Of a stretch of 64,000 nucleotides of DNA, positions 1-64,000 are shown one piece after another (positions within the stretch are counted from its first letter, which is position 1; each line of letters opens with the position of its first letter). This DNA is from Clostridia bacterium. Its GTDB lineage: Bacteria > Bacillota > Clostridia > Oscillospirales > RGIG5299. A model generated the notes under the pieces. That model was not told the origin of the DNA. It saw nothing but the letters and a program-made list of their open reading frames with translations, and did no database searches. The position numbers were made by a program, and so were the translations under genes. Location of the stretch: NCBI GenBank assembly GCA_017504945.1, contig JAFVQJ010000018.1, forward strand, positions 1 to 64,000, written 5' to 3'.

Positions 1-1
1 A

Positions 2-178
2 TCAATAGATAAAAATCGGAATGAGTATATCGATATGGGTGATAGAAAGATAACAATATATCCCGATAATCCTAACGATATATGTAGTTATCTTTCAATA
101 TCAAAGCTTAAAATCATAAATGAATTTGAAACAGATCACGCATACGTAACGGTCAGCACAAAAGCCTCCCTTGTGTAA
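2..178 (+). CDS. 3' end of an unidentified protein (partial)
   Basis: The window opens inside a reading frame that stays open for 58 codons and ends at TAA (176-178). The visible C-terminus is hydrophilic, with many Asp, Asn and Lys residues, and contains no motif I recognise. The stop codon lies inside a hairpin with a following T-run, so the frame ends where transcription would end. The start and most of the protein lie upstream of the window, so no function is proposed. The reading is supported only by the open frame and the terminator placement. Confidence 0.5.
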   Translation, partial: SIDKNRNEYIDMGDRKITIYPDNPNDICSYLSISKLKIINEFETDHAYVTVSTKASLV

Positions 179-192
179 AGGGAGCCTTTTTT
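160..192 (+). terminator. Rho-independent terminator, possibly a remnant of a dispersed palindrome
   Basis: The left arm AAAAGCCTCCCTT pairs with AAGGGAGCCTTTT over about 12 bp with one C-C mismatch. The loop is GTGTA and a run of T follows. The stop codon of the preceding partial gene lies in the loop side. The arm sequence resembles the end of a palindromic repeat I recall from gut Clostridia, so it may be a collapsed repeat copy. Confidence 0.75.
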
Positions 193-251
193 ATGTTCAT
201 CTATGCCTTATCAATTTTCCTGACAAGCACTGCATTTATATCCACAAATGC

Positions 252-291
252 AAAAATACGGCATACCTCTTTCGAGATATGCCGTATTTTT
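252..291. terminator. Perfect 14-bp hairpin, possible bidirectional terminator
   Basis: AAAAATACGGCATA (252-265) pairs exactly with TATGCCGTATTTTT (278-291). The A-run and T-run flanks make it terminator-like on both strands. It lies in the 255-bp gap before the lipoprotein gene and would insulate that gene's promoter from upstream transcription. Confidence 0.6.
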
Positions 292-375
292 GAAAACTGT
301 CCTTTAGAGTGAAGCTCTAAAGCGGCGCTCTTTTTATAACAAAATACAGCAATAAAATACAGCAATTTTTTGACC

Positions 376-404
376 TTGAAAATGCGGATATAAGGTGCTA
401 TAAT
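376..404 (+). promoter_or_regulatory. Sigma-A type promoter
   Basis: TTGAAA (376-381), a 17-nt spacer and TATAAT (399-404), with TG one base before the -10 (extended -10). It lies 29 bases upstream of the SGNH lipoprotein start, which has a GGAGG ribosome site. Confidence 0.65.
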
Positions 405-433
405 ATAGATATTACAAATGCGGAGGAAAAATT

Positions 434-1606
434 ATGAAAAAGGTAATATCTGCTTTAATAGCTCTTGCCTTGCTTATGCTTGCCTTTTCGGGCTGCGCGG
501 CGAAAAAATACGATATAGTGGAGAGATACGACGTGGACGTTTATACCGATTACTACTGGGACAACAGCGAAAAGGTCATTTATCACGAATCCTTCCTTCC
601 TCTTTCGAGCAAAGAGGGCGAGGACGAGATTGAAGTAAAATTACTTTACACCCCGAAAACCATCATTTCTGTGCAGAATTTTAACGCTACCAAGCTCTAC
701 GAGGCAGGGAAGGACTATCGCCTTGAAGACGGCAAGCTCTACATAACCAAGGAGTCCTCAATTCCTCGCGCGCCCTACGATTTTTATTATTACGAAACGA
801 AAACTCCCGAGGTAATGCCCACACTCGGCATTCTTTACGACCTTTACGACGGCAGATTTACCCCTCTTTTCTCAAACGGCGAGATAGAGAGCCATATGAT
901 ACTCGTCTCCTATACCTACTCTGACGAGTGGACGGGTCCCGTTCCCGCCGCAAAGGGAAGCAAGCTTCAGAAAACGCTCACCAAGCTCAAAAACGGCGAT
1001 GATGTAACCGTTGTCTGCTACGGCGACTCCATTGCCTACGGCGCCGATTCAAGCTATTTCTATAAGGAAACCTTCGGCGGAAATTGGGTGCCCTACTACT
1101 TCGATATGGCGATGGATAAGCTTGAAAAGCTCTACCCTAACGCCAAGATAAACAGAGTAAAAACGGCACAGGGCGGCACCGGCTACCAGTGGGGACTTCA
1201 GAACTGCGAAAGCCTTGTAAACGCTTACGATCCCGACCTCGTTATCCTTGCCTTCGGTATGAATGACGGCACGATAAGCGCCTCTACCTACGCCCGCAAA
1301 ATGAGCGAAATTGTGGATAAAATAAGAAAAGATTGCCCCGATGCAGAGATAGTTCTCGTATCCACCATGATGCCCAATCTCGATATCGTTCCCATGGCAA
1401 GCCAGAAGCATGCCGACCATCAGAGGTACTTTGCCGAGCTTGAGAACGATTTTTCGGGACTTGCGCATATGAATATGACCGAGATACATCAGTATATGCT
1501 CACCAAAAAGCTCTTCAGAGATATGACGGGCAACAACATAAATCACCCCAACGATTTCCTCGCAAGAGCCTACGCTCAGGTGCTTTTGAAAACTCTTGAG
1601 GAATAA
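434..1606 (+). CDS. SGNH/GDSL-type hydrolase lipoprotein
   Basis: The 390-residue protein begins with a Lys-Lys hydrophobic signal and a lipobox AFSGC, so Cys21 is the predicted lipidation site on the outer face of the membrane. The C-terminal half carries SGNH-hydrolase blocks: GDS (nucleophile Ser199), GMND near residue 277 (block III Asn) and HPND near residue 371 (catalytic His). These are typical of esterases or deacetylases acting on carbohydrate or lipid esters. The N-terminal 180 residues are probably a beta-rich accessory domain like those of two-domain SGNH hydrolases. GGAGG lies 7 nt before ATG 434. The gene stands alone with its own promoter. The substrate cannot be read from the sequence. 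Confidence 0.88.
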   Translation: MKKVISALIALALLMLAFSGCAAKKYDIVERYDVDVYTDYYWDNSEKVIYHESFLPLSSKEGEDEIEVKLLYTPKTIISVQNFNATKLYEAGKDYRLEDGKLYITKESSIPRAPYDFYYYETKTPEVMPTLGILYDLYDGRFTPLFSNGEIESHMILVSYTYSDEWTGPVPAAKGSKLQKTLTKLKNGDDVTVVCYGDSIAYGADSSYFYKETFGGNWVPYYFDMAMDKLEKLYPNAKINRVKTAQGGTGYQWGLQNCESLVNAYDPDLVILAFGMNDGTISASTYARKMSEIVDKIRKDCPDAEIVLVSTMMPNLDIVPMASQKHADHQRYFAELENDFSGLAHMNMTEIHQYMLTKKLFRDMTGNNINHPNDFLARAYAQVLLKTLEE

Positions 1607-1630
1607 TTTTGCCTATTGTTAAAGTTACGC

Positions 1631-1659
1631 TTGACAAATCCTCGCTTTTGTGTTAAAAT
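1631..1659 (+). promoter_or_regulatory. Sigma-A promoter of the T-box transcript
   Basis: TTGACA (1631-1636), a 17-nt spacer and TAAAAT (1654-1659) lie just upstream of the T-box leader. This near-consensus promoter fits an attenuation-controlled transcript whose output is set at the terminator. Confidence 0.75.
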
Positions 1660-1671
1660 CTTTTCGATATT

Positions 1672-1953
1672 TTAAAGGCGAAGAAGGAAACGGAGCTGTG
1701 TCAAACGCTCACAGAGAGCCGATGACGGTGGAAATTCGGCGCAAGCGGCACAATTCCTCTCATTCCGGAGCCGCATTGCTGAATTTTTTTAGGCAGTGAC
1801 GTTCCCGTGCGTTAAACGGCTTTTCTGCGGACGGTCTTCGTAAAATCGAGTCAACCGGCAGAAAACGAGGCGACTTTAGCAATAAAGCCGCAAATTTGGG
1901 TGGTACCGCGATTTATTCGTCCCATAAAGCAAACGCTTTATGGGACTTTTTTT
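1672..1953 (+). promoter_or_regulatory. T-box riboswitch leader
   Basis: The leader shows the T-box element GGGTGGTACCGCG (1898-1910), which pairs with the tRNA acceptor end. It is followed by a terminator with arms GTCCCATAAAGC (1919-1930) and GCTTTATGGGAC (1935-1946) and a T-run. Upstream, CAGAGAGCCGATGACGGTGG matches the usual distal stem I region. My best candidate specifier is TTC (Phe) within ACAATTCCTCTC near 1770, but ATT (Ile) in the same stretch is not excluded. Uncharged tRNA would favour antitermination and expression of the next gene. The whole gap 1607-1968 is taken up by this leader and its promoter. A T-box before an acyl-CoA ligase is unusual, since T-boxes normally govern tRNA synthetase, amino-acid biosynthesis or transport genes. 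Confidence 0.92.
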
Positions 1954-1968
1954 GCTTGGAGGTAAACG

Positions 1969-3639
1969 ATGGAGAATTTTGAATTACTCGATATAACGGT
2001 TGGAGGAATGCTCGAAAAAATGGCAACAGAGCATCCCGATTCGCTGTATCTGAAATATACCGACCGCGACTATTGCCGCACCTACAAGGAGTTTAACGAG
2101 GAGGTCGACCGTGTCGCAAAGGGTATGCTCGCAATGGGCATAAAGAAGGGCGACCACGTTGCAATTTGGGCAACCAATATTCCCGAATGGCAGATATCGC
2201 TCTATGCGGCGGCAAAGATAGGCTGCGTTTACGTAACGGTAAACACCGCTTATAAAGTTTTCGAGCTCGAATACCTCCTTGCCCAGTCCGACACCAAGGC
2301 GCTCATTCTTATGGACGGCTTTAAGGATGCCGACTATATTCAGATAGTAAACGAGCTTTTACCCGAGCTTAAAAACAGCGATAAGGCAAATTTCTCAACC
2401 GAAAAGCTTCCTTTTTTGAAATATCTCATCTACTGCGGCGAGAAGGAAATCCCCGGAATGTATAACTACAAGGAGCTTTACGACCTTGCAGATAACGTTT
2501 CCGACGAGGAATATCTCGAGATAAAAAACAGCATCAAGCCTGACGACGTAACCAATATGCAATACACCTCGGGAACCACGGGATTCCCCAAGGGCGTTAT
2601 GCTCACCCATAAAAACATAGTAAACAACGGTAAATGCATAGGCGACGGAATGAAGTTTACCGAAAACGATAAGCTCTGTGTCTGCGTGCCCTTTTTCCAT
2701 TGCTTCGGCCTCGTCCTCGCAACGATGGCAAGCCTTACTCACGCAACGGGAATGGTCCCCATCGACTATTACCGTCCCTTAAAGGTGCTTCAGGCACTTG
2801 AAAGCGAGAAATGCACCGCAGTCCACGGCGTTCCCACCATGTTTATAGCAATGCTCGAGCATCCCGAATTCGAGAAGTTTGACCTCTCCAATATGAGAAC
2901 CGGCATAATGGCGGGCTCGCCCTGTCCCATCAAGGTAATGCGCGACGTTGTCGATAAAATGCATATGAAGGATATCGTTATAGTTTACGGTCAGACCGAG
3001 GCATCCCCCGGCTGCACCATGACCACCACCTTCGACAGCCTTGAGCATCGCGTTACCACCGTGGGAAGACATTTCCCCGGCGTTGAAACCAAGATAGTCG
3101 ATCCCGAAACGGGCAAGGAGCTTCCCAAAAACACCCCCGGCGAATTCTGCGCCAGAGGCTACAATATTATGCGCGGCTACTACAAAATGGAGGAGGCTAC
3201 CCGCCACGTTATCGACGCGGACGGCTGGCTCCACACCGGCGATATCGCCACCGAGGACGAGGAGGGCTATTACAAAATAACGGGTCGCCTCAAGGATATG
3301 ATAATCCGCGGCGGCGAGAACATCTATCCCAAGGAGATAGAGGAGTTCCTCTACACCCACGAGAAGATAAAGGATGTTCAGGTGATCGGCGTTCCCTCCA
3401 AAAACTACGGCGAGGAGATATGCGCCTGCATAGTCGTAAAGGAAAACGAAACGCTTACGGAGGACGAGGTCAAGGCTTACGTCAAGGCGAACATGGCAAA
3501 GCACAAAACGCCGAGCTATATCTGGTTTGTCGACGGATTTCCGATGAATGCCGCAGGAAAAATACAGAAATTCAAGCTTCGCGCATTGGCGGTTGAAAAA
3601 TTCAATCTCGGCGAGGCAGACAAGATAGAAACCGCATAA
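1969..3639 (+). CDS. AMP-forming acyl-CoA synthetase (ANL superfamily)
   Basis: This 556-residue enzyme would activate a carboxylic acid with ATP to an acyl-adenylate and then to the CoA thioester in the cytoplasm. Visible signatures are the phosphate loop YTSGTTGFPKG near residue 200, YGQTEASPG near 340, GWLHTGD near 420, the hinge GRLKDMIIRGGENIYP near 440 and the C-terminal AAGKIQK, whose Lys is catalytic. Length and domain order fit FadD-like or medium-chain ligases. TTGGAGG precedes ATG 1969. It is the only gene after the T-box, and a hairpin terminator follows. A Phe specifier would suggest an aromatic acid substrate, but that is inference. The sequence alone does not define the acid. 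Confidence 0.87.
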   Translation: MENFELLDITVGGMLEKMATEHPDSLYLKYTDRDYCRTYKEFNEEVDRVAKGMLAMGIKKGDHVAIWATNIPEWQISLYAAAKIGCVYVTVNTAYKVFELEYLLAQSDTKALILMDGFKDADYIQIVNELLPELKNSDKANFSTEKLPFLKYLIYCGEKEIPGMYNYKELYDLADNVSDEEYLEIKNSIKPDDVTNMQYTSGTTGFPKGVMLTHKNIVNNGKCIGDGMKFTENDKLCVCVPFFHCFGLVLATMASLTHATGMVPIDYYRPLKVLQALESEKCTAVHGVPTMFIAMLEHPEFEKFDLSNMRTGIMAGSPCPIKVMRDVVDKMHMKDIVIVYGQTEASPGCTMTTTFDSLEHRVTTVGRHFPGVETKIVDPETGKELPKNTPGEFCARGYNIMRGYYKMEEATRHVIDADGWLHTGDIATEDEEGYYKITGRLKDMIIRGGENIYPKEIEEFLYTHEKIKDVQVIGVPSKNYGEEICACIVVKENETLTEDEVKAYVKANMAKHKTPSYIWFVDGFPMNAAGKIQKFKLRALAVEKFNLGEADKIETA

Positions 3640-3644
3640 CCTTA

Positions 3645-3680
3645 TTTTCCTGCCGAAATATCGGCAGGAAAAAGTTTTTT
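3645..3680 (+). terminator. Rho-independent terminator
   Basis: TTTTCCTGCCGA (3645-3656) and TCGGCAGGAAAA (3661-3672) form a 12-bp stem with an AATA loop, followed by six T. It closes the acyl-CoA ligase transcript. Confidence 0.85.
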
Positions 3681-3703
3681 ATAAAGATATTTCGAAAAAA
3701 CTG

Positions 3704-3732
3704 TTGTAATTATCTTTAAAAAATATTATAAT
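3704..3732 (+). promoter_or_regulatory. Sigma-A type promoter
   Basis: TTGTAA, a 17-nt spacer and TATAAT (3727-3732), 31 bases before the amidohydrolase-fold gene. Confidence 0.65.
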
Positions 3733-3763
3733 ATTATATAACAAAAAAGTGGAGGCAATAAAA

Positions 3764-4555
3764 ATGAGCGAAGTTTCACAGAAGGTAATAGAATACAAAG
3801 CAAAAATCAAGGAATTGAAGCCGTTTGACATAAGCTGCTGCTTTCCGCCCATCGATTATAACTCACTCGACAAATTCACCTCGAAGGAAGCTATAATCAA
3901 CGGTCTTGCAAAGCATGGCATCGAAAGAGCGGCGTTTTGGAATATGGATTGCAACATCGTTTCTCCCATAGCGGGCAACGAGGAGGCAATTCGGGCTATA
4001 AAGGGCCACGATAACTGCTATCTTTGCGCAGTTTTATCACCCGATATGGACGTAAAAGAGGGCGACCTCGATAAATATCTCGATTACTATGCGGAGAATA
4101 AGCTCGTTGCGGCGAGAATGTTCCCCACCAAGCTCGTTCACTCAATGCAGGATTGGTGTGTAGGCAATATTTTAGCGGCTCTTGAAAAGAGAGGAATTCC
4201 GCTTATTTTGTGGCACACCGAGGTATCGTGGGACACTGTTGCATCCATCGCAACGAGATATCCCAATCTCAAGATAATCATTGAAGCAATCGACAAGAAG
4301 ATGCTTTATCACTCAAAAAATCAGGCAATGCTCATAAAGAAATTCAAAAATATCTATTTCGGCAGCTACAACCTCGGTCAGTACGGCATTCTCGAGGCGC
4401 TTAATACCGCAAACGATTGCCGCGTCGTTTTGGCTACCAACTATCCCGTTTCAAATCCCCAGATGAGCTTCGGTATCATCACCGAGGCAAACGTTTCCGA
4501 GGAGACCAAGGCGTATATCTGCCACGGCTTTGCCGAAGAGATAATCAACAAATAA
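3764..4555 (+). CDS. Amidohydrolase-fold (TIM-barrel) protein
   Basis: The 263-residue protein resembles COG2159-type metal-dependent hydrolases in length and in its C-terminal pattern, with GSYNLGQYG followed by VVLATNYPVSN. The usual N-terminal His-x-His metal site is absent, because the corresponding strand reads FDISCCF. Of the later ligands, only the His in LWHTE is obvious. It may therefore be catalytically altered or act as a non-metal lyase. ATG 3764 follows GGAGG at 3751-3755, whereas the in-frame GTG at 3749 overlaps that ribosome site and is not preferred. The sugar kinase gene follows after 14 bases, so a shared carbohydrate-related role is likely but unproven. Confidence 0.65.
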   Translation: MSEVSQKVIEYKAKIKELKPFDISCCFPPIDYNSLDKFTSKEAIINGLAKHGIERAAFWNMDCNIVSPIAGNEEAIRAIKGHDNCYLCAVLSPDMDVKEGDLDKYLDYYAENKLVAARMFPTKLVHSMQDWCVGNILAALEKRGIPLILWHTEVSWDTVASIATRYPNLKIIIEAIDKKMLYHSKNQAMLIKKFKNIYFGSYNLGQYGILEALNTANDCRVVLATNYPVSNPQMSFGIITEANVSEETKAYICHGFAEEIINK

Positions 4556-4569
4556 AGTAGGTTTTGAAA

Positions 4570-5991
4570 ATGGCTAAAAAGAATTTTCTGGGAATGGACT
4601 ACGGCGCAGGCAGCGGCAGAGGAATGCTCGGTAGCTTCGACGGTAAAAAGCTCGAGCTTCGCGAGGTAAACCGCTTTTTGAACAGCCCCGTTCCCAATGA
4701 ATACGAGGGTCTTTCGTGGGATATAGATAAGCTCTACGGCGCAATGAAGGAATCGCTTTACACCCTTAAAAAAGAGGGCGTTGCTATCGAATCCGTCGGT
4801 ATCGACACCTGGGCGCAGGACTTCGGCGTTATAGGGAAGGACGGCAAGCTCGTCTGCAACCCTTACAGCTATCGCACCCCCTTCTTCTCCGAAGGCCTTG
4901 CGGAGATAAACAAGAAATTCACCGCACTCGATATATTTGAAAAAACGGGCTCGGCTTTAAGCCCCGTTACCACTCTTTCACAGCTTTTGGTTCAGAGAAA
5001 CAGACGTCCCGACTACGTTAAGGACGGCACCATTCTCTTTATGGCAGACCTGCTCGGATATCTTCTTACAGGCACCAAATGCTGCGATTGCTCCGTCCCC
5101 TCAATGACTCTTATGTACGATAACAGCAAGAGCGATTGGTCCGACGAGATAATAAACGCCTTCGGTTTGGATAAGAGCATTTTACCTCCCATGGTAAAGC
5201 ACTATACAAAATGCGGAAATATCTCCGATCCCGAGCTTGTTGAGGCGGGCTTTGGCAACGTTCCGCTCGTATCGGTCGCACATCACGACACCGTTTCGGC
5301 GTTCTCCGCCGTCGATGCACTCGGTCTCGGAAACGACACCGTTTACATAAGTTGCGGCACATGGACCGTTATGGGTATTCCCGTTGAAAGCGCCGTACTC
5401 TCCAAGGAGGCGTACGATTTCGGTCTTTGCAACGAAATGGGTCTTAACGGCAAGCTCTTCCTTGCCAAAAATCTCACGGGTATGTGGATAGAGCAGGAGT
5501 GCCAGCGCTACTGGAAGGCAAAGGGCATTGCTCTTGACTATAAGCATCTTGACAGCTACGTTGCAAACGAAAGCGTTGACGATATCGTTATCGACACACA
5601 GCTTCCTATCTTCTCAACCGTCGGCAATATGCCCGAAAAGATACAGCAGTATTGCAAGGAAACGGGTCAGAGAGTCCCCGAAACCGTCGAGGATATATTT
5701 GCTGCAATAATGCACAATATGAGTCGCGACTATGCAAACGTCATCAAGCGTATGATGGAGTTCACTCCCGTAAAGGCAAAGAGGATTCAGATAGTGGGCG
5801 GCGGTGCAAAGAATATACCGCTTGCAAAATTCATCTCTCGCGAAACCGGCTTGCCCGTATATGCAGGCCCCATCGAAGCCACCGTAACGGGCAATATACT
5901 TGCTCAGATGGTAGCCTCGGGTGAGATATCAAAGATATCCGATGCGAAGGAAATTCTCTTAAACAGCTTCGAGATAAAGGAAATAAAATAA
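4570..5991 (+). CDS. rhaB: Rhamnulokinase-like FGGY sugar kinase
   Basis: The 473-residue protein has the FGGY two-domain layout: an N-terminal GMDYGAGSGRG ATP-binding turn, GIDTWAQDFG near residue 80, SVAHHDTVSAF, SCGTWTVMG, LTGMWIEQECQRYW and the C-terminal GGGAKN adenosine motif. The GIDTWAxDFG and NLTGMW..QECQR.W segments are typical of L-rhamnulokinase, which phosphorylates L-rhamnulose or a related deoxy-ketose. No isomerase or aldolase partner is present nearby. The closest neighbour is the upstream amidohydrolase-fold protein. ATG 4570 is chosen over an upstream TTG, and its ribosome site is weak, which suggests coupling to the preceding gene. The exact sugar is uncertain. Confidence 0.8.
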   Translation: MAKKNFLGMDYGAGSGRGMLGSFDGKKLELREVNRFLNSPVPNEYEGLSWDIDKLYGAMKESLYTLKKEGVAIESVGIDTWAQDFGVIGKDGKLVCNPYSYRTPFFSEGLAEINKKFTALDIFEKTGSALSPVTTLSQLLVQRNRRPDYVKDGTILFMADLLGYLLTGTKCCDCSVPSMTLMYDNSKSDWSDEIINAFGLDKSILPPMVKHYTKCGNISDPELVEAGFGNVPLVSVAHHDTVSAFSAVDALGLGNDTVYISCGTWTVMGIPVESAVLSKEAYDFGLCNEMGLNGKLFLAKNLTGMWIEQECQRYWKAKGIALDYKHLDSYVANESVDDIVIDTQLPIFSTVGNMPEKIQQYCKETGQRVPETVEDIFAAIMHNMSRDYANVIKRMMEFTPVKAKRIQIVGGGAKNIPLAKFISRETGLPVYAGPIEATVTGNILAQMVASGEISKISDAKEILLNSFEIKEIK

Positions 5992-6002
5992 AGCCTTCAA
6001 GC

Positions 6003-6038
6003 TTGCCGCAGGTAAAACCTGCGGCAAACTCTTTTTTT
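6003..6038 (+). terminator. Rho-independent terminator
   Basis: The palindrome TTGCCGCAGGT-AAA-ACCTGCGGCAA (6003-6027) is followed by CTC and seven T. It ends the amidohydrolase/kinase operon. Confidence 0.88.
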
Positions 6039-6082
6039 CTCGCTTTTTTTATGAATTTTCTCTTAAAATCTTCAATATTTGT

Positions 6083-6111
6083 TTGACCTGTGAGTTATAT
6101 GGTGCTATAAT
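6083..6111 (+). promoter_or_regulatory. Sigma-A type promoter
   Basis: TTGACC, a 17-nt spacer and TATAAT (6106-6111) with TG one base before the -10. It probably starts the transcript of the methyltransferase and the ECF genes. Confidence 0.65.
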
Positions 6112-6166
6112 ATTATAATAATATAATTATTATTATGGATATCTATATCTACTGCGAGGAATTCTT

Positions 6167-7033
6167 ATGTTTTTAAACGACGGCTGGAAGGATTACGAAA
6201 TATTGGACGCATCACGCGGAAGAAAGCTCGAGCGCTTCGGCGACTATATACTTTCGCGCCCCGATCCGCAGATAATCTGGGAGGGTAAAGACTCTGCCTT
6301 ATGGAAAAAGGCAAACGCCGTCTATAACCGCTCGGCGTCGGGCGGCGGCTCGTGGGACATTAAAAGGCTTCCGGAGGTATGGCAGATAAAATATAAGGAG
6401 CTTACCTTCAACCTGAAGCCGATGAGCTTCAAGCATACGGGAATCTTTCCCGAGCAGTCGGTAAACTGGGATTTCATTTCAAAAACGGTAAGAGAAGCAA
6501 ACCGTCCGATAAAGGTGTTAAATCTCTTTGCCTACACGGGCGCGGCAACGCTTGCGGCGGCAAAGGCGGGCGCAGAGGTCTGCCACGTGGACGCCTCAAA
6601 GGGAATGGTGCTTTGGGCAAAGGAAAACGCAGTTTCCTCCGGTCTTAAGGATGCGCCCATTCGCTATATCGTCGACGATTGCGTAAAATTCGTTGAAAGA
6701 GAGATACGCCGCGGCAAAAAATACGATGCGATAATTCTCGATCCCCCCTCCTACGGCAGAGGTCCGGGCGGCGAGGTGTGGAAACTCGAGGATCAGATAT
6801 ACGGTCTGCTCACACTTTTAAAGGGCGTAATTTCCGAGGATCCTCTTTTCGTGCTTCTCAATTCCTACACGGCGGACCTTTCGGCTGAAACGATGAAGAC
6901 CACCTTGCTTTCAGCCTTCTCTCCCGAATACGAGGGAGAATGTGAAGCGGGCGAGCTGTTACTCCCCATAAAAGACAGTAAGCTCTGCCTCCCTTGCGGC
7001 TCAACCGCAAGATTTATCTTAAGGAAAAAGTGA
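6167..7033 (+). CDS. Class I SAM-dependent methyltransferase, probably RNA-directed
   Basis: The 288-residue protein has an N-terminal extension of about 110 residues, then SAM motif I LNLFAYTGAATLAAAKAGA near 122-140, an acidic ribose-binding strand, and DPPSYGRG near 192 as the catalytic-loop motif of RlmI/RlmL-type rRNA methyltransferases. It most likely methylates a nucleotide in rRNA, but the exact position cannot be told. AGGA lies 6 nt before ATG 6167. Only 5 bases separate it from ecfA1, so the genes are probably cotranscribed. Confidence 0.78.
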   Translation: MFLNDGWKDYEILDASRGRKLERFGDYILSRPDPQIIWEGKDSALWKKANAVYNRSASGGGSWDIKRLPEVWQIKYKELTFNLKPMSFKHTGIFPEQSVNWDFISKTVREANRPIKVLNLFAYTGAATLAAAKAGAEVCHVDASKGMVLWAKENAVSSGLKDAPIRYIVDDCVKFVEREIRRGKKYDAIILDPPSYGRGPGGEVWKLEDQIYGLLTLLKGVISEDPLFVLLNSYTADLSAETMKTTLLSAFSPEYEGECEAGELLLPIKDSKLCLPCGSTARFILRKK

Positions 7034-7038
7034 TTTAA

Positions 7039-7890
7039 ATGGCATTTATCAAAACAGAAAATCTTTCGTTTGCCTACGACGACGATCTGTCGCACGCGGC
7101 ACTTAAAAATATAAATATTGAGATCAACGAAGGCGAATTCGTCGCAATACTCGGTCATAACGGCTCGGGAAAATCCACTCTCGCAAAGCACCTGAACGGC
7201 ATACTTCTCCCCACCGAGGGAAGAGTAACGGTCGACGGAATGGACACGGCTGACGACGAAGCCCTCATCAAAATACGTCGCACGGCGGGAATGGTCTTTC
7301 AAAATCCCGATAATCAGATAGTTGCATCGATCGTCGAGGAGGACGTAGCCTTTGCCCCCGAGAACCTCGGCATCGACCCTCTCGAGATAAGAAAAAGGGT
7401 CGACGAGGCACTCGAAACGGTAGGAATGACCAAATACAAAAACCACTCGGCGCATATGCTTTCGGGAGGTCAGAAGCAGCGAGTGGCAATAGCGGGACTC
7501 CTTGCAATGAAGCCCAAATGCATAATACTCGACGAACCTACCGCGATGCTTGACCCAAAGGGTCGCAAAGAGGTAATGAAAACGATAAAGAAGCTAAACA
7601 GCGAAGAGAATATAACCATTGTGCTCATCACTCACTATATGGACGAGGCGGCAAAGGCAAAAAGAGTTATCGTAATGAATAAGGGCGAGGTAATGCTCGA
7701 CGATACTCCCCACTACGTTTTCCAGAACGCAGGTCTTTTAAAGAGCATCGGGCTCGACGTTCCGCAATCGACCGAGCTTATGTTCGAGCTTCGCAAGCAG
7801 GATATAAAGGTTCCGCTCGCCGTCATATCCGACGACGAGTGCGTAACGGTTCTCAAGGAAATTTTGGAGGAAGACCGTGTCACAGATTGA
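7039..7890 (+). CDS. ecfA1: Energy-coupling factor transporter ATPase EcfA1
   Basis: This 283-residue ABC ATPase is one of the two nucleotide-binding subunits of an ECF vitamin/cofactor importer. It has Walker A GHNGSGKST near residue 39, a Q-loop in MVFQNPDNQ, the ABC signature LSGGQKQR, Walker B IILDEPTAMLDP and the H-loop ITHYMDE. The gene overlaps ecfA2 by 14 bases and ecfT follows, giving the A1-A2-T module of a shared group II transporter. No S component is encoded nearby, so substrate-specific partners must lie elsewhere in the genome. Confidence 0.93.
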   Translation: MAFIKTENLSFAYDDDLSHAALKNINIEINEGEFVAILGHNGSGKSTLAKHLNGILLPTEGRVTVDGMDTADDEALIKIRRTAGMVFQNPDNQIVASIVEEDVAFAPENLGIDPLEIRKRVDEALETVGMTKYKNHSAHMLSGGQKQRVAIAGLLAMKPKCIILDEPTAMLDPKGRKEVMKTIKKLNSEENITIVLITHYMDEAAKAKRVIVMNKGEVMLDDTPHYVFQNAGLLKSIGLDVPQSTELMFELRKQDIKVPLAVISDDECVTVLKEILEEDRVTD

Positions 7891-8734
7891 GGTAAAAAAT
7901 TTAAGCTATAAATACGGCGTCGGCACTCCGTTCGAGGTAACCGCGCTCGATAATATAAGCTTTTCGGTAGAAAAGGGCGAATTTATCGGTCTTATCGGAC
8001 ATACCGGCTCGGGCAAATCGACCTTGCTGCAATGCTTCAACGGATTGCTTAAGCCCGAGGGCGAGCTTTATATCGACGGAGTAAATATCTGCGAAAAGAA
8101 TAACGCCAAAGGAATCTGCTTCAAGGTCGGCCTCGTATTTCAGTATCCCGAGCATCAGCTATTTGAGGATACTGTGTATAAGGATATAGCCTTCGGCCCC
8201 AAAAATATGGGACTTTCCGAGGGAGAGATAAAGGACCGCGTCTGCGAGGCTCTCAAATTCTCGGGACTTTCCGAGGAAATACTCGAAAAATCCCCCTTCG
8301 AGCTTTCGGGCGGTCAGAAGAGAAGGGTAGCGGTTGCGGGCGTTATAGCAATGCGTCCCGAAATACTCGTGCTCGATGAGCCCGCCGCAGGTCTTGACCC
8401 TATCGGACGCGACAGCATTTTGGCAAACTTGCGCGAATATCATAAAAAAGAGGGCAAAACGGTAATACTCTCCTCGCATAATATGGACGATATCGCAAGA
8501 AACTGCGAAAAGGTCCTCGTTATGAACAGCGCAAGACTCGAGATGTTCGAAACCATTTCAGAGGTATTCAAAAGGAGCGAGCGTCTTAAGGAAATCGGGC
8601 TTGACGTTCCCATGCTCACCTCGGTATTCGAGGAGCTTTTGAAGGAGGGCTATCCCGTAAACAGCGGCATCTACACGGTAGAGCAGGCTGTAAACGAGAT
8701 AATAGCGGCAAAGGACGGTGGCAAAAATGCTTAA
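7877..8734 (+). CDS. ecfA2: Energy-coupling factor transporter ATPase EcfA2
   Basis: The second ATPase has 285 residues, with Walker A GHTGSGKST, Q-loop VFQYPEHQ, signature LSGGQKRR, Walker B LVLDEPAAGLDP and H-loop SSHNMDD. The start is GTG 7877, set by GGAGG about 8 nt upstream inside the end of ecfA1, so translation is coupled by a 14-base overlap. It forms the asymmetric ATPase heterodimer with EcfA1 and docks on EcfT. The C-terminal 70 residues are the usual regulatory extension of EcfA proteins. Confidence 0.93.
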   Translation: MSQIEVKNLSYKYGVGTPFEVTALDNISFSVEKGEFIGLIGHTGSGKSTLLQCFNGLLKPEGELYIDGVNICEKNNAKGICFKVGLVFQYPEHQLFEDTVYKDIAFGPKNMGLSEGEIKDRVCEALKFSGLSEEILEKSPFELSGGQKRRVAVAGVIAMRPEILVLDEPAAGLDPIGRDSILANLREYHKKEGKTVILSSHNMDDIARNCEKVLVMNSARLEMFETISEVFKRSERLKEIGLDVPMLTSVFEELLKEGYPVNSGIYTVEQAVNEIIAAKDGGKNA

Positions 8735-9563
8735 AGACATTACCATCGGTCAGTTTTTTCCGGGAGATTCGCTTCTCCACCGCCTCGACCCGAGAATGAA
8801 GATAGTTCTCACCGTTTTGTATATCGTCTTGCTTTTCGTGGCAAAAAGTATAGTATCGTTTGCGGCGGTAACGGTCTTTTCGTTAATTCTGGTATTCCTC
8901 TCGAAAATATCGCCCAAGCTGATATTAAAGAGCTTAAAGCCGCTTTTGTTCATAATCGTTTTCACAACGGTGCTGAATATCTTCTACGTAAAGGGCACTC
9001 CCATCTTCGAGCCGATAGATATCCTCGGCTGGCAATTCACAATAACCTATGAGGGACTTCTGACTGCGGTCGTAATGGTTCTTCGAATAACGCTTTTGAT
9101 AACCACCACCTCGCTGCTCACCTACACCACCTCCCCCATAGCCTTAACGGACGGCATTGAAAGACTTTTATCCCCCTTAAACGCCGTAAAGGTGCCCGTC
9201 CACGAATTTTCAATGATGATGACCATAGCGCTTCGCTTTATTCCCACTCTCATAGAGGAAACGGAGAAGATAATGGCGGCGCAAAAGTCAAGAGGCTCAA
9301 CCTTTTCGGAGGGCGGGCTTATAAAAAGAGCCAAGGCGCTCATTCCCATACTCGTTCCGCTTTTCGTTTCGGCATTTCGCAGAGCCGAGGAGCTTGCAAC
9401 GGCAATGGAATGCCGATGCTATGCGGGAGGCAAGGGAAGAACGAGATTAAAGCAGTATAAGCTCTGCGCAAGAGATTATATTTCGCTTTTAACGGTAATT
9501 GCGGTGTTTGCCGCAACCATTGCGATAAATATTTTACTGCAAGGCATAGTATTTGCAATTTAA
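8727..9563 (+). CDS. ecfT: Energy-coupling factor transmembrane protein EcfT
   Basis: The 278-residue membrane protein has about five hydrophobic segments. It carries the two cytoplasmic coupling-helix motifs of EcfT: QKSRG near residue 190 and AMECRCY near 226, which contact the ATPases. ATG 8727 lies inside the end of ecfA2 (8-base overlap) behind GGTGG, and the upstream in-frame GTG 8718 has no correctly spaced ribosome site. It is the scaffold that links interchangeable S proteins to EcfA1A2. Confidence 0.9.
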   Translation: MLKDITIGQFFPGDSLLHRLDPRMKIVLTVLYIVLLFVAKSIVSFAAVTVFSLILVFLSKISPKLILKSLKPLLFIIVFTTVLNIFYVKGTPIFEPIDILGWQFTITYEGLLTAVVMVLRITLLITTTSLLTYTTSPIALTDGIERLLSPLNAVKVPVHEFSMMMTIALRFIPTLIEETEKIMAAQKSRGSTFSEGGLIKRAKALIPILVPLFVSAFRRAEELATAMECRCYAGGKGRTRLKQYKLCARDYISLLTVIAVFAATIAINILLQGIVFAI

Positions 9564-9585
9564 ATGAAAGGAGCGAGCTTACCCT

Positions 9586-10335
9586 ATGAATAACTATCTT
9601 CTTAAAATAACATTTTTGGGAACAGAATATCACGGCTGGCAAAAGCAGAAAAACGCCTTAACGGTAAGCGAAGCTCTTGAAACCGCCGTTAAAAATGCGC
9701 TAGGCGTGTCGGTATCGCTAAAGGGCTGCGGCAGGACCGATGCGGGAGTTCACGCAATAAACTACTACTGCAGCTTCACGGCGGATATAAATATCGCTCC
9801 CGAGAGCTTAAGGCTTGCTTTAAACAGCGTGCTTCCAAAGGATATCGCCGTTAAAAAGGCGTTTACCGTGCCGAAGGATTTTCACGCGAGATTTTCAGCA
9901 ACCGAAAAGGAATATATCTATAAAATATATCCCTCGAAAACTCATAATCCCTTTTACGAAAACAGGGTGCTTAATTATAAATATCCCATCGATATAAATA
10001 AGCTCAACGAGGCGGCAGCGCTTTTCGTAGGCACTCACGACTTTTCCTCCTTCTCTGCAACGGGAAGCTCGGTAAAGGATAAGGTAAGAACTATATATCT
10101 TTCCGAATTTACTCAAAAGGGCGATATTATCGAATACCGTGTGAGAGGAAACGGCTTTCTCTACAATATGGTGAGAATACTCGTAGGCACCGCATTGAAA
10201 TACAACGAGGGTAAAATAACCCTTTCCGATATCGAGTCGCTCTTTAACGGCTATAACAGAAGCCTTGCGGGCAAAACGGTATCGGGCGCAGGTCTTTATC
10301 TTAACGACGTTTGGTACGGGGAGGAGATATTTTGA
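9586..10335 (+). CDS. truA: tRNA pseudouridine(38-40) synthase TruA
   Basis: The 249-residue enzyme isomerises U38-U40 in tRNA anticodon stems. The catalytic Asp lies in GCGRTDAGVHA near residue 50. Later motifs include FSATEKEYIY, THDFSSFSATG and RVRGNGFLYNMVRILVGT, all typical of TruA. The gene follows ecfT by 22 bases with GGAG upstream. The ecfA1-ecfA2-ecfT-truA order is a common Firmicutes arrangement, so the gene set is probably one operon. Confidence 0.94.
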   Translation: MNNYLLKITFLGTEYHGWQKQKNALTVSEALETAVKNALGVSVSLKGCGRTDAGVHAINYYCSFTADINIAPESLRLALNSVLPKDIAVKKAFTVPKDFHARFSATEKEYIYKIYPSKTHNPFYENRVLNYKYPIDINKLNEAAALFVGTHDFSSFSATGSSVKDKVRTIYLSEFTQKGDIIEYRVRGNGFLYNMVRILVGTALKYNEGKITLSDIESLFNGYNRSLAGKTVSGAGLYLNDVWYGEEIF

Positions 10336-11558
10336 ATAACGGCGAAGATATATTCAACGAAAACGAAGGTCTCTTAGAAAAAGGCTTTTCAAACGAGCTC
10401 CCCGATATCGTCGACGATACCACGGTAAAGAAAAACAGACTGTCGGTGGTAAAAAAGGTAAGACTTCTCACGGCGGCAATAATAATCCTTTTGGTTGCAA
10501 TTCTTCTTTTCGTTTACGGAAGCAGCCTGAACTATGACAATATCCGCCGCTTTTTCGTAAAGGTAAGCTACAACTTCAACACCGAAATAGCGCCAAGCGG
10601 CAGCTTCGAGTTTGACGAGAGCGACAATATGCGATATGTCGGCTATAAAAACGGCGTCGCCGTGCTTTCGGGCGGAACGCTCTCGGTGTTTGACGACAGA
10701 GGCTATCTTCTTTCTTCAAAGAGCGCGGTGTATAAAACACCCATGCTCACCACCTCGGGAAAATACCTTATAAGCTACGACCTCGGCGGCACCTCGCTTT
10801 CGGTCCACAACAGCTTCGACACGGTGTTTAACTACACCTCCGATATGCCGATAACCTATGCCTCAATGGGCAAGGGAAATCACCTCGCGGTCTGCAGCTA
10901 CGCCGAGGATCATAAAAATAAAATAACGGTGTTCGATACCACCTTTTCACCCATCTTCACCGTCTACCGCTACGATCGCTACGTGACCGCGGCGGAGACC
11001 TCGCCTGACAATAAAATGCTCGCGGTTGCCGCTGTCTATCCGAGCGGCGCCGAGATGTACGGAGAGATAATACTCTACCGCTACGGCGAGAGCGAGAGCT
11101 ACGCCACCTGCAAGCTCTCGGAGGAATATCCTCACACCGTGTTTTATAAAAAAGACGGCACTCTCTGCGCAATAACCGAAAAAAGCGTCTTTTTCATAGA
11201 TAAAAGCGGCACAGTCCTTTCAAAATACAGCTTTGATGGCAAGGATATATGCTGCATCGCAAACGACTTAAGATATACCGCCATAGCGGTAACCACTGCG
11301 GGCGTCGGCAGCGCCGAGATAACGGTGTTTGATTCAAACGGCAACGTAACGGCTACTCAAAAGGGCGATATCCCCACCGAAATGACTTTCGGAAACAACT
11401 GCCTCTGGGCGCTTTACGAAAACGGCTATTCATCATACGACTTAAAAAGCGGTGAAAAAAAGACCTACCCCATAACCGAGCGCAAGGCGATACTGTTTGG
11501 CAAAAATTCTGTAATATTACTCACCGATGGACACGGCGAGATAATAGTAAAGGAGTAA
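10332..11558 (+). CDS. DUF5711-like membrane-anchored beta-propeller protein
   Basis: The 408-residue protein has an acidic cytoplasmic N-terminus of about 45 residues and one membrane segment near 50-70. A long extracellular domain of repeated short beta motifs follows, alternating VFD/VYD strands as in a WD/PQQ-like propeller. This fits the DUF5711 family of unknown function. The start is taken as TTG 10332 because GGGGAGG lies 7 nt upstream and the TTG overlaps the truA stop (TTGA). Position after truA and before a CvpA-like gene suggests a cell-envelope role. No catalytic motif is visible. Confidence 0.72.
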   Translation: MNNGEDIFNENEGLLEKGFSNELPDIVDDTTVKKNRLSVVKKVRLLTAAIIILLVAILLFVYGSSLNYDNIRRFFVKVSYNFNTEIAPSGSFEFDESDNMRYVGYKNGVAVLSGGTLSVFDDRGYLLSSKSAVYKTPMLTTSGKYLISYDLGGTSLSVHNSFDTVFNYTSDMPITYASMGKGNHLAVCSYAEDHKNKITVFDTTFSPIFTVYRYDRYVTAAETSPDNKMLAVAAVYPSGAEMYGEIILYRYGESESYATCKLSEEYPHTVFYKKDGTLCAITEKSVFFIDKSGTVLSKYSFDGKDICCIANDLRYTAIAVTTAGVGSAEITVFDSNGNVTATQKGDIPTEMTFGNNCLWALYENGYSSYDLKSGEKKTYPITERKAILFGKNSVILLTDGHGEIIVKE

Positions 11559-11561
11559 GGT

Positions 11562-12302
11562 ATGAATTGGATACTTGATGCAGCGGTTGCGCTGATAATA
11601 GCAATATTCATAATAGTTTTCGCGGCAAAGGGCTTTGCGAAAGCCTTTTTCGGTCTGCTTTCCGGCGTTATAGCGGTAGTGGTCGCCATTGCGCTGTGCG
11701 GACCGGTCGGCGAATTCGTTTCTGAAAAATGGGTAGAGCCTGCGGTAAGCGGCTTCGTTGAGCAGGCCCTTGAAGACTCGGCAAAGGACTATGCCGAGGA
11801 TACCTACGGCGAGCAAAAGGACTCAAACGAGCTCACCGAAAAGGATTACGGCAACGTTATCGATTCCATTTCAGGCAAGCTTGAGAGCTTTATGTCGGTG
11901 CTCGGCATATCGAAGGAAAGCATAAAGGAACTTTACGATCAGGCGGCGGCGTCGGCTCATGGCAAGCTTGAGTTTTTTGCAAGCCACCTTGCCAAAACGG
12001 TTTCTCTCGGATTGAGCAAGATAGTGAGCTTTATAGTGATATTCATAGCGGCGCTCATAATACTTAAGCTTCTATCACTCATATTCGGCAAGCTTTTCGA
12101 GCTTCCCGTGCTAAAGCAGTTTAACACCTTGGGCGGCGCGGCGGTAGGCGCGATATTCGGCATAGTAACGGTTTTGGTGCTAATAACGGGTTTTAAGCTT
12201 ATGCTTCCCAATCTGCACGCCGAAGACGGAGCTCCGATAATAACCGAACAGAATATAAAAGACAGCTATCTGTTTGAAATCTTCTATAATATTAAGCTTT
12301 GA
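11562..12302 (+). CDS. CvpA-family membrane protein
   Basis: The 246-residue protein has two N-terminal hydrophobic segments with the start MNWILDAAVALII, a soluble central stretch of about 100 residues, and two C-terminal membrane helices with FNTLGGAAVGAIFG, as in CvpA/colicin V production-type proteins. The molecular function of the family is not settled and roles in envelope integrity are reported. The middle region is longer than in classical CvpA. It starts 3 bases after the preceding gene and is followed by pgsA, so it belongs to a membrane-related operon. Confidence 0.75.
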   Translation: MNWILDAAVALIIAIFIIVFAAKGFAKAFFGLLSGVIAVVVAIALCGPVGEFVSEKWVEPAVSGFVEQALEDSAKDYAEDTYGEQKDSNELTEKDYGNVIDSISGKLESFMSVLGISKESIKELYDQAAASAHGKLEFFASHLAKTVSLGLSKIVSFIVIFIAALIILKLLSLIFGKLFELPVLKQFNTLGGAAVGAIFGIVTVLVLITGFKLMLPNLHAEDGAPIITEQNIKDSYLFEIFYNIKL

Positions 12303-12313
12303 GGTAACGACAA

Positions 12314-12892
12314 ATGAAAGAAAAATTTTTCACAGCGCCCAATATAATAACACTTTTCAGGCTTATACTCGTTCCGGTCTACGCGGCGGTATATTTTGCC
12401 TTGCCTCATATGCGCTGGCTGGCACTTCTTTGCTTCCTCGTAGCCTGCCTGTCCGACGTGGTCGACGGTTATATCGCAAGGAAATATAACCTCATCTCAA
12501 AAATAGGCACCGTTCTTGACCCCCTTGCCGACAAGCTTATGTATATCACCGTAGTATGCGGACTCGTAATAAGCGGCACGATAAACTTCTGGTTCTTTCT
12601 TATCTACGCCGTTAAAGAGCTTGTTATGATAGTCGGAGCGGCTGTTATGATAAAGGGAATAAAGGAAGTAATTCCCGCAAAGTGGTACGGCAAGCTCTCC
12701 ACGGCACTCTTCTTCGTGGTAATATCGGTATCCATCGTCTATCCTTCAAATTGGGATACGCTCTGGATAAACCTTGCATATCTTGCGGTCTTACTGCTTG
12801 CAATATACGCTTTCGTAAGGTACGGACTTATCTACCTTTCACTCTATAAAAAGAACAGCGAGGCAAAATCGGAAGCCTCCGAGGAGAAATGA
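12314..12892 (+). CDS. pgsA: CDP-diacylglycerol-glycerol-3-phosphate 3-phosphatidyltransferase
   Basis: The 192-residue integral membrane enzyme makes phosphatidylglycerol phosphate. The CDP-alcohol phosphotransferase signature DG-x2-AR-x8-G-x3-D-x3-D is complete around residues 55-77 (DGYIAR, then GTVLDPLAD). The N-terminus KFFTAPNIITLFR is typical of PgsA. The C-terminal 20 residues are charged. The gene ends 3 bases before the ClpE-like gene, which uses a GAGGAG site inside the end of pgsA. Confidence 0.92.
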   Translation: MKEKFFTAPNIITLFRLILVPVYAAVYFALPHMRWLALLCFLVACLSDVVDGYIARKYNLISKIGTVLDPLADKLMYITVVCGLVISGTINFWFFLIYAVKELVMIVGAAVMIKGIKEVIPAKWYGKLSTALFFVVISVSIVYPSNWDTLWINLAYLAVLLLAIYAFVRYGLIYLSLYKKNSEAKSEASEEK

Positions 12893-12895
12893 TCA

Positions 12896-15175
12896 ATGCT
12901 TTGTGTTAAATGCAAAAAAAGAACGGCAGTCGTTTTCGTTCAGCGCCCCGGTCAGAACGGTGAGGTGCAAAACGAGGGCTACTGTCTTGTCTGCGCCAAG
13001 GAGATGGGCATTAAGCCCGTTGACGACCTTATGAAGCAGATGGGTATATCGGAGGATCAGCTCGAGGAGCTTGCCGACGAAATGACCGAGCTCACCTCTC
13101 AAATGGAGGAGGAGGGCTTTACCCCCGGCGGAGCCGCACCTATGCCGTTTTTCAAAAATCTTTCGCTCACAGCCGCAAGCGGCGACGAGAAAAAGACCGA
13201 TAAAAAGAAAAAAGATAAAAACGGCAAGGAGGAGGCAAAGGACGAGAAAAAGACCAAATTCCTCTCCGCCTACTGCCAGAATTTAAACGATAAAGCGCTT
13301 TCGGGCAAGCTCGACAGAATAATCGGCAGAGATAAGGAGCTCACGAGAGTTATTCAGATACTTTCGCGCCGCACCAAAAACAACCCCTGCTTAATAGGCG
13401 AGCCCGGCGTGGGAAAGACTGCCATCGCGGAGGGACTTGCTCTCAAGATAGTCGGCGGCAACGTTCCCGCAAAGCTTGCCGATAAGGAGGTCTGGCTTCT
13501 TGACCTTACCGCCCTTTTGGCAGGTACACAGTTTCGCGGTCAGTTTGAAAGCAGAATAAAGGGGCTTATCGAGGAGGTAAAGACTCTCGGAAATATCATT
13601 TTGGTTATCGACGAGGTCCACAACCTTGTCGGCACAGGTGATGCCGAGGGCTCGATGAACGCCGCCAATATGCTAAAGCCCGCCCTTTCAAGAGGCGAGA
13701 TACAGGTAATAGGCGCCACCACCTTAAACGAATACAGAAAGCACATAGAAAAGGATGCCGCCCTCGAGCGTCGCTTCCAGCCCGTTATGGTCGAGGAGCC
13801 GAGTGTTGAGGACGCCAAGGAGATAATCGCGGGAATTAAGGAATACTACGAAAAATTCCACGGCTTAAAGCTTCCCGCACCTTTGGTTGCAAAGGCGGTA
13901 ATATGGAGCGAGCGTTATATAAACGACCGCTATCTTCCCGATAAAGCGATAGATCTTATCGACGAAGCCTGCTCCGCGGCAGGACTCAAGAAAAAGGAGA
14001 TAGACGAGCTCTTCAGAATAAGAAAGGAGCTCACTTTACTTGAGGAAAAGCTTTCATCGCTTGAAAATCCCCCCGAGGATGCCAAGGCGGAGCTCGATTA
14101 CGAGCAGATAACCAAGGTGAAGGCAGAGCTCGTTAAAAAGCAGGTAAGAGAAAAGGAGCTTGCCGAGATAGTAGATACCTTCGAGGTAACGGAGGAGGAT
14201 CTTGCAGGCGTCATCGAGCTGTGGACGGGCATTCCAGCCAATAAAATAAGCGGCGGTGAGCTTGCAAGACTTGTAAGTCTCGAGGATAACCTTAAGGCAA
14301 AGATAATCGGTCAGGATTACGCCATAAGCGCCGTTACAAAGGCGGTAAAGCGTGCAAAAGCGGCTCTCGTTCCGAGAATGCGTCCCGTTTCCTTTATCTT
14401 CACGGGTCCCTCGGGCATAGGAAAGACCGAGCTTGCAAAATGCCTTGCATCCGAGCTTTTCGATCTTCCCGATTCACTTATTCGCCTCGATATGTCGGAA
14501 TTTATGGAAAAGCACGCGGTATCGAGAATAATCGGCTCACCTCCCGGCTACGTCGGATACGACGAGGCAGGCCAGCTTACCGAAAAGATAAGAAGAAGAC
14601 CCTATTCGGTAATACTTTTCGATGAGATCGAAAAGGCGCACCCCGAGGTAATGAATATTCTTCTTTCGATACTCGACGAGGGCAGAATAACCGACGCCCA
14701 CGGCAAGACCGTCGATTTCCGTCACACCGTTATAATAATGACCTCAAACGCCGGCTCCGAAATAAAGGGGCAGGGAATAGGCTTTAACAAAACGAGCGAC
14801 GACCTCGCAAGAGAAAAAGCCGAAAGATCGCTTAAACAGTTCCTGCGTCCCGAATTTTTAAACAGAGTCGATGAGATAATCGTTTTCAACCCGCTTTCAA
14901 GGGAAAACTTCAAAGAGATAACCGCCGTTATTTTAAACGAGCAGAAAAAGGCTCTTTCCGAGCGCGCAATATCTCTTTGCTGGACCGATGAGGTCGTCAC
15001 CTTGCTTGCCGAGCGCTCATACAGCGAGGAATACGGCGCAAGAAACACAAGAAGAATAGTCCTTAAGGAGATAGAGGACAGACTTGTCGACGAGGTAATT
15101 CAAAACGGAGAAAGCTTCACGAAGGCAAGCTTTTTCGTAGAAAACGGAGAAATAAAACTAACCACAGGAGTTTAA
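12896..15175 (+). CDS. clpE: ClpE/ClpC-type AAA+ unfoldase with N-terminal zinc finger
   Basis: The 759-residue protein begins with a CxxC...CxxC zinc finger (CVKC at 3-6, CLVC near 32-35), followed by a charged linker, AAA+ domain 1 (Walker [10 protein letters not shown], Walker [11 protein letters not shown]), a UVR-like coiled segment, and AAA+ domain 2 (Walker [24 protein letters not shown], sensor-2 GARNTRR). The loop GQGIGFN supplies the IGF-type tripeptide used to dock ClpP, which is encoded at 61753. It lacks the double N-repeat of ClpC, so ClpE is the better match. It feeds misfolded proteins to ClpP. There is no ctsR or mcsAB beside it. The symbol is a best estimate. Confidence 0.85.
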
Positions 15176-15176
15176 A

Positions 15177-17759
15177 ATGAAAAATCCACTGCTTAAAAAA
15201 CAAAGGATATTCTCATTTGAAAATATTGCCACGTGGCAGCAATACGTCTATCTGTTGCTGATCGGATTTGTCATTACGGCGGCGTTTATCGTTCCGTCGA
15301 TGATATACGACGGCGGTCCCTTTACCTTTTACGGCGACTATAACGTTCAGCAGATACCGTTCTGGTACGAGGCTCACGCCGCCGTAAAGAGCGGAGAGAT
15401 ATTTTGGAACTGGGAATCGGACCTCGGCGTAAACTTCATAGGCTCATACGCCTATTATATGCTCGGAAGCCCGTTTTTCTGGCTCTCACTCCCGTTCCCG
15501 ACCGATTGGGTGCCCTATATAATGCCCTTTATGCTCTGCCTTAAATTTGCAATTTCGGCAATGACCTCCTTTGCATATTTAAAGCTGTTTGTCAAAAAGG
15601 TCGATAACGCGGTGCTCGGCGCCTTGATGTACGCCTTTTGCAGCAATATGGTATACAGCATCTTCTTTTTCCAGTTTAACGAGGTATTTGCCTTTTTCCC
15701 CCTTATGCTTTACGGACTTGAGGTGCTTATCCAAAAGAAAAAGCGCGGATTTTTCGCACTCGGCATTGCACTTTGCCTGCTTTGCAACTACTACCTTTTC
15801 GTTGCAGAGGTAGTCTTCATAGTGCTCTATTTCTTAATAAGACTCACCTCGGGCTGCTGGAAGGAGCATTTTAACCTGAAAACGCTGCTTTCGCTTGCGT
15901 TTGAAGTCATCGTCGGCTGCGGTATGGCGCTCTTTATCGCACTTCCCGCAATTTACGCCACGGCGCAGGTACCGAGAGCAAGCTGGAAGATAGGCGGCTG
16001 GGGAATGCTCATCTTTAATAAAACACAGATATATCCCAATATCTTCACAGCCTTCTTCACACCGCCCGACCTCCCCGCAAGACCTCTTTTCTACCCCGAG
16101 ATAGACACAAAATGGTCGTCGGTCGCCTGCTGGCTGCCGCTCTTCTCGGCAACGGGCGTTATCGCCTATATGAGAAGATCAAGGAAAAAGGATTGGCTTC
16201 AGAAGCTGCTTATCGCCCTTTTGGTTGCCTGCGTTGTACCGCTTTTCAATTCGGTATTTCAGCTCTTTTCATCGAGCTACTATACGAGATGGTACTTTAT
16301 GCTCGGTCTTATGTTTGCCCTTGCAACCGCTCTTGCAATAGAGCGTTGCTCCGACGGCGAATGGAGCGGCGCATTTAAAATAAACGCGGCGGCAACCGCA
16401 CTTCTTACCCTCCCCGTCGGAATACTTTTCAAAAATATCTCCGATAAGGGACTTATTGAGATGATAAACGAGGCATCGGGCAATTTCCTTCAAAAGATAG
16501 CCACGGGCATCTCGAAATTCTACGAAAAGTACGGGCTTATCAAATACCCCTCGAAATATTGGGCATATATTGCCATAATCGGTATTTGTATAGCCTTGGT
16601 ATATATCCTCTTCTTCGTAATAGGAAGAAAGAATAAGAACTTCTTTAAATCGGCGTTTATCTTTTTGTGCTGTGTCTGCGTGCTTTACGGAAACGTCTTT
16701 ATCTTTTTCGGCAAATCATACGACAACACCAAAAAGAGCTATAACGGCAACCCGTCGTTTATAGAACAGAATATCTATAACCGCGATAAGTTCGAGCTGC
16801 CCGCTCACAGCGACGCCTTCGTGCGAGTCGATACTCCCAAGGATAACCGCGAAAATCAGGGCCTTATGCTCGGAGTTCCCTCAATAAGATTTTTCCACAC
16901 CGTCGTGCCGGAATCGATAACGAGATTTTATGAGTCGATAGGCAGCACGAGAACGGTGCGAAGCGAGCCCGATCCCGAGCTCATATGGCTCCGCTCGCTC
17001 CTCTCGGTAAAATATATGATCGACACCAAAAACACCGAGAACCCCGATTGGTACGGCTTCGAATACGTGGCAACGAGCGCAAATATAAGCATTTGGGAAA
17101 ATAAAAACTATATTCCCATAGGCTTTACCTACGATAAATATATAACCTATGAGCAGTATAATAAGGTGTCGGAGGATTATCGCGACAGACTTCTTCTCCA
17201 CGGCATACTCCTTTCTGACAGTCAGATAGAGAAATACTCAAATATCTACACCAACTATACGGAAAACAACATCTACGTCAACTCCTCAATGGAGGAGGCG
17301 TGCGATGCAAGACGTGAAAACACCGTTAAGAACTTTGAATACGGTTCGAAAGGCTTTTCGGGAAGCATAACTCTTGAAAAGGAAACTCTCGTATTTTTCT
17401 CGGTGCCCTACGAGGACGGCTGGACAGCCTACGTCAACGGCAAAGAGGTAGATATCGAAAGAGTAAACGTCGGATTTATGGCGGTGCTTTGCGGCGAGGG
17501 CGAAAACAGAATCGAGTTTAAGTTTATGCCTGTGGGACTTCGCCTCGGCAGCGCGGTAACGGCAGTATCTATCCTTCTGTTTGTTGTTTATCTCACCGTA
17601 TTCGCGCTGGTTGAGCATAAAAGAAAAAAGCGCGAGGGCTTTGTAAAGACCGTCCCCGCCGTAATAAATGAAAACGACGAATATTCAAAGCTCCGTGATA
17701 AAGTCGATGCGATAATCGGCGAGATCGAATCGGAGGAAAGTGAGGAAGACCATGATTAA
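15177..17759 (+). CDS. YfhO-family multi-spanning membrane protein
   Basis: The 860-residue protein has about a dozen hydrophobic helices, then an extracellular domain of about 250 residues and a last helix near 800. The early motif FYGDYNVQQIPFWYEAH and the late segment FFSVPYEDGWTAYVNGKEV match the YfhO family, which contains GT-C-like proteins linked to glycosylation of lipoteichoic acid or other polymers. It starts 1 base after the ClpE-like stop behind an AGGAG site. The last 50 residues are a charged cytoplasmic tail. Donor and acceptor are not known. Confidence 0.82.
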   Translation: MKNPLLKKQRIFSFENIATWQQYVYLLLIGFVITAAFIVPSMIYDGGPFTFYGDYNVQQIPFWYEAHAAVKSGEIFWNWESDLGVNFIGSYAYYMLGSPFFWLSLPFPTDWVPYIMPFMLCLKFAISAMTSFAYLKLFVKKVDNAVLGALMYAFCSNMVYSIFFFQFNEVFAFFPLMLYGLEVLIQKKKRGFFALGIALCLLCNYYLFVAEVVFIVLYFLIRLTSGCWKEHFNLKTLLSLAFEVIVGCGMALFIALPAIYATAQVPRASWKIGGWGMLIFNKTQIYPNIFTAFFTPPDLPARPLFYPEIDTKWSSVACWLPLFSATGVIAYMRRSRKKDWLQKLLIALLVACVVPLFNSVFQLFSSSYYTRWYFMLGLMFALATALAIERCSDGEWSGAFKINAAATALLTLPVGILFKNISDKGLIEMINEASGNFLQKIATGISKFYEKYGLIKYPSKYWAYIAIIGICIALVYILFFVIGRKNKNFFKSAFIFLCCVCVLYGNVFIFFGKSYDNTKKSYNGNPSFIEQNIYNRDKFELPAHSDAFVRVDTPKDNRENQGLMLGVPSIRFFHTVVPESITRFYESIGSTRTVRSEPDPELIWLRSLLSVKYMIDTKNTENPDWYGFEYVATSANISIWENKNYIPIGFTYDKYITYEQYNKVSEDYRDRLLLHGILLSDSQIEKYSNIYTNYTENNIYVNSSMEEACDARRENTVKNFEYGSKGFSGSITLEKETLVFFSVPYEDGWTAYVNGKEVDIERVNVGFMAVLCGEGENRIEFKFMPVGLRLGSAVTAVSILLFVVYLTVFALVEHKRKKREGFVKTVPAVINENDEYSKLRDKVDAIIGEIESEESEEDHD

Positions 17760-18630
17760 AAGTATGACAGGATTCGGCAGAGGCATATACGACGGCGAAA
17801 AGCGCACCGTTACCGTCGAGATAAAGTCTGTAAACCACAGATTTTTGGATTTCAACCTGAAAATTTACAGAGTATATTCCAAATTCGAGGATAAGATACG
17901 CGCGGCTGTATCGTCAAAGATATCGCGCGGTAAGCTCGACGTCTACGTTTCCGTCGTCAATAAGCAGGAGGACGGGCTCGACGTAAAACTCGATCGCTCC
18001 CTTTTAAACGGCTACCTTAAGGCATACGGCGTTTTGAGAGATGAGTACGGATTAAAGGACGATATAAGCGTTATGACCGTTGCCCGAAACTCCGACCTTT
18101 TCACCGTAAACAAGGCGGAGGAGGACGATAACGAGGTCTACGCCGATATTGAAAAAGCCTTGGATCTTGCTCTTTGCGAATTCGTTGCAATGCGAGAGGA
18201 GGAGGGCAGGCGTCTTGCAGAGGACCTTCTTTCCTATCTTTCGGTGCTTGAGCAAAACACGAAAAAGCTTAAAGAGCTTTCGCCCGAGAGCGTGAAGGAA
18301 TACCGCAATAAGCTCGAAGAGCGCATAAAGGAGCTTTTGGAGGACGCGAAGGTCGACGAGCAGAGATTGCTCACCGAAACTGCGATATTTGCCGATAAAA
18401 TAGCGGTCGATGAGGAAATGGCAAGGCTTTCAAGCCATTTTGCACAGTTTCGTCAGATGATAGAGAGCACCGCTCCCATCGGAAAGAAAATGGATTTTCT
18501 CGTTCAGGAGATAAACAGAGAGATAAACACCACCGGCTCAAAGGCAAACAGCCTTGAAATGAGCAAAACGGTAGTTGAAATGAAATCGGAGCTCGAAAAG
18601 ATAAGAGAGCAGATACAAAACGTTGAATAA
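17752..18630 (+). CDS. yicC: YicC-family endoribonuclease
   Basis: The 292-residue protein begins IKSMTGFGRG and ends with the family's conserved block LVQEINREINTTGSKAN. These mark YicC/YloC, an RNase involved in RNA turnover and stress adaptation. ATG 17752 overlaps the YfhO gene by 8 bases with a GAGGAA site. The upstream in-frame GTG 17740 is not supported by homology. It opens the yicC-remA-gmk-rpoZ block conserved in Firmicutes. Confidence 0.92.
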   Translation: MIKSMTGFGRGIYDGEKRTVTVEIKSVNHRFLDFNLKIYRVYSKFEDKIRAAVSSKISRGKLDVYVSVVNKQEDGLDVKLDRSLLNGYLKAYGVLRDEYGLKDDISVMTVARNSDLFTVNKAEEDDNEVYADIEKALDLALCEFVAMREEEGRRLAEDLLSYLSVLEQNTKKLKELSPESVKEYRNKLEERIKELLEDAKVDEQRLLTETAIFADKIAVDEEMARLSSHFAQFRQMIESTAPIGKKMDFLVQEINREINTTGSKANSLEMSKTVVEMKSELEKIREQIQNVE

Positions 18631-18644
18631 GGGGAGGGAAAGAA

Positions 18645-18914
18645 ATGAAATTTATAAGCATACATCACGGAAATCTCATAGCGGCAGACAGAGTCGTTGC
18701 GGTGTTAAACCCCTCAAGCTCACCCGTTAAAAGACTTATCCAGACGGGACGTGACGAAAAGCGTCTTATCGACGCCTCCGGCGGCAAAAAGACCAAATCG
18801 GTCATCATAACCGACAGCGACCATATAATTCTTTCAAGCCTTCAGAGTCAGACTCTTTCAAAGCGTCTTTCCGACAGTGAAAGCTTCACGGCAGAGGAAG
18901 AGGAAGATGAGTAA
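18645..18914 (+). CDS. remA: RemA-like DNA-binding regulator (DUF370)
   Basis: The 89-residue protein matches RemA (YlzA), which in Bacillus subtilis activates extracellular matrix and osmoprotection genes. The conserved core GNLIAADRVVAVLNPSSSPVKR and the segment KTKSVIITDSDHIILS are present, followed by an acidic tail EEEEDE. A strong GGGGAGGG ribosome site precedes ATG 18645. The gene lies between yicC and gmk exactly as in Bacillus and overlaps gmk by 8 bases. Confidence 0.9.
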   Translation: MKFISIHHGNLIAADRVVAVLNPSSSPVKRLIQTGRDEKRLIDASGGKKTKSVIITDSDHIILSSLQSQTLSKRLSDSESFTAEEEEDE

Positions 18915-19464
18915 GATATTCGTAATATCAGCCCCCTCGGGCACGGGCAAGGGAACGGTGATTGCCGAGCTTTTGAAAAGAGATGAAAATCTCTATTACT
19001 CTGTATCAATGACCACGAGAAGCCCGAGAGCAGGGGAGGAAAACGGCGTAAGCTACCATTTTGTTACCCGTGAGACCTTCCTCGAAAAGCTCAAAAACAA
19101 CGAGATACTCGAATATACCGAGTATTGCGATAACTTCTACGGCACTCCGCTCGATATACTCGAGCAGAAGATGAACGAGGGCAAGAATTGCCTTCTCGAG
19201 ATAGACGTCGTGGGAGCTGAAAATATAAGAAAAATGAGAAAAGACGCCGTCCTTCTCTTCATAGCACCGCCCTCGATGGAGGAGCTTGAGAGGCGCTTAC
19301 GCAAGCGCGGCACCGAAACCGATGAGGTCATCGCAAAGCGTCTTGCGGCGGCGAATAGCGAAATGGAAAAGCAGTCGCTGTTTGATTACGTGGTAATAAA
19401 CGGTGAGCTTGAAAAAGCAGTAAACGATATAGAAAATATAATCAAGAAAGAGGCAACAAAATGA
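18907..19464 (+). CDS. gmk: Guanylate kinase
   Basis: The 185-residue enzyme converts GMP and ATP to GDP and ADP. The P-loop SAPSGTGKG begins at about residue 8. GMP-binding motifs SMTTRSPRAGEENGVSYHFV and YGTPL follow, then LEIDVVGAENIRK and a lid region with LRKRGTE. ATG 18907 is used because the protein then starts SKIFVISAPSG as in other Gmk. An upstream in-frame start would extend into remA. It overlaps remA by 8 bases and rpoZ by 4 (ATGA). Confidence 0.95.
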   Translation: MSKIFVISAPSGTGKGTVIAELLKRDENLYYSVSMTTRSPRAGEENGVSYHFVTRETFLEKLKNNEILEYTEYCDNFYGTPLDILEQKMNEGKNCLLEIDVVGAENIRKMRKDAVLLFIAPPSMEELERRLRKRGTETDEVIAKRLAAANSEMEKQSLFDYVVINGELEKAVNDIENIIKKEATK

Positions 19465-19664
19465 AGTATCAGGCACTTAACAAACTTATCAAAGGAAACC
19501 AGACCAAATATTCGCTCGTCATAGCGGCAGCAAAGAGAGCAAGAGATATCTCCGATAAAGCCGTCGAAGAGGGCGAAATACTCAACGAAAAGTCTATAAT
19601 GCTCGCTCTTGGCGACATTGAGGACGGCAGAGTAACCTACGGCACGACCGAGACCGAGGAATAA
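19461..19664 (+). CDS. rpoZ: RNA polymerase omega subunit
   Basis: The 67-residue protein has the omega pattern YSLVIAAAKRARDI followed by a short helix and an acidic tail. It binds the beta-prime subunit and aids RNA polymerase assembly. The ATGA overlap with gmk indicates translational coupling. The coaBC gene that often follows rpoZ in this block is absent, and priA follows directly. Confidence 0.9.
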   Translation: MKYQALNKLIKGNQTKYSLVIAAAKRARDISDKAVEEGEILNEKSIMLALGDIEDGRVTYGTTETEE

Positions 19665-19699
19665 TAATTCAGTAAAAAACGAAAGGGAGGGAATGAATT

Positions 19700-22144
19700 A
19701 TGCGAAGAGTCGCATCGGTTGCCATAAGCGATATGATAAGCAGGAACGATAAGCTTTTCGACTACGTCATTCCCGACTCACTCACAGAGCTTATCTCGGT
19801 GGGAAGCTTCGTTCTCATAGGATTCGGCAAATCAAACCGTCGCACCAAGGGAATAGTTCTTGCAATATCCGAGGAAAACGGCGAAAGAAGCCTAAAGCCG
19901 ATAAACGCCGTGCTCGATAACGCTGTAACCTTAAACGAAGAATTCGTAAAGCTGATAGGCTATATAAAAAAGCGTTGCTTTTGCAGCTACTACGATGCGG
20001 CAAAGCTCGTTATCCCCTACGGCTGTAACTATAATTTAAGCGAAACGGTAAAGGCCTGTCCGCGAGAAAACGCGAGAGCAGAGCTTTCGCCCTTGGAGGA
20101 GGAGATATACTGCTATATCGCCTCAAAGGAAAAGGCGCTTCCCATTAAGGATATTTACGACTCCTTCGGCGACAGCGCCCGAATGGTGCTTTCGACCCTC
20201 AAATCAAAGGGCTGCCTTGAGCTTGACGTATCGGCAAAGCGAAACATAAAGGACCTCACCGTCAATATCCTCTCGCTCTCGGTGTCCGACAGCGAGCTTG
20301 CAAGGCTTTTAAAGCTCAAATCAACGGGCGAAAAGCAGGCGGCGGCAATGAGCTTTTTGAGAGAAAACGGCGAAATGTCGGCAAAGGAGCTTTGCTATAT
20401 GACGGGCGCCTCGGCACAAACGATAAATTCGCTTATCAAAAAGGGAATAGTATCGGTGCGCACAGAGGACGTTTACCGCCTTCCAAAAATAGAGGCGTCG
20501 CAGCAAGACCGGGAGATAATCTTAAACGGTGAGCAGTCAAGAGTGTTTGACGAGATCGTGTCGCAAGAAGGCTTTTGTCCCTTCGTTCTCCGAGGCGTAA
20601 CGGGAAGCGGCAAGACGCACGTCTATTTAAAGCTTTGCAAAAAAGCGCTTGACGAAAATAAAACGGCAATCGTTTTAATGCCCGAAATAGCGCTTACTTC
20701 CCAGATAATAACGAGATTTTATAAGCTCTTTGGCAGAAATATAGCAATAATCCACTCGGGACTTTCGGTTGGCGAAAAGACTGACGAGTGGCGCAGACTT
20801 AAAAACGGCGAAGCCAAAATTGCCATAGGCACACGCTCGGCAATATTTGCGCCGGTTGAAAACGTCGGCGTTATAGTTATCGACGAGGAGCAGGAGCACA
20901 CCTACAAATCGGAGATGACTCCCAAATACAGCGCAAGAGATATTGCATTGCTTCGCGCGAAATACAATAAATGTCCCGTTGTCTTTTCATCGGCAACACC
21001 CTCGGTAGCCACTTATTCAAGGGCAAAGAGCGGAAGCTATAAGCTGCTTACCATGGAAAAGCGCTTCAATAACGAGGCACTTCCCGAGGTAACCGTCGTC
21101 GATATGCGAAAAGAGGTCCAAAACGGAAACACGGGAATAATAAGCGATCATCTTTTTAACGAAATATCGAAAAATCTTCAAAAAAACGAGCAAACGCTGT
21201 TATTTTTAAATCGCAGAGGCTATAATTGGTTTATAAGCTGTCGCAACTGCGGTCAGACGGTAACCTGTCCGAAATGCTCGATATCCCTTACCTACCACTC
21301 AGAGAACGGCAGACTTATGTGCCACCATTGCGGATACAGCACCGATAATACCGAAAGCTGTCCCTCCTGCGGCGATAAGAGCCTCAAATTCTTCGGCACC
21401 GGCACGCAAAGAGTGGTAAGCGAGCTCGAGGTGCTGTTTCCAAATGCAAGGATTATGCGCCTCGATGCCGACACGACTGTAAAAAAGAACTCGCACGATG
21501 AAATACTTTCCTCCTTTGCGCGCCACGAGGCAGATATACTCGTAGGTACTCAAATGATAGCAAAGGGGCTCGATTTTCCACACGTTACCCTCGCCGCCGT
21601 GCTGATGGCAGACTTTGCAATATATGCCGACGATTATAAGGCAAACGAAAAGACCTTCGCACAGGTAACGCAGGTGATAGGCAGAGCAGGCAGAGCGGAG
21701 AAATCGGGAAGAGCGGTCGTTCAGACCTTTGCTCCCGAAAACCGTGTTTTAAATCTCGCCGTCGCGCAGGATTACGAGGCGTTTTACAGCGAGGAGATAG
21801 AGCTTCGCAAGCAGCTCACCTATCCGCCATATTGCGATATATGCCAGCTTAGCTTTGAGAGCGACTCGGAACTATCGGCAATAAACGCAGCGAGGGCGGT
21901 AGCGGGCGAATGCGTAAGACTTCATAATGAAAAATATCCCCAAATGGCAATGATAGGGCTCGGACCGAGTCCCGCAAGAGTTTTAAAGATAAATAACTCA
22001 TACAAATACAAAATTCTTCTGAAATGCAGAATAAACGAGGAATTTTACAGCTTCACAAACGAGCTTTTAAACTTCTTTTACAGCTCAAACGAATTCAAAA
22101 AGGTAAATATTTCGGTGGAATATAACCCCGAAAATATAATATAG
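19700..22144 (+). CDS. priA: Primosomal replication restart helicase PriA
   Basis: The 814-residue helicase rebuilds replication forks. It has an N-terminal 3'-DNA-binding domain, a winged-helix-like middle region, Walker A GVTGSGKTH near 300, helicase box II DEEQEH near 396, and an inserted zinc-binding region with four CxxC pairs between about residues 515 and 560 (CRNCGQTVTCPKC, CHHCGYS, CPSCGDK). Motifs VGTQMIAKGLDFPHV and QVIGRAGRAE complete the helicase core. GGGAGGG lies about 11 nt upstream of ATG 19700. Confidence 0.95.
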   Translation: MRRVASVAISDMISRNDKLFDYVIPDSLTELISVGSFVLIGFGKSNRRTKGIVLAISEENGERSLKPINAVLDNAVTLNEEFVKLIGYIKKRCFCSYYDAAKLVIPYGCNYNLSETVKACPRENARAELSPLEEEIYCYIASKEKALPIKDIYDSFGDSARMVLSTLKSKGCLELDVSAKRNIKDLTVNILSLSVSDSELARLLKLKSTGEKQAAAMSFLRENGEMSAKELCYMTGASAQTINSLIKKGIVSVRTEDVYRLPKIEASQQDREIILNGEQSRVFDEIVSQEGFCPFVLRGVTGSGKTHVYLKLCKKALDENKTAIVLMPEIALTSQIITRFYKLFGRNIAIIHSGLSVGEKTDEWRRLKNGEAKIAIGTRSAIFAPVENVGVIVIDEEQEHTYKSEMTPKYSARDIALLRAKYNKCPVVFSSATPSVATYSRAKSGSYKLLTMEKRFNNEALPEVTVVDMRKEVQNGNTGIISDHLFNEISKNLQKNEQTLLFLNRRGYNWFISCRNCGQTVTCPKCSISLTYHSENGRLMCHHCGYSTDNTESCPSCGDKSLKFFGTGTQRVVSELEVLFPNARIMRLDADTTVKKNSHDEILSSFARHEADILVGTQMIAKGLDFPHVTLAAVLMADFAIYADDYKANEKTFAQVTQVIGRAGRAEKSGRAVVQTFAPENRVLNLAVAQDYEAFYSEEIELRKQLTYPPYCDICQLSFESDSELSAINAARAVAGECVRLHNEKYPQMAMIGLGPSPARVLKINNSYKYKILLKCRINEEFYSFTNELLNFFYSSNEFKKVNISVEYNPENII

Positions 22145-22154
22145 GAGTAAAAAA

Positions 22155-22628
22155 ATGGCATTGAGAAATATTTTGACCTACGAGGAAGACGTGCTTCATA
22201 AGGTATGCCGAGAGGTAACGGAATTCGATTCAAAGCTTGCAACGTTGCTTGACGATATGCACGAAACACTTACCGAGAGCGGCGGAGTTGGACTTGCAGC
22301 ACCCCAAATAGGCATTTTGCGCCGCGTTGTCGTTGCCGAATACGACGATCAGTATTACGAGCTTATAAATCCCGTAATAGTCGAGAAAAAGGGAAGTCAG
22401 CGCGTCGTTGAGGGCTGCCTTTCCTGCCCCGGTCAGAACTGTGTGCTTACCCGTCCGCAAAAGGTAACGGTAAAGGCTAAAAACCGCTTCGGAGAGGACG
22501 TTAAATATCTCTTTTCGGGCTTTTGGGCAAAGCTTGCCTGCCACGAGATAGACCATCTCGACGGCGTTCTCATAATCGACATAAAAGAGAAATTCTACGA
22601 TCCCAAGACCGATAAAAATCTCAAGTAA
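22155..22628 (+). CDS. def: Peptide deformylase
   Basis: The 157-residue enzyme removes the formyl group from nascent N-terminal Met. All three motifs are present: GVGLAAPQIG near 40-50, EGCLSCPG near 92 (Cys metal ligand in EGCLS; the following residue is Cys rather than the commoner Val) and HEIDHLDG near 136 (two His ligands and the catalytic Glu). It is followed by fmt, which adds the formyl group, as in most bacteria. Confidence 0.95.
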   Translation: MALRNILTYEEDVLHKVCREVTEFDSKLATLLDDMHETLTESGGVGLAAPQIGILRRVVVAEYDDQYYELINPVIVEKKGSQRVVEGCLSCPGQNCVLTRPQKVTVKAKNRFGEDVKYLFSGFWAKLACHEIDHLDGVLIIDIKEKFYDPKTDKNLK

Positions 22629-22643
22629 AAGAGCTGTTATCAA

Positions 22644-23564
22644 ATGAAGATAATATATATGGGCACGCCGGATTTTGCTGTTGCTGCCCTTGAAAAGATA
22701 TACGGTATCTACGGCGTTGCGGCGGTAGTAACCCAGCCCGATAAGCCAAAGGGCAGGGGCTACGAGCTTGTTTCCACACCCGTAAAGGCGTCGGCACTGG
22801 AGAGAAATATTCCCGTTTATCAACCGAATACACTTAAAAACGGCGAGCTTATGCCTCTTCTTGATGAAATAAAGCCCGATCTGATAGTCGTTTGCGCCTA
22901 CGGAAAGATACTGCCCGAATATATCCTTAACTACCCCAAATACGGATGTATAAATATCCACGCCTCACTCCTTCCCAAATACCGCGGCGCCGCCCCGATA
23001 AACTGGTGTATTATCGACGGCGAAAAGCAAAGCGGCGTAACGATAATGAAGATGGAAAAGGGGCTTGATACCGGCGATATGATAGCGAAGGCAGCCGTCG
23101 ATATCACGGAGGACACCACCGCAGGCATACTGCACGATAAGCTCTCTTTACTCGGCGCAGAGCTTGTAACAGAGGCGATCGACAGTCTTGAAAAGGGAAC
23201 TGCCGTCTTTGAAAAGCAGGACGACTCCAAAAGCTGCTACGCCAAAATGCTTAATAAGGAAATATGCAAAATAGATTTTAATAAGGACGCTGTCGCCGTT
23301 GCAAATCATATAAACGGACTTTCACCCTTCCCGGGAGCATATTTTACCTTAGAGGGCAAAATAATAAAGGTAACTCTTGCGCGAGCCGACTCCGAAGCTA
23401 TCCCCGCAGGCGTTATTCCCGACGGCAAAAGCCTTAAGGTAGGCACCAACAACGGCTCGGTAACGCTATTAAGGGTAAAGCCCGAGGGTAAAAAGGAGAT
23501 GGACGGCGCAGGCTTTATGGCAGGCAGACGTCAAAAGGGAGGAAAATCCGATGATATGGTATGA
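22644..23564 (+). CDS. fmt: Methionyl-tRNA formyltransferase
   Basis: The 306-residue enzyme formylates Met-tRNAi using 10-formyl-THF. It begins KIIYMGTPDFAVAALEKI, carries the formyltransferase signature INIHASLLPKYRGAAPINW near 108-126, and has a C-terminal OB-like domain with NGLSPFPGAYF. It lies 15 bases after def and overlaps the next gene by 14 bases. Confidence 0.95.
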   Translation: MKIIYMGTPDFAVAALEKIYGIYGVAAVVTQPDKPKGRGYELVSTPVKASALERNIPVYQPNTLKNGELMPLLDEIKPDLIVVCAYGKILPEYILNYPKYGCINIHASLLPKYRGAAPINWCIIDGEKQSGVTIMKMEKGLDTGDMIAKAAVDITEDTTAGILHDKLSLLGAELVTEAIDSLEKGTAVFEKQDDSKSCYAKMLNKEICKIDFNKDAVAVANHINGLSPFPGAYFTLEGKIIKVTLARADSEAIPAGVIPDGKSLKVGTNNGSVTLLRVKPEGKKEMDGAGFMAGRRQKGGKSDDMV

Positions 23565-24240
23565 TTATTACTATTACTATTTAATACTCGTTTTACCCGC
23601 CGTGCTCATCTCTGTGTGGGCGCAGATAAAGGTAAAGACTACCTTTGCAAAATACTCCGAGAAAAGAACGTTAAGAGGCACCACTGCGGCTGACGTATCG
23701 AGAGGAATTTTAAACAGCCACGGACTTTTTGATGTAAACGTAACGAGAGTAAGCGGCGACCTTACCGACCATTTCGATCCCCGCACCAACAAGGTAAGCC
23801 TTTCAGACCCCGTTTACAGCTCCGATTCGATAGCGGCAATAGGCGTTGCGGCTCACGAATGCGGCCACGCGATACAGCACGCCGAGGGCTACAAGCCGGT
23901 AAAGCTTCGCACCGCGCTCGTGCCGATAACGAATTTCGGTTCGTCGATATCTATTCCGCTCATAATGGCATCGCTTTTTACGGGAATTCCCGTATTTTTC
24001 GCAATCGGCATAGTGCTTTTCTCACTTTCAACGGTATTTCAGCTCGTAACACTTCCCGTTGAATTCAACGCGTCAAGACGTGCCGTAAACGAGCTTAAGG
24101 AAAATAACACACTCACCGAAGAGGAAATAGAGGGCGTTAAAAAGGTGCTGGGCGCGGCGGCGCTCACCTACGTTGCGGCGCTTTTGGTGTCGCTTATGAG
24201 CCTTTTAAGACTTCTTTTGATGCACCGAAACAGAAGATGA
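23551..24240 (+). CDS. Membrane zinc metallopeptidase (Zn_peptidase_2 family)
   Basis: The 229-residue membrane protein has an N-terminal helix, the zinc motif AAHECGHAIQH (HExxH) near residue 100 and several C-terminal hydrophobic segments, with the family signature PVEFNASRRA near 170. Homologues such as YugP are often found between fmt and rsmB in Clostridia. The substrate is unknown. The 14-base overlap with fmt and the ATGA overlap with rsmB place it firmly in the operon. Confidence 0.88.
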   Translation: MIWYDYYYYYLILVLPAVLISVWAQIKVKTTFAKYSEKRTLRGTTAADVSRGILNSHGLFDVNVTRVSGDLTDHFDPRTNKVSLSDPVYSSDSIAAIGVAAHECGHAIQHAEGYKPVKLRTALVPITNFGSSISIPLIMASLFTGIPVFFAIGIVLFSLSTVFQLVTLPVEFNASRRAVNELKENNTLTEEEIEGVKKVLGAAALTYVAALLVSLMSLLRLLLMHRNRR

Positions 24241-25514
24241 CTATTTCAATTTCAAGAATTACGGCAGTAAAGCTGCTCACAACACTGTATAAAGGCGAGC
24301 TTATCGACGTTGAAAGCAAAATTGCCGCGCTCATCCCCGATAAGCGCGACGCTGAGCTTTGCCAAAAAATAGTGCTCGGCACCGTTGAAAAGGACGAGGA
24401 GCTTTGCGAGCGGATAAATTCAGTATCCAAAACACCCGTTTGCAAAATGCGCCCAATGCTTGCTTCAAATATAAAGGCGTCGCTCTATCAGCTTCTCTAT
24501 CTCGATTCAATACCCGATTTTGCCGCCGTAAACGAGGCGGTGGCAATAACGAAAAAGCTTGTTTCGCCTTCGCTTGCGGGCTTTACCAACGCGGTAATAA
24601 AAAACGCCTGCCGCGCCGCATCGGAATATAAGGTGAAATCCGAAAGCGCAAGATATTGTCTTCCCGATTGGATAATATCATCGTTTAAGCGCGATTACGG
24701 CGTTGAAAACGCAATGCGCTTGTGTGAGGGCTTTTTGCAAAAAACGGCAGATATAATAAGAATAAATAATTTAAAAACAAACGCCGCCGAGCTTAAAGAG
24801 CATTACGGCGAGCGTATAAGGATATTAAACGAAAACGCAGCGGAGTTTATCTTCGACGGCGACGTGTCCGAGGACGAGCTTTTTCAAAAGGGCTTTTTCC
24901 ATTTCCAAAATTGCTCGTCACAGCTATGCGCCAAGGCACTTTCGCCTAAGGAAAACGACGTGATACTGGACTCTTGCGCTTCTCCCGGCGGCAAAAGCTT
25001 CACGCTAGCCGAAGAGGTAAACGATAAAGCGGTCATCGACTCCGTCGACGTAAGCGAGAAAAAGGCAGAAAAGATAAAAAGCGGCGCACAAAGGCTCGGA
25101 ATCACCTCAATAAACGCCGTTGTCGCCGATTCCACTGTCTTTCAAAGCGGTAGGGAATACGATAAGATCCTTTGCGACGTCCCCTGCTCGGGACTCGGTC
25201 AGCTTCGCAAAAGACCGTATTTTAAGCTAAAAAACGAAAGCGATTTAAGCGGACTTCCCGAGCTTCAGTACAAAATAGCGTCAAACTGCGTAAAAATGCT
25301 CAAAAAGGGCGGCACGCTCGTCTACTCCACCTGCACTCTTCGCGAGGAGGAAAACGGCGCGGTGGTAAAAAGGCTGCTTGAAAGTGGCGAGCTTGAAATT
25401 GCAAAGATCGACTGCGAAATTGAAAACGTAATTAACAAAAACAATATGCTCACAGTAATACCCAACGGAAGCTACGAGGGCTTTTTCGTGGCAAAGCTTA
25501 TTAAGAAGGGATAA
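24237..25514 (+). CDS. rsmB: 16S rRNA (cytosine(967)-C(5))-methyltransferase RsmB
   Basis: The 425-residue protein has an N-terminal NusB-like RNA-binding domain (about 1-140) and a C-terminal SAM methyltransferase domain with motif I LDSCASPGGKS near 243, the DVPCSGLGQLR catalytic motif near 313 and STCTLREEEN with the second catalytic Cys near 365. This matches RsmB/Sun, which makes m5C967 in 16S rRNA. It overlaps the metallopeptidase stop by ATGA. Confidence 0.93.
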   Translation: MTISISRITAVKLLTTLYKGELIDVESKIAALIPDKRDAELCQKIVLGTVEKDEELCERINSVSKTPVCKMRPMLASNIKASLYQLLYLDSIPDFAAVNEAVAITKKLVSPSLAGFTNAVIKNACRAASEYKVKSESARYCLPDWIISSFKRDYGVENAMRLCEGFLQKTADIIRINNLKTNAAELKEHYGERIRILNENAAEFIFDGDVSEDELFQKGFFHFQNCSSQLCAKALSPKENDVILDSCASPGGKSFTLAEEVNDKAVIDSVDVSEKKAEKIKSGAQRLGITSINAVVADSTVFQSGREYDKILCDVPCSGLGQLRKRPYFKLKNESDLSGLPELQYKIASNCVKMLKKGGTLVYSTCTLREEENGAVVKRLLESGELEIAKIDCEIENVINKNNMLTVIPNGSYEGFFVAKLIKKG

Positions 25515-25516
25515 AA

Positions 25517-26569
25517 ATGTCAAAAAAAGATATAAAATCAATGACATACGGCGAACTTTGTGATATAATGAAACAAAGCGGCGTCCCCGCCTTTCGCGCA
25601 AAGCAGCTTTTTTCGTGGCTCTATAAGGTAGAGAGCTTCGATGAAATGACCAATTTGCCAAAGGATATGCGCGCCTACTTAAACGAGAATTTTTATATCC
25701 CGAGAATAACGGCAGAGCAAAAGCTCGTTTCCAAGCTCGACGGCACTACTAAATACCTCTTTTCGTTTGAGGACGGCGAGATGATAGAAACGATAGTTAT
25801 GAAATATAAGCACGGCAACTCGGTCTGTATCTCGTCGCAGGTCGGCTGCAGAATGGGTTGCAGCTTCTGCGCCTCAACAATGGGCGGACTCGTTCGAAAC
25901 CTAACGGCAGGCGAGATGCTCGCGCAGTACGAATACGTCAACCGCGATACCGAGGGCGGTGTTTCAAACATAGTAATTATGGGAATCGGCGAGCCGCTTG
26001 ACAATTTCGATAACCTCGTGAGATTCCTTAAAAACATAAACGACGAAAACGGCTTGAATATGAGCCACCGCCATATTTCCGTTTCAACGAGCGGCATTTG
26101 CGAAAGGATTAGAGAGCTTGCCGATATGAAGCTTCAGATAACGCTTTCCGTTTCGCTTCACGCACCCAACGACGAAAAACGCTCTCGCTTAATGCCTGTC
26201 AACCGCAAATACGGCTACGACGAGCTGCTTGCCGCCTGCGATTATTACACATCTAAGACTAATAAGCGAATCTCCTACGAATACACCTTGATAGCCGGCG
26301 TAAACGACAGCATCTCCGATGCTCTTACTCTCGCCTCGGTTATGAAGGACCGCCTTGCCCACGTAAATCTCATACCGGTAAACGAGGTAAAGGGCAAGGA
26401 ACAAAAGGCGTCAAACGCCAAAAGAGTAAAGGACTTTGCCGAGGTACTGACCTCGAAGGGAATAAACGCAACCGTGCGAAGAACGCTCGGAAGCGATATA
26501 AACGCCTCCTGCGGTCAGCTTCGCAGAAATCATAAGGAAAAGGTCGGTGAAGAAAATGTATTACGGTAA
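25517..26569 (+). CDS. rlmN: Dual-specificity RNA methyltransferase RlmN
   Basis: The 350-residue radical SAM enzyme methylates C2 of A2503 in 23S rRNA and A37 in some tRNAs. The radical SAM cluster CRMGCSFC lies near residue 112-119. The C-terminal GSDINASCGQLR near 328-339 provides the second catalytic Cys. Other family motifs are GEPLDNFDN and SVSLHAPND. It begins 2 bases after rsmB and overlaps the phosphatase gene. Confidence 0.95.
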   Translation: MSKKDIKSMTYGELCDIMKQSGVPAFRAKQLFSWLYKVESFDEMTNLPKDMRAYLNENFYIPRITAEQKLVSKLDGTTKYLFSFEDGEMIETIVMKYKHGNSVCISSQVGCRMGCSFCASTMGGLVRNLTAGEMLAQYEYVNRDTEGGVSNIVIMGIGEPLDNFDNLVRFLKNINDENGLNMSHRHISVSTSGICERIRELADMKLQITLSVSLHAPNDEKRSRLMPVNRKYGYDELLAACDYYTSKTNKRISYEYTLIAGVNDSISDALTLASVMKDRLAHVNLIPVNEVKGKEQKASNAKRVKDFAEVLTSKGINATVRRTLGSDINASCGQLRRNHKEKVGEENVLR

Positions 26570-27278
26570 GACCGATAAGGGAAGAGTAAGAAAAGAAAAT
26601 CAGGATAATTTCGGTTGCTTCGAAGCGGCTGATTGCACCTGCCTTATCGTGTGCGACGGAATGGGCGGCGCTAAAGGCGGAAGCGTAGCGTCGGATATAT
26701 GCGTTAAAAAGGTGTCGGCGGTGCTAAAGGAAAAGATAAACGCCGATATGACCGAGCAGGATATCATCAGAGCGATGAACGCGGCGGTAGAGTCGGCAAA
26801 CGACGACGTTTTCGTTCTCTCCCACAACGACGAAACTCTTCACGGAATGGGAACCACTCTCGTGCTTGCGGTAATTCGCGGAAACCGACTTTTCTACACC
26901 CACCTTGGCGACAGTCGCCTCTACGCCGTTGACGAAAGCGGAATAAAGCGTCTTACAAAGGACCACAGCTACGTTCAGGAAATGGTCGATATCGGCAAGA
27001 TAACGGCGAAGGAAGCGGAAAACCACCCAAATAAAAACATAATAACCAACGCTATCGGTATAATGATAAACGCCGAAAACGAGGTAATCGCAGAGAATTT
27101 AAACGGCAAAAGGCTTCTTCTTTGCTCCGACGGACTTTCCAATATGCTCGACGACGGAAAGCTGCTCGAAATAATTTATAAATACGGAATAACGGAAAAA
27201 TGTGTTGACGTTTTAATAGAAAAGGCAAACAAAAAGGGCGGTAACGATAATATAACCGCTGTCATTTACGGAGGTTAA
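26556..27278 (+). CDS. prpC: PP2C-type Ser/Thr phosphatase (PrpC/Stp)
   Basis: The 240-residue metal-dependent phosphatase reverses phosphorylation by the adjacent kinase. Motifs are RKENQDNFG near 12-20, CDGMGGAKGG near 35-44, MGTTLV, GDSRLY near 118 and the metal Asp in GGNDNITAVI near 230. ATG 26556 gives the start YYGKTDKGR seen in homologues. The in-frame GTG at 26547 is an alternative because neither has a strong ribosome site. It overlaps rlmN by 14 bases, giving coupled translation. Confidence 0.93.
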   Translation: MYYGKTDKGRVRKENQDNFGCFEAADCTCLIVCDGMGGAKGGSVASDICVKKVSAVLKEKINADMTEQDIIRAMNAAVESANDDVFVLSHNDETLHGMGTTLVLAVIRGNRLFYTHLGDSRLYAVDESGIKRLTKDHSYVQEMVDIGKITAKEAENHPNKNIITNAIGIMINAENEVIAENLNGKRLLLCSDGLSNMLDDGKLLEIIYKYGITEKCVDVLIEKANKKGGNDNITAVIYGG

Positions 27279-27282
27279 GGGT

Positions 27283-29046
27283 ATGAGCGAAATGGATAGA
27301 TTTATCGGCAAGATCCTTAGCGAAAAGTACGAGATAACCGAAATAATCGGCATCGGCGGAATGTCGGTGGTATATAAAGCAAAAGACCTTTACAACGGCA
27401 GGATAGTTGCAATAAAGCTGCTCAAGGACGAATTCAACACCGAAATGTTCAAAAACCGCTTTATAAACGAATCGCGCGTAATATCAATGCTCTCGCACAA
27501 AAACGTTGTCGACGTTTTAGACGTTCATATAAGCGATGACGTTCAGTATATCGTAATGGAATACGTCGACGGCATAACCCTCAAGCAGTATATGAGCAAG
27601 CGCGGAAAGCTCGAGTGGCGCGAGGCCGTTTATTTTACCGAGCAGATATTAAAAGGGCTTCAGCACGCGCACGAAAAGGGAATAATCCACAGAGATATAA
27701 AGCCTCACAACATAATGCTTTTGCCCGACGGCACCATCAAGGTGGCGGATTTCGGAATAGCGCGCTTTCAGCGATTCGACACCGCAACTCTTGCGGGCGA
27801 TAAGGCGATAGGAACGGTGCACTATATCAGTCCCGAGCAGGCGAGCAAAAACAAGGTCGATGCCAAATCCGATATCTACTCGCTCGGCATAACGCTCTAC
27901 GAAATGGTAACGGGCGTGCTCCCCTTCGAGGGCGATTCACCCGTGAATATCGCATTGAAGCAGATACAGGAAAGACCCAAGCCTCCCCGTGAGATAAACC
28001 CCAATATCCCCAAGGGACTTGAGGAGATAATCATGAAGGCGATATGCAAGCGTCCCGATAACAGATACGGCTCGGCGGACGAAATGTGCGAGGCAATAAA
28101 CAAGATAAGAGAAAATCCCGTAACGGTGTTCAATTATAAATTTATGAACGATTCACTTGATGCGGCGGATAAACAAAGGATGAAGGAATTGAAAAAGCAA
28201 AAGGCAAATAAAAACTTCTTTAAACGTCATAATATGCTGTTTTCCATACCGGTAGCAATCGGTATAGTGCTCGGTATTGCCTTTTCGTCGTTCGTATGGT
28301 ATATGGTAAACGATATTGTCAATTCCGCATCGGAGGGCTACGTTGAGGTACCCAACCTCGTTGGCAAAAAATACGAGGATATAATAAGCTCCTCCGAATA
28401 CGCCGACCTTTTCACCTTCACACAGAAGGAAGCGTACAGCAACGTTTATGAAAAGGGAATAGTTACCGACCAGTCGCTTACGAGAAACACCAAGGTGTTA
28501 AAGGGCTCGAAGATCGAGCTCACGGTAAGCATCGGCATAAAAACGGGCACCATACCCGAGGTAGTCGGCAAGGATATAGACTCCGTTGCGAAAATACTTC
28601 AGAATATGGGCTTTATAGTCAAAACCGAGTATCAGTACAGCGACGTCTACGCCGAGAAAAAGATAATCTCCTGCACTCCCGGTGAAAACACCAACGTTGC
28701 CTACGGCACCGAGATAACTCTCGTCGTAAGCCGCGGCAGACAGGTACAGCTCGTTAAGGTACCCAACGTCTTGGGTAAGGACGAGAGCGAGGCGATCGAG
28801 ATAATCAGCAACAGCGGCTTCGTCGTATTGGTCGAATACGAATATTCAAGCGTTGTAAAAACAAACTCCGTAATCTCGCAGAGCAGCGCTCCCAATACCC
28901 GCGTTGCAAAGGGAACGGTAATAACTCTTGTTGTATCGGAGGGCCCCGAGCCCGTCCAACCGCCCGAGCCCGAGGTAAACAGCTCCGACGTAACGTCAGA
29001 GGCGGGCGGCACCGAAACGGTGAACGAGAACAGCGCCGAAGGCTGA
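27283..29046 (+). CDS. prkC: PASTA-domain Ser/Thr protein kinase PrkC
   Basis: The 587-residue membrane kinase senses muropeptides or lipid II in its family and signals growth, germination and cell-wall state. The kinase domain (about 10-270) has the Gly loop GIGGMSVVYKAKD, AIKLL, the catalytic loop HRDIKPHN and DFGIAR. A membrane helix lies near 320-345. Three PASTA repeats follow (about 350-420, 420-490, 490-560), each with a PNLVGK or PEVVGK-type start. The C-terminal 30 residues are Pro/Glu/Ser-rich. It forms a kinase-phosphatase pair with the preceding gene and is followed by rsgA. Confidence 0.95.
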   Translation: MSEMDRFIGKILSEKYEITEIIGIGGMSVVYKAKDLYNGRIVAIKLLKDEFNTEMFKNRFINESRVISMLSHKNVVDVLDVHISDDVQYIVMEYVDGITLKQYMSKRGKLEWREAVYFTEQILKGLQHAHEKGIIHRDIKPHNIMLLPDGTIKVADFGIARFQRFDTATLAGDKAIGTVHYISPEQASKNKVDAKSDIYSLGITLYEMVTGVLPFEGDSPVNIALKQIQERPKPPREINPNIPKGLEEIIMKAICKRPDNRYGSADEMCEAINKIRENPVTVFNYKFMNDSLDAADKQRMKELKKQKANKNFFKRHNMLFSIPVAIGIVLGIAFSSFVWYMVNDIVNSASEGYVEVPNLVGKKYEDIISSSEYADLFTFTQKEAYSNVYEKGIVTDQSLTRNTKVLKGSKIELTVSIGIKTGTIPEVVGKDIDSVAKILQNMGFIVKTEYQYSDVYAEKKIISCTPGENTNVAYGTEITLVVSRGRQVQLVKVPNVLGKDESEAIEIISNSGFVVLVEYEYSSVVKTNSVISQSSAPNTRVAKGTVITLVVSEGPEPVQPPEPEVNSSDVTSEAGGTETVNENSAEG

Positions 29047-29050
29047 TAAT

Positions 29051-29917
29051 ATGCAGGGAACGGTAACGGAAGCCCTAAACGGCAGATGCACGGTCTTGTC
29101 CGAGCTCGGCGTGACCGACTGCGCCGTGAGAGGCGTATTCAGAAAGGAAAGCCTTTTTCCAAAGGCGGGCGATAAGGTCGAGTTTGAAAGCGACGGCGCA
29201 AGCAACTACATCACCGCGGTAATGCCGCGAAAAAATCAGTTCGTGCGCCCCGCCGTTGCAAACGTCGATATTATGTTTATAGTATCGTCGGTATCCTCTC
29301 CGCCTCCGAATCTTGAAAATATTGATAAAATGACGGTAATATGCGAATACAGCGGCGTAACTCCCGTAATAGTATTCACAAAGAGCGACCTTGCCTGTGC
29401 AAAGCAATACGAGGAGATATACCGCGGCGCAGGCTATAAGACTCTCGTCCTTTCAAGCGAAAGCGAAGAGGGAATAGAAGAGATAAAAAAGCTCATAAAC
29501 GGTAAAACGGTAGTTTTCACCGGCTTTTCGGGCGTTGGCAAATCTTCGCTCATAAACCGTATATGCCCCGAGGCGCAAAGCGAGGTCGGCTCGCTTTCCG
29601 AGAAGTCGTCACGCGGCAAAAACACCACGAGAAGAGCAACTCTCTTTAAGTGCGGAAGCGGCTTTGTGGCAGACACTCCCGGCTTTTCATCTCTCGACCT
29701 TCTTATGTGCATCGACTCGCAAAAGGATGATATAAGATATCTCTTTCCCGAAATAAACGAGAGAGAGGGCAACTGCAAATTCACAAGCTGCCTTCATCTT
29801 CCGTCTACCAAAGGATGCGACGTATGCGCCGCCGTTGAAAACGGAGATATAGCAAAGAGCCGATATGAAAATTACTTAAAATTTTATAAGATATTCAACG
29901 AAATAAAAAAGTACTGA
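29051..29917 (+). CDS. rsgA: Ribosome small subunit maturation GTPase RsgA
   Basis: The 288-residue circularly permuted GTPase checks late 30S assembly. It has an N-terminal OB fold, G4 TKSD near 119, then G1 GFSGVGKSS near 158-166 and G3 DTPGFSSLDL near 210, and a C-terminal zinc site with CKFTSCLHLPSTKGCDVC. It ends the kinase-linked block. The rpe and thiN genes that follow in Bacillus are missing, and spore genes follow instead. Confidence 0.95.
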   Translation: MQGTVTEALNGRCTVLSELGVTDCAVRGVFRKESLFPKAGDKVEFESDGASNYITAVMPRKNQFVRPAVANVDIMFIVSSVSSPPPNLENIDKMTVICEYSGVTPVIVFTKSDLACAKQYEEIYRGAGYKTLVLSSESEEGIEEIKKLINGKTVVFTGFSGVGKSSLINRICPEAQSEVGSLSEKSSRGKNTTRRATLFKCGSGFVADTPGFSSLDLLMCIDSQKDDIRYLFPEINEREGNCKFTSCLHLPSTKGCDVCAAVENGDIAKSRYENYLKFYKIFNEIKKY

Positions 29918-29942
29918 AAAAAGTTCCGAAAGGAACTTTTTT
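29917..29942 (+). terminator. Rho-independent terminator after rsgA
   Basis: AAAAAAGTTCC, a GAAA tetraloop and GGAACTTTTTT form a perfect 11-bp stem ending in T. It separates the growth operon from the spore genes. Confidence 0.9.
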
Positions 29943-29975
29943 CTTTTTGATCGCTGTCGCAAAAGCCGGTATCCG

Positions 29976-29983
29976 CATAGTAT
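29976..29983 (+). promoter_or_regulatory. Candidate mother-cell (sigma-E/sigma-K type) -10 element
   Basis: CATAGTAT within GCATAGTATGTTA fits the CATAnnnT -10 form of mother-cell sigma factors. It lies 33 bases before the TTG of the small membrane gene preceding spoVM. The near-identical GCATAGAATGT lies before spoVFA. No clear -35 element was identified, so this is tentative. Confidence 0.4.
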
Positions 29984-30015
29984 GTTAAAGAGAAAGAAAA
30001 TGGGAGGCGGCCAAG

Positions 30016-30162
30016 TTGAATTTTTTAAAGGTACTTATAGCAATAATCATAATCGCATTGGCGGCGGGCGTGCTCTTTAGCATAATATTGCCGCCCACGC
30101 TGCTGATAGTCGTGCTTTCAATAGCAATAATGGTAATAGGCGGCTGCCTGTTCTTTTTCTGA
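30016..30162 (+). CDS. 48-residue hydrophobic protein upstream of spoVM
   Basis: This is a short frame starting at TTG 30016, 8 bases after GGAGG, and ending at TGA 30160-30162. It encodes a 48-residue protein that is almost entirely hydrophobic, with two helices separated by LPPT near residues 25-28. A strong ribosome site, a terminator upstream and the immediately following spoVM support it as a real gene. I do not recognise a named family. By position it may be a spore-membrane peptide. Confidence 0.6.
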   Translation: MNFLKVLIAIIIIALAAGVLFSIILPPTLLIVVLSIAIMVIGGCLFFF

Positions 30163-30175
30163 AAGGAGAATTGTA

Positions 30176-30262
30176 ATGAAGGTCGTAGTAGTGAGATCAC
30201 CGAAATTTCTGGCAAAAATACTTAAAAGGATATTTAAAATAAGAACGGTTACGGAACAATAA
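30176..30262 (+). CDS. spoVM: Stage V sporulation protein SpoVM (28 aa)
   Basis: The 28-residue peptide begins MKVVVVRSPKFLAKILKRI. It matches the SpoVM pattern of a short hydrophobic start, Pro at position 9, then KFL and an amphipathic helix. Bacillus SpoVM has 26 residues with Pro9 and LPKFL in the same place. SpoVM senses positive curvature of the forespore membrane and anchors the coat ATPase SpoIVA. AAAGGAG lies 7 nt before ATG 30176. In Bacillus spoVM also lies just downstream of rsgA, so synteny supports the call. The gene is too short for most gene finders. Confidence 0.85.
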   Translation: MKVVVVRSPKFLAKILKRIFKIRTVTEQ

Positions 30263-30274
30263 ACGAATAGAACG

Positions 30275-30303
30275 CCTCCGATATAAATAAAATTATACGG
30301 AGG
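30275..30303 (+). promoter_or_regulatory. Hairpin sequestering the cwlD ribosome binding site
   Basis: CCTCCG (30275-30280) pairs with CGGAGG (30298-30303). After one bulged A, TATAA pairs with TTATA, leaving a 6-nt loop. The right arm is the Shine-Dalgarno sequence of cwlD, so readthrough RNA from spoVM would hide it. It could also act as a weak terminator. Confidence 0.5.
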
Positions 30304-30312
30304 TGATTTTAT

Positions 30313-31014
30313 TTGAAAAAGAAAAATGCGGTTGCACCTTTACTTTTGGCGGTAATATCTGTTATAATATATTTGGCGGTAGGTAAAACCTTGCACAATG
30401 CGGTTACTTCGTCGGCGGTGATGAAGGCTCAAGCCACCGTAATTATAATCGATGCAGGCCACGGCGGACAAGACGGCGGCTCGTCGGTAGACGGCGTAAC
30501 GGAAAAGGATATAAACCTCGATATCGCGCTTAAGCTAAACGCCATATTCGAGCTTTTCGGCTTCGAAACGAAGCTCACCCGAAGCGGCGATTATTCAACC
30601 GACGGCTCGGAAAAATTCAATAAGCGGCTCGATCTTGATAACAGAATCAAGCTGATAAACTCATACGAGAATAAGGTTGTAATCAGCATACACGTAAACG
30701 AATTTCCCTCAAAACGCTATTTCGGAGCGCAAATGTTTTATAAAAACGGGCAGAACAATGTAAAATGGGCGGAAAAAACGATGTCAAGGTTAAAGACCTT
30801 ACAACCCGAAAACGAGCGTGTGGCAAAGCCTATAAACAGCGCACTCTATCTTTACAGCAGAATAGATTGTCCCGTTCTTCTTGCCGAGTGCGGCTTTCTG
30901 TCTAACGATGCCGAGCGCGCCCTTTTAACGGATGAAAAATACAGAATGCAAATAGCAATGGCGCTGTTTGCGGGATATACGGATAATATCGAATCGGAGG
31001 TCAATTATGGCTGA
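30313..31014 (+). CDS. cwlD: N-acetylmuramoyl-L-alanine amidase CwlD-like
   Basis: The 233-residue protein has an N-terminal membrane/signal helix and an Amidase_3 zinc domain with IDAGHGGQDGG near residue 51, a Glu after the first helix, SIHVNEF near 137 and the catalytic Glu in LAECGFLSN near 195. Size and domain layout fit CwlD, which trims peptide stems so that muramic-delta-lactam can form in spore cortex. The start is TTG 30313, behind CGGAGG. Its place after spoVM supports a sporulation role. It overlaps radA by 8 bases. Confidence 0.85.
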   Translation: MKKKNAVAPLLLAVISVIIYLAVGKTLHNAVTSSAVMKAQATVIIIDAGHGGQDGGSSVDGVTEKDINLDIALKLNAIFELFGFETKLTRSGDYSTDGSEKFNKRLDLDNRIKLINSYENKVVISIHVNEFPSKRYFGAQMFYKNGQNNVKWAEKTMSRLKTLQPENERVAKPINSALYLYSRIDCPVLLAECGFLSNDAERALLTDEKYRMQIAMALFAGYTDNIESEVNYG

Positions 31015-32368
31015 AGTTAAAATCAAAACTCAATATATCTGCTCCGAGTGCGGTGCGACCTTTATGAAGTGGTCGGGCAAATGCCAGAGCTGCGGCACGT
31101 GGAACAGTCTTTCGGAGGAAACGGTCGAGCAGACCGCGAAGGGCAAAAAAAGTTACTCTCCCGTAAGCAATACCGAGCCTACCTCACTCTCACAGCTTAC
31201 CGCAGGAACCGAGATAAGATATCACAGCGGCTTTGATGAGTTAAACCGCGTTCTCGGCGGCGGCATAGTAAAGGGCTCTCTTATTCTTTTGGGCGGCGAC
31301 CCGGGAATAGGAAAATCCACCTTGCTTTTGCAGATGTGCGGCAGAATAAACAAAGCCTTTAAAGCGCTTTATATCAGCGGCGAGGAATCTGCGGGGCAGA
31401 TAAAGCTCCGAGCCGACCGCCTCGGAATAAATTCGGAAAATATCTATATTTTGTCCGAAACCAACGCCGAAAGCATCGTTGCCGCCATTGAAAAAATGAA
31501 GCCGTCGCTCGTAATAGTCGACTCGATACAGACCATATACACCGAAAACGCCTCTACCTCTGCAGGCAGCGTATCGCAGATAAAGGAATCGGCGGCGGTG
31601 CTTATGCGCTGTGCCAAGACAAACGAGATACCGGTGTTTTTGGTCGGCCACGTCACCAAGGAGGGCAATATTGCAGGTCCCAAGGTGCTTGAGCACACCG
31701 TTGACGTTGTACTGTATTTCGAGGGCGATGAAAAAACTCAGTACAGAATACTTCGCTCGGCAAAGAACCGCTTCGGCACAACGAGCGAGATAGGCGTTTT
31801 CGAAATGCGCTCTGACGGATTGGGCGAGATCAAAAACCCCTCCGCCGAATTTATATCCGACAGTCAGAGCGAGGTATCGGGAACGGTAATAGGCTGTCTT
31901 TTTGAGGGCTCAAGACCGATACTTTGCGAGCTTCAGTCGCTCGTATCGAAAAGCCCCTTTCCGTCGCCGCGCCGAATGGCAATAGGCGCCGATTACGGCA
32001 GACTCTGTATGCTTATTGCGGTTCTTGAAAAGCGTGCGGGGCTCTTGCTCTACGATAACGACGTCTATTTAAACGTCGCAGGCGGTCTTAGCTTAAACGA
32101 GACCTCGGCGGACCTTGCGGTAATACTTTCGCTTGCCTCCTGCGTGAAGGACTTTGTAATAGGAAACGACACGGTAATAATCGGCGAGGTCGGTCTTTCG
32201 GGCGAGGTAAGGGGCGTTTCAAATATCGACGTACGTCTTTCCGAGGCATACCGACTCGGCTTTAAAAAGGCGGTAGTTCCCGCGAAATGCAAAATTACGG
32301 CAACGCTCGGCGATATGGAGATAATAAGAGTAAGAAACGTAAGAGAAGCAATAAGATTTTTCCTTTGA
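31007..32368 (+). CDS. radA: DNA repair protein RadA
   Basis: The 453-residue protein has an N-terminal zinc finger (CSECGATF...CQSCGTW), a RecA-like ATPase core with Walker A GGDPGIGKST near 95 and the RadA-specific KNRFG motif near 252, and a C-terminal Lon-protease-like domain. RadA drives branch migration in recombination. ATG 31007 is set by CGGAGG 6 nt upstream, and a longer in-frame start within cwlD has no support. It ends at a strong terminator. Confidence 0.95.
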   Translation: MAEVKIKTQYICSECGATFMKWSGKCQSCGTWNSLSEETVEQTAKGKKSYSPVSNTEPTSLSQLTAGTEIRYHSGFDELNRVLGGGIVKGSLILLGGDPGIGKSTLLLQMCGRINKAFKALYISGEESAGQIKLRADRLGINSENIYILSETNAESIVAAIEKMKPSLVIVDSIQTIYTENASTSAGSVSQIKESAAVLMRCAKTNEIPVFLVGHVTKEGNIAGPKVLEHTVDVVLYFEGDEKTQYRILRSAKNRFGTTSEIGVFEMRSDGLGEIKNPSAEFISDSQSEVSGTVIGCLFEGSRPILCELQSLVSKSPFPSPRRMAIGADYGRLCMLIAVLEKRAGLLLYDNDVYLNVAGGLSLNETSADLAVILSLASCVKDFVIGNDTVIIGEVGLSGEVRGVSNIDVRLSEAYRLGFKKAVVPAKCKITATLGDMEIIRVRNVREAIRFFL

Positions 32369-32382
32369 TCAAACATAAAATA

Positions 32383-32416
32383 AAAGCCTCCGTAATAGTA
32401 TTTACGGAGGCTTTTT
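32383..32416 (+). terminator. Rho-independent terminator after radA
   Basis: AAAGCCTCCGTAA (32383-32395) pairs perfectly with TTACGGAGGCTTT (32402-32414) across a short loop, followed by T. It separates radA from spoIVFA. Confidence 0.9.
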
Positions 32417-32439
32417 AATTTGTGAAGGGGCGGAAATAT

Positions 32440-33351
32440 ATGAAGATAATTTACAAAAAAAGATATAAGGACTACGAGAAAAAGGACTCCCGCACGGGAG
32501 GACTCGTAAGAATAATGACGGTACAGCTCATAATCTGCGCTCTTGTCTTTTCTGCCTTTTTGGCAATAAAAAAGGTGAATTCCGAGCTTTTCGAGGCAGT
32601 TACCACAGGCAAGTTCGGCGACGTTGAGGACAGCCTCGGCAAATTCGAGGACTACCTCGGAAAGCTTGCCGATGAAAGCCCCGTATGGTCGGTGATATTC
32701 GGTTATCCCGATAAAAATGAGGAGCAAAACAAGCCCGATACCGAGCAAAAGGAGGAAACGGATGAGCTGCCTACGGTAGACGACGAGCCTGAAAGCGACG
32801 AAAACGTGCTTGCTGTATTCGGAAGCACGGGGCTGCTTTACGATACCGACCTTGAGCCCGTTGAAGACGGCTTCGAGGCTGATGAGGACGGTCTTTCCAT
32901 CTCACTTCCCAAATACAGCCTCGTAAAATACGAGCTCCCCGAAACGCCCTGCTATCCGCTTAAAACGGCATTTCTTACCGACACCTTCGGGCTTCGCATA
33001 AACCCCGTAACCGATAAGGAGGACTTTCACACTGGAATAGACCTCGGAGGCGTAAAGAAGGGAACCGAGGCTTACGCGATAATGAGCGGAAAGGTAAAAA
33101 AGGCGGGCTATGACCGCATAAGCGGAAACTACGTTATACTCGAATTCGAAAACGGCTTTACCTGCTGCTATTGCCATTTGAACAAGGCGGCGGTAAAAAC
33201 GGGCGACACAATAGAAAAAGGGCAGGTCATCGGCTACGTCGGAAGCACGGGACAGGCGACGGGCACGCATCTTCATTTTCACATGAAAAAGGACGGCGCT
33301 TATCTTGACCCGCTCAACTATTTTAACTACAAGCCCAAAAATGCCGATTAA
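32440..33351 (+). CDS. spoIVFA: SpoIVFA-like membrane protein with M23 (LytM) domain
   Basis: The 303-residue protein has a basic cytoplasmic N-terminus, one membrane helix near 30-50, a long acidic extracytoplasmic linker and a C-terminal LytM fold. It is called SpoIVFA because an M50 protease follows immediately, as in the spoIVFA-spoIVFB pair that controls pro-sigma-K processing. Unlike a degenerate LytM domain, this copy keeps apparent zinc ligands: HTGID near 197-201 and HLH near 281-283, with YCHLN between. It may therefore hydrolyse peptidoglycan. ATG 32440 follows GGGGCGG, and a GTG at 32422 is less likely. The regulatory role is inferred from gene order. Confidence 0.75.
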   Translation: MKIIYKKRYKDYEKKDSRTGGLVRIMTVQLIICALVFSAFLAIKKVNSELFEAVTTGKFGDVEDSLGKFEDYLGKLADESPVWSVIFGYPDKNEEQNKPDTEQKEETDELPTVDDEPESDENVLAVFGSTGLLYDTDLEPVEDGFEADEDGLSISLPKYSLVKYELPETPCYPLKTAFLTDTFGLRINPVTDKEDFHTGIDLGGVKKGTEAYAIMSGKVKKAGYDRISGNYVILEFENGFTCCYCHLNKAAVKTGDTIEKGQVIGYVGSTGQATGTHLHFHMKKDGAYLDPLNYFNYKPKNAD

Positions 33352-33961
33352 AGCAAGAAAATTCAAAACAGACCCTCTCTTTTTTGCCGTTTTTGCGGTC
33401 TTTTGCATATTTGAAGGCGTTTTCGTAACCTCGGTGATCTATCTTTCCGCAATTTTTCACGAGCTTGGGCATCTTTTTGCCGCAAGGCTTTGCAAGGCAA
33501 AAATAAAGAGCTTTTCGCTCCTTCCGATAGGAATGAGAATAGAGCTTGAGCTTGACGGCATAAAATACCGAAGCCAAGCTCTTATTGCCATTATGGGACC
33601 TCTTTTTAACGTCGTCCTCTGGCTGATAAGCCTTGCCGTTGCGCGCCTTTGTTATCATCCGCTTCTCTCCTTTTGCGCCGCGGCAAATTTCATACTTGCC
33701 GCGGTAAACGTTATGCCCGCGCTTCCGCTTGACGGAGGAAGAATTACAGAGGCGCTTTTGTGTATGCATCTCGAGCTTGACAGAGCCGTAGCGGTAACTG
33801 AGATAATAACGCTCATAACGCTTATCGCTCTCTTTTTGTTCGGAGTATATCTTCTCGTATCAAGCGGATATAACTTCTCTCTTCTTTTAATGTCGTCCTT
33901 CTTCTTGATAATGCTCCTTAAAGAGCATTTAAAGCCGCGAAATAGCAAAAAAACATTGTAA
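33341..33961 (+). CDS. spoIVFB: SpoIVFB-like site-2 intramembrane protease (M50)
   Basis: The 206-residue membrane protein carries HELGH near residue 43, the zinc motif of site-2 proteases, and the matching PALPLDGGRI near 130, whose Asp is the third ligand. Size and gene order after the SpoIVFA-like gene support the sigma-K-processing protease, which acts in the mother cell on pro-sigma-K. ATG 33341 overlaps the previous stop by 11 bases and has no clear ribosome site, so it is probably coupled. A TTGTAA promoter for the next gene begins in its last codons. Confidence 0.82.
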   Translation: MPIKARKFKTDPLFFAVFAVFCIFEGVFVTSVIYLSAIFHELGHLFAARLCKAKIKSFSLLPIGMRIELELDGIKYRSQALIAIMGPLFNVVLWLISLAVARLCYHPLLSFCAAANFILAAVNVMPALPLDGGRITEALLCMHLELDRAVAVTEIITLITLIALFLFGVYLLVSSGYNFSLLLMSSFFLIMLLKEHLKPRNSKKTL

Positions 33962-33984
33962 AAGGAAAGCCTTTATGGTATAAT
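33956..33984 (+). promoter_or_regulatory. Sigma-A type promoter
   Basis: TTGTAA (33956-33961), a 17-nt spacer with a small AAAGGAAAGCCTTT palindrome, and TATAAT (33979-33984). It drives the ATP-grasp gene. Confidence 0.65.
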
Positions 33985-34017
33985 ATTAAAGATACGGAAG
34001 ACGAAAGGACGAGAGCT

Positions 34018-35031
34018 GTGAAAAAATTAAAATTTTTACTCGGCAGAATTTTCGATTTTAACTATAAAGCGTTTTTCAAGACCGTCGGAGAGCTTCATAA
34101 AACGACGGGGAAGAGCAGAATATGGCTCTTTTTCGATATAATAGGCTGCGGTCTCAAATACGGCGCGGGATACGCCGACTATAAGCTTTGCGATTATCAC
34201 ACCCTTACCGATGCACAGCGCAAGACCTATGTCTCACGCGGTATGAACAACAGCATAGTCGCAATGATGAACGATAAGGCGTTTATCAACTATTTTGAGG
34301 ATAAAAGAGTATTTAACGAGACCTTCTCGGAGTTTATCAAGAGAAAATGGATAAATATGCAAACGGCGACCGAGGCTGAATTCGAGGAGTTTTTAAAGGG
34401 GCTTGACTATATCATCACCAAGCCTGCCGATGCAAGCTGCGGAAAGGGAATAGAAAAGCTCAAAGCGTCGGATTACAAAAGTGCCTCCGAGCTTTACGGC
34501 TATTTAAAGAGTATCGGCTCGGGTATTGCGGAGGAGTGCGTCGTTCAGCACGGTGATATCGCCGCGTTAAATCCCTATTCGGTAAACACGCTCAGAATAG
34601 TTACCCTTCGCGCAAACGGTAAGCCCAATCTGCTCTACGGCTTTATGAAGATTGGCACCAACAAGGCAGTAGTTGACAATATGAACAGCGGCGGCTTCGT
34701 TTCACCCATCGACCTTGAGAGCGGAATACTCACTCACCCCGGCTACGATATGTCGAAAAACACCTATACCGTCCACCCCGACACCAAAAGGGAAATAGTC
34801 GGCTTTCAGATCCCATATTGGAGCGAGTGCGCAGAAATGTGCTTGAAGGCGGCTGAAAAATTTCCCGAGGTAGGCTACGTTGGCTGGGACGTTGCAATAA
34901 CCGAAAACGGACCTCTTTTAATAGAGGGCAATCCCTTCCCGGGTCACGTCTTTTTACAGCTTCCGCCCCACGTGCCCGATAAGATAGGAATGCTTCCGCG
35001 CTTTAAGCAATATATTCCAAACCTTAAATAG
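34018..35031 (+). CDS. Sugar-transfer associated ATP-grasp protein
   Basis: The 337-residue protein resembles the ATPgrasp_ST family found in polysaccharide clusters. Visible ATP-grasp features are the Lys in YIITKPADASCGKGI near 138-150, the adenine-side EECVVQ, NTLRIVTL near 195, and the magnesium-binding acidic residues in VGWDVAITENGPLLIEGNP near 290-310. The product of the reaction is not known. The start is GTG 34018 with AAAGGACGAG upstream. It stands before the BY-kinase set, suggesting a link to surface polysaccharide, although another promoter and a terminator lie between. Confidence 0.75.
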   Translation: MKKLKFLLGRIFDFNYKAFFKTVGELHKTTGKSRIWLFFDIIGCGLKYGAGYADYKLCDYHTLTDAQRKTYVSRGMNNSIVAMMNDKAFINYFEDKRVFNETFSEFIKRKWINMQTATEAEFEEFLKGLDYIITKPADASCGKGIEKLKASDYKSASELYGYLKSIGSGIAEECVVQHGDIAALNPYSVNTLRIVTLRANGKPNLLYGFMKIGTNKAVVDNMNSGGFVSPIDLESGILTHPGYDMSKNTYTVHPDTKREIVGFQIPYWSECAEMCLKAAEKFPEVGYVGWDVAITENGPLLIEGNPFPGHVFLQLPPHVPDKIGMLPRFKQYIPNLK

Positions 35032-35040
35032 AAAAAACTA

Positions 35041-35069
35041 TTGCTTTATTGCGCAATATGTATTATAAT
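35041..35069 (+). promoter_or_regulatory. Sigma-A type promoter
   Basis: TTGCTT, a 17-nt spacer and TATAAT (35064-35069), 36 bases before the small conserved gene. Confidence 0.65.
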
Positions 35070-35105
35070 ATATAGTGATAAAATATTGTATTGGAGGATA
35101 TTAAA

Positions 35106-35369
35106 ATGACACATAAAGTTGATCTTCACAACATTAACGTTTCCGATTTCGTAAAAGAGCTTGATAATTGCAAGGGCGAGGTTTATCTCACTTCACCCGA
35201 GGGCGATAAAATGAACCTCAAGTCCGCACTTTGCCGCGTTATCGGTATAACCAGACTTATCGAGGGCGGAAAGATATCCAACGCAGTTATCGAGTGCGAG
35301 CTTCAGGAGGATATGACAAGACTCTTCCGCTTCAACCTTTACGGAAAAGGCGCAAACGACGAGAAATAA
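35106..35369 (+). CDS. Small conserved Clostridia protein of unknown function
   Basis: The 87-residue protein is mixed alpha/beta by composition, with no membrane helix and no catalytic motif. The segment LYGKGANDEK ends it. I recall similar short proteins in Clostridia with misleading names, so no function is given. ATG 35106 follows GGAGG, and an in-frame TTG at 35091 overlaps that site. It is a single-gene transcript with its own promoter and terminator, which suggests independent, probably constitutive expression. Confidence 0.7.
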   Translation: MTHKVDLHNINVSDFVKELDNCKGEVYLTSPEGDKMNLKSALCRVIGITRLIEGGKISNAVIECELQEDMTRLFRFNLYGKGANDEK

Positions 35370-35397
35370 AACAATTTCCCGAAAGGGAAATTGTTTT
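35368..35397 (+). terminator. Rho-independent terminator
   Basis: AAAACAATTTCCC, a GAAA loop and GGGAAATTGTTTT form a 13-bp stem ending in T. It begins within the stop codon of the preceding gene. Confidence 0.9.
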
Positions 35398-35422
35398 TAA
35401 TAATCTTTAAGAGGAGAAGAAA

Positions 35423-36907
35423 ATGAAGGAACTTTCAATTAAGGATATAATTGCCGTTTTATACAAAAAAATAGTTATAATATTGCTTGTTACCGTTCTC
35501 GGTGCCGTAGCGGCGCTTATCTATACCAAGTTTTTCGTAACTCCGGTATATACTACCACCGCGTATTTTGCAATATCCAATCTCGACGAGGAAAGCAGCA
35601 ACGTGGCAAATCCCACTACAAACACCATTCAGGCATCACAGCTTTTAACAAAGGCTATCTCATCGGCGCTGCTCGTTGAGGGCTCCGATATCTATACTCT
35701 CGTAAGCAACGAGCTAAATCTCGAAAACGGCGTTATCCCCGGAAAAATTTCCATTTCGGCTGACGACACCTTTGTTTTGAGAATTTCGGTAACTGCTTTG
35801 TCTCCCGAAACGGCAAGAGAGATAGCAATGGCGTTTCGCAACTGTATCCCCGAATATCTTAAAAATCACAATATGGGCTCCGCGGCACCTCTTAACACTC
35901 CCAAGCTCCCCGGTGAGAATACCGGCGGAATGTCGAGAAACGCAATACTCGGCGCACTTCTCGGCGCGGTAGTTACCTGCGGTATAGTTTTGCTTCTCGC
36001 ATTGCTTGACAACACCGTTAAGGATGAGGAAAGCGTTGCCGCAAACACCAATATCCCCGTTCTTTCGGAGATCCCCTCCTTAAACGTAAAGAGCAAAAAG
36101 GAAATATTTATTTCCAAAATACCCTATTTGAGAAAGAAATTCAACAAGGAGCTTAAGACGGCAAAGACCACCGATATTCTCTCATCATCCACCTCCTTCA
36201 GCATAGTTGAATCCTATAAGCAGCTCCGTACCAATCTTCAGTTCTCGGTATCGGTAAACAAAAACAATATAATCGCAGTATCGAGCAGCATTCCCGGAGA
36301 AGGCAAATCCACCACCTCATGCAACCTTGCAATATCGTTGGCAGAGGACAATAAAAAGATATTGCTTATCGACTGCGACTTAAGAAAGCCCACTATTCAC
36401 AAAAAGCTCAAGCTTGATAACCGTTGCGGCGTATCGGGACTTTTGAGTAAGCAATACGGTGTTGACGAGGCAGTTAAGAAGGACGTTTATAAGAACCTCG
36501 ACGTAATCACCTCGGGCTCCATACCTCCCAATCCTTCAGAGCTTTTGGGCTCCGATGCTTTTGCGGAATATCTTAACGAATTTTCAAAGGCTTACGATTA
36601 CATTATAATCGACTCTCCGCCTATTGCTCTCGTTACCGACGTAAGAAGCTTTGCAAACAAGACTGCGGGCGTTTTGCTCGTTGCAAAGCAGAACTTCACC
36701 CTCTACGGCGATATAGTAAGATCCGCCAATTTGCTTGAGCAGTCCAATTCAAGCATCTTGGGCATAGTTATAACCGACGTTGACATTAGAGAAAACCGCT
36801 CATATTCCAATTACAGATACGGCGGCTATCACTATAAATACGCCTCATCGGGCGACAGTCAGAATAATTCTATGCAAAACAAGGTTGATCTAACAGATGA
36901 CGATTGA
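35423..36907 (+). CDS. Fused polysaccharide co-polymerase and BY-type tyrosine kinase
   Basis: The 494-residue protein joins a Wzz-type chain-length modulator (two membrane helices near 20-40 and 175-195) to a cytoplasmic bacterial tyrosine kinase. The kinase part has Walker A SSIPGEGKST near 290, Walker A' LLIDCDLRKP near 315, Walker B IIIDSPP near 392, and a Tyr-rich tail near 455-480 as the autophosphorylation cluster. Gram-positive systems often split these into CpsC and CpsD, so the single chain is like the fused Gram-negative form. It is followed with an 11-base overlap by the matching phosphatase. Confidence 0.9.
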   Translation: MKELSIKDIIAVLYKKIVIILLVTVLGAVAALIYTKFFVTPVYTTTAYFAISNLDEESSNVANPTTNTIQASQLLTKAISSALLVEGSDIYTLVSNELNLENGVIPGKISISADDTFVLRISVTALSPETAREIAMAFRNCIPEYLKNHNMGSAAPLNTPKLPGENTGGMSRNAILGALLGAVVTCGIVLLLALLDNTVKDEESVAANTNIPVLSEIPSLNVKSKKEIFISKIPYLRKKFNKELKTAKTTDILSSSTSFSIVESYKQLRTNLQFSVSVNKNNIIAVSSSIPGEGKSTTSCNLAISLAEDNKKILLIDCDLRKPTIHKKLKLDNRCGVSGLLSKQYGVDEAVKKDVYKNLDVITSGSIPPNPSELLGSDAFAEYLNEFSKAYDYIIIDSPPIALVTDVRSFANKTAGVLLVAKQNFTLYGDIVRSANLLEQSNSSILGIVITDVDIRENRSYSNYRYGGYHYKYASSGDSQNNSMQNKVDLTDDD

Positions 36908-37556
36908 TTATCACAGCCATATACTTCCAAGTATGGATGACGGAGCACGCGATATTGATGAGAGCATAAAGCTTCTCTCTGTTTTAAGATCGCAGGGCGT
37001 TAATAAGGTCTGCCTCACTCCGCACTATAACGTTTCGGGAACCGTTTCGGAATGGGATAAAAACCGAAAGGCATCTTTCGAAATATTAAAAAATGCGGCG
37101 GAGGGAAAGGACCTTCCCGCGCTTCAGCTCGGTGCAGAGGTGCTTATCTCCAAGGGCATAAGCAATATTGAAAATTTCGAGAAGCTTATAATTGAAGGCA
37201 CCGATTACATATTGCTCGAATTGCCTTGGCGCAAATACAGCCCGTGGATGAGTGAGGAGATAGACTCTATAATAGCAAAATATAAAGTAACTCCCATACT
37301 CGCCCATATAGACCGCTATCTCACGTGGTATAAGCTTGAGGATTTCTTTGAGAAATTCGATTTTGCCGACGTGGTTTACCAAATAAACGTATCGTCGCTC
37401 AAATCACTTGGCTTCAGAATGAAGGTCAAAAAGCTTATGAAAAAGGGCTATCACATAGTTTTCGGAAGCGACACTCACAGCATCGACGAGCGTCCCCCTC
37501 ACTTCGACCTTTTTCAGAAGCATATAGATAAAAACACGGTAGAAAACGTTTTATAA
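36897..37556 (+). CDS. PHP-type protein tyrosine phosphatase (CpsB/CapC/YwqE)
   Basis: The 219-residue manganese-dependent phosphatase dephosphorylates the Tyr-rich tail of the BY-kinase. The metal motif DYHSHILPSMDDGARD lies at residues 4-19. TPHYN near 43, an active-site GAEV strand near 80, AHIDRY near 140 and GSDTH near 198 complete the PHP site. It overlaps the kinase gene by 11 bases, so the kinase-phosphatase pair is expressed together. Confidence 0.92.
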   Translation: MTIDYHSHILPSMDDGARDIDESIKLLSVLRSQGVNKVCLTPHYNVSGTVSEWDKNRKASFEILKNAAEGKDLPALQLGAEVLISKGISNIENFEKLIIEGTDYILLELPWRKYSPWMSEEIDSIIAKYKVTPILAHIDRYLTWYKLEDFFEKFDFADVVYQINVSSLKSLGFRMKVKKLMKKGYHIVFGSDTHSIDERPPHFDLFQKHIDKNTVENVL

Positions 37557-37576
37557 ATTAAAGGATATGAGCATAA

Positions 37577-39433
37577 ATGAAAAGTTTCTTTTATAAGAAC
37601 TATAAAAGAATAACGCTTTTTTTCTTCGACTGCTTTGCATATTACAGCATTTTTATTCTTGCATCTGTCTGGCTTAACGGCAAGGATATAACTATGGGGC
37701 TTTTCGTTCAGGGTGCTGTATTTTCGCTCGTAGCCGCAATAATGAGAGTTGTTTGCAGAATATACTCACAGATATACCGTTACAGCGGAACCTACGACAT
37801 TTTAAAGATATTCTTATCCGATTTTTGCGGCTTCGTAATCTGCTTTTGCTTAAAGCTTTTCGTTCCTTATTTCAGATATGTATCGGGAATGATAATTTTA
37901 CTTACCTCGCTTGCATGTCTTGCGGTAATGCTGTTCGTTCGCTTTGCATACCGTCTGCTGGTAACCTACATAAAGCATAAGAAAAACGGCGGCAAGGCAG
38001 TAGAAAAGAAATACGCCGCGATATTCGGCGCAGGCGAAGCGGGATATATGCTTATAAGCGAAATGCTTCAGAACCCCGCCTGCCAATACATTCCCTATTG
38101 CCTTTTTGACGACGATATAAGCAAGGTTGGCAGAACTATCAACGGAATAAAGGTAAAGGGTACCGGCTACGATGCGGTAAAAATACTCAAAAAGACCGAT
38201 GTAAAGACGGTAATAGTCGCCATCGCCAGCATATCGGACGAGCGCAGAAGCTCCTTCGTTAAATCGTTGACCGATGCGGGCTACACCGTAAAGATATACG
38301 ATTACAGCTTCGGCGATATCGACGAAAAGCTAAAGATTAAGGACGTAAATATCGAGGATCTTCTTTTCAGAAAGAGCATAAAGCTCAGCCCCGACGTAAA
38401 CCGTATTATCGGCGGAAAGCGCGTTATGGTAACGGGCGGAGGCGGCTCTATCGGCTCGGAGATATGCCGTCAGGTAGCATCGGGCAAGCCCGAAAAGCTC
38501 ATAATCGTCGATATCTACGAAAATAACGCCTACGATATTCAGAACGAGCTTATAAGAAAATACGGCAAGGACCTTGACCTTGAGGTAATAATCTCATCGG
38601 TGCGCGACCGTGAAAAGATAGATTTCCTCTTTGATAAATACCGTCCCGAGGTGGTTTTTCACGCGGCGGCTCATAAGCACGTTCCCTTGATGGAGGAAGC
38701 TTGCGACGAGGCGATAAAGAACAACGTATTCGGCACCTTGAACGTGGCTGACGCCGCCGAAAAATACGGCGTTTCAAAAATGGTGCTCATCTCCACCGAT
38801 AAGGCGGTAAACCCCACCAACGTAATGGGCGCGTCAAAGCGTCTTTGCGAGATGATAATCCAATCGAGGAAAGACAGTAAGACCGATTTTATCGCGGTAA
38901 GATTCGGAAACGTTTTGGGCTCAAACGGCTCGGTTATCCCGCTCTTTAAAAAACAGCTTGAGAACGGCGGACCCTTAACGATAACCGATAAGCGCATAAT
39001 CAGATATTTTATGACTATTCCCGAGGCGACCTCGCTCGTGCTTGAAACTGCGGCACTTGCGGAAAAGTCTGAGATATTTGTGCTCGATATGGGCAAGCCC
39101 GTTCACATTATCGACCTTGCCGAAAATATGATAAAGCTCTCCGGTCTTCGTCCCTATAAAGATATCGACATTAAAGAGATAGGTCTTCGTCCCGGCGAAA
39201 AGCTTTATGAGGAGCTGCTCGTCGATTACACGAAGTGTAAAAAGACCGAAAACGAGAAGATATTTATCGAGCAGATCGATCCCGTTACTCGCGAAGAGGT
39301 CGCGGCAAAGCTCGAGATCCTTAAAAATGCTGCAAACAGCGCCGATATCGACGCCGTAAAGCAGGCGGTAAAAGATACCGTTCCCACATATTGCGTTGAA
39401 AATGCAAACGCAAAAGAAATAAAAATGCTTTAA
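37577..39433 (+). CDS. Membrane NDP-sugar 4,6-dehydratase (PglF/CapD-like)
   Basis: The 618-residue protein has four N-terminal membrane helices, a CoA-binding-like Rossmann domain with FGAGEAGYMLI near 153, and a C-terminal SDR domain with TGGGGSIGSEICRQ near 286-299. Further motifs are FHAAAHKHVP near 360 and RFGNVLGSNGSVIPLF near 450. This is the pattern of PglF, CapD and WbpM enzymes, which convert UDP-GlcNAc to the 4-keto-6-deoxy sugar. It would supply a modified sugar for surface polysaccharide. No glycosyltransferase, flippase or polymerase gene follows, so the rest of the pathway lies elsewhere. Confidence 0.9.
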   Translation: MKSFFYKNYKRITLFFFDCFAYYSIFILASVWLNGKDITMGLFVQGAVFSLVAAIMRVVCRIYSQIYRYSGTYDILKIFLSDFCGFVICFCLKLFVPYFRYVSGMIILLTSLACLAVMLFVRFAYRLLVTYIKHKKNGGKAVEKKYAAIFGAGEAGYMLISEMLQNPACQYIPYCLFDDDISKVGRTINGIKVKGTGYDAVKILKKTDVKTVIVAIASISDERRSSFVKSLTDAGYTVKIYDYSFGDIDEKLKIKDVNIEDLLFRKSIKLSPDVNRIIGGKRVMVTGGGGSIGSEICRQVASGKPEKLIIVDIYENNAYDIQNELIRKYGKDLDLEVIISSVRDREKIDFLFDKYRPEVVFHAAAHKHVPLMEEACDEAIKNNVFGTLNVADAAEKYGVSKMVLISTDKAVNPTNVMGASKRLCEMIIQSRKDSKTDFIAVRFGNVLGSNGSVIPLFKKQLENGGPLTITDKRIIRYFMTIPEATSLVLETAALAEKSEIFVLDMGKPVHIIDLAENMIKLSGLRPYKDIDIKEIGLRPGEKLYEELLVDYTKCKKTENEKIFIEQIDPVTREEVAAKLEILKNAANSADIDAVKQAVKDTVPTYCVENANAKEIKML

Positions 39434-39471
39434 AATTAAATAATCGACTTATTTCCCGAATAAGCAACAAT

Positions 39472-39508
39472 AAAAAATCCTATAATTATTTATAGGATTT
39501 TTTTATTT
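39472..39508 (+). terminator. Rho-independent terminator
   Basis: AAAAAATCCTATA pairs with TATAGGATTTTTT across a 6-nt loop, followed by more T. It isolates the spoIIA operon from the polysaccharide genes. The gap 39434-39523 shows no clear sigma-H promoter to my eye. Confidence 0.85.
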
Positions 39509-39523
39509 TTTACGGAGGAAACA

Positions 39524-39832
39524 ATGAAAACGGAATTTTTAAAGGAAAACCGAATACTGTTTATTTTTTTGAGCGGAGAGATAGATCACGCCTCTGCAAG
39601 AGATATAATCCTCTTTGCCGACAGCGAGATAGACGTTTACCGTCCAAGTAAGCTCGTTCTGGACTTCAAAAACGTCTCCTTTGCCGACAGCTCCGCCATC
39701 GCGATAGTAATAGGCAGATCAAACAAAATGAAAAAGCTGGGCAAAACGGAAAAGATAAAAATACAAAACGTAACGCCTACAATAATGAAAATATTTTCCT
39801 TTTCGGGACTTGAAAGCTATATAGAGAGGTAA
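39524..39832 (+). CDS. spoIIAA: Anti-sigma-F factor antagonist SpoIIAA
   Basis: The 102-residue STAS-domain protein has the phosphorylated Ser in FADSSAI near residue 57-63. Dephosphorylated SpoIIAA binds SpoIIAB and frees sigma-F in the forespore. ACGGAGG precedes ATG 39524. The order spoIIAA-spoIIAB-sigF is the conserved sporulation operon, with a 4-base gap to spoIIAB. Confidence 0.93.
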   Translation: MKTEFLKENRILFIFLSGEIDHASARDIILFADSEIDVYRPSKLVLDFKNVSFADSSAIAIVIGRSNKMKKLGKTEKIKIQNVTPTIMKIFSFSGLESYIER

Positions 39833-39836
39833 TAAA

Positions 39837-40280
39837 ATGAAAAAGATAAACGAAGCAAAAATAGTATTTACAAGCCATCTTTCCAACGAGGCGTTTGCAA
39901 GAACTGCTGTGGCGGCGTTCGTAGCGACTGCCGATCCGATAATGTCGGAGCTTGCCGAATTAAAGACCGCCGTATCGGAGGCGGTGTCAAACGCCGCCGT
40001 TCACGGATACAAGGATAAGATAGGCTACATAACGGTTAAAATGCGCCTTTACAGCGACTTCAAGGTAATAATAACGGTGTCCGATAAGGGCGTGGGCATT
40101 GCCGATATAGAAAAAGCAAGAGAGCCGCTCTTTACCACCTCAAAAAGCGGTGAGCAGGCGGGAATGGGCTTTACCGTAATGGAATCGTTCACCGACGGTC
40201 TGAAGATACGCTCGACTGTCGGCAAGGGCACTACGGTAACGATGAAAAAGGTATTCACCTCAAAAGACGGTGTGAAATGA
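39837..40280 (+). CDS. spoIIAB: Anti-sigma-F factor SpoIIAB
   Basis: The 147-residue GHKL-fold protein binds and inhibits sigma-F and phosphorylates SpoIIAA. It has the N-box AVSEAVSNAAVHGY near 43-56, G1 box VSDKGVGIAD near 81-90 and G2 box GMGFTVMESF near 108-117. An ATGA overlap with sigF couples the two in translation, keeping the sigma factor and its inhibitor in balance. Confidence 0.94.
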   Translation: MKKINEAKIVFTSHLSNEAFARTAVAAFVATADPIMSELAELKTAVSEAVSNAAVHGYKDKIGYITVKMRLYSDFKVIITVSDKGVGIADIEKAREPLFTTSKSGEQAGMGFTVMESFTDGLKIRSTVGKGTTVTMKKVFTSKDGVK

Positions 40281-40987
40281 CCTATACCGATAACGTAACG
40301 CTCCTGGCGGCAATAAAGGGCGGAGATAAGCGTGCGGAGGAGGAGCTTTTGACCCGAAACGTCGGACTCGTCAAAAGCGCATTAAAGCACTATCATATAT
40401 CTGCCGCCGAATATGACGACGCCTACCAAATCGGCTGCATAGGCTTAATAAAAGCGGCAAGAGCCTTTGACGAAAGTAAGGCAAGCGCCTTTTCCACCTA
40501 CGCCGTCTACGTGATAACGGGTGAAATAAAGCGTTATATAAGAGATAACACTCCTATAAAGATGTCGCGCAATCTGCGCGAGATATATATGCGCGTCTGC
40601 CGTGAAACAAATAAGCTTCAGGCAGAGCTCGGCAGAGAGCCTACCCTAAACGAGCTTGCAAGTCGCACGGGAGATCTGCCCGACGACATCGTAATGGCAA
40701 CAGAGGCAAACAACGCCGTTTTATCACTCGATTACAGCGCAGATGACGATAGCTCACCGCTTGCCGACACGGTGGGCTCCGATCCGACGGAAAATCTCAA
40801 TGAAAAGCTTGCTCTCACCCTTGCGATAGAGCGCCTTGAGCCGCACGACAGAAAGATCATCGCGCTTCGCTATTTCAAAAACAAAACGCAGTGCGAAACG
40901 GCAAAAATACTGGGAATAACGCAGGTGCAGGTATCGCGAAGAGAAAGAGCAATACTTAAGGAGCTTAAGGCCGATATGGAGCTTTAG
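40277..40987 (+). CDS. sigF: Sporulation sigma factor SigF
   Basis: The 236-residue forespore sigma factor has region 2 with YDDAYQIGCIGLIKAARAFD near 43-62 and TYAVYVITGEIKRYIRD, region 3 near 95-150, and a region 4 helix-turn-helix QCETAKILGITQVQVSRRE near 205-223. It belongs to the sigma-B/F/G group without a region 1. The last 23 bases overlap the convergent spoVB-like gene on the other strand, so the two 3' ends share sequence and no separate terminator is present. Confidence 0.95.
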   Translation: MTYTDNVTLLAAIKGGDKRAEEELLTRNVGLVKSALKHYHISAAEYDDAYQIGCIGLIKAARAFDESKASAFSTYAVYVITGEIKRYIRDNTPIKMSRNLREIYMRVCRETNKLQAELGREPTLNELASRTGDLPDDIVMATEANNAVLSLDYSADDDSSPLADTVGSDPTENLNEKLALTLAIERLEPHDRKIIALRYFKNKTQCETAKILGITQVQVSRRERAILKELKADMEL

Positions 40988-42491
40988 CCTTGCCAAGTAA
41001 CTTAAAGAGCGCAAGATAAATGATAGCGCAGAAGATAGCCACGGCAATAATTGCGGGAAGCATAGCGTAGCCGCTTTTTTGAAAAAACGAAACGGAATAC
41101 GTCGCAATAAAATAGACCGCAAGAGAGGCAAAAACAGGCTTTAAAAGCCAATCGTAAAGCTGAAATCTCATGCCCGACGTTTTCAGAATAATAACGAAAT
41201 TTATCGTAACGGTAACGAGAATGCTTGCTATCAATCCTAAAACGTAACCGTTCAATCTCAAAGAGGGAAGAGAAACCAAAAAATAGGTAAAGGCAACCTG
41301 AATGTAATCACCCAAAATAAAGCTGAAGGTGGTCGGACGCTGTTTTCCGAGCCCGTAGGCAACCGATGCCGAAATTGCCTGCACGGCGCCCAAAACGGTG
41401 GCAACGGCGAGTAAAACAGTATTGCTTTCTATCTCTCTGTATCCGAAAAGCAGCTCGTTCAAATAGGGGCTTATGGGAATTATGAAAGCGGTTATGGGGA
41501 GAGTTACCGTTATCGACGAGGTAAATATCTTCGATATCTTCCGCTTTACCTCACTGTGCTTTTCCTCGGCAACGAGAGTCGAAAGGGAAGGTACGATTAT
41601 AAGACACAGCGCACCCACGAAAACGGTGGGGAGCGAAAAAAGCGGCATCGACATTCCGAAAAGACTGCCGAAGCTCTCAAGCGCCTCCTCGGCGGAAAGC
41701 CCCGAAGCAACCAGCCTCCTCGGAATAATGACCGAGTTTACCGAATCCATAAGCGAGCCCGAAAGATTTGTGGCACAAACGGGAATTGCTATCATAAGAA
41801 GCCGCTTGTAAATACCCTTTGAAGCGGCTTTTTTGCATTTAAAATTCCCCTTTTTTAAATGGTGCTTGCGAAGGAATGTCAAGGTAATTGCGCTGAAAAT
41901 CTCGCATATCACCATACCGACGGCTATAAGCATAACCGAGTCCTCGTCGCTTGAGGGGTAAAAAATAAGCAAGAGAGCTATTACGGCGGTTATTCTTATT
42001 ATCTGCTCGAATATCTCCATAACCGCGGGTATCTTTACGTTATTTATGCCGTAAAAGTAGTTTTTACTTATATTTTCAATTCCGGTAAGTATCATACAGG
42101 GCAAAAGGACGATAAGCGCCTTTTGCGTCCGTCCGTCGCCGACAAAACCGTTTGCGATACTGCCCGAAAAAATATAGACCGCTGCCGAAACGACAACCGA
42201 AACCGCAATAAAAAGCTTGAGCGCCGAATTCAAAACGGAGTTTATCTCACCCTGCGCGCCGATGGCTGACTTTTCCGCAACGAGCTTCGAAACCGCAACG
42301 GTCAGCCCCGAATAGCAAAAGCTCGTGATAACGACGTAAACGGGCATCAAAAGCTGATAAAGCCCAATGTTTTCCGCACCGATAATTCGAGTAAGAGCAA
42401 TTCTGTAAAAAAAGGCGAGCGTCTGCGATACCAGATTTACCGCCGTAAGAAAAAACGTTCCGTAAAGGAGCGACGATTTGTTTACCTTCAA
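40965..42491 (-). CDS. spoVB: SpoVB/MurJ-type oligosaccharide flippase
   Basis: The roughly 508-residue protein has about 14 hydrophobic helices and matches the MOP-family polysaccharide transporters of the SpoVB type, with FFYRIALTRIIGAENIGLYQLLMPVY near the start as the family signature. SpoVB is a lipid II flippase active in spore cortex synthesis, and paralogues serve vegetative growth. The start is uncertain. TTG 42491 lies 8 nt behind AAGGGG, while GTG 42500 would overlap that site. The ribosome site lies in the right arm of the preceding hairpin. It converges on sigF with a 23-base overlap. Confidence 0.82.
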   Translation of the reverse strand: MKVNKSSLLYGTFFLTAVNLVSQTLAFFYRIALTRIIGAENIGLYQLLMPVYVVITSFCYSGLTVAVSKLVAEKSAIGAQGEINSVLNSALKLFIAVSVVVSAAVYIFSGSIANGFVGDGRTQKALIVLLPCMILTGIENISKNYFYGINNVKIPAVMEIFEQIIRITAVIALLLIFYPSSDEDSVMLIAVGMVICEIFSAITLTFLRKHHLKKGNFKCKKAASKGIYKRLLMIAIPVCATNLSGSLMDSVNSVIIPRRLVASGLSAEEALESFGSLFGMSMPLFSLPTVFVGALCLIIVPSLSTLVAEEKHSEVKRKISKIFTSSITVTLPITAFIIPISPYLNELLFGYREIESNTVLLAVATVLGAVQAISASVAYGLGKQRPTTFSFILGDYIQVAFTYFLVSLPSLRLNGYVLGLIASILVTVTINFVIILKTSGMRFQLYDWLLKPVFASLAVYFIATYSVSFFQKSGYAMLPAIIAVAIFCAIIYLALFKLLGKAKAPYRP

Positions 42492-42499
42492 AAAAAACA

Positions 42500-42532
42500 C
42501 CCCTTAACGCAATTTATTCAAGCGTTAAGGGG
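42500..42532 (-). terminator. Terminator hairpin carrying the spoVB ribosome site
   Basis: On the minus strand CCCCTTAACGC (42532-42522) pairs with GCGTTAAGGGG (42510-42500) in a perfect 11-bp stem, followed by TGTTTTTTTT. It would end the murT-gatD transcript. Its 3' arm AAGGGG is also the likely ribosome site of spoVB. Confidence 0.75.
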
Positions 42533-42545
42533 AAAATGCTTTTTA

Positions 42546-43268
42546 TCAGAAGTTTCTTGCGCCGAGCTGCTCGGAAAGAGTCATTTGATACGCCTTTAAA
42601 ATGTTTTCGTTCTCGCTGTCATTGCAGACGATGCCGTGCCTGTCGCAAACGGCTCTTGCGAAAAACTCAAGAAGCGGCGGATTTTTAATAAGCACAGGAC
42701 CGAGCAGATGAGTAGAAATAAATGAGCCGCAAATACCGCCGTCGGTCTCGGGAATGTAGAGGTTGCAAAACTGATTTTTCACGGTGAGAAATGCATTACT
42801 TATCTCCGAGGTGTTGCTCGATTTGTTTATAAAGCCTATCACCGTCTGCGGAAAGAGCGAGGTCTCGCAAATAACGTCGCCGGTAAAGCGGGCATCAATA
42901 ATTTCGGTGGTGTAATCAAAAACTCCGAGCGCCGCGTATTCCTTTAGGTCGAGGTCCTTAATGCTCTTGCCCAAAAGCTCCGAGGCGTTGCCGCTGAAAA
43001 GACCTATGCCGCCCTTTTGAATGTAGCTCGTTATCTCCTCGCGGTAGTTCATAATATCCGAAAGCGCGACTAAAAGCTTTTTCTCGGTGCCCGCGCCGCA
43101 GTAGAGGAAGGAAACACCGTCAAGAATAATCTTTTCACCGAATTTGTGAGAGATTATTTCGGTCTCACAGCCGTTTTCGATAAGCCTCTTGTTAAGAGCC
43201 AAAACGTTTCCGTATTCGCCGTAGAGGTTTAAAAGATCGCTGTAAAGGTGAACTATCTTAATCTTCAT
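42546..43268 (-). CDS. gatD: GatD-like glutamine amidotransferase with altered active site
   Basis: The 240-residue protein is paired with a MurT-like ligase, as in the enzyme that amidates Glu of lipid II. The start KIKIVHLYSDLLNLYGEYGN is typical of GatD. The nucleophile elbow, normally with Cys in CGGYQLLG, reads LFSGNASELLG here, so no Cys is present near residue 95. The usual YLHGP near the C-terminus reads THLLGP, which moves or removes the catalytic His. It may be inactive or work differently. ATG 43268 overlaps murT by 11 bases. A transcription terminator follows. Confidence 0.72.
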   Translation of the reverse strand: MKIKIVHLYSDLLNLYGEYGNVLALNKRLIENGCETEIISHKFGEKIILDGVSFLYCGAGTEKKLLVALSDIMNYREEITSYIQKGGIGLFSGNASELLGKSIKDLDLKEYAALGVFDYTTEIIDARFTGDVICETSLFPQTVIGFINKSSNTSEISNAFLTVKNQFCNLYIPETDGGICGSFISTHLLGPVLIKNPPLLEFFARAVCDRHGIVCNDSENENILKAYQMTLSEQLGARNF

Positions 43269-44637
43269 CGCAGGCCGCCTCGCTTTCGGGAATTTCAAAA
43301 TCATAGGGAAGCACCTCGCAATGAGCGAGTGCCTTGTGCTTGTCGGAGAAGCAGGTGAGAATGAAAATTCGTCCCATATCGGAATATTTCAAATTCTCCA
43401 TAGCGTCGTCAACGCGCTCCGAAACCACGAGGATATCCTTGTTCACCGAGGTGTATGAAAACCTCTCTGCAAGGTCGTAGCAATACTTCCCCGCAAGAAT
43501 TATGTTGTTTATAAAGGGAAGATCGAGCTTCTCAAAATCGATGTCGTAGAGCCAGGAGGTGTCGCTCGTGAAATACTTTCTGCTTACCGCGTCAACGATA
43601 ATGACCACGGTAGCGGGCTTTTTGTAATTTGAAACCACGTCTATTGAGCGGTCGTAGGCAATGGAGTTTTCGTGCTTGGAAACGAGTAACGTGCCGTAGT
43701 TTTCGCCAATCTTAAAGCTTACCGTTCTGCCGCTTTTCAGAATGTGAGCCGAAAGAGCGTCAACCGTTGCATCGGTGGCATACCCAAGCTCCGCAAGAAC
43801 AGAGTAAGCGGCGAGCATATTGTGGACGTTGTGCAGACCAAGCAGCTTAAAACCGATCCTATTGCCGTTTAAAACGATTTCGTTTTCCTTAATATCGGTA
43901 ACCTCGTATTTCACGTTGTCGCGCTTAAAGCCGCATTTTTTGCATAAATAGCTGCCTATGTGATTGTAAAGACGGTAGCCGTATTCAAGCCTTGCATTGC
44001 AAACGGGACAAAATGCTCCGTCATCGTAAGCGGAATCGCACTCGGCGGAAAGATTTTCGTTTCCCGCCACACCGAAATAAACGGTGCCCTCGCGTCCGAA
44101 ACCGAAAGAAGCGGTAAGAGGATCGTCGGCATTGAGAACGAGCCTTACGCCGTCGGCAATGCTTTCCTTTATTATTCCGAATATTCTTTCGGGATGACCG
44201 TTTCTGCTGAGCTGATCTCTGTAAAGATTATTTATAACGTAGAGAGTAGGGGTAAAATATTTAAAAATGTGCCTTGCCGACTGCTCGTCAGCCTCTACCA
44301 CCAAAACATCCTTATCAACTACGCCCTTCATATTTGAATTGCAGAGAATAAAGGTGGCAACTCCGTCAAGCTGATTGGCTCCCTCGCTGTTGTAGGCAAC
44401 GGTGAGACCGTTGGCTTTGAGAGAAGCGACTATCATCTCAACGGTAGAGGTCTTGCCGTTGCTTCCCGTTACGGCAATGATCTTTTTCGGAAGAGAAATG
44501 CGCTTTAAAACGTCGCCGTCGAATTTAAGAGCCACGGCACCGGGCAGACTGCTGCCTTTTCCCACTGCCTTACCCACGGCTCTGACGAATTTGCACACCA
44601 AAATAGCAATTTTGTCCTTGAATTTCAAATCAAACAT
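43258..44637 (-). CDS. murT: MurT-like Mur ligase (lipid II amidation subunit)
   Basis: The 459-residue protein has a Mur ligase ATP loop TGSNGKTSTVEM near 58-69, NNLYRDQLSRNGHPER near 136-151, a four-Cys ribbon (CPVC ... CKKC) near 207-232 as in MurT, and LLGLHNVHNMLAAY near 266. The C-terminal segment aligns loosely: SDTSWLYDIDFE is kept, but the usual LVKNPAGxNQ stretch reads LVSKHENSIAYD. With the adjacent GatD lacking its Cys, the pair may be a divergent paralogue. It has a consensus promoter on the minus strand. The ribosome site is close to the ATG, so the start is moderately sure. Confidence 0.8.
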   Translation of the reverse strand: MFDLKFKDKIAILVCKFVRAVGKAVGKGSSLPGAVALKFDGDVLKRISLPKKIIAVTGSNGKTSTVEMIVASLKANGLTVAYNSEGANQLDGVATFILCNSNMKGVVDKDVLVVEADEQSARHIFKYFTPTLYVINNLYRDQLSRNGHPERIFGIIKESIADGVRLVLNADDPLTASFGFGREGTVYFGVAGNENLSAECDSAYDDGAFCPVCNARLEYGYRLYNHIGSYLCKKCGFKRDNVKYEVTDIKENEIVLNGNRIGFKLLGLHNVHNMLAAYSVLAELGYATDATVDALSAHILKSGRTVSFKIGENYGTLLVSKHENSIAYDRSIDVVSNYKKPATVVIIVDAVSRKYFTSDTSWLYDIDFEKLDLPFINNIILAGKYCYDLAERFSYTSVNKDILVVSERVDDAMENLKYSDMGRIFILTCFSDKHKALAHCEVLPYDFEIPESEAACDED

Positions 44638-44658
44638 TCCCTTATATTTAATAAAAAA

Positions 44659-44687
44659 AGTCTATCACAAATATTATTAACTGTCAA
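44659..44687 (-). promoter_or_regulatory. Sigma-A promoter for murT-gatD
   Basis: On the minus strand TTGACA (44687-44682), a 17-nt spacer and TAGACT (44664-44659), 21 bases before the murT start. It is divergent from the VanZ-gene promoter. Confidence 0.7.
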
Positions 44688-44715
44688 GAATATATAATGT
44701 AAATATAAAAAGTTA

Positions 44716-44744
44716 TTGCTAAAAAATATGCGCTATGATATAAT
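44716..44744 (+). promoter_or_regulatory. Sigma-A promoter for the VanZ-like gene
   Basis: TTGCTA, a 17-nt spacer and TATAAT (44739-44744), followed by GGGGGAGGGG as a strong ribosome site before ATG 44776. Confidence 0.7.
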
Positions 44745-44775
44745 TTAACCGATAAATATCGGGGGAGGGGATTAA

Positions 44776-45360
44776 ATGGACGCTATTATAAAATATCTTT
44801 TAAGAATGCTTGTCTATATGGCGGCAGTCGCTCCCTTTTATATTGCGGCAAGAGCTGTTTTTGTAAAGAAAAGACATAAGAAAACCACCATTGCCCGCGA
44901 AATTGCAATGCTCTTGTTCGCAATGACGGCAACGGGCGTTGCTTCTCAAACCCTTATTCCCGAATTTGTAATAACCGAAACGGGCATAACATTTCTCAAA
45001 ACCTCCTTTAGCTCAAACAATTTTATACCGTTCAACGTCTTTTACGTTACCTTTACAGAAGTAGTGAAAAATAAGAATATTTACAGCCTGCTTATAAATT
45101 TTCTCGGAAATATAGCGGTTTTTATCCCTTTTGGAATATTTATTCCTGCTCTTTGGAGAGTGTCGGCAAAAAGGACGGTGCTTATCGGATTTTTAATATC
45201 CTTCTTCATTGAGCTTTGCCAGCTGTTTACGCCAAGAAGCACCGATGTCGATGACCTTTGGCTAAACGCACTCGGCGTTTTTATAGGTACCGTCATTTTT
45301 AAGGTCGCCGATAACCTGATAAAACGAAAGACTGCTGCGTCCGAAAAAGAGAATAGTTAA
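44776..45360 (+). CDS. VanZ-family membrane protein
   Basis: The 194-residue protein has five hydrophobic segments. The VanZ signature is clear: NFLGNIAVFIPFG near 111-123, then ELCQLFTPRSTDVDDLWLNALG near 150-171. Members are linked to glycopeptide tolerance and, in Clostridia, to surface or membrane functions that are not settled. No van resistance genes lie nearby, so resistance should not be assumed. It is a single-gene transcript with its own promoter and a bidirectional terminator. Confidence 0.85.
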   Translation: MDAIIKYLLRMLVYMAAVAPFYIAARAVFVKKRHKKTTIAREIAMLLFAMTATGVASQTLIPEFVITETGITFLKTSFSSNNFIPFNVFYVTFTEVVKNKNIYSLLINFLGNIAVFIPFGIFIPALWRVSAKRTVLIGFLISFFIELCQLFTPRSTDVDDLWLNALGVFIGTVIFKVADNLIKRKTAASEKENS

Positions 45361-45392
45361 CGATATTAAATAAATTTCTCCCCAAAAAACGA

Positions 45393-45418
45393 AAAAGCGA
45401 AGCAATTGCTTCGCTTTT
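45393..45418. terminator. Bidirectional terminator between convergent genes
   Basis: AAAAGCGAAGCAATTGCTTCGCTTTT is a perfect 26-base palindrome in the 61-bp gap between the convergent VanZ-like and nitroreductase genes. It ends with a T-run on both strands. Confidence 0.9.
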
Positions 45419-45421
45419 ATT

Positions 45422-45937
45422 TTATATTATCTCAACCGTTTCATTCTTGTCCTTTATTGAAAGATGACCGCGAGCGGGCACGGCGTCGTCGGCGGGATAG
45501 CCTATCGGCATTATCGCCGAAACGGTAAGACGGCTCTCAAGACCGAGAGCCTCTTTAACGGCGTCGCTGTTGAAATATCCCACCCAGCAGGAGCCGATGC
45601 CAAGCTCAAAAGCCTCAAGCATCATATGAGTGCAAAAGATCGCGGCGTCCGTCTCGCCTGAATGATATCCCTCGTCCAAACGGTTTTGCCACGCCTGATT
45701 TTTGTCATAGCAAATAACGAGTATCTGAGGCGCATCGAAGGTGCAGATGCATACCTCCTTAAGCGCCTTGAGCTTTTCCTCGCTTTTAACGACGTAGACC
45801 TTAAATGGCTGTCTGTTGCAGGCAGACGGAGAAACGCGTCCTGCCTCCAATATCCTTTCAAGTTCACCGTCGGTTATTTGCGACGGCTTAAAAGATCTCA
45901 CCGAATATCTTGCCTTTGCCAATTCCAAAAAATCCAT
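45422..45937 (-). CDS. Nitroreductase-family FMN oxidoreductase
   Basis: The 171-residue protein has the family start LELAKARYSVRSFKPSQI, a conserved SPSACNRQPFKVYVV near 36-50 for FMN binding, a central GETDAAIFCTHMMLEAFELGIGSCWVGYF near 93-121 and a GYP motif near 147. It is a small single-domain member that probably reduces quinones, nitro compounds or similar with NAD(P)H. Its physiological substrate is unknown. AAGGAG lies 8 nt before ATG 45937. Confidence 0.88.
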   Translation of the reverse strand: MDFLELAKARYSVRSFKPSQITDGELERILEAGRVSPSACNRQPFKVYVVKSEEKLKALKEVCICTFDAPQILVICYDKNQAWQNRLDEGYHSGETDAAIFCTHMMLEAFELGIGSCWVGYFNSDAVKEALGLESRLTVSAIMPIGYPADDAVPARGHLSIKDKNETVEII

Positions 45938-45958
45938 AAAATTTCTCCTTATAAATGC

Positions 45959-46630
45959 TTACCAAATAAACGGAATTAAACGGTATTTTACCCTTTCCTT
46001 ATATTCAATGTATCCCGAAAGCTCGCGCTCCAAAAATGCCTCCTCGTGCTTTATCCTCGCCGCAATAATGAAAGGATATGCAAGGAAGATAATAAAAGCA
46101 AAGAGCGAGCCCAAAACGAGCGGCATAGAGAGGAAAAGAAGCAGGGTAGCGCTGTACATCGGATGGCGCACTATTCCGTAAAGACCGGTGTCGATGACCC
46201 TTTGCCCCTCCTTCACCTCAATGGTTCTGCTCAAATAGACGTTTTCGCGAAGCACCTCGGCATAAAGGAGATAAGCCGCCAAAAAGACTGCCGCCGCGCC
46301 GTAAATAACGCCTCTCGGAAGTGGGAACCAACCGAAACGAAAATCAAGTCCCGCCAAAACAAACCCGGATATAAACATAAGACCGCTTAGCTTCACCACC
46401 ACACTCTGCTCACGCTGCTTTTCCTTCGCGTTAAGACGCGAGGCAAGAAGGGAAGGACTTTTTATCATCATAACGATTCCCGCGAAAAACATCGGCACGA
46501 AAAGGATAGCCATAAAAAGCCAACCGTTAAAGAAGGCAAGCGACCCCGCAGGTAAAAACACCAACACCCCAACGAGAACAACGCCGAGCAAGAATTTGAG
46601 TATTGCCTGAATAAAAAGCTTAAAGGTCAT
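45959..46630 (-). CDS. ICMT/PEMT-like membrane methyltransferase
   Basis: The 223-residue protein has five or six hydrophobic helices and a C-terminal SAM-binding motif VIDTGLYGIVRHPMYSATLL near 146-165, typical of the isoprenylcysteine carboxyl methyltransferase / phospholipid N-methyltransferase group. Bacterial members have varied or unknown substrates. AAGGAG lies 9 nt before the ATG. It begins 16 bases after the next gene upstream on this strand, so the two may be cotranscribed. Confidence 0.8.
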   Translation of the reverse strand: MTFKLFIQAILKFLLGVVLVGVLVFLPAGSLAFFNGWLFMAILFVPMFFAGIVMMIKSPSLLASRLNAKEKQREQSVVVKLSGLMFISGFVLAGLDFRFGWFPLPRGVIYGAAAVFLAAYLLYAEVLRENVYLSRTIEVKEGQRVIDTGLYGIVRHPMYSATLLLFLSMPLVLGSLFAFIIFLAYPFIIAARIKHEEAFLERELSGYIEYKERVKYRLIPFIW

Positions 46631-46646
46631 GAGGAATTGCTCCTTG

Positions 46647-47477
46647 TTAAAGAATATAATCTCTGATCAAAACCCAAGTTAACACTAAGATCAAAATAAT
46701 ACGTACTATTTCGGCATAAGGGGATTTACTGAAGAACGGGCGATTTCCGCTTGATTTATAGTAATTTTTTTTATGCTTAAAAAACATCATCAGTTCAAAA
46801 AGATTGAGAATTACAGATAACGCCGCAGAAATCATACTGATTATTAAAACGGTGTTAAGTAAAGATTTAACGTATATGAGCAGAGTAACGGTTACTAACG
46901 ATAATACAACTGAAATAATAAACAAGCCGTTAAGATAGTATAATCCGCCTATTCCTTTTTCTTTGTGTATTTTGGAATAAAAGAGATAATTTAAAAATCC
47001 CTCTGTTCGTTTCTCTATCTGGTTTGTTGTCAAACCGGTATATGACGAAATGTAATCCTTCATTGCATCTCTTACGGCAACGTAGGGAAGGCAAACAATA
47101 AATAGAATATACATATATAATAAAATTTGCGCATTCAAAAGACTATCTTCAATTTTAATACTCGGTGAATTACTGCAAGCGAGAAAAAGATTAAACGCGC
47201 AGATTAAAGCACCGATTCCAATACAATAACCTGAAAAATTTTTTAAAATGTCTGTGTCGTAGTCGGAATATGCCCAAAATGACAAACCCAACCCAAATAT
47301 AAGACTGCCAAACGCTGCGTATACAATAAGCAGATCCCGCCCATCAATAACGGAAAGTAATCCAAAAACTGCAACTAAAAGAAGAGGAAGAAAACAAGAG
47401 GCAAAGACGTTAACAACGTGAAGCTTCGGATGCTTTTTCTTGAATTTAACGTATTTGTTTGATTTGTCGTTACTCAT
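46647..47477 (-). CDS. Multi-spanning membrane protein of unknown function
   Basis: The 276-residue protein begins with a charged, Lys-rich segment. It has about seven hydrophobic stretches (near 25-50, 55-75, 80-105, 125-140, 185-210, 215-240 and 255-275) and a soluble loop around SSYTGLTTNQIEKRTEGFL. I do not recognise a family. ATG 47477 follows AAAGGAG, while the upstream in-frame ATG 47498 has no ribosome site. It lies at the far end of the accessory gene group, 42 bases after the previous stop, and is not preceded by the rlmD-tail repeat. Codon use appears AT-rich compared with its neighbours, which suggests acquisition. Confidence 0.65.
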   Translation of the reverse strand: MSNDKSNKYVKFKKKHPKLHVVNVFASCFLPLLLVAVFGLLSVIDGRDLLIVYAAFGSLIFGLGLSFWAYSDYDTDILKNFSGYCIGIGALICAFNLFLACSNSPSIKIEDSLLNAQILLYMYILFIVCLPYVAVRDAMKDYISSYTGLTTNQIEKRTEGFLNYLFYSKIHKEKGIGGLYYLNGLFIISVVLSLVTVTLLIYVKSLLNTVLIISMISAALSVILNLFELMMFFKHKKNYYKSSGNRPFFSKSPYAEIVRIILILVLTWVLIRDYIL

Positions 47478-47519
47478 AGCGTGCTCCTTTGGACTCAAAA
47501 CTTATAACTTCAAAAGATG

Positions 47520-47861
47520 TCATATAAAAGTTTTGATTATTTCAATTTTTCCGATAATATGTGCATTGAAGTTTTCAAGTTCCTCTGCGGGAATCCAAAA
47601 CTCTTGGTGATATGAGGCGCCGACGGTCTGTACATCAAAAGTAGATATGTATTCATCATCAATCTCAAATTTTGTAACATATCCCACATAACCGGAGCCG
47701 ATGTCTTTAGTGTTCCATTTACTTGCAATTTCTTCAGCATAGCGCTGATTTAAAACAGGATAAAAAATCGGTTGCCAATTTAATCGTGGCGGAAATTTTG
47801 AAAAACAGCTTTGCTCAATAAGCTCTAATTCTTTTTGACCTACGGGTCTGTATAAAATCAT
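47520..47861 (-). CDS. ADP-ribosylation/crystallin J1-annotated family protein
   Basis: The 113-residue protein resembles small proteins I recall under the name ADP-ribosylation/crystallin J1. It has an N-terminal YRPVGQKELELIEQS, then FPPRL..QPIFYPVLN near 24-40 and a C-terminal FWIPAEELENFN near 91-102. The biochemical role of this short family is not known and the name should be treated with caution. ATG 47861 lies exactly 14 nt beyond the GAGG of the third rlmD-tail repeat copy. The longer frame upstream reads through the repeat and the preceding gene and is not a real N-terminus. Confidence 0.65.
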   Translation of the reverse strand: MILYRPVGQKELELIEQSCFSKFPPRLNWQPIFYPVLNQRYAEEIASKWNTKDIGSGYVGYVTKFEIDDEYISTFDVQTVGASYHQEFWIPAEELENFNAHIIGKIEIIKTFI

Positions 47862-47892
47862 ATATTTTCCTTCTTCCTCAACCCAACCACAC
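47859..47892 (-). repeat. rlmD-tail repeat, copy 3
   Basis: This 34-nt copy matches copy 2 with one mismatch across the start codon and ribosome-site region. The rlmD-homologous part is shorter (GTGTGGTTGGGTTGAGG). Beyond this, the upstream half differs and contains a partial palindrome CCACAACCGCGCCGATTGTG. The following gene's ATG is 14 nt beyond GAGG. Confidence 0.8.
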
Positions 47893-47914
47893 AATCGGCG
47901 CGGTTGTGGCATTT

Positions 47915-48166
47915 TTAATCGTGCCGTTCTTCTTTTGATTGTTTTTTTCTTTGTACAATGGTGCGTATAGCGCGTATAATTAGAAATATTGCCGATAAAA
48001 CGACACATCCGAACAGTATAATCAATTCGTAATCTGTGCTTTGCCAATCCAACTCTATACCGAATATGCGTGCAATAACTATGCCTACTATCAAAGAAAG
48101 TAAAGTCAATGCAAGATCAACTAATTCATCTAATAATTTATGTTTGATATTTCTCGGCTTTTTCAT
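47915..48166 (-). CDS. Small two-helix membrane protein of unknown function
   Basis: The 83-residue protein has a basic start KKPRNIKHK, two hydrophobic helices near 18-36 and 47-66 and a highly charged C-terminus QRKKQSKEERHD. No family is recognised. ATG 48166 is chosen because GAAGAAGG in the second rlmD-tail repeat gives a ribosome site, and it sits at the fixed 14-nt distance from GAGG. The gene ends 22 bases before the third repeat. A membrane-acting partner for a neighbouring cassette product is possible but cannot be shown. Confidence 0.6.
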   Translation of the reverse strand: MKKPRNIKHKLLDELVDLALTLLSLIVGIVIARIFGIELDWQSTDYELIILFGCVVLSAIFLIIRAIRTIVQRKKQSKEERHD

Positions 48167-48204
48167 ATATTTTCCTTCTTCCTCAATCCAACCACACTCT
48201 CCAC
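48164..48204 (-). repeat. rlmD-tail repeat, copy 2
   Basis: Bases 48180-48204 are identical over 25 nt to 48648-48672 inside rlmD, covering the codons for its C-terminal residues. The 3' extension AGAAGGAAAATATATG is shared instead with copy 3. The copy is not part of any rlmD reading frame here and provides the ribosome site of the next small gene. Confidence 0.88.
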
Positions 48205-48268
48205 GTGGGTCATAAGCCCAAAAGGTATATTTTTGTGTCAAAAATGGGGGTTGTAAATGCAAAAAGTC

Positions 48269-48634
48269 TCACTTTTTGCCCTTTTTCTCAAAATATTCCC
48301 CACAGCGATAATCCTTTTCGCCGAAGTAACAGTTACTTAAATGGTTCTTGTTGTATAGGTAACGGTGCGAGAATTTGAAGATTTTGTTATCCTCACGGAT
48401 TCCACCGCCCATTCTGTTTATATAAAAACAATATCCGCTCTTATCTTGCGTGGTGTAAATGTAAAATGATGCGTTATCATAACTGCCGAATCGCTCCAAT
48501 GCTGCCTCGAGTGAGTAAGTTCCTGCATATAAAACGATTTCACCTGTCTTCTCTTTCTCACAAAGAAAGGTTACTATTGAGTAAAAATCATTTGATTGTG
48601 CGAATCCGCAAATTGTTGAAAGAAAGTTGTTCAT
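48269..48634 (-). CDS. 121-residue protein of unknown function
   Basis: The protein is rich in Tyr, Phe and Cys, with five Cys, and has alternating short strands such as GEIVLYAGTY and ASFYIYTTQ followed by a Gly-rich turn RMGGGIRED. It ends in a basic KKGKK tail. No membrane helix or signal sequence is clear and no family is recognised. ATG 48634 lies 14 nt beyond GAGG at the end of rlmD, so the AGGAGGA inside the rlmD coding end is its ribosome site and the two genes are 5 bases apart. An upstream in-frame start inside rlmD is possible but lacks support. Confidence 0.6.
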   Translation of the reverse strand: MNNFLSTICGFAQSNDFYSIVTFLCEKEKTGEIVLYAGTYSLEAALERFGSYDNASFYIYTTQDKSGYCFYINRMGGGIREDNKIFKFSHRYLYNKNHLSNCYFGEKDYRCGEYFEKKGKK

Positions 48635-48639
48635 ATTTA

Positions 48640-49986
48640 CTATTTCCTCCTCAATCCAACCACACTCTCCACATGATACGTCCTCGGGAACATATCCACG
48701 GGACAAACAGCGGTGATCTCATAGCCCTTTTCAAGCAAAATTTTCAAATCACGCGCCTGGGTGGTGGGGTCGCAAGAAATGTAAACAATCTTCTTCGGCA
48801 TAAACTTTGAAACGGTGGTTATAGCAAACTCCGAAAGCCCCTTTCTCGCAGGGTCAAGAGTAATTATCGACGGCGAAAATCCCTCTGAAAGAAGCCTGTC
48901 GCTTACCTCGCCCGCCTCGCCGCAAATAAATTCGCAGTTATCAAGCCCGTTTAACGCCGCGTTTTCCTTTGCGTCCTTTACCGCATCGGGAACGATCTCA
49001 ATGCCAACCGCCTTTTTGACGTGACGCGCAAAAAACTGCGTTATCGTACCCGTTCCCGAGCAAAGATCGAGCAAAACGTCCTCTTTGGTGGGGTCTGCAA
49101 GCTCAAGCGCCTTGCTGTAAAGCCTTTCAACTTGATACGGATTTATCTGAAAAAACGAAAGAGTGGAAACGTTGAATTTGAGATCTCCGATAAATTCCGT
49201 AAGCTTTTCCTTGCCGTAAAGACAGACCGAGCGGTCGCCGAGTATCTCGTTCCCAGGCTTTGAGTTTACGTTTAGCACAATGCCCGAAAGGGAAGGGATC
49301 GCCTCGGTCAGCGCCTTTGTCAGCTTGTCTGTATGAGGAACGCTTTCCTTCGTTGCAACGATTATAATAACCGTTTCGCCGCTTTTCACGCCCGTCTTTC
49401 CGCCGATATGACGAATAAGACCGCGGCAGCTCTTTTCATCGTAAACCGAAATATTATAATCGGTTATCCACTTTCTGAAAACGGGAATAACAGCGTCAAA
49501 CACCTCATTATGTAACGGACATCTGTCGATATCGATAACGCTGTGCGACCTGCTTCTGTAAAACCCTATTTTAAGCTCTTCGTTTTCCTTTGAAACGGGG
49601 AACTGCACCTTATTTCTGTATGCCGTCACCTTGGGAGAGGGCAAAACGTCGCAAACGGGAAGGTCGACTCCCGCAATTTTCAAAAGCGCATCCTTAACGA
49701 AGCTCTTTTTGTATTTAAGCTCGGTGTCGTAACCGAAATCCGCAAAGCAGCAGCCGCATTTACCGCCGTAGCGGCAAAAATGGTCGGCTCTGTCGGGTGA
49801 CGGAGCTATAATATTTTCGATTTTTGCAAACGCAAAGCTCTTTTGAACCTTTAAGATCCTTAACTCGCAAAGGTCTCCCGCAACGCCGCGCGGTACGAAA
49901 ACGACCATTTTGTCAACTCGTGCAATGGCGTTGCCGCCGTAGGAGACGGCTTCAAGCCTTGCCGTTACCAAATCGTTTTTGTTCAT
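48640..49986 (-). CDS. rlmD: 23S rRNA (uracil(1939)-C(5))-methyltransferase RlmD
   Basis: The 448-residue protein has an N-terminal TRAM domain, an iron-sulfur cluster region with CRYGGKCGCC near 70-79 and a later Cys, a SAM motif I LLDLCSGTGTIT near 305, the TRM motif FQINPYQ near 279, LDPARKGL near 375 and the catalytic Cys in YISCDPTTQARD near 405. These match RlmD/RumA. The start ATG shares one base with the thiI stop (TGATG). Its 3' end is the source of the repeat that precedes three downstream small genes. The rumA 3' end is also a known ICE integration site in streptococci. Confidence 0.93.
   Translation of the reverse strand: MNKNDLVTARLEAVSYGGNAIARVDKMVVFVPRGVAGDLCELRILKVQKSFAFAKIENIIAPSPDRADHFCRYGGKCGCCFADFGYDTELKYKKSFVKDALLKIAGVDLPVCDVLPSPKVTAYRNKVQFPVSKENEELKIGFYRSRSHSVIDIDRCPLHNEVFDAVIPVFRKWITDYNISVYDEKSCRGLIRHIGGKTGVKSGETVIIIVATKESVPHTDKLTKALTEAIPSLSGIVLNVNSKPGNEILGDRSVCLYGKEKLTEFIGDLKFNVSTLSFFQINPYQVERLYSKALELADPTKEDVLLDLCSGTGTITQFFARHVKKAVGIEIVPDAVKDAKENAALNGLDNCEFICGEAGEVSDRLLSEGFSPSIITLDPARKGLSEFAITTVSKFMPKKIVYISCDPTTQARDLKILLEKGYEITAVCPVDMFPRTYHVESVVGLRRK
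48648..48672 (-). repeat. rlmD-tail repeat, copy 1 (the presumed source inside rlmD)
   Basis: The last coding bases of rlmD (GTGGAGAGTGTGGTTGGATT and onward) are the reference copy of the 25-nt repeat that recurs at 48180-48204 and, shortened, at 47876-47892. In this copy the frame encodes VESVVGL of RlmD. Confidence 0.88.
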
Positions 49987-51170
49987 CAGTCATACACTTC
50001 CGGCAAAATTTTCATAAATTCGATATTTCTGTAAGCCTCGTCCTCAAGCGTTTCGAAATCAACGGCCCTTTCCGCCTCGATTATCTCTTCAAGCTTGGGA
50101 TTGGTCTTGGGATGCCTTGGAGTAAATACGGTGCAGCAATCCTCGTATGGAAGGATAGAGGTCTCGAAGGTATCTATTTTTCTTGCTATTGAAACGATCT
50201 CGTTTTTGTCAAGACCGATAAGCGGCTTGAATATCGGCACCTTTGCCTCCGCCTCGGTGCATATCATTGCACCAAGTGTCTGTGATGCCACCTGACCGAG
50301 ACTTTCGCCGCTTATCAGACAGCCGCAGTTGTATTCAAGCGCCATGCGTGAGGCTATCCTCATCATCGAGCGTCTTAATATTATCGTTGAAAGCTCCTCG
50401 GGACAGTTGTCGCGGATCGCCTCCTGAATTTTGGTAAACGGAACTATATTCAAATTGAGCTTTTGCTCGTAGCCTGCAATTTTTTTGCAAAGAGTGATTA
50501 CCTTTTCCTTTGCAAGCTCGGAGGTGTAGGGATATGAGAAGAAATGAATACCGTCTACCCACATACCTCTTTTAGCCATCATATAGCCGGCAACGGGCGA
50601 GTCGATACCGCCGGAAATAAGCAAAAGACCTCTGCCGTTTGAGCCTGTCGGCATACCGCAGGCGCCCTCAAACTCGGTACAGCGCAAAAATGCGGAATTA
50701 TCTCTTATCTCAACGGTAACGGTAACGTCGGGATTATGCATATCTGCAGAGAGATGGGGATAATTGTTTAAAATAAACTCGCCGAAATGACTGCATATCT
50801 CGGGCGATTTAAGAGGAAATTTTTTGTCCGAGCGCTTGGCGTTTACCTTAAAGGTCTTGGCTCTCAAAAGATCCTCTCCGATGGCATCGTGAAGCGCCTC
50901 CTCAATAGCCCTTATATCCTTGGGAAGCTCGTATGCAAAGCTGAAATTTATTATTCCGAAGACCTTCGAAACGGCGCTTTTAACGGCGTCGAGATCGGCG
51001 TCGTCGTCCTTGAGTGAAATAACCGCGGTGGATTGAGCGGTATAGAAGTCAAAGCCGCCAAAGGGAGCGAGTGCCGCCTTTAACGATCTTAAGAGAAGTG
51101 CCTCAAAGTGATGCTTGTTAAGACCTTTAAGCGCCATCTCGCCGTATTTTAAAAGTATCGTCTTTTTCAT
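49986..51170 (-). CDS. thiI: tRNA 4-thiouridine synthase ThiI
   Basis: The 394-residue protein has an N-terminal ferredoxin-like and THUMP region (1-165) and an ATP-pyrophosphatase domain with the PP-loop LLISGGIDSPVAGY near 180-193. It lacks the C-terminal rhodanese domain, as in other Gram-positive ThiI. It adds sulfur at tRNA U8 and may feed thiamine synthesis. The sulfur donor is expected to be the adjacent cysteine desulfurase. GAGGAG precedes ATG 51170. The nifS-thiI-rlmD order makes an RNA-modification operon. Confidence 0.93.
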   Translation of the reverse strand: MKKTILLKYGEMALKGLNKHHFEALLLRSLKAALAPFGGFDFYTAQSTAVISLKDDDADLDAVKSAVSKVFGIINFSFAYELPKDIRAIEEALHDAIGEDLLRAKTFKVNAKRSDKKFPLKSPEICSHFGEFILNNYPHLSADMHNPDVTVTVEIRDNSAFLRCTEFEGACGMPTGSNGRGLLLISGGIDSPVAGYMMAKRGMWVDGIHFFSYPYTSELAKEKVITLCKKIAGYEQKLNLNIVPFTKIQEAIRDNCPEELSTIILRRSMMRIASRMALEYNCGCLISGESLGQVASQTLGAMICTEAEAKVPIFKPLIGLDKNEIVSIARKIDTFETSILPYEDCCTVFTPRHPKTNPKLEEIIEAERAVDFETLEDEAYRNIEFMKILPEVYD

Positions 51171-51181
51171 ATTAAAACTCC

Positions 51182-52318
51182 TCAGTGCTTTTTCTTGAAA
51201 TATTCAACGGCATCGGAAACGGCGCAGCAAAGCTTATCGATCTCGTCCTTGGTGTTTTGCATTCCGAAGCTTATTCTCACAGCCGATTTCTGCCTTTCGG
51301 GCGAGAGCCGCATGGCCTTTAAAACGGTTGAATGACCGCCCTTGTTCGAAGAACAGGCAGAGGCAGGGGAGAGGTAGATGTCGCGGTCCTGTAAAAACCT
51401 TACCAAAACCTCCGAGGGAATACCGATGACCGAAATATTCAAAACGGCGTGCGAGGAATTGTCGCAGGTATTGGAGCAGACACCGCCGATATCGTAAAGA
51501 CCCGAGAGCGCGTAGTAAAAAAGCTCGTCGTAATGAGCCTTTATTGCTGAAAGGTCCTTGAAGTGCTCCTCTATCGCCGCCTCGAGCGAGGCGATAGCGG
51601 GAACGTTTTCGGTGCCGCTTCTTAGCCCCTTTTCCTGACCTCCGCCAACGGTCAAGGGCTTTAATAGAACGTCCTTACTTGCAAAAAGCGCTCCAACGCC
51701 CTTTGCGGCGTTTATCTTGTGACCGCTTACCGAAATGAGATCGGCTTCCCTCGAAGAGGGAAGCTCCGTTTTGCCAAACGCCGCAACGCAGTCGGAGTGA
51801 ACAACTGCCTTTGCGCCGACTTTCTCGAGCGCGGGCTTTACCGCAAAGAGATCGTTTTTCGCGCCCGTTTCGTTGTTTATAAGCATAAGCGAAACGAAAA
51901 CGGTATTCTCGTCTATCTTGCTTTCGATCTCCTCTTTCGTTATTCTTCCGTCGCTGTCGGGCTCGAAGTAAGCTATCTCAAAAAAGTCTGCCCACTCCTT
52001 GAAAACGGCGGTAACGGATGCGTGCTCGGTAGAGGAAAGACAAACTCTTCCTCCGCGCCTTGCAAGCCTTTTCAAAACACCCGATATTGCAAGATTGTTT
52101 GCCTCGGTTCCGCTCGAGGTAAAGATCACCTCGCTTGGCGTAAAGCCCTTTGCAAGAGAAGCAAGCCTTTTTCTTGCGCTTTCCTCAATAGCTTTTGCAG
52201 CCTGACCGACCTTATGTATTGACGACGGGTTTCCGAAGCTCTCCTTCATAGCCTCAAGAGCCGCCTTTGCGGCGCTGTTGCAGACGGGAGTTGTCGCACC
52301 GTTATCGAAATAGATCAT
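51182..52318 (-). CDS. Cysteine desulfurase (NifS/IscS family)
   Basis: The 378-residue PLP enzyme converts cysteine to alanine and a protein persulfide. Signatures are YFDNGATTP at the start, SSGTEANNLAI near 70, the PLP Lys in SVSGHKINAAKG near 196 and the active-site Cys in SPASACSSNKGGHS near 325. ATG 52318 follows AAAGG about 10 nt upstream, and a GTG 9 bases earlier lies too close to that site. Its partner thiI suggests a role in tRNA thiolation rather than, or besides, Fe-S assembly. It has its own consensus promoter. Confidence 0.93.
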   Translation of the reverse strand: MIYFDNGATTPVCNSAAKAALEAMKESFGNPSSIHKVGQAAKAIEESARKRLASLAKGFTPSEVIFTSSGTEANNLAISGVLKRLARRGGRVCLSSTEHASVTAVFKEWADFFEIAYFEPDSDGRITKEEIESKIDENTVFVSLMLINNETGAKNDLFAVKPALEKVGAKAVVHSDCVAAFGKTELPSSREADLISVSGHKINAAKGVGALFASKDVLLKPLTVGGGQEKGLRSGTENVPAIASLEAAIEEHFKDLSAIKAHYDELFYYALSGLYDIGGVCSNTCDNSSHAVLNISVIGIPSEVLVRFLQDRDIYLSPASACSSNKGGHSTVLKAMRLSPERQKSAVRISFGMQNTKDEIDKLCCAVSDAVEYFKKKH

Positions 52319-52360
52319 AAATAACACTACCTTTGAAAATTACATATTAACTCAATATAT

Positions 52361-52389
52361 ATTCTATCACAAAACAGTATAAAAATCAA
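52361..52389 (-). promoter_or_regulatory. Sigma-A promoter for the nifS-thiI-rlmD operon
   Basis: On the minus strand TTGATT (52389-52384), a 17-nt spacer and TAGAAT (52366-52361). It is divergent from the next promoter and lies 42 bases before the start codon. Confidence 0.65.
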
Positions 52390-52421
52390 TTGTGTTTCTT
52401 ATCAAAAAACGTTAAAAGCTA

Positions 52422-52450
52422 TTGCATTTAAAATCAAATTTTATTATAAT
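52422..52450 (+). promoter_or_regulatory. Sigma-A type promoter
   Basis: TTGCAT, a 17-nt spacer and TATAAT (52445-52450), 41 bases before the URO-D-family gene. Confidence 0.65.
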
Positions 52451-52491
52451 ATTGCTAACCCCAAAAAAGTAAAGCAGAGCAGGTGTTTTAA

Positions 52492-53511
52492 ATGACCGTA
52501 AGAGAAAGAATGTTAAAGGTATTAAACTTCGAGAAGCCCGACAGATTGCCCGTTTTCGAGCTTTCGGGCTGGTGGGATAAGACCTATAAAAATTGGTTTG
52601 AGCAGGGAATAGATAAGGATGCCTTCTGGCGCGACAGCTACAGCTATATGGGAATGGATAAGCATCTGGGTCTGTTTATTCCCTCTGAAAATGAAAACTA
52701 CGATTATAAAGACGGCGCCGGCAATATCGAGAAGGAGTCCGATTACGAGCCCTTCAAGGAGCGTTGCCTTTTTCCGTCGGGCTACGTAAAGAAAAACGCC
52801 GAAATGTTTAAATTCGTGGCATACGGTCACGAGCGCGGCGACTATTCTGTATGGCTCAATTTTCAGGGCTTTTTCTGGTTTCCCCGCACAGTATTCGGAA
52901 TTGAGGGCCACCTCTACGCCTTTTACGATTTTCCCGACCTTATGAAGCGAATGAACGCCGAATATCTCGAGCATCTTATTGGTGAGCTCAACGACTATTT
53001 TGAGATAGATATACCCGATTTCGTCGTAATATCGGAGGATATGTCCTATAATCACGGCCCCATGTGCTCAAAGGAAACGTTTGACGAGTTTATTGCGCCC
53101 TACTACCGTCCCATAATGAAGATGTTCAAGGAACGCGGCATAAAGGTGCTTGTCGATACCGACGGCAACGCCACCGATATGATAGACTGGTTTTTGGAGC
53201 TTGGTGTCGACGGATTTACTCCCAACGAGCGCCGTGCAGGCACCGATATAGTAAAGATACGTGAAAAATATCCCGATCTTCTCCTGATGGGCGGCTTCGA
53301 CAAAAACATAATGAATCAGGGCGAGGAGGCAATAAGAGCCGAATTCGAGAGGATCTACCCCGTAATGTGTCAGGGCGGATATATCCCCGGATGCGACCAT
53401 CAGACTCCTCCGCAGGTATCCATTCACAACTACTTTGAATATCAGCGCGTTCAGCGTGAATACTGCAAAAAGGCGGCGGAAAACTTTATCGGAAAAGGTA
53501 AATGCAAATAA
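52492..53511 (+). CDS. Uroporphyrinogen decarboxylase-family protein
   Basis: The 339-residue TIM-barrel protein has the family's N-terminal TVRERMLKVLNFEKPDRLPV and C-terminal parts such as LLMGGFDKNIMNQG and PGCDHQTPPQVSIHNY. The His/Cys-containing C-terminus suggests the methyltransferase branch (MtaA/CmuA-like, using corrinoid or methyl-CoM-type substrates) or a related decarboxylase, not heme synthesis, since no heme genes are nearby. The ribosome site AGGTG is moderate. It is probably a single-gene transcript. The physiological substrate is unknown. Confidence 0.82.
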   Translation: MTVRERMLKVLNFEKPDRLPVFELSGWWDKTYKNWFEQGIDKDAFWRDSYSYMGMDKHLGLFIPSENENYDYKDGAGNIEKESDYEPFKERCLFPSGYVKKNAEMFKFVAYGHERGDYSVWLNFQGFFWFPRTVFGIEGHLYAFYDFPDLMKRMNAEYLEHLIGELNDYFEIDIPDFVVISEDMSYNHGPMCSKETFDEFIAPYYRPIMKMFKERGIKVLVDTDGNATDMIDWFLELGVDGFTPNERRAGTDIVKIREKYPDLLLMGGFDKNIMNQGEEAIRAEFERIYPVMCQGGYIPGCDHQTPPQVSIHNYFEYQRVQREYCKKAAENFIGKGKCK

Positions 53512-53568
53512 AAAGCCGAAAAAAGACAATAAAAACCGAATAAAAGTGAAATATTTTTAATTTACCCC

Positions 53569-53597
53569 TTGCTTTTTTTGAAAATATACTGTATAAT
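53569..53597 (+). promoter_or_regulatory. Sigma-A promoter for rplS
   Basis: TTGCTT, a 17-nt spacer and TATAAT (53592-53597), 72 bases before the L19 start codon. Confidence 0.7.
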
Positions 53598-53599
53598 AT

Positions 53600-53655
53600 T
53601 AAGGCTAAAACTCGGACAGTCCTCTGCAATGCTCTGCACGAATGTCGCGGGAAAA
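53600..53655 (+). promoter_or_regulatory. Candidate ribosomal protein L19 leader
   Basis: The short untranslated region before rplS contains GGACAGTCC and GCAATGCTCTGC-type short inverted repeats and sits where a Firmicutes L19 autoregulatory leader is known. The structure was not folded, so the call rests on position and a few possible stems. Confidence 0.35.
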
Positions 53656-53669
53656 ACGGAGGAATAAAA

Positions 53670-54014
53670 ATGAGTGACATTATCGCAAACTTCACAAAAG
53701 AGCAGATGAAATCCGAGATCACCCCTTTCAACATTGGTGACACGGTAAGGCTTTCCCTTAAAATTAAGGAAGGAAGCAGAGAAAGAATTCAGGTATTCGA
53801 GGGTACTGTAATCGCAAGAAGCGGCAGCGGAATTTCCGAAACCTTCAAGGTTCGCAGAGTTTCCTACGGCGTAGGCGTTGAAAAGACCTTCCCGATCCAC
53901 TCTCCCAACATTGAGAAGATCGAGGTTACCAGAAAAGGTAAAGTCAGACGTTCCAAGCTTTACTATCTCAGAGACAGAGCTGGCAAAGCCGCAAAGACCA
54001 AAGAGCAGATATAA
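53670..54014 (+). CDS. rplS: 50S ribosomal protein L19
   Basis: The 114-residue protein shows [28 protein letters not shown]-type L19 features: the acidic-to-basic beta core, [20 protein letters not shown] near 43-62, [15 protein letters not shown] near 68-82 and the basic end [13 protein letters not shown]19 lies at the 30S-50S bridge. It heads a conserved rplS-lepB-rbgA-rnhB block. A terminator follows and would reduce readthrough into lepB. Confidence 0.96.
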
Positions 54015-54023
54015 CCTTACGCA

Positions 54024-54056
54024 AAGGGGGCTTTTCCGAAAGTCCCCTTTTTCATT
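54024..54056 (+). terminator. Terminator after rplS
   Basis: AAAGGGGGCTT and AAGTCCCCTTT form an 11-bp stem with one G-T pair and a TTCCGA loop, followed by T-rich sequence. Partial readthrough could supply lepB. Confidence 0.8.
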
Positions 54057-54077
54057 TTTTTAAGGCGGTGAAAAATT

Positions 54078-54977
54078 ATGGAAAATAACGGAGAAAAATT
54101 CGAAAAAACTGCAGAAATTTCCGTAAATAACGGGGCACAAAGCGCTGAAAACGCGCCCACCGCAGTGCTGCCCGAATCGGATGCTACCGTCGAGGCAGGA
54201 GATCTCGTTTCCTTCGTTCCGAAAAGGAACGAAGGCGAAACCGTGGTATTTACCGAAAACGCTCCCGCCGCAGAGCAAAACGAGCAGGAGAGCGCCTATT
54301 ATAAAGAATACGAAAAGGCTCAAACCGAGCGGGCGGACGAATTTACCGAAAAAATATACTCCAACCTCACGTTAGATGAGGAAGAGGAGCAAAAGGAAGA
54401 GGAAAAGGCAGCAAGGGAGAAGGTTGCCGAGAGTAAAAGGTCGGGCAATTTCATTTTCGATTGCATTGAAATGCTCGTGATCTCCGTTGTTTTCGTCATC
54501 ACCCTCTTTACCTTCGGCGTGCGTAACGTATTCGTTGACGGCCACTCGATGACTCCCACCCTCAACGATAAGGATATGCTCCTTATAACTGACGTTGCAA
54601 GCTATAATTACGGCGATATAATAGTTTTCGTTCCCGAGGGCTATATGCACGACTACCGCCTGCAGAAGCCGTTTATAAAGAGAGTAATTGCCCTTGAAGG
54701 CGACGAGGTAGTTGTCGACTATATCGAAAACACCGTTTACGTTAACGGCGTAGCGCTCGATGAGCCCTATATCGGCGACGTAATAATGAACAGCATGGAC
54801 GACGATACCGAATATCCCTTCACCGTTCCCGAGAACCATATCTTTTTTATGGGCGATAACCGAAACGGCAGCTGGGACAGCCGCGCCACAGCAGTCGGCA
54901 CCGTTGATGAGCGTCACATAATGGGCAAGGTGATTTTGCGCCTTTTCCCGTTTGACAGCTTCGGAAGGGTAGACTGA
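54078..54977 (+). CDS. lepB: Signal peptidase I
   Basis: The 299-residue type I signal peptidase has one membrane helix near 128-150, the catalytic Ser in GHSMTPTL near 155-162, the catalytic Lys in IKRVIALEGD near 197-206 and the late box GDNRNGSWDSR near 258-268. Its N-terminal 125 residues form an unusually long, strongly acidic, Glu/Ala-rich cytoplasmic region absent from typical Gram-positive SipS. GGCGG lies upstream of ATG 54078. It cleaves signal peptides of secreted proteins, including the lipid-free exports of this cell. Confidence 0.93.
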   Translation: MENNGEKFEKTAEISVNNGAQSAENAPTAVLPESDATVEAGDLVSFVPKRNEGETVVFTENAPAAEQNEQESAYYKEYEKAQTERADEFTEKIYSNLTLDEEEEQKEEEKAAREKVAESKRSGNFIFDCIEMLVISVVFVITLFTFGVRNVFVDGHSMTPTLNDKDMLLITDVASYNYGDIIVFVPEGYMHDYRLQKPFIKRVIALEGDEVVVDYIENTVYVNGVALDEPYIGDVIMNSMDDDTEYPFTVPENHIFFMGDNRNGSWDSRATAVGTVDERHIMGKVILRLFPFDSFGRVD

Positions 54978-54979
54978 CT

Positions 54980-55840
54980 ATGAGCGATATAGATAACATA
55001 AACTGGTTTCCGGGGCATATGGCGAAAACTCGCCGAATGATAGAGGAGACCGTAAGTAAGTGCGACCTCGTGGCAGAGGTAGTTGATGCAAGAATTCCCA
55101 AAAGCAGCAGTAACGGCTATTTAAAGCAGTTTATCGAGAATAAACCGAGAATAATAATTTTAAATAAAAGCGATCTGGCAGACGCTGCCGCCACAGATAA
55201 ATGGAAAAATAAGCTCAGCTCCGAGGGGCTTTACCCCATAATTACCGATTGCAAGAGCAAAAAGGGCTTAAATTCCTTCTTTCCGCTCGTCGCCGAGCTT
55301 TTGAAGGAAAAGCAGGAGCGCTTAAAGGCAAGAAACCTCACGGGAATAACGACCAGAATAATGGTGGTTGGCATCCCAAACTGCGGAAAATCCACCTTTA
55401 TAAACGCGATATCGGGCAGAAGCGTAGCCAAGGCGGAGGACCGTCCGGGCGTCACGCGTGACGTTCAGCTCGTACACCTTAAAAACGGTATAGACCTTTT
55501 CGATATGCCCGGAATGCTTATGCCCAAAATACCCGATGCCGAATCGGCAATAAAGCTTGCGGTAACGGGTGCTGTGGGCGAAAACGCCTTCGACGTTACC
55601 GAGCTTGCCCTCAAGTTTTGCGGACTTATGCAAAAAACGGCGCCGAAAGCGCTTGAGGAACGCTACAAAATAGCGATAAAAGAGGAAAATACACCGCTTG
55701 AAATATTATCGGAAATAGCAAAAAAACGCGGATTTTTAATAAAGGGCGGCGAGCTTGATTTTGAGCGCACCGCAATAATATTGCTCGACGAATTCCGCGG
55801 CGGAAAGCTCGGAAGAATAACTCTTGACGAAGCAGAGTGA
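54980..55840 (+). CDS. rbgA: Ribosome biogenesis GTPase RbgA (YlqF)
   Basis: The 286-residue circularly permuted GTPase acts in late 50S assembly. It begins NINWFPGHMAKTRR, has G4 NKSDL near 57, then G1 GIPNCGKSTFINA near 130-142, G2 GVTR near 160 and G3 DMPG near 177, followed by a C-terminal helical domain. The order rplS, rbgA, rnhB is conserved with Bacillus. It begins 2 bases after lepB. Confidence 0.94.
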   Translation: MSDIDNINWFPGHMAKTRRMIEETVSKCDLVAEVVDARIPKSSSNGYLKQFIENKPRIIILNKSDLADAAATDKWKNKLSSEGLYPIITDCKSKKGLNSFFPLVAELLKEKQERLKARNLTGITTRIMVVGIPNCGKSTFINAISGRSVAKAEDRPGVTRDVQLVHLKNGIDLFDMPGMLMPKIPDAESAIKLAVTGAVGENAFDVTELALKFCGLMQKTAPKALEERYKIAIKEENTPLEILSEIAKKRGFLIKGGELDFERTAIILLDEFRGGKLGRITLDEAE

Positions 55841-55845
55841 TAAAT

Positions 55846-56805
55846 ATGGCAGATATGTGGCAATACGAAAAAGAGGCAATGAGCTATAATTATAAGCTCA
55901 TCGCAGGCATCGACGAAGCGGGCAGAGGCCCACTTTGCGGTCCCGTATGTGCCGCCGCCGTAATACTTCCCTTCGAGGTCGATATACCCGGACTTAACGA
56001 CTCGAAAAAGCTCACCGAGAAAAAACGCGAGGAGCTTTATCCGCAAATAATAGAGAAGGCTGTCGCATACGGCGTAGCCTTTGCCACTCCCGAGGAGATA
56101 GACGAGTTAAATATTCTAAACGCTACCTTTCTCGCAATGAGAAGAGCGGTAGATATGCTCTCTGTAAGACCCGACATACTTTTTGTCGACGGCAACCGCA
56201 TAAGAAATCAGGAAATTGAGGCAAAGCTTATTGTAAAGGGCGATTCCTTGTCGGCAAGCATTGCCGCGGCGTCTATCGTTGCCAAGGTAACGAGGGACAG
56301 ATATATGACTGAGCTTTCCGAGCAATATCCCGAATATATGCTTTCAAAGCATAAGGGATATCCTACCGCAGAGCATTACGAAATACTTGCAAAGTACGGC
56401 GTTGCGCCCTTTTACCGTAAGAGCTTTTTAAAGAATATCGACAGAGCAAAGAGCAAAGCCGAGCACGGCAAAGCGGGAGAGGAAGCGGCTTGCCGCCATC
56501 TCACCGAAAAAGGCTTTGAAATAGTTGAGAGAAACTACCGCTTCAAAAAAAGCGAGATAGATATAATAGCCAAAAAGGATAACGGACTTTTTGCCGTTGA
56601 GGTAAAAACGCGAAGCTCCGAAAAATACGGCAGACCTGCCGACTTCGTGACCGATGCTCAACAGGAGCGCATAATCGAAGCGGCAAGACACTACCGAGCC
56701 GAGCGTTATCCCGAATACAGCTTACACTACGACATTATCGAGGTCTTGCTCGACAGCGAGGGAAGACCCGAAAAAATAAACCGTCTTGCAGGCGGATTTT
56801 GCTGA
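55846..56805 (+). CDS. rnhB: RNase HII fused to a YraN (UPF0102) endonuclease-like domain
   Basis: The 319-residue protein joins two normally separate proteins. Residues about 15-205 are RNase HII: GIDEAGRGPLCGPV near 21-34 (catalytic Asp/Glu), NDSKKLT near 49, ADILFVDGN-like DILFVDGN near 113 and KVTRDR near 148. Residues about 207-319 are YraN-like: GKAGEEAACRHLTEKGF, then RFKKSEIDIIAK and FAVEVKTRSS, the PD-D/ExK-type core. In many genomes rnhB and yraN are adjacent, so a fusion is plausible. ATG 55846 lacks a strong ribosome site, and GTG 55837 overlapping the rbgA stop is an alternative. Confidence 0.92.
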   Translation: MADMWQYEKEAMSYNYKLIAGIDEAGRGPLCGPVCAAAVILPFEVDIPGLNDSKKLTEKKREELYPQIIEKAVAYGVAFATPEEIDELNILNATFLAMRRAVDMLSVRPDILFVDGNRIRNQEIEAKLIVKGDSLSASIAAASIVAKVTRDRYMTELSEQYPEYMLSKHKGYPTAEHYEILAKYGVAPFYRKSFLKNIDRAKSKAEHGKAGEEAACRHLTEKGFEIVERNYRFKKSEIDIIAKKDNGLFAVEVKTRSSEKYGRPADFVTDAQQERIIEAARHYRAERYPEYSLHYDIIEVLLDSEGRPEKINRLAGGFC

Positions 56806-56818
56806 AAGGATGAGATAA

Positions 56819-57757
56819 ATGTATAATCTGTTTGATCTCCACTGCGACACAGCAACAGAAATGTTTGCAAAGAAGCAGTTTTTGATGAGTAACGACCTTA
56901 ACATTTCCTTAAATCAAAGAAGGAATATAGAAAAATATATTCAGACCTTTGCATTTTGGACTAAGGAGGACGAAAATACCTCAAAGCCGCGCTTCAAGAG
57001 CTTTACCGAGTGCTATGCCTACTTTATGAAGGAATGTATCAAAAACAGCGATTCCGTTACCATAATCGCCGATAAAAGCGACCTTGAGGGAATAAAGTCA
57101 AACGGCAAAACCGGCATAATCCTTGCCATCGAGGGCGGCGGTGTTTTGGAGGGAAAGCCCGAGAACGTCGAAAAGCTTTATAAAAGCGGCATAAAGATGA
57201 TAACGCTTACATGGAACCTCAAAAACGAGCTTTCGGGCGGTGTGCTCGACGAGGTCGAGAGCGGTCTTACCGAAACGGGTAAGAGCGTAATCGGCGAGAT
57301 GGAGCGCCTCGGAATGATAGTCGACGTTTCTCACATCTCCGATAAGGGCTTTGAGGACGTTTGCAAGACCGCCAAAAAGCCTTTTATCGCAAGCCACTCA
57401 AATTCAAGAGCGCTCTGCGGTCATAAGCGCAACATTACTGACGATATGTTCAAGGAAATAGTAAGCCGCGGCGGTATCGTTGGAATAAATCTCTATTCTA
57501 AATTCCTTTCGGAAAAGGAAAGCACGACCGTATCCGACGTGCTTGCCCATATAGACCGCTTCTTAAAGCTCGGCGGCGAAAAAACGGTTGCCTTCGGCAC
57601 CGATTTCGACGGAGTTGAAAATCAACTTCCCGCAGAGCTTCCAAAGCTTGAAAATATGCACGTAATGGCAAAGCTTCTCGAGCAGAGCTACGGTAAGGAG
57701 CTTGCCGAGGATATAATGTTCAATAACGCCAACCGCTTTTTCCTGAAGCACATATAA
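56819..57757 (+). CDS. Membrane dipeptidase (peptidase family M19)
   Basis: The 312-residue TIM-barrel zinc enzyme has the first metal motif FDLHCDT near residue 5-11, the bridging Glu in LAIEGGG near 101-107, the His in VDVSHISD near 168-175, SHSNSRALCGHKRN near 194-207, and GTDFDG near 261-266. It cleaves dipeptides and, in the family, some beta-lactams. AAAGGATGAG precedes ATG 56819. It lies 13 bases upstream of thrC, so the two may be cotranscribed, possibly for amino-acid supply. Confidence 0.9.
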   Translation: MYNLFDLHCDTATEMFAKKQFLMSNDLNISLNQRRNIEKYIQTFAFWTKEDENTSKPRFKSFTECYAYFMKECIKNSDSVTIIADKSDLEGIKSNGKTGIILAIEGGGVLEGKPENVEKLYKSGIKMITLTWNLKNELSGGVLDEVESGLTETGKSVIGEMERLGMIVDVSHISDKGFEDVCKTAKKPFIASHSNSRALCGHKRNITDDMFKEIVSRGGIVGINLYSKFLSEKESTTVSDVLAHIDRFLKLGGEKTVAFGTDFDGVENQLPAELPKLENMHVMAKLLEQSYGKELAEDIMFNNANRFFLKHI

Positions 57758-57770
57758 CGGAGGAATTCAA

Positions 57771-59246
57771 ATGTATATCAGCACAAGAGGACACGCCGAA
57801 AAAATAACCGCATCGCAGGCAATAGTTGCGGGCATCGCGCCCGACGGCGGTCTTTACGTTCCCGAGAGCTTTCCCAAATACAGTGAGCTCGATATTTCAA
57901 ATCTTTGCGACCTCGATTATAAAGGCCGCGCAAAATATATTCTTTCCGAGCTTCTCGACGATTTTACCGACGACGAGATAGCAAGCTGCGTAAACAATGC
58001 ATACGGCAACGGAAAGTTTCCCGAGGCGGTAGCCCCCATTGCTCCCGTTTCGGAAAATCTCTGGTCCTTGGAGCTTTGGCACGGTCCCACCTGTGCCTTT
58101 AAGGATATGGCGCTTCAAATACTCCCTCATCTTATGACCACCGCAATGAAGAAAAACGGAACCGATAAAAAGGTGCTTATTCTCGTTGCCACCAGCGGCG
58201 ACACGGGCAAGGCGGCGTTAGAGGGCTTTAAGGACGTTGAGGGCACCAAGATAATCACCTTCTTCCCCGAGGAGGGTGTAAGCAAGGTACAGAAGCTTCA
58301 GATGACCACTCAGGAGGGCAAAAACGTAAACGTTTTCGGCGTTTACGGCAATTTCGACGACGTTCAGACGGCTGTTAAAAAAATATTCGTAGATAAGAAG
58401 ATAATAGACGAGATCGCCGAGAAGGGCTACACCTTCTCATCGGCAAACTCAATAAACTGGGGAAGACTCGTTCCGCAGATAGTCTATTATTTCTCCGCAT
58501 ACTGCGATCTTGTAAATTCGGGATTTATCGGCATCGGCGACGAGATCGAATTCTGCGTTCCCACGGGCAACTTCGGCAATATTCTCGCAGGCTATTACGC
58601 CAGAAAGATGGGACTTCCCGTAAAGCGCTTTATCTGCGCATCAAATGCGAATAACGTCCTCACCGACTTTATCACCACCGGTAAATATTCAAAGTGCAGA
58701 GATTTCTACACCACGATTAGTCCCTCGATGGATATTCTCATTTCGAGCAATCTCGAGCGTCTTTTGTTTGATTTGAGCGACAATAACGCCGAGGAGACCG
58801 CTGCTCTTATGGAAGAGCTCAATAAGAGAGGCAGCTATTCGATATCCGAAGGGCTTAAAGAAAAGCTTCAGTCGCTCTTTGCGGCAGGCAGCTTAAACGA
58901 CGAAAAGACGATGCAGGAGATAAAGGCAAGATACACCGATGACAATTATCTTTGCGATACTCATACCGCAGTTGCACTCGGCGTTTACCGTCAGGTAGGC
59001 GATAAAGATACCACCACCGTTATCGTCTCCACCGCCGACCCCTACAAATTCAACTATCCCGTTTTGAAGGCGATAGGCGCCCCGATAAACGACAGTATGA
59101 ACGAATTTATGCTCGTTGACGAGCTTGCGAGATTTACAAAAACCAAAATTCCCGCACAGATAAGCTCGTTAAAAACCAAAGAGGTTCGCTTTAACGAGAA
59201 GATAGCGAAATACGGAATAGCAAATAAGGTACGCGAATCGATATAA
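57771..59246 (+). CDS. thrC: Threonine synthase
   Basis: The 491-residue PLP enzyme converts O-phosphohomoserine to threonine. The N-terminus has TRGHAEKITASQAIVAGIAPDGGLYVPE, and the PLP Lys is in ELWHGPTCAFKDMALQ near 101-116. ATSGDTGKAALEGF near 139, a phosphate-binding SANSINWGRLVPQ near 224, and PTGNFGNILAGYYA near 264 follow. GGAGG precedes ATG 57771. No other threonine-pathway gene is nearby. Confidence 0.95.
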   Translation: MYISTRGHAEKITASQAIVAGIAPDGGLYVPESFPKYSELDISNLCDLDYKGRAKYILSELLDDFTDDEIASCVNNAYGNGKFPEAVAPIAPVSENLWSLELWHGPTCAFKDMALQILPHLMTTAMKKNGTDKKVLILVATSGDTGKAALEGFKDVEGTKIITFFPEEGVSKVQKLQMTTQEGKNVNVFGVYGNFDDVQTAVKKIFVDKKIIDEIAEKGYTFSSANSINWGRLVPQIVYYFSAYCDLVNSGFIGIGDEIEFCVPTGNFGNILAGYYARKMGLPVKRFICASNANNVLTDFITTGKYSKCRDFYTTISPSMDILISSNLERLLFDLSDNNAEETAALMEELNKRGSYSISEGLKEKLQSLFAAGSLNDEKTMQEIKARYTDDNYLCDTHTAVALGVYRQVGDKDTTTVIVSTADPYKFNYPVLKAIGAPINDSMNEFMLVDELARFTKTKIPAQISSLKTKEVRFNEKIAKYGIANKVRESI

Positions 59247-59252
59247 TATGTA

Positions 59253-59268
59253 GCTTCCTTTCGGAAGC
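59253..59268. terminator. Short hairpin between convergent genes
   Basis: GCTTCC, a TTTC loop and GGAAGC form a 6-bp stem between the convergent thrC and DUF1540 genes. There is no T-run on either strand, so a termination role is uncertain. Confidence 0.35.
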
Positions 59269-59269
59269 G

Positions 59270-59452
59270 TCAGCTCTGCGGCTTTTCCTCAAAGGTAGCA
59301 CATTCGGTCTGATTGCATTTGCAAGCGCTCTGAGGGCCAACCTTTATCGTCTTTGCATTGCAGCCGTTATCCTCGGTATGATGGATACAGCTCTTTACAA
59401 CGCAACAGATGTTATGTGCGCTGCATTGCTTTTGTTCGTTTTGCTGATTCAC
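59270..59452 (-). CDS. DUF1540 Cys-rich small protein
   Basis: The 60-residue protein has eight Cys. The DUF1540 core is visible: C-VVKSCIHHTEDNGC, NAKTIKVGPQSA and a final TECATF, which suggests metal or redox function. The start GTG 59452 follows AAAGGTG by 8 nt. Such proteins are common in Clostridia, often made during sporulation or stress, but their role is not established. It is the only minus-strand gene in this part of the window. Confidence 0.8.
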   Translation of the reverse strand: MNQQNEQKQCSAHNICCVVKSCIHHTEDNGCNAKTIKVGPQSACKCNQTECATFEEKPQS

Positions 59453-59543
59453 AGAAAATCACCTTTCTTAAAATCGTATGGTAATCACAAGTAATTACAA
59501 CGATAGAATACCCCAAAAAAACAAATAAATTCAAGGAAAAAAT

Positions 59544-60248
59544 ATGGCAGTATTTATAATCGGCGATCTTCACCTGTCACTCGGCACCGATAAGCCGATG
59601 GATATTTTTCCCGGCTGGAGCAACCATACAGAGCTGCTCGAAAGGAATTGGAACGAGGCGGTATCAGAAAACGATACCGTAATAATCCCCGGCGATATCT
59701 CGTGGGGAATGACGGTGGAAGAGGCGCTACCCGACCTTAAATTTATAAACGGCTTAAACGGTAAAAAAATAATACTTAAGGGAAATCATGACTATTGGTG
59801 GCAGAGCATGAAAAAGCTCGAGGAGCTCAAAGAAGAGCAGGGGCTTGATACCATATCCTTTCTCTTTAACAACGCCTACGAGGCAGAGGACTTCATAATC
59901 TGCGGCACGCGCGGCTGGCAGATAATAGGTGAGACCAAAAGCCTTGAGGACAAAAAGATAATGGATAGAGAATCGGGCAGATTTACCCTCTCGGTAAACT
60001 GTGCCAAATGGCTTGAGGGCTACGGCACCAAAAAAATGATAGCGGTATTTCACTATCCTCCCATCTTCGATAAATTCGTTTTCGACGGACTTTTCGACAT
60101 AATGCTCGAGCAGGGAATAGAGGAGTGCTATTTCGGCCATCTGCACGGAAAGATCAATCCGAAGGTAGCCGTTTGCGAAAAATATAATATAATTTGTAAA
60201 TTAATATCTGCAGATTTTCTTAAATTTTCGCCATTAAAGTTGACATAA
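59544..60248 (+). CDS. Metallophosphoesterase (calcineurin-like)
   Basis: The 234-residue protein has all blocks of the two-metal phosphoesterase site: GDLH near residue 7-10, PGDISWG near 49-55, LKGNHDYWW near 78-86, FHYPP near 168-172 and FGHLHG near 195-200. Its substrate could be a nucleotide, phosphoprotein or similar. The gene has a weak AAGGAA ribosome site. It ends inside the -35 element of the tig promoter. Confidence 0.88.
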   Translation: MAVFIIGDLHLSLGTDKPMDIFPGWSNHTELLERNWNEAVSENDTVIIPGDISWGMTVEEALPDLKFINGLNGKKIILKGNHDYWWQSMKKLEELKEEQGLDTISFLFNNAYEAEDFIICGTRGWQIIGETKSLEDKKIMDRESGRFTLSVNCAKWLEGYGTKKMIAVFHYPPIFDKFVFDGLFDIMLEQGIEECYFGHLHGKINPKVAVCEKYNIICKLISADFLKFSPLKLT

Positions 60249-60267
60249 TTTAAAAAATGAGTATAAT
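60240..60267 (+). promoter_or_regulatory. Sigma-A promoter for tig
   Basis: TTGACA (60240-60245), a 16-nt spacer and TATAAT (60262-60267), with a consensus -35 overlapping the last codons of the metallophosphoesterase gene. Confidence 0.75.
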
Positions 60268-60298
60268 TATTATGATATATTATTGGAGGTTTAAATAA

Positions 60299-61693
60299 AT
60301 GAAACTCGTTGAGAAAAAAAAACTTGAAAACAGCACCGTATCTCTTGAGGTAACGGTAACGGCAGAGGAATTCGAGGCAGCTTGCGCCAGATCCTACAAG
60401 AAAAATATCGGTAAAATGAAGATAAACGGCTTCAGACCCGGAAAGGCTCCCCGTCACATCGTCGAGAAGCTTTACGGTCCCGAGGTATTTTATGAGGATG
60501 CGGTAGACGACACCTGCTATCTCGCATTTTCCGAGGCAGCACTCGAGGCAGGCATCGAGCCCGTTGACCGTCCTTCCATCGAGCTTAAGGGCACCGTGTC
60601 CAAGGAAGGCTATACCTTCGTTGCAACGGTAGCAGTAAAGCCCGAGGTAACGCTTGGCGAATATAAGGGCGTAAAGGTCGACAGGATCGTTTCCACCGTA
60701 ACCGATGCCGACGTTGACGTTGAGCTTAAAAAATATCAGGAGAGATATTCACGTCTTGTTCCCGTAACCGACAGAGCATCTGCACTCGGCGACACCGTAG
60801 TTATCGACTACGAGGGCTTTACCGGCGGCGTAGCATTCGAGGGAGGCAAGGATGAGAACCACAACCTCAAGCTCGGCTCCGGTCAGTTTATCCCCGGCTT
60901 CGAGGATCAGCTCGTTGGCAAAAACGCAGGCGAGGACGTTGAGGTTAACGTTAAATTCCCCGATGAATATCATTCCGACGAGCTTGCAGGCAAGGAAGCG
61001 GTATTCAAGGTAAAGGTTAAGGAAGTAAAGACCACCGAGCTTCCCGAAATAAACGACGAGTTTGTTAAAGATATTTCCGAATTCGATACTCTCGACGCTT
61101 TCAAGGCAGATTTAAAGGCAAAAATGCAGAAATCGCGTGACGAGGAGTCGGATAATTTCGTTGTCGACAGAATCATCTCTATCGTAGTAGAGAATATGAA
61201 GGCAGAGATCCCCGCAGTAATGTACGATAACGAACTTCAGAACATAATGAGCGAATACGATCAGCGCCTTCGTCAGCAGGGTATGGATCTCGATTCCTAT
61301 ATGCAGTATCTCGGTCAGAACGCCGATGATTTCAAGAAGCTCTTCCAGCCCCAGGCTGAAGCAAGAGTAAAATCACGCCTTGCACTCGAGGCAGTTGCGG
61401 TAGCAGAGAAGATCGCCGTATCCGAGGAAGAGATCAACGACGAATACAACAGACTTGCCGATATGTATAAGGCGCCCGTTGAGTCGCTCAAGATGTATAT
61501 CCCCGAGGCAGATATGAGAAAGGATCTTTCCGTTTCCAAGGCACTTGAGTTCCTCAAGGCACACGCAGAGATCACCGACAAGGCAGCAGAGGACGTAAAG
61601 CCCGCAAAGAAGCCCGCTGCAAAGAAATCCACCGCAAAGAAGCCTGCAGCAAAGAAGACCGCTGCAAAGGAAACCGAAGAAAAAGCGGAATAA
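60299..61693 (+). CDS. tig: Trigger factor with a Lys/Ala-rich tail
   Basis: The 464-residue ribosome-associated chaperone has an N-terminal ribosome-binding domain with the signature GFRPGKAPRHIVEKLYG near 43-59, a FKBP-type PPIase domain near 150-240 with GSGQFIPGFEDQLVG, and a helical C-terminal domain. The last 35 residues are low-complexity, with repeated PAKK, AAKK and TAKK units like a histone H1 or DNA-binding tail. Such a tail is not part of typical Tig. It is followed by clpP and clpX in the standard order. GGAGG precedes the ATG. Confidence 0.95.
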   Translation: MKLVEKKKLENSTVSLEVTVTAEEFEAACARSYKKNIGKMKINGFRPGKAPRHIVEKLYGPEVFYEDAVDDTCYLAFSEAALEAGIEPVDRPSIELKGTVSKEGYTFVATVAVKPEVTLGEYKGVKVDRIVSTVTDADVDVELKKYQERYSRLVPVTDRASALGDTVVIDYEGFTGGVAFEGGKDENHNLKLGSGQFIPGFEDQLVGKNAGEDVEVNVKFPDEYHSDELAGKEAVFKVKVKEVKTTELPEINDEFVKDISEFDTLDAFKADLKAKMQKSRDEESDNFVVDRIISIVVENMKAEIPAVMYDNELQNIMSEYDQRLRQQGMDLDSYMQYLGQNADDFKKLFQPQAEARVKSRLALEAVAVAEKIAVSEEEINDEYNRLADMYKAPVESLKMYIPEADMRKDLSVSKALEFLKAHAEITDKAAEDVKPAKKPAAKKSTAKKPAAKKTAAKETEEKAE

Positions 61694-61752
61694 TTTCGCA
61701 GTCCTTGAATATTATCAATAAGTATGTCAATAATTATCGTGAGGTGTTTTAA

Positions 61753-62334
61753 ATGAGTTTAGTTCCTATGGTCGTTGAACAGACAAACAGAGGCGAGAGG
61801 TCCTACGACATTTTCTCAAGGCTTCTTAACGACAGAATTATAATACTTTCAGAGGAAGTAAATGACACTACCGCGAGCCTTATAGTATCACAGCTCCTTT
61901 ACCTCGAATCGCAGGATCCCGATAAAGATATAAGCTTTTATATCAACAGTCCCGGCGGCTCGGTATCGGCAGGCTTTGCAATTTACGACACTATGAACTA
62001 TATCAAGTGCGACGTATCTACCATCTGCATAGGTATGGCGGCGAGCATGGGTGCATTTTTGCTCTCATCGGGTGCAAAGGGCAAGAGATTTGCTCTTCCC
62101 AACAGCGAGATAATGATCCATCAGCCTTTAGGCGGAATGCAGGGTCAGGCAAGCGATATCAAGATCCACGCCGACCACATTATCAATACCCGCTCCAAGC
62201 TCAACAATATCCTTGCGGCAAACACGGGTAAATCGCTTGATATAATCGAGAAGGATACCGAGAGAGATAACTTTATGTCGGCGGCAGAGGCTGCGGCATA
62301 CGGTCTTATCGATAAGGTGATCGAGAAAAGATAA
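61753..62334 (+). CDS. clpP: ATP-dependent Clp protease proteolytic subunit
   Basis: The 193-residue serine protease has the nucleophile Ser in [14 protein letters not shown] near 93-106, His in MIHQPLGG near 120-127 and the third Asp near 170. The start [22 protein letters not shown] is typical. It forms the barrel used by ClpX (next gene) and probably by the ClpE-like unfoldase at 12896. GAGGTG lies about 9 nt upstream of the ATG. Confidence 0.96.
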
Positions 62335-62342
62335 TTTAAACG

Positions 62343-62367
62343 AAGCAGGCTTTTGCCTGCTTTGTTT
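62343..62367 (+). terminator. Hairpin between clpP and clpX
   Basis: AAGCAGGC, a TTTT loop and GCCTGCTT form an 8-bp stem followed by TGTTTG. It may act as a partial terminator lowering clpX relative to clpP. Confidence 0.65.
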
Positions 62368-62382
62368 GTAAGAGGTAAAATT

Positions 62383-63630
62383 ATGAGCGAAAAAAATAAC
62401 GATACCGTCCGTTGCTCCGTCTGCGGCGCCACGCAGGACAGCGGCTGCTTCTTTATGTATTACAACGGAATATATATATGTCAGGACTGTCTTAATAAGC
62501 AGGGCATCTACGATACCGAGGATATGGAGCTTATTGCAGAGGAGCAGATAGCGGAGCCCGCTGAAAAGGAAGCCGCAATAAATCTTATGCGCCCTCACGA
62601 GATAAAGGAAATACTCGATAACTACGTTATCGGTCAGGATAATGCCAAGAAGGCGCTTTGCGTTGCCGTTTATAACCACTATAAAAGAATAAGCTCGCTT
62701 GACGACGGCGATGACGTTGAGCTTCAGAAGAGCAACGTGTTGCTTTTAGGTCCCTCCGGCTGCGGAAAAACTCTAATGGCGCAGGTGCTTGCGAAAACGC
62801 TCAACGTTCCCTTTGCAATAGCCGATGCAACTACTCTTACCGAGGCAGGCTACGTAGGCGAGGACGTTGAAAATATCCTCTTGCGTCTTATTCAGGCGGC
62901 GGATTTCGATTTAAAGAAGGCGTCGCACGGTATAATCTACGTTGACGAGATAGATAAGATCGCCAGAAAGAGCGAAAACCCCTCGATCACGCGTGACGTA
63001 AGCGGCGAGGGCGTTCAGCAGGCGCTTTTGAAGATAGTTGAGGGTACGGTTGCAAACGTTCCTCCGCAGGGCGGCAGAAAGCATCCACAGCAGGAGTATA
63101 TCAGGCTCGATACCTCAAATATCCTCTTCATTTGCGGCGGCGCATTCGACGGAATCGAGAAGATAGTTGAAAAGCGCACCAATAAGACCTCAATGGGCTT
63201 TAACTCCGACCTCGAATCAAAGACCGAGGAGAGCAAGAGCGCGTTTTACCGCAAGGTAATGCCGCACGACCTTATAAAATACGGTCTTATCCCCGAGCTT
63301 ATAGGCAGACTTCCCGTTATCACCACCGTTGACGATCTCGACGAAGCAGCCTTCGTTAAAATACTCACCGAGCCCAAAAACTCGCTTATTAAGCAATATC
63401 AGAAGCTGTTTAAGTTTGATAACATCAAGCTCACCTTCGAACAGGACGCTCTCCTTACCGTTGCCAAAAAGGCAAAAGAGCGCAATATGGGCGCGCGAGG
63501 ACTTAGAAGCGTTTTGGAAAACGTTATGACGGAAATAATGTTCGACCTTCCCGCCGATAACAGCATTAAAGAGGTAATAATTACAAAGGCTGTAATAGAG
63601 CAGAGTGAAGCTCCCGTAATAATAAAATAA
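62383..63630 (+). CDS. clpX: ATP-dependent Clp protease ATP-binding subunit ClpX
   Basis: The 415-residue AAA+ unfoldase has an N-terminal zinc-binding domain (CSVCG near 9, CQDC near 32), Walker A GPSGCGKT near 118, pore loop GYVGEDVE near 147, Walker [11 protein letters not shown] near 178 and the ClpP-docking MGFN loop near 264. A sensor-2 GARGLR lies near 365. The start ATG 62383 has AGAGG upstream. An in-frame start at 62353 would extend into the hairpin and is not preferred. Confidence 0.95.
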
Positions 63631-63653
63631 AACCGAATAATTAAAAGCAACTG

Positions 63654-63693
63654 CCTCCGTGTCTGCATAGAATGTAATATGCTGATACGGAGG
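63654..63693 (+). promoter_or_regulatory. Hairpin over the spoVFA ribosome site with a mother-cell -10-like box
   Basis: CCTCCGT (63654-63660) pairs with ACGGAGG (63687-63693). GTC pairs with GAT (one G-U), and after one T-T mismatch GCAT pairs with ATGC, leaving a 10-nt loop. The right arm is the spoVFA ribosome site. Within the hairpin, CATAGAAT (63666-63673) resembles a sigma-K/sigma-E -10. A transcript from upstream would hide the ribosome site, while one starting after the -10 box would lack the left arm and leave it open. Confidence 0.45.
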
Positions 63694-63702
63694 TAAAATT
63701 TT

Positions 63703-64000
63703 ATGAGTAAAAAAATTGCCGTAATAGGCGGAGATATGCGACAGATATATCTTGTAAGATCGCTTAAAAAATACGGCTACAGCGTTAAATGCTTCGGCTT
63801 CGATAAAACGGACGTAGAGTGCGAAAAAACGCTTTGCGATACGGTTTTCGGCTGTGAAACCGTAATATTGCCACTGCCCGCAACGACAGACGGAATATAT
63901 ATAAATATGCCGCTTTCCGATGAGAAGGTAACGGTTGAAGAAATAGTACGGCTGTCGTCGGACTGCGGCTCGGTGCTCGGAGGCAGACTTGACGGTATAA
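63703..64000 (+). CDS. spoVFA: Dipicolinate synthase subunit A (partial, 3' end outside window)
   Basis: The 99 codons visible begin MSKKIAVIGGDMRQIYLVRSL, a Rossmann-type start with GGDMRQ, and include LPLPATTDGIYINMPLSDEK, which is typical of DpaA/SpoVFA. This protein with SpoVFB makes dipicolinic acid, a major spore core component, in the mother cell. The ribosome site ACGGAGG is part of a hairpin. The gene is not closed by a stop in the window. The end of the protein and its partner gene lie beyond 64000. Confidence 0.88.
   Translation, partial: MSKKIAVIGGDMRQIYLVRSLKKYGYSVKCFGFDKTDVECEKTLCDTVFGCETVILPLPATTDGIYINMPLSDEKVTVEEIVRLSSDCGSVLGGRLDGI

What the first reader, a model, noticed from the sequence alone, without database searches (positions are those of the whole stretch)
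47859..48672. Array of small genes separated by copies of the rlmD (rumA) 3' end
The last coding bases of rlmD recur downstream: 48648-48672 and 48180-48204 are identical over 25 nt, and 47876-47892 is a shorter, diverged copy. Each copy is followed by a different small gene (121, 83 and 113 residues) with no apparent relation to the others. The shared part is only about 25 nt, which fits site-specific insertion at an att-like core better than a segmental duplication. The rumA 3' end is a known integration target for ICEs in streptococci. No integrase is in the window, so the array may be mobilised in trans or be fossil. This looks like an integron-like cassette locus at rlmD that I do not know as a described system.
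Basis: partly seen in the sequence, partly recalled or inferred. Interest (0 to 1): 0.82.

Follow-up and report, generated by a model that had tools for sequence, protein, structure and literature searches.

The report
Gene-cassette array anchored at rlmD
Behind the rRNA-methylase gene rlmD this gut/rumen Clostridia genome carries a short row of unrelated small genes, each plugged in at a copy of the rlmD tail; the same kind of row, with swapped genes, recurs in dozens of related species, so it looks like an undescribed gene-cassette system that works like an integron but without integron parts.

Summary
In the window rlmD is followed by genes A (121 aa), B (83 aa) and C (113 aa), each starting at a copy of the rlmD 3' end that supplies its ribosome-binding site. 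The second copy is preceded by a conserved, roughly 75-nt 'END' element that starts at gene A's stop codon (nhmmer E=9e-26). The same END+tail junction occurs in 38 of 246 genomes of one family and in rarer members of other families and one other order, never on the reversed control. Wherever the contig reaches far enough it lies behind a complete rlmD (18) or behind a large serine recombinase reading into an rlmD tail (3). Closely related genomes G301/G289 give an empty-site/occupied-site pair: a 1,126-bp insertion flanked by a 37-bp repeat of the rlmD tail. Cassettes 86-93% identical sit behind RlmDs only 46-53% identical. Gene C is 78-80% identical to cassettes in another family. No integrase lies in type I arrays and no attC-like fold is conserved. 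The enzyme is unproven; an SCC/Ccr-like serine recombinase carried by elements using the same site is the best candidate. I found no published description (open-access papers only).

The parts
48640..49986 (-). rlmD (rumA), 23S rRNA m5U1939 methyltransferase; its 3' end is the anchor (attB-like) site of the array
   Evidence: TIGR00479 386.6 bits; ORF
48643..48675 (-). tail copy 1: rlmD's own 3' end HVESVVGLRRK, whose AGGAGG is the SD of gene A
48269..48634 (-). cassette gene A, 121 aa, no known family; its stop codon TGA is the start of the END element
48205..48275 (-). type I END element: GTGAGACTTTTTGCATTTACAACCCCC - ATTTTTGACACAAAAA - TATACCTTTTGGGCTTATGACC, immediately before tail copy 2
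   Evidence: nhmmer E=8.9e-26 for 48177-48280; pattern hit 48200-48227 with 0 mismatches
48164..48207 (-). tail copy 2: CACGTGGAGAGTGTGGTTGGATTGAGGAAGAAGGAAAATATATGA, with SD and start codon of gene B
47915..48166 (-). cassette gene B, 83 aa, looks like a small membrane protein; a weak relative is the first cassette in G616
47859..47896 (-). tail copy 3, diverged at its 5' side and without an END element; SD and start codon of gene C
47520..47861 (-). cassette gene C, 113 aa; 78-80% identical homologues are cassettes in G196, G301, G289 and G547, and a C-terminal fragment precedes a type I END in G557
46647..47474 (-). gene D, 275 aa, no homologue found; possible array member, no tail copy in front
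   Evidence: inference
45959..46630 (-). gene E, ICMT-type methyltransferase; a 55% identical homologue follows an END+tail in G470, so possibly array-derived
   Evidence: inference

Best explanation
The locus is a short array of mobile gene cassettes anchored in the 3' end of rlmD. SHOWN by sequence comparison: each unit is [rlmD-like tail with SD] - [usually one small ORF] - [END element starting at or near the ORF's stop codon], and END abuts the next tail. Units of about 0.3-3 kb are gained or lost precisely within the tail, and the same unit is found behind unrelated rlmD alleles. INFERRED: a cassette circle carries an END+tail site; a site-specific recombinase supplied in trans recombines it with the tail at the end of rlmD (or of a resident cassette); the incoming tail restores the rlmD C-terminus while the old tail, now joined to the cassette's END, is displaced downstream. 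The newest gene is then read from the rlmD promoter and translated from the SD inside the rlmD tail. Likeliest enzyme (inferred, about 50%): a large serine recombinase of the SCC/Ccr-like kind, carried by integrative elements that occupy the same site. In this genome no such enzyme was found, so its array may now be static.
For: Three tail copies, each with the next gene's RBS/ATG. Type I END before copy 2, E=8.9e-26. END+tail in 7 of 394 order genomes, 38 of 246 family genomes and one genome of another order, 0 on the control pattern. In 25 fetched END loci, 18 follow full-length rlmD, 3 follow a serine recombinase ending in an rlmD tail, and 4 are cut by the contig end. G301 vs G289: 1,126-bp insertion with a 37-bp direct repeat of the tail; gene C homology stops exactly at the next core. 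Cassette vs RlmD identity 92.6/53.3, 85.6/48.4, 93.5/45.6%; 89% vs at most 38% across orders. END abuts the ORF stop codon in 34 of 43 cases. Serine recombinase reading into host-specific tails, and a complete rlmD-element-LSR-tail arrangement in G435.
Against: No recombinase gene lies inside the type I cassettes seen, and PF07508 recombinases were not found in array carriers G000, G235, G344, G140 and G301. The END sequence differs from the end of the serine-recombinase elements. By genome presence alone LSR and END are not clearly associated (3 genomes have both, of 9 LSR+ and 38 END+ in 246). Copy 3 in the window has no END. No circular intermediates could be tested. Many of the genomes compared are fragmented assemblies.
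Confidence: 0.85

Rival explanations
1. The array is debris of successive ICE/IME insertions at rlmD (CIME accretion): each 'cassette' is what remains of a larger element after loss of its integrase and transfer genes.
For: Elements with a serine recombinase do insert at this site and lie directly 5' of arrays in G591, G584 and G326. Tandem accretion of decayed elements is described for IMEs, and serine-recombinase IMEs in rumA are known (PMC5704250).
Against: Units are mostly single-gene, 0.3-3 kb, with the same END placed at the stop codon of unrelated ORFs. They are shared between genera as intact small units. Decay would leave varied fragments.
Confidence: 0.25
2. A tyrosine recombinase (Xer-type or the 278-aa orphan found in this genome) moves the cassettes, as in integrons or Xer-using elements.
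For: The 278-aa recombinase is the only tyrosine recombinase found in G000 and has homologues in G196, G235 and G344.
Against: It was not found in array carriers G368, G385 and G140 (90-98% complete). It scores far below the integron-integrase cut-off (70 vs 265 bits). No conserved single-strand fold in END+tail.
Confidence: 0.15
3. No dedicated enzyme: cassettes shuffle by homologous recombination between the roughly 100-bp END+tail repeats and between rlmD alleles taken up from other strains.
For: END+tail repeats within one array can be similar, and such repeats can recombine.
Against: Does not explain how END came to sit at the stop codons of unrelated genes, nor the precise insertion in the G301/G289 tail with only 37 bp shared, nor transfer across orders.
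Confidence: 0.15
4. Plain tandem duplication of the rlmD end followed by divergence.
For: The copies are direct repeats.
Against: Genes between the copies are unrelated, relatives carry different genes, and cassettes are shared against the rlmD phylogeny.
Confidence: 0.02

Closest known systems
Integrons (IntI / attI / attC gene cassettes)
   Same: Arrays of compact, mostly single-gene cassettes of largely unknown function, one recombination-site-like element per gene placed at its stop codon, a fixed anchor site, insertion next to the anchor
   Different: No IntI, no conserved attC-like fold, anchor is the coding 3' end of rlmD, sites unrelated in sequence
Staphylococcal cassette chromosome (SCC) elements at rlmH (orfX)
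   Same: Site at the 3' end of an rRNA-methyltransferase gene, direct repeats of that end at the junctions, composite tandem islands, pseudo-elements without recombinase (PMC7029136); the candidate recombinase is nearest to Ccr in NCBIfam
   Different: Different gene (rlmD), mostly single-gene cassettes of 0.3-3 kb instead of large islands, a shared END element, no ccr in the cassettes
CIME / IME accretion at rumA, and CTn5 in C. difficile rumA
   Same: rumA/rlmD as target, element replaces the gene's end (PMC4320837), tandem accretion of elements without an integrase (PMC5704250)
   Different: Those are large elements or their remnants; here intact gene cassettes spread as units

Membership tests
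Integron | IntI-type tyrosine integrase gene next to attI | tested here: not met
   No integrase in the window array; the only tyrosine recombinase found in G000 scores 70.5 vs cut-off 265 bits for TIGR02249 and lies on another contig
Integron | attC sites with conserved single-strand fold | tested here: not met
   RNAalifold gives no consensus structure on either strand for 32 END+tail sequences; mean single-sequence z about -0.9 and -1.6
Integron | One recombination site at the 3' end of each cassette gene | tested here: met
   The ORF stop codon starts 1-8 nt before the END anchor in 34 of 43 measurable cases
Integron | Integrase-catalysed cassette excision as circles | not testable with these tools
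   No reads or experiments
SCC element | Insertion at rlmH (orfX) 3' end | tested here: not met
   Anchor gene is rlmD, TIGR00479
SCC element | ccr recombinase gene(s) | tested here: not met
   None in the cassettes; the nearby LSR is below the CcrB cut-off (205 vs 900 bits); no PF07508 protein in G000
SCC element | Direct repeats of the target gene's 3' end at both ends | tested here: met
CIME | Flanked by attL/attR, lacks integration and transfer genes | tested here: met
   Window and other arrays
CIME | Derived from an ICE or IME by loss of modules | tested here: inconclusive
   LSR elements adjoin three arrays, but no ICE/IME remnants were recognised in the cassettes examined

The most novel reading that the evidence does not exclude
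A second, integron-independent gene-cassette system of Clostridia: the 3' end of an rRNA methylase gene acts as the acquisition site, cassette genes carry their own recombination element fused at the stop codon, and a trans-acting recombinase (probably serine type) shuffles them between species and orders.
Probability: 0.5. Interest if true: 0.93.

Novelty: new variant of a known kind. Interest (0 to 1): 0.83.

Why it matters
Integrons are the standard example of a bacterial platform that collects single genes at a fixed site. These data point to an independent platform in gut and rumen Clostridia, built on a core rRNA-modification gene, with frequent recent exchange between genera. It offers a second case for the open question of how gene cassettes (one gene joined to one recombination site) arise, a new reservoir of small accessory genes, and possibly a new tool for stacking genes.

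Tried and rejected
Tail-nucleotide search behind rlmD in about 117 mostly distant genomes: nearly all negative, partly because tails from different donors diverge; a peptide motif search worked better (in the 60-genome order sample 3 hits downstream, 1 of them true, 0 on the reverse strand in 334 kb). Viral contigs with type I and type II END: no hits. Plasmid and phage collections with gene C: only distant homologues (<60%), no vector. Tyrosine recombinase as universal partner: rejected as general because it was not found in three array carriers. attC-like fold: none; an earlier alignment for folding was mis-registered and discarded. Known defence genes among selected cassettes: no convincing PADLOC match. 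Only one other genome of this family was available and its contig ends 76 nt behind rlmD, so no same-genus comparison was possible.

Full report
1. What is in the window. rlmD (48640-49986, minus strand; TIGR00479 at 386.6 bits) is followed by three small genes: A (121 aa), B (83 aa), C (113 aa). Each starts at a copy of the rlmD 3' end. Copies 1 and 2 share 25 identical nt; copies 2 and 3 share 33 of 34 nt including RBS and start codon. The 22-nt core, with up to 3 mismatches, occurs nowhere else in the 1.38-Mb assembly. Genes A, B and C have no Pfam or NCBIfam assignment above cut-off and are not related to each other. The rlmD tail doubles as a ribosome-binding site (AGGAGG in the codons of GLRRK), so gene A starts 5 nt behind the rlmD stop.

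2. Relatives carry other genes between tail copies. Gene C was found in 7 other genomes of the order at 64-80% identity. In G196, G301 and G289 (another family, 78-80% identical) an rlmD 3' end stands directly in front of it: in G301 it is the full rlmD gene; in G289 gene C is preceded by a free-standing tail behind two further genes. Additional tails stand behind rlmD in G020, G276 and G127, and free-standing tails with END elements were also seen in G355 and G398. In an order-wide sample of 60 genomes the tail motif is rare (one true case, 0 on the reverse strand in 334 kb), so the tails are not noise.

3. Direct test of insertion. G301 and G289 have 95% identical RlmD. Aligning their rlmD 3' regions shows that G289 has 1,126 bp more, inserted inside the rlmD tail, with 37 bp (TGTKGAATGYGTSGTTTGTYTGAGYAGAYAATAGGCC) present once in G301 and twice in G289. 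To the right, the gene C unit is 98% identical and the similarity stops at the next core, CACGTGGAGTG. This is an empty-site/occupied-site pair (insertion in one or loss in the other) and excludes simple tandem duplication.

4. The END element. Upstream of most secondary tails lies conserved DNA of a few types. Type I is the one in the window: AATAAAATATACCTTTTGGCTTTACAACCCCCGTTTTTGGCACAAAAATATACCTTTTGGTCTTATGACC, directly followed by the tail CACGTCGAGAGTGTCG. It contains two direct repeats 41 nt apart. It was found in 7 of 394 genomes of the order, 38 of 246 of family f21 and one genome of another order, with no match of the reversed control. The window element scores E=8.9e-26 against a profile built from END sequences that included this genome's own copy, and it matches the type I pattern exactly. 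Type II (G289, G276, G355, G398, and inside a type I array in G584) and type III (G020) precede tails in the same way. In 34 of 43 measurable cases the ORF's stop codon begins 1-8 nt before the END anchor, mostly as TAA-AATATACC or GTGA-GAC. Caveat: END itself contains these stop codons and the longest ORF was chosen, so the number shows adjacency and is not a statistical test.

5. Arrays. Examples read in full: G235 (rlmD and about six units), G368, G344, G590, G616, G565. Of 25 END loci fetched with flanks, 18 have a complete rlmD upstream, 3 a serine recombinase that ends in a tail, and 4 are cut by the contig end. The distance between neighbouring boundaries is 0.3-3.1 kb, median 0.78 kb. 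In the cassettes tested most proteins had no known domain; exceptions are DUF4279, DUF2716 and an 875-aa ResIII/DEAD helicase.

6. Recent transfer. Cassettes shared by different genera are far more alike than their RlmDs: 92.6 vs 53.3%, 85.6% over 875 aa vs 48.4%, 93.5 vs 45.6%. In G928, of another order, the 62-aa cassette is 85-89% identical to those in G547/G565 while RlmD matches at 38% or less. The DNA alignment of the 162-aa cassette in G344 and G235 shows homology running through END.

7. Which enzyme? Tyrosine recombinases: G000 has one (278 aa, on another contig), with homologues in G196, G235 and G344, but none was found in G368, G385 or G140; it is not an integron integrase. Serine recombinases: in G591 a 590-aa large serine recombinase ends in-frame in an rlmD-type tail (...DNDTQVESLVCLTRK*) and stands directly before a type I unit. 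Its relatives in other genomes end in different, host-like tails: ETVVLLCRE, ETIVCLCKQ, ETVCCLSKYV, ETVVLLSPK. In G435 the order is rlmD, about 13 kb including a gene that resembles a MobV-type relaxase (my reading of the sequence, not tested), serine recombinase, tail. So this enzyme's element uses the rlmD tail. Its nearest NCBIfam models are the SCC recombinases CcrB and CcrC, well below their cut-offs. Of 9 genomes with this recombinase 3 have type I END, and in all 3 END lies within 2.6 kb downstream on the same strand; the genome-level overlap alone is not convincing. G000, G235 and G344 have no PF07508 protein, so the enzyme would have to be lost or supplied transiently. The link between this enzyme and type I cassettes is inference.

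8. Comparison with known systems. The arrangement works like an integron, but neither IntI nor a conserved attC fold is present. It shares with SCC the use of an rRNA methylase 3' end, target-end repeats at the junctions, composite islands and recombinase-less members (PMC7029136). rumA as a target of integrative elements is known (PMC5704250; CTn5 fusing rumA to an element-borne C-terminus, PMC4320837). I found no description of single-gene cassette arrays at rlmD in the open-access library; subscription journals and preprints were not searchable.

9. Limits. The window genome is 86% complete; only one other member of its family was available and its contig ends 76 nt behind rlmD. Copy 3 has no END, so the unit B-C junction is either old or of another type. 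Genes D and E may belong to the array (an E homologue follows an END+tail in G470) but carry no tail of their own. No circle or excision could be tested.

Noticed in passing
L198 2601-2860, L220 2217-2540, L219 4882-5130 (oriented with rlmD): Behind several rlmD tails lie arrays of short hairpins separated by a constant word (TGAATTG, GTGAAGTT or ATATCACG), often followed by a small four-helix-bundle-like gene; looks like a separate mobile unit living in the same site.
   Followed up: no
L007, L009, L012, L014, L016, L026, L039, L041, L044, L052: Many public contigs end within about 200 nt behind rlmD, as expected if repeats at this site break assemblies.
   Followed up: no
L346 379-1959; L097, L103, L113, L115, L138: Many RlmDs carry an extra C-terminal part ending ...EALKHFGMI or similar; it may correspond to the element-borne extension reported for CTn5 in C. 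difficile rumA.
   Followed up: partly
L288 8468-17183: The G590 array is followed by what look like restriction-modification and other defence-type genes.
   Followed up: no
G000:C14:61296-61769: Orphan 278-aa XerA-like tyrosine recombinase, the only tyrosine recombinase found in the window genome; homologues in G196, G235, G344.
   Followed up: partly
LR756502.1 373934-374221: A 59% identical homologue of gene C is encoded in a 642-kb uncultured phage genome.
   Followed up: no
L220 3650-3741 and other cassette leaders: Many cassettes with a long leader share a second conserved element before the RBS: GGGACAAATGTGAGTTTTGAGC...TTTACAGCAGTTTAGTATAACATATCG; function unknown (promoter or second site).
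   Followed up: partly
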